The position numbers and the translations under genes were made by a program. The notes under the pieces are model-generated. The model did no database searches, was not told the DNA's origin, and saw only the letters and a program-made list of their open reading frames with translations. Shown piece by piece: positions 1-33,366 of a DNA stretch of 33,366 nucleotides (its first letter is position 1; the number at the start of each line of letters is the position of its first letter). The DNA lies in the NCBI GenBank assembly GCA_015272465.1, contig JACYLR010000217.1, forward strand, positions 1-33,366, in the 5' to 3' direction. This DNA is from Gloeomargaritaceae cyanobacterium C42_A2020_066. Lineage in GTDB: Bacteria > Cyanobacteriota > Cyanobacteriia > Gloeomargaritales > Gloeomargaritaceae.

Positions 1-211
1 GCCCCTTATTCTGTATCACGATAAGCTCACGCAAGGCATAAATAGAGGTGCCCTTTATTACTACCCGGGACGGATTTTCTAGGCACCGCTGCAATTGGTG
101 GGAAATATATCCCGGCGAGGCAGCAATGATCGACTCTGCCTGGGCAAATGCAGTCTCAAAGGACGGCTCACGGCCTGGTCGAACATTCAGGATCGCCACT
201 TCAAGAACCAC
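1..211 (-). CDS. antibiotic biosynthesis monooxygenase (ABM) domain protein, partial
   Basis: The reading frame is open from a GTG at 211 to the left edge of the window (about 70 codons). An AAGGAG ribosome site lies six bases before the GTG. The first 50 residues fit the small ABM ferredoxin-like fold (EVAILNVRPG near the start, then a PGYISHQLQRCLENPSR segment). These proteins are about 100 residues and are usually small heme- or quinol-type oxygenases or stress proteins of unknown substrate. After about residue 51 the sequence no longer resembles what I remember of the family, so the gene may be cut by a rearrangement near position 60. What is seen is an open frame and a good ribosome site. 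The family call is from recalled motifs, and the truncation is inference. Confidence 0.5.
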   Translation of the reverse strand, partial: MVLEVAILNVRPGREPSFETAFAQAESIIAASPGYISHQLQRCLENPSRVVIKGTSIYALRELIVIQNKG

Positions 212-262
212 CAACGTCTCCTTGCGCGCTAACTCCAGGATAAGCAGCCCTTCGTGCCGGAC

Positions 263-571
263 TCAGGCATTCGAGCCATTGGTGGATGGCTGAGGTGTGG
301 GACGGGTGAGCAGATAGATGAGTGGCCCCAAGGAACCGAGTGCCAGAGTGGCCACTATCCACGGCCAGGGATTGCGGCCGGCCGCACGAGCATCGCGCCA
401 CATCCAGACCATCACCAGCCCCAAGGCAATCACCAAGTCTGCAAACACCTGAGCTTCACCAAAGCTCTGAAAGTGGGGTTCAAGAATCCCCCAATAGCCA
501 TGTCGCCAGAGGGCCACACCCGTCAGGGCGGCGAAGGGGATGAGGGTTACCAGAATCAAACTGCGGTGCAT
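263..571 (-). CDS. DUF2834 family small membrane protein
   Basis: This 102-residue protein has three hydrophobic segments (about residues 3-22, 42-58 and 69-88). The order of features, with a Phe-Ala-Asp followed by a membrane helix ending in W-x-W-x-x-D-A-R, then a loop, then a last helix ending in LIYLLTR, fits DUF2834 proteins, which are 100-120 residue inner-membrane proteins without known function. It starts at ATG 571, with AGAGGA about eight bases upstream. It is transcribed divergently from the XRE-type regulator at 695, and the shared 123-bp gap holds a perfect 17-bp dyad and a plausible promoter. The regulator therefore probably controls this gene. The family call is fairly good; the function is unknown. 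Confidence 0.7.
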   Translation of the reverse strand: MHRSLILVTLIPFAALTGVALWRHGYWGILEPHFQSFGEAQVFADLVIALGLVMVWMWRDARAAGRNPWPWIVATLALGSLGPLIYLLTRPTPQPSTNGSNA

Positions 572-600
572 AAATCATCCTCTACAGAAACTATAGGCTT

Positions 601-629
601 AGTATCGGCCGGTCGGGTTATGCGTACAA
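601..629 (-). promoter_or_regulatory. candidate sigma70-type promoter of the DUF2834 gene
   Basis: On the minus strand TTGTAC (629-624) and GATACT (606-601) are separated by 17 bases. Each matches the consensus hexamer at four of six positions. The upstream element abuts the 17-bp dyad at 629-645, so a bound repressor would block it. Seen in the sequence; the promoter role is inference. Confidence 0.4.
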
Positions 630-645
630 TTACCTCCGAGGTAAT
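629..645. promoter_or_regulatory. 17-bp perfect dyad, candidate XRE-regulator operator
   Basis: ATTACCTC, one central C, then GAGGTAAT: both eight-base arms match perfectly. It sits 50 bp before the regulator start at 695 and touches the candidate promoter of the divergent DUF2834 gene. Size and position fit a homodimeric helix-turn-helix regulator that controls both genes. No second copy was noticed in the window. Confidence 0.55.
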
Positions 646-694
646 CAGCACAACGCGCCCGGCACACCCACCCCCAATCCTGGAAAGGCAAGCG

Positions 695-1513
695 ATGACC
701 CCTCGGCCGGCCGATCCCCTGACGGCAACCCTTCGCCGTCTGCGTCAAGGCCAGCGGCTCAGCCAGTTGGAATTGTCCCTGCGCCTCGGTGTTTCCCAGC
801 GGCACGTCAGCTTTGTCGAGACTGGTCGGGCCCGCCCCAGCCGCGCCCTACTGATCACCTGGTTACAAGCCCTGGAAGCGCCCCTGACCCTGCGGAATCA
901 AGCCCTGCTCCAAGCAGGGTACGCTCCGGTCTATCGCACCACAGACTTGGAAGACCCTGCCCTCGCTTCGGTCAACATGGCCCTCGAACACTTGTTGGCC
1001 GCCCACGATCCCCTGCCGGCTTTGGTGATTGACGCCCAGTGGAACCTTCTGCGCTGGAATCGCGGGGGTCAGTGGCTGGCGACAACCTTGCTGCCCTGGG
1101 CAACCGGCCTGACCGACCCCTCAGGTGTCAATCTTCTGGATCTGCTGATCCACCCCCACGGGTTAGCCCAATCCATCCTCAATCTGCACGAAGTGGGGCC
1201 GGCATTCCTCACCCTGCTGCGCCACGAGGCCGGTGTCCACCCTGAACTCGCCCCTCGGGTGGAAGCCTTTGCGGCTTTTGTGAAATCCCGCATCGGCACC
1301 TACCCTGTCCATACCCACGGCAGTCCCGCAACAGCCCCGGTGTTGACCACCCGTTATGCCACCTCTTGGGGTGAACTGACCTTTTTCAGTATGTTTACAA
1401 CCTTTGGAACGCCCCAGGACATTACCCTGACCTCCCTGCGGGTGGAGCATTTATTCCCGGCAGATACTGCAACGGAGCAGTGCTTGCGAGAGCAGGTGCC
1501 CGTCTCCTCATAA
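695..1513 (+). CDS. XRE-family transcriptional regulator with MmyB-like ligand-binding domain
   Basis: Residues 13-60 form a Cro/C1-type helix-turn-helix (LRQGQRLSQLELSLRLGVSQ followed by RHVSFVETGRARPS). Residues from about 95 to the C-terminus (272) look like the MmyB-like ligand-binding domain, with the typical VIDAQWNLLRWNRGG strand-helix. Such proteins are cytoplasmic dimeric regulators, often next to an oxidoreductase or membrane gene they control. I chose ATG 695 because the helix-turn-helix begins soon after it. The frame is open upstream to 254, but that extension overlaps the DUF2834 gene antisense and has no domain. The perfect dyad at 629-645 is a likely binding site, which suggests autoregulation together with DUF2834 control. 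The ligand is unknown. Confidence 0.8.
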   Translation: MTPRPADPLTATLRRLRQGQRLSQLELSLRLGVSQRHVSFVETGRARPSRALLITWLQALEAPLTLRNQALLQAGYAPVYRTTDLEDPALASVNMALEHLLAAHDPLPALVIDAQWNLLRWNRGGQWLATTLLPWATGLTDPSGVNLLDLLIHPHGLAQSILNLHEVGPAFLTLLRHEAGVHPELAPRVEAFAAFVKSRIGTYPVHTHGSPATAPVLTTRYATSWGELTFFSMFTTFGTPQDITLTSLRVEHLFPADTATEQCLREQVPVSS

Positions 1514-1645
1514 GCCGCGGGTCTGGGGTGTAGCCAGCCCGGCAACCGGCTTGCAGACCTTGTTTTCCAGTTGCCGGAGTCGGAGCATGATGGAAAGATC
1601 AAGACCCGGTTGCATCAACCCCAAAAGCGGCTTAGATAAGGACAT
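1508..1645 (-). CDS. candidate small protein, 45 residues, unknown
   Basis: The space between the XRE regulator and the next gene contains a minus-strand frame starting at ATG 1645, and it is open further upstream. Its sequence has protein-like character (MSLSKPLLGLMQPGLDLSIM, then a charged LRLRQLENK helix). No clear ribosome site precedes it, and it overlaps the last bases of the regulator. I recognise no family. It could be a genuine short gene, the end of a decayed gene, or chance in GC-rich sequence. Confidence 0.2.
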   Translation of the reverse strand: MSLSKPLLGLMQPGLDLSIMLRLRQLENKVCKPVAGLATPQTRGL

Positions 1646-1740
1646 GCCGTAGTGACGCCCGTAACTCAAGGGGATGGGGGCGGGCCTGGTAAGCTAATGG
1701 CCAGAGCAAGTGTCCTGTGCCGATGTTTCCCAGTGGCTCC

Positions 1741-3627
1741 ATGAACGAGCAGGTCAGTCCGACCCCAGAAACGCCCGACGAGAGTCCTCTTAGCCCGGAC
1801 ATGGCGGACGTCGCGTCCGAATCTCCCCCTGAGGCGTCGCCTGCCCCCACACCGGCCGGCCGGCCGTGGCGCAATGCCGGGCGGGCCAGCCGCTGGAACC
1901 CCCTCAAGAAAGCACCTACTTGGCCCCTCTGGCTGGCGGCACTGTTGAGCGTGGGATTAGCTTACGCCCTCCTCGACCGGGTGCTGCTGTTCACCCTGCA
2001 AGGTCTCAGCTTTGGTCTGTTCCGCGTCTTCCGGGTCTACACCTGGGTAGAGACACTGGGTTGGCTGCCCCTGGTGCCTCTGGCTGGACTGGTGATCCTG
2101 GCTCCCCGCCTCCAGGACTGGATTCTCCATCGGGCGGGTGGATACCGACGCCTCGACTTGGCCACCCTCGGCCAGGGCTATCCAGAGACGGCGCGCCTTT
2201 TGGGACTGTTTCACCAACAACGCCAACTACCTCCGCCTCAGGTGTCCCTGCTGACCAGTTCCTTTCCTTTGTGTTTTAGCTACGGCTACCGGCCGGCCGC
2301 CGTGCGGCTGGTACTCAGTGATGGGCTACTCACCCGCCTGGATGACCGGGAACTGGCAGCCCTCATGGCCACAGAACTCAGCCATCGGTTGGGGGCACGG
2401 CTGACGCTCCCCTGGCCCCGGCGTCTGACCCTCTACCTGGGCCTGGGACTCTTCTCAGGATTAACACTCCTGGGCCAACTGCCCTATCTCGTCTATTGGG
2501 GCACGAGCGTCTGGGCTGACCGTCAATCCCGACCCTGGTTCCGTTGGCCGGCCGCGCTGCTCGCCTGTCTGGCCTACGGATTGTTCCAGATGTTTCGTTG
2601 GCCCGCCTTGATCCTGGGCCGTGCCCGCTGGCCCTATAGCGACGCCCGCGGCCTCGATATGACCGGCGACCCCAATGCCCTGACCCGTGCCCTGCTCAAG
2701 TCCTGTGAGGGAATGACAGATGCCCTGCGCCAGGAACACTGCTTGCCCCACCTCGTGCGCCTCTGGGAACCCCTGTTGCCCGTGGCAGTCCGGCCGGCCG
2801 TTGCTCTGGGTAGCCTGCCCGAATCCACACCCTGGGAGGCAGTCCTGCCCTGGGACTGGTGCACGCCCCTGGGTGGGTGGCTGGTGCTCAGTCAGGCCCA
2901 ACCTCGGCTGGGCGTCCGGCTGCAACGCCTGATGGTCTTAGCGAATCAGTGGCATCTCGACCTGGAAGTACCCCTTGTCCCACCTACTCGTCACGCCACG
3001 AATGGCAACCGGGCAGCGCTCTACCTGGCCCCCTGGCTAGGGTTAGGGCTGGGATGGCTCGTGGGCACCGGCCTCACAGCTGGTCTGCGGGCCGCCCGTT
3101 TGATTCTCTTCGATCCCTGGATTGTGCCGGCCTTGGCCATAGCCGGGTTGGGATTGGGGCTGTTGGTGCGGATTAACGCCCTCTATCCCGACTTGCCCAC
3201 CCAGCGTTTGGACACGCGCCCTGACCTGGCTGGTTTTCTAGCGGTGCCTGCCCTGCTTCCCCTCGATCCCAAACCGTTCTACAGTCAAGTTTCGCTGCTC
3301 GGCCGGCCGGGCTTGGTCAACCTCCTAGGCCAGGATCTATGGCTGGACACCCCCACTGGACTGCTACCCATTCGCTACCTGGCCGCCCCCCAGCAGTGGG
3401 ATCAGGCATTCCTTGGTCCCCGCCATCCCGTTCGCTTCCTGGGGCGAAGCGTCTACCTCAAGGGCTGGCTGCGGCGAGGTGTTGCCCCCTGGGTTGATCT
3501 AGAGATGCTTCAAACGCCCCAAGGGCAGACCTGCCGCGGCGGCTGGCCGCTGTGGGCCACGCTCCTGTCCCTAGGCTTGATTGGGATCAGCACGTTTGTC
3601 CTCGGCTTTTTCGGCGTCAGTAGCTAG
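1741..3627 (+). CDS. M48-like membrane protein with degenerate protease site
   Basis: The protein (628 residues from ATG 1741; in-frame starts at GTG 1717 and ATG 1723 are possible) has a Pro-rich N-terminus, several membrane segments (about residues 62-85, 100-125, 230-260, 280-300 and more near residues 420-470 and 605-625) and an M48/HtpX-like core. The segment LDDRELAALMATELSHRLGA corresponds to the M48 zinc helix, but the first His of HExxH is Thr (TELSH, residues 211-215). The later YSDARG...GDPNALTRALLK corresponds to the E-x-D-R...GDPxAL region, also without its metal-binding Glu. It probably is not an active zinc protease. A chaperone-like or membrane quality-control role is possible. 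It ends 146 bases before a clear terminator at 3773. Confidence 0.65.
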   Translation: MNEQVSPTPETPDESPLSPDMADVASESPPEASPAPTPAGRPWRNAGRASRWNPLKKAPTWPLWLAALLSVGLAYALLDRVLLFTLQGLSFGLFRVFRVYTWVETLGWLPLVPLAGLVILAPRLQDWILHRAGGYRRLDLATLGQGYPETARLLGLFHQQRQLPPPQVSLLTSSFPLCFSYGYRPAAVRLVLSDGLLTRLDDRELAALMATELSHRLGARLTLPWPRRLTLYLGLGLFSGLTLLGQLPYLVYWGTSVWADRQSRPWFRWPAALLACLAYGLFQMFRWPALILGRARWPYSDARGLDMTGDPNALTRALLKSCEGMTDALRQEHCLPHLVRLWEPLLPVAVRPAVALGSLPESTPWEAVLPWDWCTPLGGWLVLSQAQPRLGVRLQRLMVLANQWHLDLEVPLVPPTRHATNGNRAALYLAPWLGLGLGWLVGTGLTAGLRAARLILFDPWIVPALAIAGLGLGLLVRINALYPDLPTQRLDTRPDLAGFLAVPALLPLDPKPFYSQVSLLGRPGLVNLLGQDLWLDTPTGLLPIRYLAAPQQWDQAFLGPRHPVRFLGRSVYLKGWLRRGVAPWVDLEMLQTPQGQTCRGGWPLWATLLSLGLIGISTFVLGFFGVSS

Positions 3628-3772
3628 GGAGATGTTGCGATATGTTGCAATATCCCGATGAAATGGTTTATATTTCTTTACGGATACGAAGCATTCAAGC
3701 ATAGCGAAGTTGTCTCTGACTTGGGTGTCTCGGGTCTTCTTGCCTTTATCTCCTCTCAACACAGCTTGTCCG

Positions 3773-3800
3773 GCCACCTACCCTAGGTGGCTGTTTTATT
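3773..3800 (+). terminator. rho-independent terminator
   Basis: GCCACCTA (3773-3780), a three-base CCC loop, then TAGGTGGC (3784-3791) form a perfect eight-pair stem followed by TGTTTTATT. It lies 146 bases after the stop of the M48-like gene and can end that transcript. The distance leaves room for a small RNA in 3628-3790. On the other strand it lies beyond the 3' end of the FkbM gene, but there is no strong T-run in that direction. Confidence 0.75.
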
Positions 3801-3890
3801 GGCGCGCCCGTCAGGTTACACGCCTAGCGATCAGGTCATGGCAGCATGCTTGCCTTGGGTACCTGGTGAGACAGCAACTGGAGCCGTCTA

Positions 3891-4801
3891 TCATTCGTAT
3901 GGCGGTGGATCTCCGAAGAGTACCTGGGTCTCCAAACTGACAAGCTTGGAGAAGAGATCGTGATCCGCATCTGTAAACCCACACATGTCCAGGTAATAGA
4001 TGGCGGGATTTCCACTCAGAAAGCGCTGAGAAACAAGGCATACTGTCAGGTCAATGAGTCGATCTACATCACCATTCTCGACGCGACCCAGGTAATTACC
4101 AAAGTTGTCATAAACCACGAAATATAAATACCCAGACTGCACAAGACACTCTAGGGTTTGGAGTCCTTCCATAGGCCCGTCATCTTCAAAGGTAATATCG
4201 TATTCAAAGAAAATAACGGGTTTTTGCCTTTCCAGAAAGTTAACATGATATTGGATGATATCGAAATCATGGCCATCCGTATCGATCTTAAGAAGTTTAC
4301 TTTCCCGAAAGTCCGGACGCTCTGCAACAATATCATTAAGGGTTCGGATCGGAATGCCATGACCGTGACTTAACTGTGATGTGGATTGGAAGGTTGCTGT
4401 TCCTCCATAATTCTGTATGTTATCCAGGGAAACGGCACCCGACTGACCACCGACAAAACATCTAACGAGGCTGATACCTCCGAGTTTTGACGAATTTTCT
4501 ATCAGATAGGGAATAAACAAAGGGTTACCTTCTATGCATAATATGGGTACAGAGGCATTGCTCCGAATTAAGGCTGCTGAATCTCCTATATTGGCGCCAA
4601 TATCAATGGCCGCTGTATGGGGATTTTCGCAAAAACCAATCGGGCAATATAGCCCAAGGGTCGGTCGTAACGATGCCAGTGGCTCTGATACTGGTCGAGG
4701 GGATGCTCAATAGGCATGACCAGTGGGAAATTGCCCACGGTGTAGCGCTTCTGTCCTCCTGGATTCGTGCGTGTGAAATGGGTCTCAGTCATCATGTTCA
4801 T
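3891..4801 (-). pseudogene. FkbM-family methyltransferase, frameshifted
   Basis: Two overlapping minus-strand frames together encode one FkbM protein. The first (start ATG 4801 with AGGAA six bases upstream) reads QYQSHWHRYDRPLGYIARLVFAK and then shifts. The second contains AIDIGANIGD, CIEGNP and LLKIDTDGHDFDII, the SAM-binding and substrate region of FkbM O-methyltransferases. Adding one A in the run at about 4624-4627 restores a single frame of about 303 codons, a normal family size. FkbM enzymes methylate sugars or polyketides and often sit in glycan loci. This gene is AT-richer than its neighbours and its body has none of the GGCCGGCC motifs, which suggests recent transfer. The break may be real or a homopolymer error. 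Confidence 0.75.
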
Positions 4802-4877
4802 GGGATTCCTGTCCATCCATGATAGGTCTACGGCCGGCCCTGGCATAATATGAGGCAGTCCAAGACGCTCCTTGCCC

Positions 4878-5585
4878 ATGTCCGAGGCCATCCAGTTCGA
4901 TCTATTTGGTGAGCAACAGCATCCCCAGGCTGGGTTCACGCCCCCCGCTAGTGACCCGGAGCGGATTCCTCAGGATGCTAGCCAGCCGATTTCCCCAGGC
5001 ACCTATCGGGACTTGGCGCACCTCACGGATCATTGCCACCAGTGTCAGCGCTGTGGTTTGGCAACCACCCGCACCCATGTGGTTGTCAGCCGTGGTAATC
5101 CCCAGGCGCCGCTGATGGTCGTTGGTGAAGGCCCTGGCCAGCAGGAGGACGAAACCGGCCGGCCGTTTGTGGGCAAGGCCGGGCAACTCCTAGACAAGAT
5201 TCTGGCCTCCGTGGGGTTTGACTCGGAGCGGGATGTCTACATCTGCAATGTCGTCAAATGCCGGCCTCCGGGGAACCGCAACCCGGAACCGGACGAAGTG
5301 GCTGCCTGCAAGGGCTATCTGCTAGAGCAGATTCGCCTCATCAATCCCAAAGTCATCCTGATGACCGGCGCCGTCGCGCTCCAATCCCTTCTGGGGGAGA
5401 AGAACGGCATTACCAAAGTCCGGGGCACCTGGTACGAGTGGCAGGGTCACCTGTGTATGCCCATCCTCCACCCGGCCTATCTGCTCCGCAACCAGTCCCG
5501 GGAGCCGGGCAGCCCCAAATGGTTGACCTGGCAGGATATGAAAACCGTCCGCGCCCGGATTGATGACCTGCTTCAGGTATCCTAG
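4878..5585 (+). CDS. uracil-DNA glycosylase, family 4 (iron-sulfur)
   Basis: This enzyme removes uracil from DNA (deaminated cytosine or misincorporated dUTP) to start base-excision repair. The sequence shows the family 4 marks in order: a Cys pair CQRC near residue 57, the active-site motif GEGPGQQED, a second cysteine set (CNVVKCRPPGNRNPEPDEV then AAC) that completes the [4Fe-4S] site, and the HPAYLLRN motif near the C-terminus. The length of 235 residues is normal, with a variable N-terminal 40 residues. ATG 4878 is preferred; a TTG two codons earlier is possible. It is divergent from the FkbM gene, with 76 bp between, and 51 bp upstream of the MoxR gene. Confidence 0.88.
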   Translation: MSEAIQFDLFGEQQHPQAGFTPPASDPERIPQDASQPISPGTYRDLAHLTDHCHQCQRCGLATTRTHVVVSRGNPQAPLMVVGEGPGQQEDETGRPFVGKAGQLLDKILASVGFDSERDVYICNVVKCRPPGNRNPEPDEVAACKGYLLEQIRLINPKVILMTGAVALQSLLGEKNGITKVRGTWYEWQGHLCMPILHPAYLLRNQSREPGSPKWLTWQDMKTVRARIDDLLQVS

Positions 5586-5636
5586 GCCGTTGCACTGCCA
5601 GGCTGGCGTAGAATGGCGGCGGCGTTGTAGGTGTCT

Positions 5637-6566
5637 ATGGCTGTTGCCCCAACTACCCTGACAGCCCTGGGGCAGGCCCTGGGCCAGATTATTGTCGGTC
5701 AAACGGCCCTGATTGAGCCTTTGTTAGTTGCAGCCCTTGTGGGGGGCCATGTGGTGCTCGAGGGGGTGCCTGGCACCGGAAAAACCCTGCTGGTCAAAGC
5801 CCTTGCCCAACTGCTGGGGGCAGAGTTTCGCCGGGTTCAACTCACACCCGACATCCTACCGGCAGATATTCTGGGCACCAGCATCTTTGACCCCCAAGCG
5901 TGCAGCTTCAGTTTCCGGCCTGGCCCTATCTTCACCGAAGTACTACTGGCAGATGAGGTCAACCGCACCCCCCCTCGCACCCAAGCAGCCCTGTTGGAGG
6001 CCATGCAGGAACAACAGGTCACCCTGGAGGGACAAACTCGGCCCCTACCGCCCTTTTTCTGGGTGATCGCTACCCAGAACCCCCTAGAATTTGAGGGAAC
6101 CTACCCCCTGCCCGAGGCCCAACTGGATCGCTTTTTGTTCAAGCTCACGGTAGATTATCCCGACTACGAAGCGGAGAAAACCCTGCTCAGGGCCGACTTG
6201 GGAGCTGCACCCCTACCTCAACCCCTACTGAAGCCTGCTGACTTGGTGGCCCTACGGCCGGCCGTGGCAGCCCTCACCGCTACCGATGTCTTGATTGAGT
6301 ATCTCCTAGCCTTGGTGCATCACACTCGCCAGCACCGAGACCTGCTCCTGGGAGCTTCACCCCGTGCCGCAGTCGCCTGGTTACAGGCTGGGCGGGCGCG
6401 GGCGTGGATGGCCGGCCGGGACTACGTCACGCCGGATGATCTTCAGGTGCTGGCCCTGCCCTTGCTTCAGCATCGACTGATCCTGAAACCGGAAGCCCAA
6501 CTCGAAGGAGTCCAGCTGTCCGAACTGATCCAGCAGCTTGTGGAACAGGTGCCGGTACCGCGCTGA
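5637..6566 (+). CDS. MoxR-family AAA+ ATPase (without adjacent DUF58 partner)
   Basis: Residues 43-50 are the Walker A loop (GVPGTGKT), 103-107 the Walker B (LLADE) followed by NRTPPRTQAALLEAM, and ATQNPLEFEGTYPLPEAQLD gives sensor 1 and the following conserved block. The 309-residue length is typical. MoxR ATPases act as chaperones that assemble or activate partner enzymes, usually encoded beside DUF58 and VWA proteins. No such partner lies here: the gene is followed 27 bases later by tRNA-Ser and the integrated element. ATG 5637 has AGGT just upstream; GTG 5631 is an alternative. A second, better-equipped MoxR gene lies at 15217-16191. The client of this one is unknown. Confidence 0.85.
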   Translation: MAVAPTTLTALGQALGQIIVGQTALIEPLLVAALVGGHVVLEGVPGTGKTLLVKALAQLLGAEFRRVQLTPDILPADILGTSIFDPQACSFSFRPGPIFTEVLLADEVNRTPPRTQAALLEAMQEQQVTLEGQTRPLPPFFWVIATQNPLEFEGTYPLPEAQLDRFLFKLTVDYPDYEAEKTLLRADLGAAPLPQPLLKPADLVALRPAVAALTATDVLIEYLLALVHHTRQHRDLLLGASPRAAVAWLQAGRARAWMAGRDYVTPDDLQVLALPLLQHRLILKPEAQLEGVQLSELIQQLVEQVPVPR

Positions 6567-6593
6567 ATGACTTGATAGGATGGAGACTCGCAT

Positions 6594-6678
6594 GGAGAGA
6601 TGGCAGAGTGGTCGAATGCGGCCGACTTGAAATCGGCTTCGGGGAAACCCGACGGGGGTTCGAATCCCTCTCTCTCCG
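6594..6678 (+). tRNA. trnS: tRNA-Ser (anticodon UGA)
   Basis: The seven-base acceptor arms GGAGAGA (6594-6600) and TCTCTCC (6671-6677) pair, with discriminator G at 6678. The anticodon stem CCGA/TCGG encloses CTTGAAA with anticodon TGA. A long variable arm (TTCGGGGAAACCCGA) marks a class II serine tRNA. The T loop is GTTCGAATC. CCA is not encoded. The last ten bases are part of the 13-bp repeat (6669-6681) that recurs at 13488-13500, so this tRNA is the integration site of the downstream element and was left intact by it. Confidence 0.95.
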
Positions 6679-6681
6679 TTA
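6669..6681 (+). other. attL core (13-bp repeat at tRNA 3' end)
   Basis: TCTCTCTCCGTTA covers the end of the tRNA-Ser acceptor strand, the discriminator base and three bases beyond. It recurs exactly at 13488-13500. Tyrosine integrases commonly recombine at tRNA 3' ends, and the integrase gene starts about 200 bp downstream, the usual arrangement. Confidence 0.65.
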
Positions 6682-6837
6682 AAGTCACGATAACGAGTAG
6701 GGTTAAGGGGGTACTGGTGAGTCCTAGAACGTCATCCCATCAGTGACTAGAGGACAATCTCTAGGCACCAGATAGGTACAGGACAGTACGGCAAAGTCTC
6801 AGGGCATCCGCTACATTGGGGCAAATGAGATAGGGAG

Positions 6838-6859
6838 AAATGGCGATCCTGCCATTTTT
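6838..6859 (+). other. short hairpin upstream of the integrase
   Basis: AAATGGC (6838-6844), a GATCCT loop and GCCATTT (6851-6857) form a perfect seven-pair stem followed by TTC. It may be a weak terminator for tRNA read-through or an integrase or regulator site. It lies 24 bases before the integrase start. The rest of 6682-6882 shows nothing I can name. Confidence 0.35.
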
Positions 6860-6882
6860 CGTACCCCTCGCACTGCCCCATC

Positions 6883-8079
6883 ATGCTTACGGATGCCAAA
6901 ATACGGGCCTTGAAGCCCGGCGAAAAGATCGTCAGGGTGTATGACTCCCACGGGTTGTACATCGAGCAAGGGCGCGGCGGCCGGCCGGGCTGGAGACTGA
7001 AATATCGGTTTCACGGTAAAGAGAATCGGATCAGCTTGGGTACCTACCCGCAGGTGAGCCTAGCTGAGGCCCGCCGTCTTAGGGATGAGTACCGCGACCT
7101 GATCTACATCCAGGATGTAGACCCCGCGGTGCGGAGGAAGATCGAGCGGCAAATTAACACGCCGCCTGGTGATGCTTTCGAGCGAGTCGCCCGCGAGTGG
7201 CTAGCAGGGTTCTCTCAGGGCTGGGCACCGGCGCACACCAAAACCGTTGTAGACCGCCTAGAGAAGGATGTCTTTCCCTGGCTAGGCGGCCGGCCGATGG
7301 GGCAGATTACCGCCCCCGATGTCCTCGGCGTTGTCAAGCAGGTTGAGGGTCGGGGAGCGCTGGAGACTGCACACCGCGTTCTGGGCATCATTAACCAGGT
7401 TTTTCGGTATGGCATCAGCACCCAGCGCTGCACCCAAAAACCAGCGGTTGCGCTACGGGGTGCGTTGCCACCTGCCAGGGGGGAGCATCTAGCGGCGGTC
7501 ACTGATCCGGTGAAGCTGGGTCATGTGTTGCGAACCATCGATGCTTATCCTGGCTCCCTTGTGGTGCGTTGTGCCCTGCGGATGGCTCCCCTGGTGTTTG
7601 TCAGACCGGGGGAACTGCGGGCTATGCGGTGGTCAGAGATCGACTGGGATAAGTGCGAATGGCGCTACCAGTTGAGCAAAACCCACGGCGATCACATTGT
7701 CCCCCTGGCTACCCAGGCGCTCGCCATCCTTGAGCAGATTCGCCCCCTCACAGCCAAGGGGGAGTATGTTTTTCCCACACCGCGGGCAATGACTAGGCCC
7801 CTCTCCCCTGCGGCGCTTTCCTCGGCTCTAAAGTCGCTGGGGCTGGGGGAGGAAATGACGCCCCACGGGTTCAGGGCAACCGCTCGGACACTACTTGATG
7901 AGGTTCTGGAGTTCCCGCCGCACATCATTGAGCATCAGCTAGGCCACAAGGTACGCGACCCCCTAGGACGGGCCTACAACCGGACAAGGCACCTGGAACA
8001 ACGCCGGGAAATGATGCAGCGCTGGGCTGACTATCTGGATGAGTTGAGGGGGCAGCGAGGGGGTCAAGATGGCCGGTGA
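6883..8079 (+). CDS. tyrosine-type site-specific integrase (P4 type, DUF4102 arm domain)
   Basis: This enzyme catalyses integration and excision of the element at tRNA-Ser. Residues 1-90 match the DUF4102 arm-binding domain (LTDAKIRALKPGEK, then YIEQGRGGRPGWRLKYRF and SLGTYPQVSLAEAR). Residues 97-180 are the core-binding domain. The catalytic residues are all visible: R241 in RPGELR, K266 in SKTHG, H328 and R331 in HGFRAT, H355 in HQLGH and nucleophile Y365 in AYNRT. At 398 residues it is full length and intact. It starts at ATG 6883, about 200 bp from the attL core, without a strong ribosome site. Its last 11 bases overlap the next gene, so the two are probably translated together. Confidence 0.93.
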   Translation: MLTDAKIRALKPGEKIVRVYDSHGLYIEQGRGGRPGWRLKYRFHGKENRISLGTYPQVSLAEARRLRDEYRDLIYIQDVDPAVRRKIERQINTPPGDAFERVAREWLAGFSQGWAPAHTKTVVDRLEKDVFPWLGGRPMGQITAPDVLGVVKQVEGRGALETAHRVLGIINQVFRYGISTQRCTQKPAVALRGALPPARGEHLAAVTDPVKLGHVLRTIDAYPGSLVVRCALRMAPLVFVRPGELRAMRWSEIDWDKCEWRYQLSKTHGDHIVPLATQALAILEQIRPLTAKGEYVFPTPRAMTRPLSPAALSSALKSLGLGEEMTPHGFRATARTLLDEVLEFPPHIIEHQLGHKVRDPLGRAYNRTRHLEQRREMMQRWADYLDELRGQRGGQDGR

Positions 8080-8722
8080 GAGTTGGCTTAGGGAGGATAC
8101 CAAAGAGGCCCTACTTGCATTTCTGAAAGATCAAGAAAGTCACCAATGGCTGGAGTGCTTCACTGATGATTTTCAGATGGGCAGAATGATGGCCGATCCC
8201 CTGGAGTTGTCGCGATGGATTACGAATCCCCAAGGCATCAACAATGACATCCCAACCAATAGCCCTATGGGGCAGAATACGCACCACCGAGACTGCCTCA
8301 TAGCAGAGCGGTTCATTCATAGGATGGGCTACCCCAGTTTCAGGCTGGAGATGGTGACACTCAGAGACTGGAAGCCGGTGCGCATAGCACTCAAATCAGA
8401 CTGGAAACTGATTGACTGTGAGGCTCGTTTGTGGCTGGCTGCCTGGCGGATGATCGGTCAATTAGGGTTGATTCATCAGATGTGCGAAATGAACGAGTTC
8501 CCAGAGGATGAACCTATCGGGTTCGGTGGTCAGTCTATCCAATTGTTCAAGGGTCTCCTGATGGAGAGTGGTCTGATCCGTCTATACGTGGCACGTTCTC
8601 GTGACGGACGGAGGTGGTCATCGCATGGGGAGCACGGATATATTCCTTATCTTCAGTGCCAGAATCGGAAGCTGGAAAGCCGTCTCAGGAGAGAATCCCC
8701 TCGAAACCCAAACCCCCATTAG
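8069..8722 (+). CDS. hypothetical protein of the integrated element (217 aa)
   Basis: It starts inside the end of the integrase gene (11-base overlap), which suggests translational coupling. I recognise no family. It is soluble, rich in Trp, Met and charged residues, with a DxE-type acidic stretch (WKLIDCEARLWLAAWR) in the middle and a basic C-terminus (CQNRKLESRLRRESPR). No membrane segment or signal peptide is seen. It lacks GGCCGGCC motifs, as does the whole 7.3-9.6 kb stretch, so it may have a different origin from the flanking parts of the element. Possible roles in such a position (excision control, host-phage interaction, defence cargo) are guesses. Confidence 0.6.
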   Translation: MAGESWLREDTKEALLAFLKDQESHQWLECFTDDFQMGRMMADPLELSRWITNPQGINNDIPTNSPMGQNTHHRDCLIAERFIHRMGYPSFRLEMVTLRDWKPVRIALKSDWKLIDCEARLWLAAWRMIGQLGLIHQMCEMNEFPEDEPIGFGGQSIQLFKGLLMESGLIRLYVARSRDGRRWSSHGEHGYIPYLQCQNRKLESRLRRESPRNPNPH

Positions 8723-9012
8723 AGCCACCCTTCAACCCTAGGTGGTACCCAGTGGCAGCGGAGGTGATCCGAGCACTCGATACCATGCTCCCCAGGATGG
8801 GGAGATATGCCAGGGATAAGGACTACCAGAAACTAGCTGGCCTGCGCCCCTACTTCAAGGAAATTGTCGATGCACGTTCAGCCGTGGTGAAGGTGTTAAG
8901 ACCCGGCCATCCGGTTGACCTAGATGGTAGCGAAAATCACCAAGGTAGACGCCAAAAAGTGAAATATAGGCCCCGTAATCCCCGTGACATCGACGTTAGC
9001 GGGAAAGGTTGA
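8614..9012 (+). CDS. hypothetical protein of the integrated element (up to 132 aa)
   Basis: The frame overlaps the end of the preceding gene by 109 bases from GTG 8614, which has a GGACGGAG run just before it. GTG 8656 or GTG 8752 are alternative starts. The body begins with a Pro-rich linker (PSKPKPPLEPPFNPRWYP), then a helical region (EVIRALDTMLPRMGRYARDK, then YQKLAGLRPYFKEIVDARSA), then a basic tail. No family is recognised. The large overlap could mean that the two frames were once one gene split by a frameshift, or that the true start is later. It is probably co-transcribed with the integrase. Confidence 0.5.
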   Translation: MVIAWGARIYSLSSVPESEAGKPSQERIPSKPKPPLEPPFNPRWYPVAAEVIRALDTMLPRMGRYARDKDYQKLAGLRPYFKEIVDARSAVVKVLRPGHPVDLDGSENHQGRRQKVKYRPRNPRDIDVSGKG

Positions 9013-9079
9013 TTTTCGTGCATAGTCACCATGAAGGACGCTTGGGATAATCCTAATAACTCAATTTAGGTGCCGAGTC

Positions 9080-9310
9080 ATGTTGGGAAACACCAAGGAA
9101 CTCGCTAATGACTTAGCAAAGCGCCGCTACCTTGACCTGCCCGAAGTGCTGGAAATCTTCAGGCTGAGCCGCACAACTTGGTATCAGGGCATCAAGTTGG
9201 GCCGCTATCCCAAGCCGATCAAAGTAGGCCAGCGCCGGGTCGTTTGGCGCGCTGCCGACCTTGAGGCCCTAGCCCAACGCCTGGAGGGTGGGGCCGATGC
9301 TGAATCTTGA
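9080..9310 (+). CDS. AlpA-family phage regulator / excisionase-like protein
   Basis: This 76-residue protein has the AlpA/MerR-like winged helix-turn-helix: RYLDLPEVLEIFRLSRTTWY, then QGIKLGRYPKPIKVGQRRVV, then WRAADLEALAQRL. AlpA proteins of P4-like islands bind DNA near the integrase gene and promote excision or integrase expression. It starts at ATG 9080 with AGGTG about nine bases upstream. Its stop overlaps the start of the next gene (ATG 9297), so the two are coupled. Together with the integrase and the primase-helicase it defines the core of the element. Confidence 0.8.
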   Translation: MLGNTKELANDLAKRRYLDLPEVLEIFRLSRTTWYQGIKLGRYPKPIKVGQRRVVWRAADLEALAQRLEGGADAES

Positions 9311-9680
9311 CGACGCCTGGGGCGAATGGATGCCACCCCGCAGGGCCTCACGCGTCCTGGGCGTGACCCCTGAGTTCCTGCGGGATATGCGCCTCAAGGG
9401 GAAGTGGCTGGAGCACTACCACTTCAGCTTTGTCAAGCCATCCAGGCAGCATTTCTACAATGTGCCGCTTTGCCGACACTACCTAGCCTGCGGCGGGTTT
9501 ACCAGGTTGCACTGGGCCGCCGTCCATGAGTACTGGCATTCCCTACCCCGCCCCCGCCCCAAGCTGCCCGACTTCCTCCCAGAGGTCGCCGATAACGCCT
9601 GGCATCCATCGACCCCCGGCCGGCCGCTGCCCCCGGCCCAAAAAAATACCCCGGCGGCGTCGCACGGGGAAGGGCAGTAA
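9297..9680 (+). CDS. small HTH-like hypothetical protein of the element
   Basis: It starts at ATG 9297 inside the end of the AlpA gene, with GGAGGGTGGGG just before it, so it is translationally coupled. The N-terminal third resembles a helix-turn-helix (PRRASRVLGVTPEFLRDMRL), and the C-terminal 40 residues are Pro-rich and low in complexity, carrying a GGCCGGCC motif that encodes GRP. The family is not recognised. Similar small proteins between AlpA and the primase in phage islands are often DNA-binding accessory factors, but that is analogy. Confidence 0.6.
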   Translation: MLNLDDAWGEWMPPRRASRVLGVTPEFLRDMRLKGKWLEHYHFSFVKPSRQHFYNVPLCRHYLACGGFTRLHWAAVHEYWHSLPRPRPKLPDFLPEVADNAWHPSTPGRPLPPAQKNTPAASHGEGQ

Positions 9681-9710
9681 ACATTCGAAAACTTACCCCC
9701 ACACTACACC

Positions 9711-10609
9711 ATGAGCCGCCGAAACGGTCACGCACCCCAGCCAACGATTGCCCCCGACACCCACGTACATCGGCCGACACCCCCGGCCGGCCGGGCAATC
9801 CACCCCCGGCACCGTCAAGAATGGCTCGATTCTGGGGTGTCCCCCGACATCATCGAGCGCAACGTACGCAGCACTAATGACCCCAGGGAAGTTGACGAAC
9901 TGCTGAACCGCAACACGGATCGCCGGTGGCGGCACTCAGATAACCTTGTCCCCGCCTGGGTAGTCGACGGACTAGATCCCAGTTCAGGGGAGCGGTGGGG
10001 ACTGGGGGTATAGGTCAAGCCTGACAACCCACCCCCCAAACTGGACAAGGCCGGCCGGTAATCGGCACCGATGGCCAGCTCAAGCTCAATAAGTACCTGG
10101 GAGCCGCCGGGGAACCCACGGAGCCACTGTTTTTAGATAACGGGGTATTGGGGTTCTGGCCGGCGACCCTGGCAAACCCAACCACTCCTATCCACATTGT
10201 TGAAGGTGCTGAGAAAGCGGCGGCACTGCTGAGCAGGGGCCTAGCCGCGATCAGCATCTCCGGCTGTTGGAACGGCCAAAAGGCGGGCAAGCTGAACAAG
10301 CTGATCAGAAAGTTCGCCGCCAAAGGCCGGCCGGCCTATCTGTGGCCAGATCAGGATTGGCATGACAAGGGCCTGGTGCGGAAAGGCTGGGCCACCCTGG
10401 GGTGACTGTTGGCTAGAGCCGGTTGCGATGTCCACGTCTGTAACTGGGATAAAAACTTCAAGGGCATCGATGATTACCTAGCTGCCCACCCTGGGGAGGA
10501 TGTCCACGAGTTTGTAGAGTTTGCTGATCCATTCAAGGAATGGGCATCTGACGCCCGCGAACTGGATCGTGAGCAGTGAGCGGGCATAGTCAACCTTGAT
10601 CTTGACGGG
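9711..10609 (+). pseudogene. N-terminal half of a DUF3854/TOPRIM primase fused to VapE-type helicase, broken
   Basis: Frame pieces from ATG 9711 to the helicase region read as one protein. First comes RHRQEWLDSGVSPDIIERNV and VDGLDPSSGERWG, typical of the DUF3854 primase start, then VKPDNPPPKLDKAG. A shift follows at the GGCCGGCC at 10050-10058, then VIGTDGQLKLNKYLG, PIHIVEGAEKAAALL and YLWPDQDW, the TOPRIM-like acidic Glu and DxD. The frame is stopped by TAG at 10011, needs one extra base near 10055, and carries TGA at 10403 and TGA at 10577 before joining the helicase frame. Between the stops the protein sequence is well kept (DKNFKGIDDYLAAHPG). TOPRIM/DUF3854 proteins prime replication of mobile elements. 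The likely state is recent decay; recoding is an untested alternative. Confidence 0.7.
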
Positions 10610-12115
10610 TTGCTACGCCTGTTTCGGGGCCTGTACGGCGAGCGGCTCCAGTTCAACGCACTAAACCAGTCCTGCGAACTGGATGGGGAACCGCTAGACC
10701 CCGACCTGGTGCATGTGGAACTAGGCGATCGGTTCAACGTCCGGGCCGGCCGGGAAAACGTGGTAGACACCCTCAACTATCTGTGCAAGCAGCGGGCCTA
10801 CAACCCAGTCGTTGAGTACCTAGACAAGGTTGCGGCGGCGGTGGAGCCGGGGGACATCGACAATATGGCCACCAAGTACCTGCACATTTCCGAATCTGAC
10901 CCACTGGTAGCGCTACGCAACGCCCAGGTACGGAAGTTTTTGATCTGCTGTGTAGCCCGCGCCTATCGGCCTGGGTGCAAGGTTGACACTGCCCTCATCC
11001 TCCAGGGCCGCCAGAACCTTTGGAAGTCCTCATTTTTCAGGGTTCTAGGAGGTGCCTGGTTTGACGATTCGATGGGGTTGATTGAGAACAAGGACGATCT
11101 GATGATCGCCCACAAGTGCTGGATTCAGGAGTGGTCAGAGTTTGATTACGTGTCTGGCCAGCGGCACGCCAGTCAAATCAAGGCATTCCTGAGCCGCCAG
11201 TCCGACACCTTCAGGCCACCCTACGGCCGTAGTGCCAAGACTTACCCCCGGCGCTTTGTCATCTGCGGCACGACCAACCAAACCGAGTTCCTAAATGACC
11301 CCACAGGGAGCCGCCGATTCTGGGTTATCCCCGTCAGCCAGCTGATTGACATCCAGGCCCTGGAGCGGGATCGGGATGCCATCTGGAGCGCCGCGGTCCA
11401 CGCCTATCGCAACGGTGAGCAATGGTGGCTGACCCCGGATGAGTTTGCCCAGTCCGAGGATGCCAACAGGGACTACCAGGCCAGCGACCCCTGGACGGAT
11501 GACATCGCCGCCTATGTGGCCAGCCGCCAGAGCGTGACGGTCAAGGAAATCCTCAAGGCCCTGGATGTGGACAGCGGTCAGCAGACTAAAGCCCACGAAA
11601 ACCGGATCGCTGCCATCCTCAAGGCCCAGGGCTGGGAGAAGTCGCGCCGTAGCGAAGGTGGTACCAGACAGAAATGCTGGAAACGGGAAACTCTTGGGGA
11701 GAAGGTGGTGCCAGGTGGTACCACCAACCCTGAAACTCCCGCTCCATCGACATTAGAGCCTGGCACCACCCCCCTAAATGAGGTGGGGCCACCTGGTACC
11801 ACCCCTGGGGTAAGTGGTGCCAACGCAACCGAGGGACTGGTACCACCCCTACCCGACTTGGTACCACCTAGTACCATCCCTACAGGGGGGGTGGTGCCAC
11901 CCAAAAATCCCGACAACACGGGCATTACAGCCGACCTGGTACCACCTGGTACCACCCCTAGCCCAACACTTTCCCAGGCAAGTGAAAAAACGGACGCCCC
12001 TGGGTTCGCGTCACCTGTCACCGATGCACTGGTGACGCGTGAAAACCTATCGGTGACACCCTCAAGCATCGATGGAGACGGACATGAGGGAACGCGTTAC
12101 CGATGTCACCGATAG
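10610..12115 (+). CDS. VapE-like superfamily 3 type helicase domain, C-terminal part of the replication protein
   Basis: This 501-residue frame (TTG 10610; the same frame continues upstream to a TGA at 10577) contains the VapE/DUF5906-type P-loop ATPase. TALILQGRQNLWKSSFFRVL is the P-loop (residues 133-140), WIQEWSEFDY the Walker B region, and FVICGTTNQTEFLNDPTGSR the sensor region with an Arg finger, followed by RRFWVIP. VapE proteins are replicative helicases of phages and satellite islands. The P-loop lacks the usual Gly before Lys (Trp138 instead). From residue 350 to the end is a Pro/Gly/Thr-rich linker whose DNA is packed with GGTACC repeats. The frame ends at TAG 12113 but continues sensibly beyond. 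It is probably the helicase half of a once larger protein. Confidence 0.75.
   Translation: MLRLFRGLYGERLQFNALNQSCELDGEPLDPDLVHVELGDRFNVRAGRENVVDTLNYLCKQRAYNPVVEYLDKVAAAVEPGDIDNMATKYLHISESDPLVALRNAQVRKFLICCVARAYRPGCKVDTALILQGRQNLWKSSFFRVLGGAWFDDSMGLIENKDDLMIAHKCWIQEWSEFDYVSGQRHASQIKAFLSRQSDTFRPPYGRSAKTYPRRFVICGTTNQTEFLNDPTGSRRFWVIPVSQLIDIQALERDRDAIWSAAVHAYRNGEQWWLTPDEFAQSEDANRDYQASDPWTDDIAAYVASRQSVTVKEILKALDVDSGQQTKAHENRIAAILKAQGWEKSRRSEGGTRQKCWKRETLGEKVVPGGTTNPETPAPSTLEPGTTPLNEVGPPGTTPGVSGANATEGLVPPLPDLVPPSTIPTGGVVPPKNPDNTGITADLVPPGTTPSPTLSQASEKTDAPGFASPVTDALVTRENLSVTPSSIDGDGHEGTRYRCHR
11660..11954. repeat. cluster of GGTACC-centred repeats inside the helicase gene
   Basis: Seven exact GGTACC copies start at 11660, 11717, 11795, 11839, 11860, 11939 and 11949, most inside a wider TGGTACCACC. 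Variants GGTGCC or GGCACC lie near 11707, 11762, 11816 and 11893. The copies fall in a region coding for a repeated LVPPGTTP-like linker. Satellite and P4-type elements often have their replication origin as iterons in or beside the primase gene, so these may be initiator-binding sites. Repetition of a low-complexity peptide is the alternative. Confidence 0.65.
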
Positions 12116-12118
12116 GTT
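12044..12118. repeat. 15-bp perfect inverted repeat at the end of the helicase gene
   Basis: AACCTATCGGTGACA (12044-12058) and its exact complement TGTCACCGATAGGTT (12104-12118) flank 45 bases. Another GTCACCGAT lies at 12016-12024, so the motif occurs three times within about 100 bp. The arrangement fits a binding site for a replication or regulatory protein, or a folded RNA. Confidence 0.7.
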
Positions 12119-12334
12119 CAACACTTTCCTGAATCACAGAAAAACGGCCGGCCGTTCCAGGTAGGTGACTTGGTTCGGTACACGGGCGGTCACGGGCCAG
12201 CCCTGTGCGTTTGGGCCAGAGTCCCCCACGCCACCGTGATCAGGGTTGAGGGCGAGCAAGTCATCGTCAAGGCTGAGGGCTGGGCAGTCGAGCGACCGTA
12301 CCCCGCCAAAGACTTGCGGAAGCTGGGTGCATGA
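12116..12334 (+). pseudogene. possible C-terminal tail of the helicase beyond TAG 12113 (SH3-like fragment)
   Basis: The helicase frame continues past its TAG without another stop to TGA at 12332. It encodes FQVGDLVRYTGGHGPALCVW, then VIRVEGEQVIVKAEGWAVER, a pattern like a small SH3/KOW-type beta-barrel. The TGA overlaps ATG 12331 of the following frame (ATGA). The tail therefore looks like real former coding sequence separated by a stop or a local frameshift. Alone it has only a TTG start (12167). Confidence 0.4.
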
Positions 12335-12441
12335 TCCGCCACATCCTACGCCCAACCGTGGGCCGCTACAACCCAAGCCCAAGGTCACCCCCAACCCGGC
12401 CGGCCGGCCATCCGCTCCCAAGTTCCCCGGAGGAACCCGCC

Positions 12442-12585
12442 ATGAATGAAGTTGATCAACTCAAACTCAAGATCGCCAATCTACTCGCCGAGCAAATCCA
12501 GGCTGAGATAGCCACCGCCGCCGCAGAGCAGGCAGGCCCCTGCGAGCTATACACCGGTGATGATGACCTGGTGTATGCGGTCTAG
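12442..12585 (+). CDS. small hypothetical protein (47 aa)
   Basis: ATG 12442 follows GGAGGA with seven bases of spacing, a strong ribosome site. The frame is open upstream to ATG 12331, but that extension is Pro-rich and lacks a ribosome site. The product is a short amphipathic helix (VDQLKLKIANLLAEQIQAEI, then ATAAAEQ) with an acidic C-terminal tail (ELYTGDDDLVYAV). No family is recognised. Its place between the replication gene and the coiled-coil membrane gene suggests an accessory of the element. Confidence 0.5.
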   Translation: MNEVDQLKLKIANLLAEQIQAEIATAAAEQAGPCELYTGDDDLVYAV

Positions 12586-12633
12586 CCCAGCCGAAAATGG
12601 CCCATCCCATTGCACTCTGATGGTCGGGGAACC

Positions 12634-12673
12634 TGGGAAGAAGTGGGAAGAGGTGGGATGACCTGGGATGACT
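12634..12673 (+). repeat. four 10-bp tandem repeats, TGGGAWGANN
   Basis: Units start at 12634, 12644, 12654 and 12664: TGGGAAGAAG, TGGGAAGAGG, TGGGATGACC, TGGGATGACT. The period is exactly 10 bases, so all units face the same side of the helix. A related copy in the opposite direction lies at 12602-12611 (CCATCCCATT). The array sits in the 124-bp gap 36 bases upstream of the coiled-coil membrane gene and may bind a regulator or initiator cooperatively. Confidence 0.75.
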
Positions 12674-12709
12674 GGCCTATCGTAGAGGGGTAGCCCTCTG
12701 CCCTCTGCC

Positions 12710-13084
12710 ATGACCCAGGCCACAGACCCCACTACCGGTGATGTTCTGAACCGCCTAGACCGGTTAACCACGGCGGTAGAGGCCATAGGCCATTCACTGC
12801 AAGAATCCAAGCTAGAGGCCCGTGTATACCAGGCTGAAACGACCCAGAAGCTGGCGGCCATTGACCAGCGGATCACAGACCTAGATAGGCGGATGGATCA
12901 GCGGATCGGAGACCTGGAGAAGCGCATAGATCAGCGGTTTGATGACGTTGATCAGAGACTCGATCGCACTGATAAGCGCCTAGATACTCAAGAGGGCCGT
13001 TTCTGGGGTTTCGTGGCAATCATCGTGACTGCCCTGATCGGTCTACTGGGCAAGCTGGCATTCTTCCCCAGTGGCCCCGTCTAG
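12710..13084 (+). CDS. coiled-coil protein with C-terminal membrane anchor
   Basis: This 124-residue protein has a long heptad region (residues about 15-98) with repeated units such as IDQRITDLDRRMDQRIGDLE and KRIDQRFDDVDQRLDRTDKR, then one membrane segment (about 100-119, FVAIIVTALIGLLGKLAFF) and a short tail. The layout (coiled coil plus C-terminal anchor) resembles XhlA-like or Bdr-like phage and cell-surface proteins, but I see no decisive family motif. It starts at ATG 12710, after the 10-bp repeat array. It is the last intact gene of the element and a candidate cargo or host-interaction protein (lysis, exclusion or membrane tethering), all inference. Confidence 0.7.
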   Translation: MTQATDPTTGDVLNRLDRLTTAVEAIGHSLQESKLEARVYQAETTQKLAAIDQRITDLDRRMDQRIGDLEKRIDQRFDDVDQRLDRTDKRLDTQEGRFWGFVAIIVTALIGLLGKLAFFPSGPV

Positions 13085-13487
13085 GTTTTCCCGTGATCAT
13101 CTGAGTGAAGAATGCAGTGCCGATATAGTCTAGCCCTACAGGCCCCGCCCCGCCGGGGTTCTAGCCATTGGTGAAGAATGACCAGGTGCTCCCACCTGGT
13201 GGCCTCAATCTGGCCATTGCTCAGCATCGCTCGCAGGCAGGGCCGGCCGGCGCTCGACAGCCTCAGCGTTCACAACTGAGGGGGTAGCGTCATCGTCGGG
13301 GATGAGCGCGACATAGGTTGTTGCCTGAAAGTAGCGCCGGGCATCCTAGACGGCCTAGCACCACTCAGTCCCTCCCTGGATGCCCTAGAGTACTTTGCGA
13401 GTCTGGGGATAGTTTTGGGGAGAGGACGCTAAAAATCACTGAGAGCGCCCCCCGTCCCATCGGGGTTGTAGCGGTTGAGTTGGACGG
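13085..13487. other. right part of the element, no intact gene; hairpin, direct repeat and coding remnants
   Basis: No convincing intact gene is seen. A direct repeat GTGAAGAATG lies at 13105-13114 and 13171-13180, and the second copy is followed directly by a perfect eight-pair hairpin, ACCAGGTG-CTCC-CACCTGGT (13181-13200). On the minus strand 13205-13345 reads protein-like (DARRYFQATTYVALIPDDD), ending at TGA 13205-13207, but is preceded by two TAG codons. On the plus strand 13276-13431 is also open (VAPGILDGLAPLSPSLDALE) with no start. One of these may be a gene remnant. Confidence 0.4.
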
Positions 13488-13500
13488 TCTCTCTCCGTTA
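13488..13500 (+). other. attR core (13-bp repeat)
   Basis: TCTCTCTCCGTTA is identical to the tRNA-Ser end at 6669-6681. The sequence after it (TTCCCTGCTGGGCAG) should be the original downstream flank of the tRNA. Upstream bases match the tRNA T arm only loosely, so the repeat could in principle be chance. The match of the element boundaries to the gene content supports it. Confidence 0.55.
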
Positions 13501-13658
13501 TTCCCTGCTGGGCAGAACTGAGCGGCAAGATAGGGCCTAGAGTGTTAGCCAGGCAGGCCGGAAGGAGGACAGGTGAGGATCAGGCGTAGGCGAGGGTGGC
13601 GATAGTTGGACGAGTGACGCGACCCCTGGCCTGCCCCAGAGCGGCGTGTGTAGGTGAG

Positions 13659-14090
13659 CTATGTCTGCGGCTTTAAGACATGACGTTGGGCCGCTCGCCA
13701 GTAGCGGGAAAAGCGCTTCAGGTCTAGGTAGCCCTCGTAGGCCAGGAAGGGTTCAACAGCCAAAACGTCCAGCCGGAGATGTTTTGTCAGGCCATCGCAA
13801 ATCTGCTGGAACCGGGGGCTCGGGCTGTCGGTGGTTACCACCCAGTTTGTGCCCTGTTCCTGGGCAAAGGTGAGGATCACTTGGGCGGGGTCGCCCCTCC
13901 GGATCACCACGGGTAAGTCCAACAGGCATTCGTAGAGGAACACTAGGCGTTTTAGGCTGATCTGTGATGCCGTCAAAAGAGTCTCATCCCAGACCCACAG
14001 GGCCGGCCGGCCGGGGTAGGCGGCAAAGCAGGGGCTGTGGGGATCCAGACAATCCCCATGAACCCAAAGGATGGGCTGATTAGGACTCAT
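13659..14090 (-). CDS. photolyase-like small domain protein
   Basis: This 143-residue protein resembles the N-terminal alpha/beta domain of DNA photolyases and cryptochromes: strand ILWVHGDCL, then PALWVWDETLL, a helix SLKRLVFLYECLLDLPVVIR, and a late YLDLKRFSRYWR block. It has no C-terminal FAD domain, so it is not a photolyase by itself. To my knowledge such short proteins occur across cyanobacteria, sometimes called FAD-binding domain proteins, with unknown role. ATG 14090 overlaps the stop of the DUF58 gene by four bases (ATGA), so it is the third gene of a MoxR-DUF58 transcription unit. Confidence 0.55.
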   Translation of the reverse strand: MSPNQPILWVHGDCLDPHSPCFAAYPGRPALWVWDETLLTASQISLKRLVFLYECLLDLPVVIRRGDPAQVILTFAQEQGTNWVVTTDSPSPRFQQICDGLTKHLRLDVLAVEPFLAYEGYLDLKRFSRYWRAAQRHVLKPQT

Positions 14091-15220
14091 GGCGTAACTG
14101 ATAGCTCACCTTGGGCTGCCACCAAACGGGCCAGAATGGGCGCGCCCTGGGTGCTGGGAAAGGGAGACTGCGGCCCCACCAAGATGCATTGATCCCGGGG
14201 GGTGACTCGCCATCGGCCGGCCGTGCCCGCGGTCTCTTGCTGTTCGGGGTCGCCGGGAAAGGTGAGCATGGCCAAGACCCGCAGCAGCGTATCCAGGTGG
14301 AGGGTGTCCTGGCCCGCCGTCGTGCGCTGGTCTAGGGTGACTAGGGTAACACTATAGCCCCAGCCGATCAGCCGCTGGGCTAGACCTGCACAAAGACTAA
14401 TCGCCCGTTCCAGGTCAGCACGATGAACGGCGGCCCGCCGACCCTGGGGCTGCCAGCGGTGATCCAGGCAAAGGGTGACCGACTCGGCATCTTGGCGTTC
14501 CATTTCCCGCACCAACCACTGATCCCGCCGGGCCGAGGTTTTCCAGTGAATTGCCCGTACATCATCACCGGGGCGAAAGTCGCGCAACCCAAAAAAATCA
14601 CTGCCCTGGCCCTGGGCCGGCCGCCGTCGTGACCCCCGCTCCCCCAGCGTCGCCAACACCATGGCCGGCGGTTCCAAAGGATTGGGATAGACCAGCAGGC
14701 CGGCCGGCCGAGACCGCCGCACCAATTTGCGGAATAGCTCAAAGGGAAAACTGGTGCGCAGTTCATAGCCTGTAAACAGCCACTGGCCGCGCTGGGGAAA
14801 GGTGACCCGATAAATGCCCTGCACCGTTTCACCCGGATCAATCCGCAGAAAGTAGAGACTCGGTAACTCCCCCAGTTCCGTCACTCGGTCTTGCACGGTC
14901 AGGGAGAAACTGGGCACCCGGCGCTTGGTATTGGTCACTTGGATCACCACCAGGGCGGGCTGACCCGCAAACACCTGGGTTGGGAGTTGGCGTTCCGCCG
15001 TCAGCCCTTTAACCACCTGCTCCGAAAGCACTGCGCTGGCAATGATCAGGCTGAGGAGCATCCCCAGCAGCAGGTAGAGCAGATTGTTGCCCGTGTTGAA
15101 GGAGCCGATACAAACCAGAAAGGTGACAATGGTGAACGTCCGTCCCACTCGCGTTAGGCCGAACCGGCGGGGCAGACGCTGTTCCAGGTCAGCCAGACGT
15201 TGCCGCAGGCCGGCCGTCAT
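14087..15220 (-). CDS. DUF58 domain membrane protein (partner of MoxR ATPase)
   Basis: It has two membrane segments near the N-terminus (about residues 27-43 and 47-65), a beta-rich extracytoplasmic-like middle, and the DUF58 signature at about 208-242 (FFGLRDFRPGDDVRAIHWKT then REMER), followed by a VWA-like fold. At 377 residues the length is typical. DUF58 proteins pair with MoxR ATPases, which are thought to remodel or activate them. Here the MoxR stop and the DUF58 start overlap by four bases, as do the DUF58 stop and the photolyase-like start, so the three are co-translated. The biological process served is unknown in this lineage. Confidence 0.88.
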   Translation of the reverse strand: MTAGLRQRLADLEQRLPRRFGLTRVGRTFTIVTFLVCIGSFNTGNNLLYLLLGMLLSLIIASAVLSEQVVKGLTAERQLPTQVFAGQPALVVIQVTNTKRRVPSFSLTVQDRVTELGELPSLYFLRIDPGETVQGIYRVTFPQRGQWLFTGYELRTSFPFELFRKLVRRSRPAGLLVYPNPLEPPAMVLATLGERGSRRRPAQGQGSDFFGLRDFRPGDDVRAIHWKTSARRDQWLVREMERQDAESVTLCLDHRWQPQGRRAAVHRADLERAISLCAGLAQRLIGWGYSVTLVTLDQRTTAGQDTLHLDTLLRVLAMLTFPGDPEQQETAGTAGRWRVTPRDQCILVGPQSPFPSTQGAPILARLVAAQGELSVTP

Positions 15221-16191
15221 AGGGGCAGGGGAATATCGGTGAGCAAGTCATTGAGAACAGCCTCCGCCTCAGCCCGCTGTTGGGGTAAGCCTTCACCGAG
15301 GCTACTGAGACTAAGGCGATGGGCCAGTACGGGAATAAACAGGGTTTGCAGGTCATCCGGCACACAGAAGTCCCGACCCTGCACCAGGGCATGGGCTTTG
15401 GTCGCCCGCACCAGCGCCAGCGCACCGCGGGTGGAGACCCCGGCCCGAATCAGGGGGGAGTTGCGACTGGCCAGCACCACCTTGAGGAGGTAGTCCACCA
15501 GGGAAGCCTCTAGGGTGACCTGATCCACCGCCCCCTGCACTTGGCGCAGATCCTCCAGGGACAGCACCGGCTCCAGACTTTCTACGGGTTCCTGCTGCCG
15601 CCGCTCCAGCAATAGGGCGCGTTCCACCTCAGCATCGGGATAGCCCACAGACAGGCGCACTAAAAACCGATCCAGTTGGCTCTCCGGGAGGGGGTAGGTA
15701 CCGTGGTACTCCATGGGGTTCTGGGTGGCCAGCACCACAAAGGGGTGGGGCAGGGGGTAGGTCTGGTCGTCCACCGAAACCCGCCGCTCGGCCATGGCTT
15801 CCAGTAGGGCACTCTGGGTACGGGGGGAAGTGCGGTTGATCTCATCTGCCAGGATCACATGGGCGAAAATTGGGCCAGGGCGAAACTCAAAGCCAGCGGT
15901 GTTTTTGTTGAAGATGGTCACGCCCAGAATGTCCGCAGGCAGCAGGTCACTGGTGAACTGGATGCGCTGAAAGTCGGCCCCCAGACTGCGTGCCAAGGCT
16001 TGGGCCAGGGTGGTTTTGCCCACTCCTGGAACATCCTCTAGCAGCACATGCCCGCCCGCCACAAGGGCCGTGATCACCAGATCGACCACGTGGGACTTGC
16101 CCCGAAACACCGACTCAACATTGGCCCGCAGGCGCTGGATCAGGGCGGTGGTGCCGGCCGGCCCTGGGGTAACCGTCTGGGTTGGGGTCAT
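15217..16191 (-). CDS. MoxR-family AAA+ ATPase
   Basis: Residues 53-60 carry Walker A (DVPGVGKT), 112-117 Walker B (VILADE) followed by INRTSPRTQSALLEAMAE. The ATQNPMEYHGTYPLPESQLD block (sensor 1) and the C-terminal lid (SPLIRAGVSTRGALALVRAT) are also present. At 324 residues it is full length. It is the first gene of the MoxR-DUF58-photolyase-like unit and overlaps DUF58 by four bases. It acts as a chaperone-like ATPase for the membrane DUF58 protein. It is similar in design to the orphan MoxR at 5637-6566, but the two share only family motifs. Confidence 0.9.
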   Translation of the reverse strand: MTPTQTVTPGPAGTTALIQRLRANVESVFRGKSHVVDLVITALVAGGHVLLEDVPGVGKTTLAQALARSLGADFQRIQFTSDLLPADILGVTIFNKNTAGFEFRPGPIFAHVILADEINRTSPRTQSALLEAMAERRVSVDDQTYPLPHPFVVLATQNPMEYHGTYPLPESQLDRFLVRLSVGYPDAEVERALLLERRQQEPVESLEPVLSLEDLRQVQGAVDQVTLEASLVDYLLKVVLASRNSPLIRAGVSTRGALALVRATKAHALVQGRDFCVPDDLQTLFIPVLAHRLSLSSLGEGLPQQRAEAEAVLNDLLTDIPLPL

Positions 16192-16231
16192 GGCGGGGGA
16201 GGTCTAAGTCTGGCTCGATCGTACCAGGGCC

Positions 16232-17356
16232 TCAGGGTAGACGGGGCGCGGGGGCGGGGATTCCCTGCACCATGCGCTCGTGGACGCCGCGGGACACGGC
16301 TGGGAAGAGGCTGAGATCGGCGGCATAGGCCGGGTGATCGCCAAACACCACCAGGATGTAGGCCATCTGCCCATCGTTACTGGCGACTAAGGCAGCCTCT
16401 TGGCGGGAGGTGGTGGTGAGACCTTCCTTGGAGAGGTAGGTGACTGCGGGGGGCACCCCTTCGCCCAAAAAGCCTTCGACGGCGTTGTTGGGTATGCCTT
16501 GCCAGGCGGCCGGCCGCAGATCCCGGCGCAGCAGATCCCGCATCTGGCGGCTGTGATTGGGGGAGACGGCTTGCCCCAGGTAGATCTCGTAGAGCAGTCG
16601 GCCGGCCTGAGCTGTGGTCATGGCATTGCGACTGGGTTGTTCAGGGCCGCCGCGCAGTTGCAACTCACGGCCTTGGGGCGACTCCCATCCCAGGCCAAAC
16701 AGGGGGAAGTTCTTGTGGTTGACGTCCAACCCCGTAAATCCGGCCGAGGTAAAGAAGGTTGTCAATTGCTGCCGTTGGCGCTGCCAGACCTCAAATTCAG
16801 CAGGCGGCAGGGTGGCCCCCGAGCGGGTTCCTGTGAGCAGGTCAATCACATCGCTGGCAGCATCATTGCTGGAGTCCCGCACCATAGCCGCCACATCTAC
16901 GCCCTCGGCCTGGGCATCGGTGATCCGGCCGGCCTGGAGGGCGCCGAAAAAAGCCACCATCCAGAACAGCTTGCTGACGCTCGCGGGGTAGCGCAACTGG
17001 CTCTGCTGGTAGCCAGCAAATTGGGGGGCCTGGGGATCTCGGATGTCAATGAGCGTGATCGAGAGGGGCGCGGTGGGGACGCCCTTGGCCTTGAGGCTGG
17101 CCACCTGCTCGTTGACAATGGCCTGAAGTTGGGGACTGTAGGCCATCACGGCCGGCCGGCGGACGTTATAGGCCCAGATACCGGGGAGCAGGGGCAGATT
17201 GTGAGCCACTTCCGGCGGTGTCCAGTTGGGCACCAAGTGGGTTCGCCCCCAGAGAATCCCCAGCAGGCCGCCTGTGGCCATCCCCAGACTGGCTAAAACC
17301 CCGTAGACCAGAACCAAGGCCGGCCGGTCGCGCACCAATTTAGAGGGCAGGGTCAT
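16232..17356 (-). CDS. class A beta-lactamase-like serine hydrolase, membrane-anchored
   Basis: An N-terminal membrane segment (about residues 13-36) precedes a penicillin-recognising fold. The three active-site motifs are present: S126-V-S-K129 with the catalytic Ser and Lys, S162-S-N164, and K310-E-G312 in place of KTG. At 374 residues it is longer than secreted beta-lactamases. Such cyanobacterial proteins are annotated as serine hydrolases and may act on peptidoglycan peptides or as carboxypeptidases; true antibiotic hydrolysis is unproven. It lies on the same strand as PBP2 and the Ycf55-type gene, but gaps of 40 bp and 104 bp separate it from its neighbours, so operon membership is uncertain. 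Confidence 0.8.
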   Translation of the reverse strand: MTLPSKLVRDRPALVLVYGVLASLGMATGGLLGILWGRTHLVPNWTPPEVAHNLPLLPGIWAYNVRRPAVMAYSPQLQAIVNEQVASLKAKGVPTAPLSITLIDIRDPQAPQFAGYQQSQLRYPASVSKLFWMVAFFGALQAGRITDAQAEGVDVAAMVRDSSNDAASDVIDLLTGTRSGATLPPAEFEVWQRQRQQLTTFFTSAGFTGLDVNHKNFPLFGLGWESPQGRELQLRGGPEQPSRNAMTTAQAGRLLYEIYLGQAVSPNHSRQMRDLLRRDLRPAAWQGIPNNAVEGFLGEGVPPAVTYLSKEGLTTTSRQEAALVASNDGQMAYILVVFGDHPAYAADLSLFPAVSRGVHERMVQGIPAPAPRLP

Positions 17357-17460
17357 GGGGTCTAGGGGCCCAAGAGGAGACTCGCCCGCCAGTATACCCC
17401 TGGTTTTCCCCCCGGCCGGCCGCCGCGGCCCATCTCCCTGGGGTCAGTCATCCGCACAGC

Positions 17461-19098
17461 CTAGGAACGCCGGTCGGCCGGCCGCTCTTGGAAGGCGCTG
17501 CCCACCCCCTGAATGATGCCGCGACCCACAAGTCCCAAGCCGCGACCAATGACACGGGTGAGGATATAGGCCATACCCCGGCCCACATAGGCCAGCACCG
17601 CCTGCACCACAGGGGTTACCGCATCCTGGAACTCCAACAGCAGGGTATAGAGATAGGGAATCCCCGTAAGCTGACCCAACGCCTCTGTGCGACTGGCGTA
17701 GATTGTGGTGCGGCGAATCTGGCCCGCCTCAATACACAACAGGCGGTAGCGGCTGGTGAAAATGGCCCGCGGCTCCAAGAAATAGTGGTGGAGGCGGTAC
17801 TCCTGGGAGAGCCGATTGCGCAGGCGCTCCACCTCCCGCTTCGGCATCCACACGGGGTCAAAGAAGCGCTGTTTGAGGGGTTCTGCGTCGCCAAACCGGT
17901 TCAGGATCGGCTGGGTGACCGCATTGGCCATGCGCAGCACCAGGTTTTGGAGCAGTAAACAGGCCCGGTTACGCACCGCTGGACTGCCCGCGGGGTACTG
18001 GGCACCGTCCACCACCAACGGCGTGCCGTACAGTTCATAGGCCAAGAGTTCGGGCACGAGGGGGATTGTTGACAGGTAGGGGCCTTGCAGTCGCTCCCCC
18101 TCCGGCAAGAGAGCCGAAACGACCCCTAGCGGCCGTCCGGGGGTGAGTTCCAGAGTGTAGTATTTACCGATAAAGTCTGTCAGTGACCGCTGCCAAAGAT
18201 CGAGAAGGATGGCAGGCACCTGTTCGGCTAGGCGGTCGGGCGGCATCTGGAAGGCGGCAATGTCCTCCAAAATAACCTGCCAGTAATGCAAAATCAGGCG
18301 ACAGAGTTCCTGCTTTTTCTCGGGCCTGAGCACATCGGTTTCGAGGGGCGCGTTGAAATCATTGGCCAAGTCCCCCTCCAGGAGGGCCGCCACGTCCGCC
18401 GCTAAACTTTGGCGCAGGCCGGCCGGCCCCGGTCGTTCCACCGCCCCCGGCATGATCGGCTGGGGTTGCCACAGACCCGCCTCCGGATTCCAGAGGCGAT
18501 CCACCAGCCAGCGGGCTGCCCGCAGTTCCCGCTGCCGCCCCTGCAAAATCTGCTGTTCCACCCAGGTCAGACTGCTGATCGCTTCCCAGGCTTGCAGGCT
18601 AGCGAGGGCTGAGTCAATCTGGGCCAGACCGGTGGTATGGCAATGGCGCCGGAGCTCAGTCCACAACCGGATAGCGGTCGGTGCGGTAGGGAAAAGGGGC
18701 CACTGGGCCTGACCACTGTGAACCCCCTGAAGGATGGCCGCTAGTCGGCCGGCCGCCTGCACCTTGGGGCAGTAGCCCTCGACCCCCGCCTGACGAAATT
18801 GGGCGAGCAGATCAACATCCACCAAGCCCGTCAGCAGCACAATGGGCAGGTGGGGATAGCGGGCCTTGAGGGTTTGCACCAGCGTCAGGCCGGCCGTGCC
18901 CTGGGCGTCTCCCAACTGGGCCTCCAGCACCACGACATCCGGCAACGATGTGCCCTCAGCCAACTGGCGCAGGGCCGCCATCGCCGAGGTGGCCGTCTGT
19001 AACCCCTGGACTAGGTTCGATTCCGCCAACCAGGCTTCTAAGCCAGCCCGAAATACCGGATCAGGTTCCACCAGCAAGAGGCGCAAGGGCCGAGTCAT
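17461..19098 (-). CDS. Ycf55-type (DUF3685) protein with degenerate receiver domain
   Basis: Residues 5-125 form a response-regulator receiver fold (RLLLVEPDPVFRAGLEAWL, LPIVLLTG, GVEGYCPK). The acidic pair E11-D13, T90 and K112 are kept, but the phospho-acceptor Asp is replaced by Glu59 (DVVVLEAQLG), so phosphorylation there is unlikely. Residues from about 130 to 500 match the DUF3685/Ycf55 domain known from cyanobacteria and red algal plastids. The tail ends in a glycine-rich helix. Function is unknown; regulatory roles in photosynthetic cells are assumed for the family. The gene begins 11 bases from the PBP2 stop, both on the minus strand, so it is probably co-transcribed with PBP2. Confidence 0.8.
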   Translation of the reverse strand: MTRPLRLLLVEPDPVFRAGLEAWLAESNLVQGLQTATSAMAALRQLAEGTSLPDVVVLEAQLGDAQGTAGLTLVQTLKARYPHLPIVLLTGLVDVDLLAQFRQAGVEGYCPKVQAAGRLAAILQGVHSGQAQWPLFPTAPTAIRLWTELRRHCHTTGLAQIDSALASLQAWEAISSLTWVEQQILQGRQRELRAARWLVDRLWNPEAGLWQPQPIMPGAVERPGPAGLRQSLAADVAALLEGDLANDFNAPLETDVLRPEKKQELCRLILHYWQVILEDIAAFQMPPDRLAEQVPAILLDLWQRSLTDFIGKYYTLELTPGRPLGVVSALLPEGERLQGPYLSTIPLVPELLAYELYGTPLVVDGAQYPAGSPAVRNRACLLLQNLVLRMANAVTQPILNRFGDAEPLKQRFFDPVWMPKREVERLRNRLSQEYRLHHYFLEPRAIFTSRYRLLCIEAGQIRRTTIYASRTEALGQLTGIPYLYTLLLEFQDAVTPVVQAVLAYVGRGMAYILTRVIGRGLGLVGRGIIQGVGSAFQERPADRRS

Positions 19099-19108
19099 CA
19101 GCTTATCC

Positions 19109-20905
19109 TCAGCGTTTGGGCCGCTGTTTGCTCTGGAAGTAGGTTCGCAGTACTTGGGCCGTCATCGGCCCGGTGACACTGCCCCCACCCCCCCCAGAGT
19201 TTTCGCCAAAAGCCACCACGAGAATTTCTGGATTGTCCGCTGGTGCATAGGCCCCAAACCAGGTATGGGAGCGGCGGGGGGGATCTTCCGCCGTGCCACT
19301 TTTACCGGCCACTGGGGGCAGGCCCGGTATATTGAGGGCTTTGCCTGTCCCCTCAGTGACCACCCGCCGTAGTCCCCGCTGCAGAATGCTGATCGTGGAG
19401 GGTTTGAGGTTCAGGGATGTGCGCCACTGTTCTCGGTTGTCTTCCGGCCGCTGCAACAGATGGGGACGCACCAGATAGCCCCCATTCGCTGGCACTGCAA
19501 ACATCACTGCCACCTGAACCGGGGAGGTCTGAAGGAACCCTTGACCAATGGACATGTTGACCGTATCCCCGGCGTACCAGTGCTCTCCCAATGCCTTCAA
19601 CTTCCAGGCTTCATCGGGCACTAGGCCGGCCGCCTCCTCCTGGAAGAGTTCAATGCCTGTTTTCTGCCCAAAACCGAAACGGTGGGTCCAGTCAATCAGG
19701 GGCTTATCCTTGATACCCAGGGCAATCTGATAGAAAAATGTATCGCTGCTCCAAGCCATAGCTCCAGTAAAGTCCAGCGGTCCAAACCCCGCCCGATTCC
19801 AGTCCCAGAACTGGATGCCGCCCACCGTCAGGAAAGGGAAGGTTGCCAGCACCGTACCCGGCGCATAGCGGCCCGATTCCAACGCCGCCACCGTCGTGAC
19901 GATCTTGAAGGTACTGGCGGGTGGATAACCCTGGAGTGCCCGGTTGACGAAGGGAAACTGCTTGCGTTGCAGCGCCGCCCACTGGCCGTCCGTCATCCGG
20001 GTGGAAAACAGGTTGGGGTCAAAGGCTGGCTGACTGACCATCGCCCGAATAGCCCCATCCCGTGGATCCATCGCCACAATTGCGCCCTTGCGACCTCCCA
20101 AGGCACGATAGGCTGCTTTCTGGAGGTCTAAATCGAGGGTGAGGGTGACATCTTGACCCGGTTGGGTGACCTTTTCTCCCAGGACGCGCAGCACCTGCCC
20201 TTGGGCGTCTACCTCCACCTGCTGCCCCCCCCACTCCCCGCGCAGTTGGGACTCTAGGGCTGACTCCACCCCCATTTGCCCCACGACATCCCCCAAACGG
20301 TAGCCCTCGTCCTTGCGTCGGGCCAACTCCTCCTCCGTGATTTCGCCTGTGTGGCCCAGCACATGAGCGGCAAGTTCCCCTTGGGGATAGTGACGGATGG
20401 CCTCCGCATCAACGATTACCCCCGGCAGGCTATCACTATGCTCAAGGAGAGCGGTAATCTGGGCCGGCCCAATTCCCCGTGCCAGACGGAGCAGGAAAGG
20501 CGAAAAATAACCGGCCTGTTTCAAACGGTTCTGGAGTTCAGCTTCTGGAATCTCTAGCAAATCCCCTAAGCGGTTGAGGGTTTGGTTCCATTCGTCTGGC
20601 TTTTGGGACAGGGGCCAGAGGAAGACCGAGTAGGAAAGACGGCTGCTGGCTAAAATCCGGCCCTTGCGATCAAAGATTCGCCCCCGCTCGGGTTGTTTGG
20701 GCACGAGGCGAATGCGGTTATTTTCCGCAAGCTGCCGGTTTTCACGGCCTTGGATCAATTGCAGGTAGACGAGACGCCCCCCCAACCCACCAAACAAGGC
20801 CAAGGTAATTCCGGCCATCAAGACGAGCGCCTGACCTCGACGGCCGACCCCCACGCCCCAGTCGGGTGTTCTCAGTCGGGAACCAGTTGTAGGCCAAAGC
20901 ACCAT
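19109..20905 (-). CDS. mrdA: penicillin-binding protein 2 (peptidoglycan transpeptidase)
   Basis: This class B PBP cross-links peptidoglycan during elongation. It has a single N-terminal membrane segment (about residues 25-45), the dimerisation block (PERGRIFDRKGRILASS), and the transpeptidase domain with S331-T-F-K (PPASTFK), the SSDTFF motif that replaces SxN in this subfamily, and KSGTAE. At about 598 residues the length is normal. The start is either ATG 20905 or TTG 20929; I prefer ATG. It is the first gene of a likely PBP2-Ycf55 pair. PBP2 acts with RodA; no rodA gene is in the window. Evidence is strong for the family. Confidence 0.9.
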   Translation of the reverse strand: MVLWPTTGSRLRTPDWGVGVGRRGQALVLMAGITLALFGGLGGRLVYLQLIQGRENRQLAENNRIRLVPKQPERGRIFDRKGRILASSRLSYSVFLWPLSQKPDEWNQTLNRLGDLLEIPEAELQNRLKQAGYFSPFLLRLARGIGPAQITALLEHSDSLPGVIVDAEAIRHYPQGELAAHVLGHTGEITEEELARRKDEGYRLGDVVGQMGVESALESQLRGEWGGQQVEVDAQGQVLRVLGEKVTQPGQDVTLTLDLDLQKAAYRALGGRKGAIVAMDPRDGAIRAMVSQPAFDPNLFSTRMTDGQWAALQRKQFPFVNRALQGYPPASTFKIVTTVAALESGRYAPGTVLATFPFLTVGGIQFWDWNRAGFGPLDFTGAMAWSSDTFFYQIALGIKDKPLIDWTHRFGFGQKTGIELFQEEAAGLVPDEAWKLKALGEHWYAGDTVNMSIGQGFLQTSPVQVAVMFAVPANGGYLVRPHLLQRPEDNREQWRTSLNLKPSTISILQRGLRRVVTEGTGKALNIPGLPPVAGKSGTAEDPPRRSHTWFGAYAPADNPEILVVAFGENSGGGGGSVTGPMTAQVLRTYFQSKQRPKR

Positions 20906-21054
20906 GGGGTTAGTGAGACCTGAGTCCAAATTGCAGCAAACTGGCGATATTGTAACCCCCAGGCCGGGATGGAGCGGGTATTGGCGTGCGCAACTCAGTT
21001 AGAGAGTCGCTGCTTTGCACCGGTCTAGGCACAGAATGCCCCCGGCCTAGCGCA

Positions 21055-21591
21055 TCAGTTTTCCCCCGGGGACGGTGACCCCGATCCGGTGTCTGCAAAG
21101 ATGGCGACAAACTCGGCCGGCCGATCGGGTGTGATCAGCAGACTGCGGCCGGCCGGCCTCTCCAGCAGCACCAACCCCGTAGAGCGAGAGATATAAAACT
21201 CCAGGGCACCCTGGCGCTGGGTCCACAGCCAGCCAAACCCACCCCAGAGACCCCCAACTCCGACGCGCACGGCCGCGCCAAATCGGTGACGAAACTGTTG
21301 GGCATTGAGCGTATCCACCCGCAGGATGTCACCTCGGGATAGCGTGCGCTGCCAGCGGGGGAACTGGATGATCACTGTGTGCGGCGTAACCCGAAATGCC
21401 GAGGGACGGCACCCCAACCAGACACTGGCGTAGAGGACGATCATCCCAACTGCCAGCCAACCCAGCAGCGCTTGCCGGGTGACCCACCCCGCCAGTCCGA
21501 AACCGACCGGTACCAGAAGGAGGGCGTAGGTCAACCCCCGAATCAGGGGGGACATGGGAGCCAAATGGAAAACGTGAATTGTCGCGGCCAT
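21055..21591 (-). CDS. PH-like domain membrane protein
   Basis: The 178-residue protein has two closely spaced membrane helices (about residues 16-34 and 40-58) followed by a beta-rich region (FRVTPHTVIIQFPRWQRTLS, FYISRSTGLVLLERPAGRSL, ITPDRPAEFVAIF). This layout fits bacterial PH-like proteins with a short membrane hairpin, whose function is unknown. A start at ATG 21591 is assumed; ATG 21555 is another option. It lies 125 bp upstream of PBP2 on the same strand. Confidence 0.6.
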   Translation of the reverse strand: MAATIHVFHLAPMSPLIRGLTYALLLVPVGFGLAGWVTRQALLGWLAVGMIVLYASVWLGCRPSAFRVTPHTVIIQFPRWQRTLSRGDILRVDTLNAQQFRHRFGAAVRVGVGGLWGGFGWLWTQRQGALEFYISRSTGLVLLERPAGRSLLITPDRPAEFVAIFADTGSGSPSPGEN

Positions 21592-21664
21592 TCCTGTTCA
21601 CCCCTGCAATAGGTTCACCGATTAGCAAGCCCTGGCCTGATGCTCCCGACGGTGATTGCCTGTA

Positions 21665-22156
21665 CTAGGGTTGCAGTGTCAACTGCCATTCCCCCTGGTC
21701 GTTGACCTTGATCGGACGCGGTGTGCTGCCCACCACGTAAGGCCCCCAGTAGCGCCGTGACCCATCCAGGGCGAAGGCCATCAGCACATCCCCAGACACA
21801 AGCTGAAAACTTCCATCTGGTAGAGCCAATTGCAATCCCTCCTGTTCTCCTTCACCGGTGGCAAAGTCCCAGTGAACTGGCTCTTGATAGGTGCTGCCCT
21901 TCCGACTCATGAGAACTAAACGTAAGGGTTGGGTGGTGCGGTTGCTGACCTTCAAGCCCGGATGCCCAGGACGAACCGCCACCCGATTCACCGGAGGCGT
22001 CCCTGGGTCTGGCCAAGGGGCAGCCGGGGAACCGTCAGGAACCGCCGGTACGAGAATTTCCCCTGACCAGAAGCTATTGAGTTGCAGAAACGTCAATAAA
22101 CCCGCCACACCCAGACCAAGGATCAAGGTGAGCAGGGGATAGAGTTTGAAGGCCAT
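21665..22156 (-). CDS. membrane-anchored hypothetical protein
   Basis: A hydrophobic N-terminal segment (about residues 6-27, LTLILGLGVAGLLTFLQL) may be a signal anchor or uncleaved signal peptide. It is followed by a Pro-rich linker and a soluble region of about 110 residues rich in beta strands (VRPGHPGLKVSNRTTQPLRL, then YWGPYVVGSTPRPIKV). No family is recognised. It sits on the minus strand between the PH-like protein and the MBL-fold gene and probably resides in the periplasm or thylakoid lumen. Confidence 0.55.
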   Translation of the reverse strand: MAFKLYPLLTLILGLGVAGLLTFLQLNSFWSGEILVPAVPDGSPAAPWPDPGTPPVNRVAVRPGHPGLKVSNRTTQPLRLVLMSRKGSTYQEPVHWDFATGEGEQEGLQLALPDGSFQLVSGDVLMAFALDGSRRYWGPYVVGSTPRPIKVNDQGEWQLTLQP

Positions 22157-22222
22157 GGTGGGGGGGTCGGCAACCCGGAAGGCTACCCACCACTCTAGCC
22201 AATTTCACCCAAGTTTTGGGGA

Positions 22223-22243
22223 CGGAAAATCGGGAATTTTCCG
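22223..22243. other. hairpin between MBL-fold gene and membrane-anchored gene
   Basis: CGGAAAAT (22223-22230) and ATTTTCCG (22236-22243) pair perfectly across a CGGGA loop. It lies in a 140-bp gap, downstream of the MBL-fold gene and upstream of the minus-strand gene at 22156. No T-run follows on either strand, so it may be an operator or a weak terminator. Confidence 0.45.
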
Positions 22244-22296
22244 AGATTTCACCGAGACCTAACTGTAACCTGTGGCCTAATGCTCAGGGCACTTGT

Positions 22297-23058
22297 CTAG
22301 GTGGGTACCCCCAGGGGAATGGCGACCGGCCGGCCGGGGGTGACATCTAGGATCTGGGTGCTCAGGTGTTCGGCCTTGAGGCGTGCAGCCAGTTCCTCAA
22401 GACTGCCCTGCATTTGGATCAAGTTCATGATCAGACCGCTGGCCTGGTAGTCCCCGGTGGCTGTGGGCAGCAGCAGTTGGGGGCGGCAGGCTTGGGCGAG
22501 GCGCAGGGCCTGATCTTGTCCACGGATGATCGGCCCCACCAGGGGAAGCGATAGGTCTACCAGGGGGGTAATCGCCACATCCATGCGCCGGCCGGCCTGA
22601 ATGACCGCATCGTGGAAGCCGTGGGGTTCGTAGTAGAGGGTGAGGCCATCGGCCTGGAGCAGGTAAGCGTTCTCCACCTGGGTGGGGCCGACGGGGGCAC
22701 CCGGTAGAGCCTCCAGAGTGAGCTGGCCGAGGCGGGTTTGTTGACCGTGAGCCAGGGGGGTTACGTGGCTAAAACCGAGGGCGGTGGCAACCCGTGCTGC
22801 ACTGGGCGAGCCAATCACTGGGATTGCCTTATCCAGGCGCGCCAGGGTGGGGGGATGGGCGTGATCCTCCAAACCTTGGCTGAGGAGAATGGCATCAATG
22901 GGCGGGGCGGGCAGTTCGGCCGGCCGACGGCGCTCCGCCTGGAACAGCCAAGGCAGATTGCCAAACACCAGTGGCCCTTCAAACCAGGGATCCACCAGAA
23001 TCCGCAGGCCCGCGGCTTCGATCAGCCAGGTGTTGGCTTCGTACCAGGTGAGGTGCAT
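22297..23058 (-). CDS. MBL-fold protein (UlaG-like, degenerate metal motif)
   Basis: The N-terminus (MHLTWYEANTWLIEAAGLRI then LVDPW) is the typical first beta-sheet of UlaG-like metallo-beta-lactamase-fold proteins. The metal motif normally HxHxDH reads SQGLEDHAH, so two of the His ligands are missing, while Asp and His remain. From memory, cyanobacterial and plant relatives share this change, so it may be a subfamily trait. The length is 253 residues. I chose ATG 23058 by fold; ATG 23064 and TTG 23073 are possible. It is divergent from alanine racemase (135 bp between). A hydrolytic role is uncertain. Confidence 0.7.
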   Translation of the reverse strand: MHLTWYEANTWLIEAAGLRILVDPWFEGPLVFGNLPWLFQAERRRPAELPAPPIDAILLSQGLEDHAHPPTLARLDKAIPVIGSPSAARVATALGFSHVTPLAHGQQTRLGQLTLEALPGAPVGPTQVENAYLLQADGLTLYYEPHGFHDAVIQAGRRMDVAITPLVDLSLPLVGPIIRGQDQALRLAQACRPQLLLPTATGDYQASGLIMNLIQMQGSLEELAARLKAEHLSTQILDVTPGRPVAIPLGVPT

Positions 23059-23193
23059 AGGCATCAGGGACAAGGGACAGATACCAGTATGGCAATTGCC
23101 CCGGCCGGCCGGTGGTCAGCTAGGGGACGGACTTGCTACCCTAGCCGGTACGCGGAACGCCGCAGGTGTGAGGACACGACCGAGGATCAACTG

Positions 23194-24360
23194 ATGCAGA
23201 CGAGTTCCTGGCTAGACCCCCGGGAGCGGGCTTGGGTGGAGGTCGATGAAGCGGCCTTGGCCTTGAATACTCGTCAGATTTGTAGTCTGTTGCGCCCCGA
23301 CACTGACCTGATGGCCGTGATTAAGGCCGATGCCTATGGCCATGGGGCAGTCACCGTTGCCCAAACCGTCTTGGAACAGGGGGCGACCTGTCTGGGGGTG
23401 GCCACCCTCAGTGAAGCGATTCAACTGCGGCGTGCTGGCCAGACGGCCCCGATTATCCTCTTGGGTGCCGTGACGATGCCGGAGCAGGTACAAGCCTTGG
23501 CCTACTGGCGCGTCGAGCCAACCGTGAGCGACCCGGCCCAGGCCCAGATGATCGCCGCTGCCCTGGATGAGGGGGTGGAGCTACCCGTGCATCTGGATTT
23601 GGATACGGGGATGGGTCGCCTGGGGGTGCCCTGGCAGGAAGCGGCCGCTTTTGTTCACCAGATCAGGGGGGTGCAGGCCCTGCGGATCGCCAGTGTCTAT
23701 TCCCATCTGGCCACGGCTGATAGTCCCGACCCGGCCGGCCGCCACCTCCAGCATCAGCGGTTTGAGGCTGCCCTCCGGTCTCTAGCTGCCATGGGCTACT
23801 ATCCCCCCTGTCGTCATCTGGCCAATTCTGCGGGCACGCTGGTGGACTCAGCCCTTCACTACGACCGGGTGCGGGTAGGTCTGGCCCTCTACGGGTATGC
23901 CCCGGCACCCCACCTAGCCGATTGCGTTACCCTGCGGCCCGTGCTTCAGGTGCGGGCACGCATTACGCAGATCAAAAGGCTTCCGGCAGGTGCAGGTGTG
24001 AGCTATGGTCACCACTTTGTCGCCGGCCGGCCGACCCGGATCGCCACCGTGGCCATTGGCTATGGGGATGGGGTGCCGCGTGCCCTCTCCAACCAATTGA
24101 TGGTGTTAATTGCTGGGCAGCGGGCTCGCCAAGTCGGGGCGATCACCATGGATCACTTGATGGTCGATGTGACGGATCTACCCCAGGTGCAGGTGGGGGA
24201 TGTGGTCACCCTCTTGGGTCGAGATGGACGGGAGACGCTCAGTCCCCAGGATTGGGCCACCCCCCTGGGCACCATTGTCTGGGAAATTCTTTGTGGTTTC
24301 CGGCACCGCCTCCCGCGGGTTACGGTGCCCGTTACGACTTCGGCCACGCCAGTCTCCTAA
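23194..24360 (+). CDS. alr: alanine racemase
   Basis: This PLP enzyme interconverts L- and D-alanine and supplies D-Ala for peptidoglycan. K44 in AVIKADAYGHG binds PLP, and Tyr271 in GVSYGHHF is the second catalytic base. Further conserved blocks are HLDLDTGMGRLG, SVYSHLATAD, RVGLALYG and IGYGDGVPR. The length of 388 residues fits the family. ATG 23194 is chosen because the catalytic barrel begins shortly after; the open frame further upstream overlaps the divergent MBL-fold gene. The gene stands alone on the plus strand, with the Crp-like regulator convergent 10 bases after it. Confidence 0.93.
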   Translation: MQTSSWLDPRERAWVEVDEAALALNTRQICSLLRPDTDLMAVIKADAYGHGAVTVAQTVLEQGATCLGVATLSEAIQLRRAGQTAPIILLGAVTMPEQVQALAYWRVEPTVSDPAQAQMIAAALDEGVELPVHLDLDTGMGRLGVPWQEAAAFVHQIRGVQALRIASVYSHLATADSPDPAGRHLQHQRFEAALRSLAAMGYYPPCRHLANSAGTLVDSALHYDRVRVGLALYGYAPAPHLADCVTLRPVLQVRARITQIKRLPAGAGVSYGHHFVAGRPTRIATVAIGYGDGVPRALSNQLMVLIAGQRARQVGAITMDHLMVDVTDLPQVQVGDVVTLLGRDGRETLSPQDWATPLGTIVWEILCGFRHRLPRVTVPVTTSATPVS

Positions 24361-24370
24361 GTCCACGAGG

Positions 24371-25189
24371 TTAGCGCAGCGGCCACCAGTCCACCTTGTC
24401 CCGGGTTGCCCCATAAACCTCCTTTAACCTCTCTGGATCGACGACTGCCACCTGATCCTGCGGGGTATCCTCTTGGCCCAGGGGTTGAATCAGGCCCGCT
24501 TTGACCATGCCCTTGAGAACCAGGTCTACCGTGCGGTGGTTGAGTTGACAGGCCCTGGCAATGATGTCTAGGGGTAGGTTGAAGCGATAGATCCCATCTG
24601 GGCTGGGCTGGTGCCCCAGTTCGCGCTCCTGGTACACCAGCGCCCGCAGCAGGGCAGCCACCGCTTGGGGCGGATAGGCACTGCAATTGAGCAGGTGGTA
24701 CTGAAACTTCTGCTGAATCTCAAACAGCGTGTCGTAGCGCTGGCGAAAGCTGACCTGTTGGTCATAGAGGGTTTCCACAACCCTCAGGGGAAGTTTCAGG
24801 ACAGCAGTCGTTTTATAGGCTTCGACCAGGCTGGGAAAAGCCCGGCACACCCGCCCACAGCCCAGGGGCAAGTCGTGCATGCCAAAGCTACCGCCGGGAT
24901 AGACCACCGCAATCACCCGATCCAGGGGGGTACTCCGCAGAATCACCGGCCCCCCCGAAATGACTAGGTACAGCGACTCCAGCCAGACTCCCGGCCGGCC
25001 GGCCGTGTAGATCGGGCGACTGGAGTAGAGCTTTTCAGCCTCCAGATGGGGCGTGATCTCCGCCAAAAGGGCCGGGCCAATTTCCCGCAGCAGATACTGC
25101 TGGCCCAGCGCTGCCAGGCATTCCGCTGTCTCCGCAGGCTGCACCAGTCGAGTCATGGGGCTTGAAGATGGGCACGCCACATCCATCAT
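24371..25189 (-). CDS. Crp/Fnr-family regulator, CysR-like candidate
   Basis: An N-terminal cyclic-nucleotide-binding-like beta roll (about residues 45-120, LYSSRPIYTAGRPG, then LYLVISGGPVILRST) is followed by a long helix and a winged helix-turn-helix (LPLDIIARACQLNHRTVDLV, then LKGMVKAGLIQPL). ATG 25189 is chosen; GTG 25219 and ATG 25156 are alternatives. It is divergent from the sulfate uptake operon. In Synechococcus PCC 7942 a Crp-family gene, cysR, is located at the sulfate transport locus and affects sulfur-stress responses (established knowledge). The same role here is inference. The roll does not show a canonical cAMP pocket I can trust, so the ligand is unknown. Confidence 0.75.
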   Translation of the reverse strand: MMDVACPSSSPMTRLVQPAETAECLAALGQQYLLREIGPALLAEITPHLEAEKLYSSRPIYTAGRPGVWLESLYLVISGGPVILRSTPLDRVIAVVYPGGSFGMHDLPLGCGRVCRAFPSLVEAYKTTAVLKLPLRVVETLYDQQVSFRQRYDTLFEIQQKFQYHLLNCSAYPPQAVAALLRALVYQERELGHQPSPDGIYRFNLPLDIIARACQLNHRTVDLVLKGMVKAGLIQPLGQEDTPQDQVAVVDPERLKEVYGATRDKVDWWPLR

Positions 25190-25237
25190 GCCATTGACCC
25201 CAAATGCTTCCAGGTTCACGGCCGGCCTGAATCACAC

Positions 25238-25265
25238 TTGTAGTGCAATGCATTTACGTTATACC
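25238..25265 (+). promoter_or_regulatory. weak candidate promoter of the sulfate operon
   Basis: TTGTAG (25238-25243) and TATACC (25260-25265) are 16 bases apart, 34 bases before the sbpA start. The hexamers match the consensus only partly (3 and 4 of 6). The region also holds CACT-TGT-AGTG, a short dyad at 25235-25245 that overlaps the upstream element and could be a regulator site. Confidence 0.3.
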
Positions 25266-25299
25266 CAAGCCCTAAGTACAGATACTCTCCAGTCTCTTT

Positions 25300-26349
25300 A
25301 TGATTCATGGCACAGGGCGACGCATCAGTCGCCGTACCTTCATCGGATGGTCGGGAGCCGGCCTAGGGTTGACGACAGCTTATGCCTGGTTACGCCAGTC
25401 CCCTGCGGCCTTGGCCCAACAGACGCAGGAGCTCACCTTGGTGTCCTTCGCAGTTACCAAGGCAGCCCATGACCGGATCATTCCCAAGTTCGTGGCGGAG
25501 TGGCGAAAGAAGACGGGGCAGACCGTGCGTTTCCGCCAGAGTTATGCCGGATCGGGTGCCCAGGCTAGAGCCGTGATTGATGGCTTAGAAGCCGACCTTG
25601 TCCATCTGGCTATTGCCCTTGACACAGATAGAATCCAGCGGGCGGGTCTGATCCAGTCCGGGTATCTGCAACGTCTTCCGAATAACAGCATCGTCACCCG
25701 CTCGGTGCCGGCCCTGATTTTCCGGCGAGGCAACCCCAAGGGCATCAAGGGCTGGGCCGATCTCGCCAAGCCGGGGATTCGGGTGATTACGGCCAATCCC
25801 AAAACCTCAGGGGTGGCGCGCTGGAACTATCTAGCCCTTTGGGGTTCAGTGACCGAGACGGGCGGTTCCGAAGCCAAGGCCAGGGAGTACGTCACGTCGG
25901 TCTACCGCAATGCCCCTGTGCTTCCTAGGGACGCACGAGAGGCCACGGATATTTTCCTGAAGCAAGGTCAGGGGGATGTCCTAATTAATTACGAAAACGA
26001 GATTCTCTTGGCGCTGCAACAGGGACAAGCAACACCCTTCCTGGTGCCACCTGTGGGCATTTCCATTGACAACCCGCTGGCCGTTGTCGATCGCTATGTG
26101 GATAAGCACAAGACCCGTGCTGTCGCCGAAGCCTTCGCCCAGTTCCTCTACACCCCAGTGGCCCAGCGGGACTTTGCCGCCGTCGGCTTTCGTCCGGTCG
26201 AGGCCAGCACGATCAAGGCAACGGCCAGCCAGTTTCCCAAGGTCAACAAACTCTACACCGTTGCGGACTTGGGCGGGTGGGATGCCGTTCAGAAGAAGTT
26301 CTTCGCCGATGGGGCGATGTTTGACCAAATCCAGGCCAGTTTGAGGTAA
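25300..26349 (+). CDS. sbpA: sulfate-binding protein of the ABC transporter
   Basis: This periplasmic protein binds sulfate (or thiosulfate) for the CysTWA importer. The N-terminus has a twin-arginine motif (ISRRTFIGW) and a hydrophobic stretch, with a likely cleavage site after ALA at residue 39, so export is probably by the Tat route. The mature part shows the family blocks LTLVSFAVTKAAHD, SYAGSGAQARAVIDGLEADL, NPKTSGVARWNYLALWG and GQGDVLINYENE. At 349 residues the length is normal. ATG 25300 precedes the signal directly. It is the first gene of sbpA-cysT-cysW-cysA, seven bases before cysT. Regulation by the divergent Crp-like protein is likely but inferred. Confidence 0.92.
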   Translation: MIHGTGRRISRRTFIGWSGAGLGLTTAYAWLRQSPAALAQQTQELTLVSFAVTKAAHDRIIPKFVAEWRKKTGQTVRFRQSYAGSGAQARAVIDGLEADLVHLAIALDTDRIQRAGLIQSGYLQRLPNNSIVTRSVPALIFRRGNPKGIKGWADLAKPGIRVITANPKTSGVARWNYLALWGSVTETGGSEAKAREYVTSVYRNAPVLPRDAREATDIFLKQGQGDVLINYENEILLALQQGQATPFLVPPVGISIDNPLAVVDRYVDKHKTRAVAEAFAQFLYTPVAQRDFAAVGFRPVEASTIKATASQFPKVNKLYTVADLGGWDAVQKKFFADGAMFDQIQASLR

Positions 26350-26356
26350 GCCAGCC

Positions 26357-27196
26357 ATGGGACTGACCCTGACCACCCGGCCGGCCGGTCTGCTACGTCA
26401 TTTCTCCTGGCCCTGGGCAGTGACGTTGGGCTACCTGGGCGTGATGCTCCTACTGCCTACCCTCGCCCTCATTGCCAAGGCCGGTACGGAAACCCCCGCC
26501 GATATCTGGCGGATCGCCACCGATCCGGTAGCGGTGTCAGCCTACCAAGTGACCGTGGGGGCCTCCCTGGCAGCAGCGCTGGTCAACACACCGTTTGGTG
26601 TGCTGGTGGCTTGGGTTCTGGTGCGTTACCCCTTTCCTGGCCGGCGCGTCGTGGATGCTCTGGTGGATTTACCCTTTGCTCTGCCTACCTCGGTTGCGGG
26701 CCTTACCTTAGCCACCATCTATAGCGACACTGGCTGGTTAGGGTCTCTCTTGGCTCCCCTGGGCATCAAAGTATCGTTCACCGTCTATGGCGTCTTTGTC
26801 GCCCTGGTGTTTATTTCCCTGCCCTTTGTCATTCGGACGGTGCAGCCGGTCTTACAGGAAATGCAGTCGGAACCGGAAATCGAAGAGGCCGCCCGCTCCC
26901 TGGGTGCCAACGCCCCCCAGACCTTCTGGCGGGTGACCCTACCACCCCTCATGCCTGCCATCCTCACCGGATTTGCCCTAGGCTTCTCGCGCGCTGTCGG
27001 GGAATTTGGCTCGGTGGTGATCATCGCCTCGGGGATTCCCTACAAAGACCTTGTGGCCCCGGTGCTGGTGTTTCAACGCCTGGAGCAGTACGACTACTCT
27101 GGGGCGACCGTGATTGGAGTAGTACTCATCCTGATCTCGTTGGTCGTGCTGCTGGGGATCAATCTAATTCAGGTGTGGGGGAAACGGTATGGCTAG
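26357..27196 (+). CDS. cysT: sulfate ABC transporter permease CysT
   Basis: One of two membrane subunits of the sulfate importer. It has six predicted membrane helices and the coupling EAA loop (EIEEAARSLGANAPQTFWRV, followed by TLPPLMPAIL). PFALPTSVAGLTLATIY is a typical CysT/CysU block. At 279 residues it is full length. The stop overlaps cysW by eight bases, giving tight coupling and probable equal synthesis of both permeases. The order sbpA-cysT-cysW-cysA places every part of the transporter in one transcript. Confidence 0.93.
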   Translation: MGLTLTTRPAGLLRHFSWPWAVTLGYLGVMLLLPTLALIAKAGTETPADIWRIATDPVAVSAYQVTVGASLAAALVNTPFGVLVAWVLVRYPFPGRRVVDALVDLPFALPTSVAGLTLATIYSDTGWLGSLLAPLGIKVSFTVYGVFVALVFISLPFVIRTVQPVLQEMQSEPEIEEAARSLGANAPQTFWRVTLPPLMPAILTGFALGFSRAVGEFGSVVIIASGIPYKDLVAPVLVFQRLEQYDYSGATVIGVVLILISLVVLLGINLIQVWGKRYG

Positions 27197-28052
27197 TAAC
27201 GGCAAACCCGAACTAGGACGGCCCCAGTCACGTCCACAAATCTCCTGGGGAAAGTGGCTATTGATTGGTCTCGCCCTTGCGTATCTCGGCATTGTGGTCT
27301 ACATCCCCACGGTGAATGTCTTTGTCCAGGCTTTCTCCCAAGGTGTTGGGCCATTCCTGGGCAATTTCGCCAACCACGAATTTGTCCACGCCATCAAGAT
27401 GACGGTGCTGATCGCGGCCTTGGCGGTGCCGATGAATACGATCTTTGGCCTCTGCGCCGCCTGGATTGTGGCCCGTCACCAATTTCGGGGTCGGGCTTTG
27501 CTGCTGACCATCTTGGATTTGCCCTTTAGTATTTCGCCGGTGGTGGCGGGTTTGATGATCATCCTCCTCTACGGGCGTCAGGGCTGGTTTGGCCCCCTGC
27601 TCCAGGGTGCAGATATTCAAATTGTGTTTGCCTACCCCGGTATGGTTCTGGCCACGGCCTTTGTGGCCATGCCCTTTGTGGCCCGGGAAGTGATTCCGGT
27701 TCTCGAGGAGCTGGGGACTGATCAGGAGCAAGCTGCCCATACCCTGGGGGCTAATGCCTGGCAGACCTTCTGGCGGGTCACCCTGCCGGGTATTCGCTGG
27801 GGGCTGCTCTACGGTGTAGTGCTCACCAATGCCCGCTCCATGGGGGAATTTGGGGCAGTGTCGGCAGTGTCGGGGAATGTGGCAGGCAAGACCCAAACCC
27901 TCACCCTGTTTGTGGAGGAAGCCTACAAGCAGTACCAAACCCAGGCTTCCTATGGCGCGGCTGTCATCCTGGCGGGTCTGGCCCTGGTTTCCTTGGCCCT
28001 GAAAGCGCTCTTGGAAAGTAAGACCCATGTGCCCCGTCGCGTTCAATTCTGA
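27189..28052 (+). CDS. cysW: sulfate ABC transporter permease CysW
   Basis: The second membrane subunit, with the same plan as CysT: six helices and an EAA-like loop (DQEQAAHTLGANAWQTFWRV, then TLPGIRWGLLYGV). The block NARSMGEFGAVSAVSGN is characteristic of CysW. It starts at ATG 27189 within the end of cysT. At 287 residues it has normal length. Thirty bases separate it from cysA, which has its own ribosome site. Confidence 0.93.
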   Translation: MASNGKPELGRPQSRPQISWGKWLLIGLALAYLGIVVYIPTVNVFVQAFSQGVGPFLGNFANHEFVHAIKMTVLIAALAVPMNTIFGLCAAWIVARHQFRGRALLLTILDLPFSISPVVAGLMIILLYGRQGWFGPLLQGADIQIVFAYPGMVLATAFVAMPFVAREVIPVLEELGTDQEQAAHTLGANAWQTFWRVTLPGIRWGLLYGVVLTNARSMGEFGAVSAVSGNVAGKTQTLTLFVEEAYKQYQTQASYGAAVILAGLALVSLALKALLESKTHVPRRVQF

Positions 28053-28082
28053 TCCGGTTTAGTTGTTCTGAGGAGCCGAGTT

Positions 28083-29144
28083 ATGGGTATTTCTGTCGAA
28101 CAGGTGACTAAGAGTTTTGGCAGTTTTCGGGCGGTGGATAACGTCAACCTGGAGGTCGATAGTGGATCATTGGTGGCTCTGCTTGGCCCTTCGGGTTCGG
28201 GTAAGTCAACCCTGTTACGCCTAATCGCGGGGTTGGAACAGCCGGATGAGGGCCGCATCTACCTGACGGGGAAGGACGCGACCTACCAGCAGGTGCAGGA
28301 TCGAAACATTGGCTTTGTGTTCCAGCACTACGCCCTGTTCAAGCACATGACGGTGCGCCAAAACATTGCCTTTGGACTAGAGATTCGCAAGACTCGGCCG
28401 GCCGTGATCAAGGAGCGGGTGGAGCGGCTGTTGGACTTGGTGCAACTCCAGGGACTGGGCAATCGCTACCCGGGTCAACTGTCGGGGGGGCAGCGGCAAC
28501 GGGTCGCCCTAGCGCGGGCCTTGGCTGTAGAACCCCAGGTGCTCTTGCTGGATGAACCCTTTGGGGCTTTGGATGCCAAGGTGCGCAAGGAACTGCGGGC
28601 TTGGCTGCGCCGACTCCACGAGGAGGTGCACGTCACCACCGTGTTTGTCACCCACGACCAGGAAGAGGCGATGGAGGTGGCCGACCATATTGTGGTGATG
28701 AACCAGGGGAAGGTGGAACAGGTGGGCACCCCCGCCGAGGTCTACGACCACCCGGCTTCACCCTTTGTGATGAGCTTTGTTGGGCCGGTGAATGTGTTGC
28801 CCGCGGCATCAACCCTTTTCCGTGACACCGCGCCCCAGGGTGTATCTGCCCAAACCAGTGTTTTTCTGAGGCCCCACGATATTTTGGTGGAAACCGAAGC
28901 GGGCGAAGCCCTCACCCCGGCCCGCATTGAGCGGCTCTTGCATCTGGGCAGTGATGTGCAACTGGATCTGCTCTTGGAGGATGGCCAAGCCCTGACGGTG
29001 CACTTGCCGCGGGACAAGTTCTCGGAACTCACCCTGGATGACCAAGAGATCATCTACGTCAAACCCAAGGCTGCCCGGGCTTTTCCAGGGGCACCGGGGA
29101 GTGCTTCCCAGATGAACGGCCGGCCGCACGCGGTCGTCTTCTAG
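28083..29144 (+). CDS. cysA: sulfate/thiosulfate ABC transporter ATPase CysA
   Basis: The ATPase of the importer. It shows Walker [10 protein letters not shown] (residues 35-43), the Q-loop at [12 protein letters not shown], the signature LSGGQRQR (133-140), Walker B LLLDEP (154-159) and the switch His191 in THDQEEA. The C-terminal 110 residues form a TOBE-like regulatory part ([20 protein letters not shown]). At 353 residues the length is typical. TGAGGAG-type ribosome site bases lie before ATG 28083. Its TAG stop shares the tetramer CTAG with the stop of the convergent trpD gene. Translated protein and context agree, so the call is strong. Confidence 0.93.
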
Positions 29145-30181
29145 GGCTTCAAGAAGCGAGCTAGGGCTTCGAGTTTTTCCCAGGCGGCGCCACTCTGAAG
29201 AATGGTCTGGGCTAGGGCAACCCCTTGGGGCCAATCCGCCACCCGGCCGGCCGTCGTCAGGGCCAGGGCACTGTTGAGGATCACCGCCTCCTGTTGGGCC
29301 ACCGTACCCTGTCCCCGCAGCACCGCCTCCAGAATGGCTGCATTCTGGGCCACATCTCCCCCAGCCAAGGCTCCTAGCGGTGCGGGGGTGAGGCCCAAGT
29401 CTTCGGGGTAGAGGGTCAGGGGTTCAACCTCCGAGTCACCCACTTGTGCCAAATCTGTGGCATCTCCCAGGCCCGCCTCATCCAGCCCCTCCCGGCCATG
29501 CAACACCAAAGCGCGCTGCCGCCCCAACAGCTGCAAGGCCTCAGCCACAGTAAACACGAGGGTAGGCCCGTAAACCCCAATCACCTGGTAGGCCGGCCGC
29601 AGGGGATTGACCAGGGGGCCAATCAGGTTAAAGATCGTCCGAATCCGTAGGACTTTGCGTAAGGGGGCCACGGCCTTCAGAGCCGGATGCCAGCCAGGGG
29701 CAAACAGAAAGGTGATGCCCACCGCCTCTAGGGCCGCCGTGATCTGATCGGGTGGGGCTTGCAGATTAACGCCTAGGGCTTCCAGCACATCCGCAGAACC
29801 GACCCGGCTAGAGGCGGAGCGGTTACCATGCTTGGCAACAGGCACCCCAGCCGCCGCTGCCACAAAGGCTACACACGTCGAGATATTAAACGTCCCGGCT
29901 CCATCCCCACCGGTACCACAGGTATCCAAGGAGGCGGGATAGCTTGGTAGGTCGGGTTGAGTAGCCTGGTTCTGGATCACTTGGGCCATACCCGCCAGTT
30001 CGGCACCCACCACCCCTTTGGCTTGCAGCGCTGTCAGGAGGGCACCGGACAATTCGGGGGCAATCTCCCCGCGCAGCCAGCCCTGCATGAGGCCGGCCGC
30101 CTGATCCTGGCTGAGGGATTGGCGATCGAGAAGCTGCTGGAGCAGATAAGACCAAGGACTGTCAGGGCTAGGACTGGTCAT
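29141..30181 (-). CDS. trpD: anthranilate phosphoribosyltransferase
   Basis: This enzyme transfers phosphoribosyl from PRPP to anthranilate, the second step of tryptophan synthesis from chorismate. Residues 88-102 hold the PRPP motif ([15 protein letters not shown]), and 117-121 KHGNR then [16 protein letters not shown], both typical. [20 protein letters not shown] and the [17 protein letters not shown] block follow. The length is 346 residues from ATG 30181; GTG 30196 is possible. It is monocistronic here and convergent with cysA, with a four-base overlap at the stops. No other trp genes are in the window, which is common in cyanobacteria. Confidence 0.93.
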
Positions 30182-30432
30182 GGGCAGGTCAAACACACCT
30201 CGCCCCCATTCTAAAGACAGACCCGCGGCCGGCCGTCGGATGCATGGGATGACTCATGATCCTGAATATTTCGTGGAAATCTGGCCCAGGCTTCCCAATT
30301 CCCATGCCAGACTGGGGCCACTGAAGTACACGGTCATCTGGCCAGGTCTGTCAATCACCGGGGTATCCAGGCCGGAGACCGATCACTATGCTACTGACCT
30401 AAGACTTCCCCACCGGCCCTAGAGGAGCATCC
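30182..30432. other. divergent intergenic region trpD / pntAA
   Basis: This 251-bp gap between divergent genes must hold both promoters. One GGCCGGCC lies near 30227. A TATGCT (30387-30392) could be a -10 element for pntAA, 40 bases before its start, but no matching -35 is seen. Nothing else is recognised. Confidence 0.3.
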
Positions 30433-31584
30433 ATGAAAGTTCTAGTTCCGCGCGAGCGTGAACCCGGCGAGACCCGGGTAGCTCTGGTGCCTGACACCTT
30501 GGCCAAACTCCAGCGACTGGGGGCTGAAGTGTGGGTCGAGGCTGGGGCTGGGCAGGCCGCCCATTATGAGGACAGCGCCTACCAAGCTGCCGGTGCTTCC
30601 CTGAGTCCAGATGGGGATAGCTTGTGGGCCTCGGCCGGCCTAGTGGTTAAGGTCAGTCCCCCCCGCCCCGACGAAGTGGCGCGCCTTACCCCTGGCACCG
30701 TGCTGATCAGCTTCCTCGACCCCCTTGGTAATCCGACGCTGATCCATCGCCTCGCTGAAGCAGGCGTCACCAGCTTTGCCTTGGAAATGGTGCCCCGTTC
30801 CTCCCGTGCCCAGGCGATGGATGCCCTCTCCTCCCAGGCATCTCTAGCCGGCTACAAGGCTGTTCTCCTGGGAGCCAGTTACCTGCCCCGCTTCTTCCCG
30901 ATGTTAACCACGGCGGCGGGCACGATTCCCCCTGCTAAGGTCTTGGTGTTGGGGGCAGGGGTGGCTGGGCTACAAGCCATTGCGACAGCCCGGCGTCTGG
31001 GGGCAGTGGTGGAAGCCTTTGATATTCGGCCCCAAGTCAAGGAAGAGGTGCAGAGTCTGGGCGCCAAGTTCTTGGAAATCCCCCTAGAGGAAGAAACCGA
31101 GGGGGGGGGCGGCTATGCCAAAGAAGTTTCCAGTGATAGCCAGGAACGAACCCGCCAGTTTCTGACCGACTCGGTGCATAAAGCTGATGTGGTGATCACC
31201 ACGGCCCAGGTACCCGGCCGGCCGGCCCCTCTCTTGGTTTCTGAGGATATGGTGGCTGGGATGAAGCCGGGTTCGGTGGTGGTCGATCTGGCCGCCGCTG
31301 GGGGAGGCAACTGTGCCTGCACGGATGCGGGTGCTACAGTTCAGGCCCATGGGGTCACTATCCTTGGCCCGCTGAACCTGCCTGCTACCCTGCCGGTGCA
31401 TGCCAGCCAAATGCTAAGCCGCAACCTGCTGGCCCTTCTGACCCTTCTGCTCAAGGAAGGACAGGTGAACCTGGATTTTAGTGACGACATCATCGCCACG
31501 ACCTGTCTTACCCATGCGGGCGAGATCCGCAACGCCCGAGTTCGGGATCTCGTCAGCCAGATCCATGCCTTGGAACGGAGCTAA
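30433..31584 (+). CDS. pntAA: NAD(P) transhydrogenase subunit alpha, part 1 (NAD-binding)
   Basis: Transhydrogenase couples hydride transfer between NADH and NADP+ to proton movement across the membrane. This part holds the NAD(H) domain: PRSSRAQAMDALSSQASLAG (residues 121-140) and the Rossmann loop GAGVAG (174-179) with AFDIRP after it. At 383 residues it lacks the membrane helices, which are in the next gene, as in cyanobacteria and some other bacteria. AGAGGAG lies six bases before ATG 30433. Two bases separate its stop from pntAB, so the three genes form one operon. Confidence 0.93.
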   Translation: MKVLVPREREPGETRVALVPDTLAKLQRLGAEVWVEAGAGQAAHYEDSAYQAAGASLSPDGDSLWASAGLVVKVSPPRPDEVARLTPGTVLISFLDPLGNPTLIHRLAEAGVTSFALEMVPRSSRAQAMDALSSQASLAGYKAVLLGASYLPRFFPMLTTAAGTIPPAKVLVLGAGVAGLQAIATARRLGAVVEAFDIRPQVKEEVQSLGAKFLEIPLEEETEGGGGYAKEVSSDSQERTRQFLTDSVHKADVVITTAQVPGRPAPLLVSEDMVAGMKPGSVVVDLAAAGGGNCACTDAGATVQAHGVTILGPLNLPATLPVHASQMLSRNLLALLTLLLKEGQVNLDFSDDIIATTCLTHAGEIRNARVRDLVSQIHALERS

Positions 31585-31586
31585 CC

Positions 31587-31874
31587 ATGAGCGATGCCCT
31601 ACTGACTGGCCTATTTGTTTTTGTCCTGGCTTCCTTCGCGGGCTTTGAGGTCATCAACAAAGTACCACCGACGCTGCATACGCCCTTGATGTCGGGCACT
31701 AATGCCATCTCAGGGATTTCGGTCGTCGGTGCCCTGTTGGCGGCCGGCAACCATGAATCGACCTTGGCCACTTGGCTAGGCATGGTCGCTATTGTCCTGG
31801 CGATGATCAACGTCGTGGGTGGCTTCCTGGTCACGGATCGGATGCTGCACATGTTCCGTAAGAAGGAGGCTTAG
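31587..31874 (+). CDS. pntAB: NAD(P) transhydrogenase subunit alpha, part 2 (membrane)
   Basis: A 95-residue membrane protein with three hydrophobic helices (about residues 6-22, 42-53 and 61-82). It contains the conserved NKVPPTLHTPLMSGTNAISG block and ends in a charged tail (MLHMFRKKEA). It completes the alpha subunit encoded by pntAA. Its TAG stop is followed directly by ATG of pntB. Confidence 0.92.
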   Translation: MSDALLTGLFVFVLASFAGFEVINKVPPTLHTPLMSGTNAISGISVVGALLAAGNHESTLATWLGMVAIVLAMINVVGGFLVTDRMLHMFRKKEA

Positions 31875-33281
31875 ATGGCAACCTGGTTACCCACAGGCAT
31901 TCAACTCAGCTACCTGGTGGCTGCGGCGCTGTTTATCCTGGGGATCAAAAAACTTGGCAGTCCTGCCACCGCCCGATCGGGGAACCTCTGGGCCGCAGTC
32001 GGCATGACCCTAGCTATTGTGGCCACCCTGTTGGATCAACACATTGTCGGGTACGGTCAACTGGCGGTGGCCTTGGCCGTGGGTTCTGGTCTGGGTGCCC
32101 TGATGGCCTATCGGGTAGAAATGACCGCCATGCCCCAGATGGTGGGTCTACTCAATGGTTTGGGCGGTGGGGCCTCGGCGCTGGTTGCCCTGGCGGAGTT
32201 CTGGCGAGCGTCTAATCTGGGCACAACCCTGCCTCCCGAAACTCTGGTTTCGATTCTGCTGGGCGTGGGGATTGGCGGTGTTACCCTCACAGGCAGCCTG
32301 ATTGCCTTTGGCAAGCTTCAGGAATGGCTGACGGGCGCACCGGTGACCTTTGTGGGGCAGCGACTGATGAGTGTGGGATTAGTCGTGGGTTTTGCCCTCG
32401 GATGTGCCTACCTGCTGGTGGTGGAGCCGACGGATTTGGGCGTGCTCCTAGCCCTTACCCTGGTAACCCTGGTGTTTGGGGTGCTGTTTGTCATCCCCGT
32501 GGGCGGTGCGGATATGCCCGTCGTGGTGTCCTTACTCAACTCCCTATCGGGTCTGGCAGCCAGCGCTACTGGGTTTATTCTGGCGAATAATATGTTGGTG
32601 GTAGCCGGTGCGCTGGTGGGGGCATCAGGGCTGATTCTGACCCAGATCATGTGCAAGGCCATGAACCGTCCCCTCACCAATGTGCTGTTTGGCGCATTCA
32701 CGGTTCAACAAGCTGCGACGGTGGCAGGTGTGGCCGGCCCTCAGGGTTCGATGAAGACCGTCGATTCCGAAGAGACCGCCATGATGCTGGCCTATGCCCG
32801 TTCGGTGGTGATTGTGCCGGGCTACGGCCTTGCGGTTGCTCAGGCTCAACACGCCGTGCGGGAGTTAGCGGATCAACTGGAACACCGGGGCGTAGATGTG
32901 CGCTATGCCATTCACCCGGTGGCCGGCCGGATGCCGGGGCACATGAATGTTTTGTTGGCGGAAGCCAATGTGCCCTACCCCCAGTTGTATGACATGGAGG
33001 GTATCAATCCAGAGTTTGAGCGCACGGATGTCGCCCTCGTCATTGGCGCTAATGATGTGGTCAATCCAGCCGCTCGGCATGATAAGGGTAGTCCGATTTA
33101 TGGCATGCCCATCCTGGATGTGGATCGCGCCCAACGGACGGTGGTGATTAAGCGAGGGGCCGGCCGGGGTTATTCAGGGATTGAAAATGAGTTGTTCTTC
33201 AAGGACAAAACCCTGATGCTCTACGGCAATGCTCGTGATGTCCTGACTCAACTGGTGAGTAGCGTCAAGCAACTGGACTAA
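31875..33281 (+). CDS. pntB: NAD(P) transhydrogenase subunit beta
   Basis: The beta subunit has about nine membrane helices in residues 1-270 (with the conserved blocks QMVGLLNGLGGGASALVALA and ADMPVVVSLLNSLSGLAASA) and a cytosolic NADP(H)-binding domain. PGYGLAVAQAQHAV and the C-terminal KRGAGRGYSGIENELFF are the NADP-binding loops. At 468 residues it is full length. It is the last gene of the operon. Only 85 bases remain in the window after its stop, with no clear terminator. Confidence 0.93.
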   Translation: MATWLPTGIQLSYLVAAALFILGIKKLGSPATARSGNLWAAVGMTLAIVATLLDQHIVGYGQLAVALAVGSGLGALMAYRVEMTAMPQMVGLLNGLGGGASALVALAEFWRASNLGTTLPPETLVSILLGVGIGGVTLTGSLIAFGKLQEWLTGAPVTFVGQRLMSVGLVVGFALGCAYLLVVEPTDLGVLLALTLVTLVFGVLFVIPVGGADMPVVVSLLNSLSGLAASATGFILANNMLVVAGALVGASGLILTQIMCKAMNRPLTNVLFGAFTVQQAATVAGVAGPQGSMKTVDSEETAMMLAYARSVVIVPGYGLAVAQAQHAVRELADQLEHRGVDVRYAIHPVAGRMPGHMNVLLAEANVPYPQLYDMEGINPEFERTDVALVIGANDVVNPAARHDKGSPIYGMPILDVDRAQRTVVIKRGAGRGYSGIENELFFKDKTLMLYGNARDVLTQLVSSVKQLD

Positions 33282-33366
33282 TTCCTCGCTGGCAACGCTC
33301 GTTTAGTCATGTATAGCCGATTTAAATTGCCATGCAGCGCTATCTACAATGATGAGCTAAGATTGA

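Follow-up and report, generated by a model that had tools for sequence, protein, structure and literature searches.

Introduction

Tycheposons are tRNA-integrated elements of marine cyanobacteria, some of which are thought to be satellites. They are named in a study of the phage-inducible chromosomal minimalist islands (PICMIs) of Vibrionaceae, which are 6 to 7 kb long, have no capsid genes and are packaged all the same (PMC10803314). In SaPI Rep, the C-terminal domain reads iterons immediately downstream of the gene (PMC7581432), and in phage lambda the initiator-binding iterons of ori lie within the initiator's own coding sequence, gene O (PMC3985674). Here, we report a ~6.8-kb mobile element inserted at the 3' end of a tRNA-Ser gene in Gloeomargaritaceae cyanobacterium C42_A2020_066, within the stretch of 33,366 nt that was analysed (the window). 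We consider it, with good confidence, a decaying member of a Gloeomargaritaceae family of small tRNA/tmRNA-integrated, self-replicating elements with a satellite plan and an in-gene origin of P4/SaPI type.

Comparison with described systems

As in PICMIs, int is followed by an int-overlapping gene, alpA, one small gene, primase and then cargo, and the size, the short direct repeats and the lack of capsid-remodelling genes also agree. The co-localised int, alpA and primase by which PICMIs are recognised are present in the window, though the primase is a pseudogene, and so is the overlapping gene (11-nt int overlap), without homology to other overlapping genes. The element differs in its site and host (tRNA-Ser in a cyanobacterium, as against beside fis in Vibrionaceae) and in its primase, which is DUF3854-VapE and broken, whereas that of PICMIs is DUF3987/DUF5906; DUF3987 and DUF5906 do occur in the sister elements L025 and L027.

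The likeness to PICIs and SaPIs (PMC6092414, PMC7581432) lies in a VapE-type initiator helicase, structurally nearest PriRep1, and in private iterons at the initiator's 3' end with the C-terminal domain adjoining; AlpA and rightward transcription recall Gram-negative PICIs. The iterons lie within the open frame, however, where those of PICIs and SaPIs follow the gene, and the window has no capsid-interference or terS gene; its cluster shows no clear PICI-type organisation of two iteron sets around an AT-rich gap. P4 shares the integrase type, an AlpA/Vis-like regulator, a primase-helicase, 8-bp iterons spaced much alike, at about 9 and 43 bp (those of P4 adjoin the alpha 3' end, crr), and 10-bp tandem repeats in ori. 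The element has iterons at the primase 3' end and a winged helix predicted to recognise them. P4 differs in host and site, in iterons that lie outside the alpha gene, and in sid, delta, psu and epsilon, for which the element had no PHROGs match. In lambda, ori lies in mid-O and O is no helicase, whereas the element's iterons lie in the 3' tail behind a helicase winged helix.

Gene content and ends of the element

Table 1. Features of the element, with positions counted in the window.
Feature	Position	Strand	Basis or remark
tRNA-Ser (TGA), integration site	6593..6679	+	ARAGORN; left attachment site at its 3' end
attL core TCTCTCTCCGTTA	6669..6681	+	exact 13-bp repeat
P4-type tyrosine integrase, 398 aa	6883..8079	+	Pfam/PHROGs, alignment; frame open
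Protein overlapping integrase stop by 11 nt	8069..8722	+	frame; Pfam/PHROGs searched
Open frame overlapping the preceding gene	8614..9012	+	ORF list
AlpA-type excisionase/regulator, 76 aa	9080..9310	+	PF05930, E 7e-10; PHROGs
Small gene directly before primase	9288..9680	+	like PICMI up1 in position
DUF3854-VapE primase-helicase pseudogene	9711..12115	+	Pfam; comparison with relatives
C-terminal winged-helix domain of helicase, predicted iteron reader	11489..11686	+	AF2 pLDDT 90.7
Iteron cluster, putative replication origin	11657..11956	none	8 exact TGGTACCACC
Short frame after primase, putative	12116..12334	+	weak KOW-like match only; no clear start codon
Four imperfect 10-bp tandem repeats	12631..12672	none	CCTGGGAAGA type
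Coiled-coil protein, C-terminal hydrophobic segment; cargo	12710..13084	+	
attR core TCTCTCTCCGTTA	13488..13500	+	exact 13-bp repeat

A preliminary description of this DNA had proposed a 6.8-kb unit bounded by a 13-bp repeat of the tRNA end and carrying a P4-type integrase, AlpA, an HTH-like protein and a primase-helicase, with no packaging genes. The repeat was found in exact copies at both ends, and the integrase was borne out by Pfam (Arm-DNA-bind_3, Phage_int_M, Phage_integrase) and PHROGs matches, an intact frame and a full set of catalytic motif residues (R241, H328, R331, H351, Y365). AlpA matched its family, and no structural or packaging protein was matched in the element by Pfam or PHROGs. 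The HTH-like protein had no family match in either database, and the primase-helicase kept its VapE/DUF3854 assignment but is not one working gene.

The TCTCTCTCCGTTA pair was the longest match to the tRNA-Ser 3' end anywhere in the window. A 13-nt match within the same 10 kb was also obtained by 3.75% of random 40-mers from the window, so the repeat taken alone is modest evidence; the call was backed by three relatives with an integrase at a tRNA 3' end and a 14- to 17-bp copy 8.6 to 9.2 kb away. The tRNA-Ser/DUF58 neighbourhood, sought for an empty-site comparison, was not kept in relatives of the same family. Repeats of GGCCGGCC were rejected as element-specific sites, being the host genome's own palindrome (5,579 copies); the element holds 12 in 6.8 kb, and this almost host-like density favours long residence in the lineage.

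The gene overlapping int resembles PICMI iolg in position and overlap (PMC10803314); no sequence relative of its protein was found among Pfam, PHROGs or other int-overlapping genes, nor was homology found when the int-overlapping genes were compared with one another. The next open frame is possibly its continuation after a frameshift. The position of the small gene before the primase is held by distant relatives of it in L013, in L228 and, within this genome, in contig C192, and the short frame behind the primase occupies a slot where relatives have a small gene. The tandem repeats may be a second site set, comparable to ori type 2 of P4. The coiled-coil protein had PADLOC matches (Cas12u1, AriA and others) that seem to be artefacts of its coiled coil, and PADLOC and Pfam searches gave no convincing cargo function.

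Natural competence occurs in some cyanobacteria, ordinary phage replicons too make use of VapE helicases with iterons, and the window has no packaging gene, all of which would suit an integrative element whose replication and movement need no phage particles, whether plasmid-like, by natural transformation or by hitching on conjugation. We hold such a route to be a tentative possibility, since the gene order is that of PICMIs, packaged despite having no capsid genes (PMC10803314), and a weakly terminase-small-subunit-like gene, absent from the window, is a feature of the relatives L026, L027 and L031. Because the element resembles PICMIs, we infer that it would be packaged and transferred by a helper phage.

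Relatives and family membership

Related elements in sister genomes occupy tRNA-Ala, tRNA-Val and tmRNA genes, and two of them, at two sites of one sister chromosome, were 99.9% identical over 3,949 bp. When genomes and viral contigs were searched with the integrase, the matches were general P4-type integrases from other phyla, in the hundreds, and were uninformative on this family.

It is very unlikely that the element is a full prophage stripped of its structural genes. P4-type integrases also occur in prophages, and a helicase relative (41% identical, with iterons behind it) is encoded by the complete Synechococcus phage S-LBS1; yet no structural or lysis gene was found in the element or between the ends of its relatives, the three relatives with defined ends span only 8.6 to 9.2 kb and keep the int-alpA-primase order, and the 13-bp att sites enclose a complete module set. 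The preliminary description had offered a satellite family or a decaying remnant, to be refuted by relation to a full prophage. With no structural gene and small relatives of the same plan, the reading as a decayed full prophage falls away; a satellite-like Gloeomargaritaceae family and a decaying copy both stand, and the element is, by analogy, presumably a phage satellite.

Iterons in the primase gene

The coding tail at the 3' end of the primase gene has eight exact copies of TGGTACCACC within 300 bp, and only seven more occur elsewhere in the 2.73-Mb genome (15 in all); 11 sites are counted when up to one mismatch is allowed in the 8-bp core. The cluster had been overlooked in the preliminary description. 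The commonest 8-mer sits at the primase 3' end in the window and in most related loci.

A private 8-mer was iterated at the 3' end, mostly within the open frame, in 27 of 36 related genes, the count exceeding that of all 200 codon-order shuffles preserving amino-acid composition; in the other nine, among them the masked L015, no cluster reached significance. In P4, the detector recovered the type 1 iterons that are annotated there. Copies were spread over several reading frames and both strands, and in seven loci the cluster lay past the stop codon. Clusters of L012, L223, L233, L241 and L242 had an AT-richer gap of at least 94 bp. In a second primase family, 19 of 30 genes had 3' iterons and none had them at the 5' end, and in phages PS3, LPPA36 and phiARI0399 the cluster lay at or just past the VapE gene end.

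Could the repeats be a feature of the protein, a proline-rich, low-complexity tail that grew by slippage and has no function at the DNA level? The tails are of low complexity (VPPGTTP and similar), that of L027 is predicted to be disordered, and some copies share a frame with spacing divisible by 3. We nevertheless find this very improbable, given the several frames and both strands, the shuffles that never attain the counts, the same cluster type beyond the stop in seven loci and at the three phages' VapE ends, and a motif that tracks the winged-helix domain.

The winged helix and a proposed L026/L027 swap

The AF2 model of the C-terminal domain shows a winged helix (helices 294-303, 311-317 and 327-339; strands 342-349 and 352-359), and its best structural match was PriRep1, a SaPI-type initiator helicase with dsDNA (7pds, TM 0.77). 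Iteron likeness tracked winged-helix identity (Mantel r 0.42; 0/2000 permutations), also after accounting for the helicase core (partial r 0.35).

The elements L026 and L027 are identical over 746 residues of the initiator, after which wing, tail and iterons diverge together (GGGTCACC in L027 versus AGGCTTCC in L026), and what is left of the earlier iterons stands behind the present ones. The two share the same recognition helix and differ only in wing and tail; specificity would then have to reside in the wing, a part of the model that is of moderate confidence only.

State of the window copy

The primase gene carries three in-frame stops (TAG 10011-10013, TGA 10403-10405 and TGA 10577-10579) and a frameshift near 10055, and the P-loop glycine that comes first after the start of the QG motif is N, where nearly all relatives have G, A or S. 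Its counterpart in a relative is a single 821-aa frame (L030:8710-11175). Assembly errors in a gene that is really intact, for which one might point to the window being one contig among 246, are barely credible against four independent lesions in one gene, open frames in the flanking integrase and host genes, and the replaced glycine. Judged by its reading frames, this copy is decaying, its primase gene dead while those of relatives are intact, and its own iteron cluster is therefore a relic.

Discussion

The family plan would be int, an overlapping gene, alpA, a small gene, the primase-helicase and cargo. Integrase and AlpA of an intact member would cut the element out in circular form, and the winged helix of the primase-helicase would bind the private iterated motif of ~8 to 10 bp; once on the iterons, the enzyme would melt the DNA and begin replication. 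The window copy has kept integrase, AlpA and iterons and lost the initiator; excision is the most it could achieve, or replication with the help of a related initiator in trans.

Because the iterons lie in the initiator's 3' coding tail, specificity domain and origin would form one contiguous, exchangeable piece of DNA, and recombination could exchange them as a single unit. We lean towards the view that cyanobacterial integrative elements hold their origin in this tail and that the cassette of reader and sites is swapped whole. Swapped as a unit, it would give near-identical elements a different origin specificity and so allow them to live side by side in one cell; such a swap may have been caught midway in L026 and L027, where old iterons remain after the new.

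The int-alpA-primase satellite plan is extended to Gloeomargaritaceae, regarded as the cyanobacterial family nearest to plastids. The in-gene arrangement recurs, with a different repeat each time, across many cyanobacterial mobile elements, and sequence alone would point to a probable origin and a likely recognition domain in scores of them. The family offers intact, almost identical and apparently mobile members for experiments, and its probable natural swap in L026 and L027 opens to direct test the old question of how the specificities of initiator and origin change in step.

Results

The window element is bounded by two exact copies of TCTCTCTCCGTTA, the 3′ end of the tRNA-Ser(TGA) gene that serves as its integration site (see table). 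Between these repeats, all on the plus strand, are a P4-type integrase gene, an unassigned gene with an 11-nt overlap at the integrase stop codon, AlpA, a small gene, a DUF3854-VapE primase-helicase gene, and a few small frames; no structural or packaging gene was recognizable between the two end repeats. A preliminary description of a unit bounded by a 13-bp tRNA-end repeat, with a P4-type integrase, AlpA, an HTH-like protein, a primase-helicase, and no packaging genes, was partly confirmed. The sister genus does not conserve the flanking MoxR-like/DUF58-like neighborhood.

Features of the window element, its surroundings, and related loci
Locus	Feature	Positions	Strand	Remark
Window	MoxR-like ATPase gene	5631-6566		By eye from translations
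Window	tRNA-Ser(TGA) gene	6593-6679	+	Integration site
Window	Element	6669-13500
Window	End repeats	6669-6681, 13488-13500
Window	Gene with a relative on contig C192	9288-9680
Window	In-frame TAG, primase-helicase	10011-10013
Window	Frameshift, primase-helicase	near 10055
Window	TGA codons, primase-helicase	10403-10405, 10577-10579
Window	TGGTACCACC cluster	11657-11956
Window	Four imperfect 10-bp tandem repeats	12631-12672		Intergenic, ahead of coiled-coil gene; reminiscent of P4 ori type 2 repeats
Window	DUF58-like and second MoxR-like genes	14087-16191	Opposite	By eye from translations
Window	GGCCGGCC sites	376-33158
L027	Terminase-small-subunit-like gene	15310-15765
L031	Terminase-small-subunit-like gene	6770-7391		Match in two separate pieces
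L029	N runs	~9945-11345, 12220-13400		Mask most of primase gene, part of repetitive coiled-coil gene; iterons unreadable
L032	tmRNA gene, integrase start	7372-8188		Contig C168
L317	tRNA-Thr element	6154-10759		Contig C192

The primase-helicase gene of the window is a pseudogene, with three in-frame stops and a frameshift, and one P-loop glycine, G, A, or S in almost all relatives, is N. Related frames are open (a single 821-aa frame in locus L030 and many of 560 to 1,066 aa elsewhere). The broken primase gene supports the earlier alternative of a decaying remnant; the integrase and AlpA frames of the window element are still open. The highly iterated palindrome of the host genome, GGCCGGCC, occurs 5,579 times across the 2.73-Mb assembly (density, 2.04 per kb) and 2 to 79 times in seven family relatives, and goes unmentioned in the HIP survey (PMC4390886). 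The element's own 12 copies in 6.8 kb, nearly the genome-wide density, fit a long stay in the host lineage.

The host is a Gloeomargaritaceae-type cyanobacterium, and the closest relatives compared were seven genomes of its family, from another genus. Related integrases (50 to 59% identity) were found in three of these seven (G002, G004, and G005) and in a single further cyanobacterium (G014), with 58 searched. AlpA follows every one of them, then a primase-helicase wherever the sequence is readable; the insertions are at tRNA-Ala, tRNA-Val, and tmRNA genes. Three related elements have a 14- to 17-bp copy of the tRNA 3′ end 8.6 to 9.2 kb distant. The replication gene varies among members: VapE (window and L029 of G002), DUF5906 (L026 and L027), or DUF3987 (L025). 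L026 and L027 also have a RusA-like gene and, like L031, a gene resembling the terminase small subunit (PF06056/PHROG match, borderline). The window genome has two more elements: on C168, a tmRNA gene with the beginning of a further P4-type integrase behind it, at the contig end, and, on C192, a tRNA-Thr element with a different integrase type, an integrase-overlapping gene, a relative of a window gene, and a primase running off the contig end.

Each locus was scanned for the most repeated 8-mer per 400-nt window. For the window, L024, L025, L027, L028, L030, and most of 30 further VapE loci, the peak coincided with the 3′ end of the primase-helicase gene. The window motif, TGGTACCACC, has 8 exact copies in 300 bp and 7 in the remaining genome. 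For 27 of 36 genes (a set including the near-duplicates L230/L231 and L224/L226), the 8-mer count was never reached in 200 shuffles (codon order for the coding tail, dinucleotide for the 500 nt beyond); about 19 of these clusters are within the open frame, 7 follow the stop codon, and 1 spans the gene end. In most loci the copies span two or three reading frames and both strands, which a repeat in the protein would not, and they are read here as iterons. A second primase family had coding-tail clusters in 19 of 30 genes; in a 5′ stretch of equal length, no 8-mer exceeded 4 copies. Most of the negatives in this family are genes that run past the fetched locus. For P4, the positive control, the scan recovered GGTGAACA in the ori and crr of the annotation, whose type 1 repeats are 8 bp long and spaced by 9 and about 43. 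A cluster at or past the 3′ end is present for the VapE genes of phages S-LBS1, PS3, LPPA36, and phiARI0399; VarioGold and BU730P1 had no such 3′ cluster in the same scan.

An AlphaFold2 model built for the VapE fragment of the window from a 26-sequence alignment (pLDDT, 90.7) has a winged helix at its end, and its top PDB match was PriRep1 with double-stranded DNA (7pds; TM, 0.77 by query), which we take to be a SaPI initiator helicase. SaPI Rep proteins reportedly read, through their C-terminal domain, iterons lying immediately 3′ of the gene (PMC7581432). Over 22 clusters, motif similarity correlated with winged-helix-domain identity (r, 0.42; 0/2,000 permutations), and the correlation persisted after control for the helicase core (partial r, 0.35; 0/2,000 permutations); given the winged-helix domain, the core added nothing (−0.09).

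L026 (tmRNA) and L027 (tRNA-Ala) are near-identical 9-kb elements on one chromosome of Gloeomargaritales cyanobacterium VI4D9 (G004; OV696605.1; 99.9% identity across 3,949 bp). Their primases share 746 identical residues. The divergence sets in at strand one of the predicted wing, whose strands in L027 are 745-750 and 758-767; the tail beyond residue 770 is predicted to be disordered. Past the divergence, L027 has 11 exact GGGTCACC, and L026 has 16 sites matching AGGCTTCC with no more than one mismatch (5 of them exact) and keeps five exact GGGTCACC, partly beyond the AGGCTTCC sites; identity returns to 93 to 99% past the arrays. The simplest reading of these sequences is that a wing-plus-iteron cassette was replaced and a portion of the earlier array stayed behind. 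The recognition helix is unchanged between the two; therefore, if the cassette reading is right, the wing must contribute to specificity.

Discussion

The window element, known here from its sequence, is classified as satellite-like only, because it departs from PICMIs, the minimalist phage satellites of Vibrio, in integration site and primase type, and is missing the helper-control genes of P4 and the interference genes of PICIs. An origin 3′ of the initiator gene is already known in PICIs and P4. For lambda O, an origin inside the initiator gene is known (PMC3985674). No description of iterons within the coding tails of satellite-type primase-helicases, or of a cassette-like exchange of them, was found in the open-access literature searched.

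Most probably, in an intact member, the integrase and AlpA would excise the element, as in PICMI and P4, the winged helix would bind the iterons, and the iteron cluster would act as the replication origin. PICMIs, carrying only such a gene set, are packaged without capsid genes (PMC10803314); such an element may travel in helper-phage particles.
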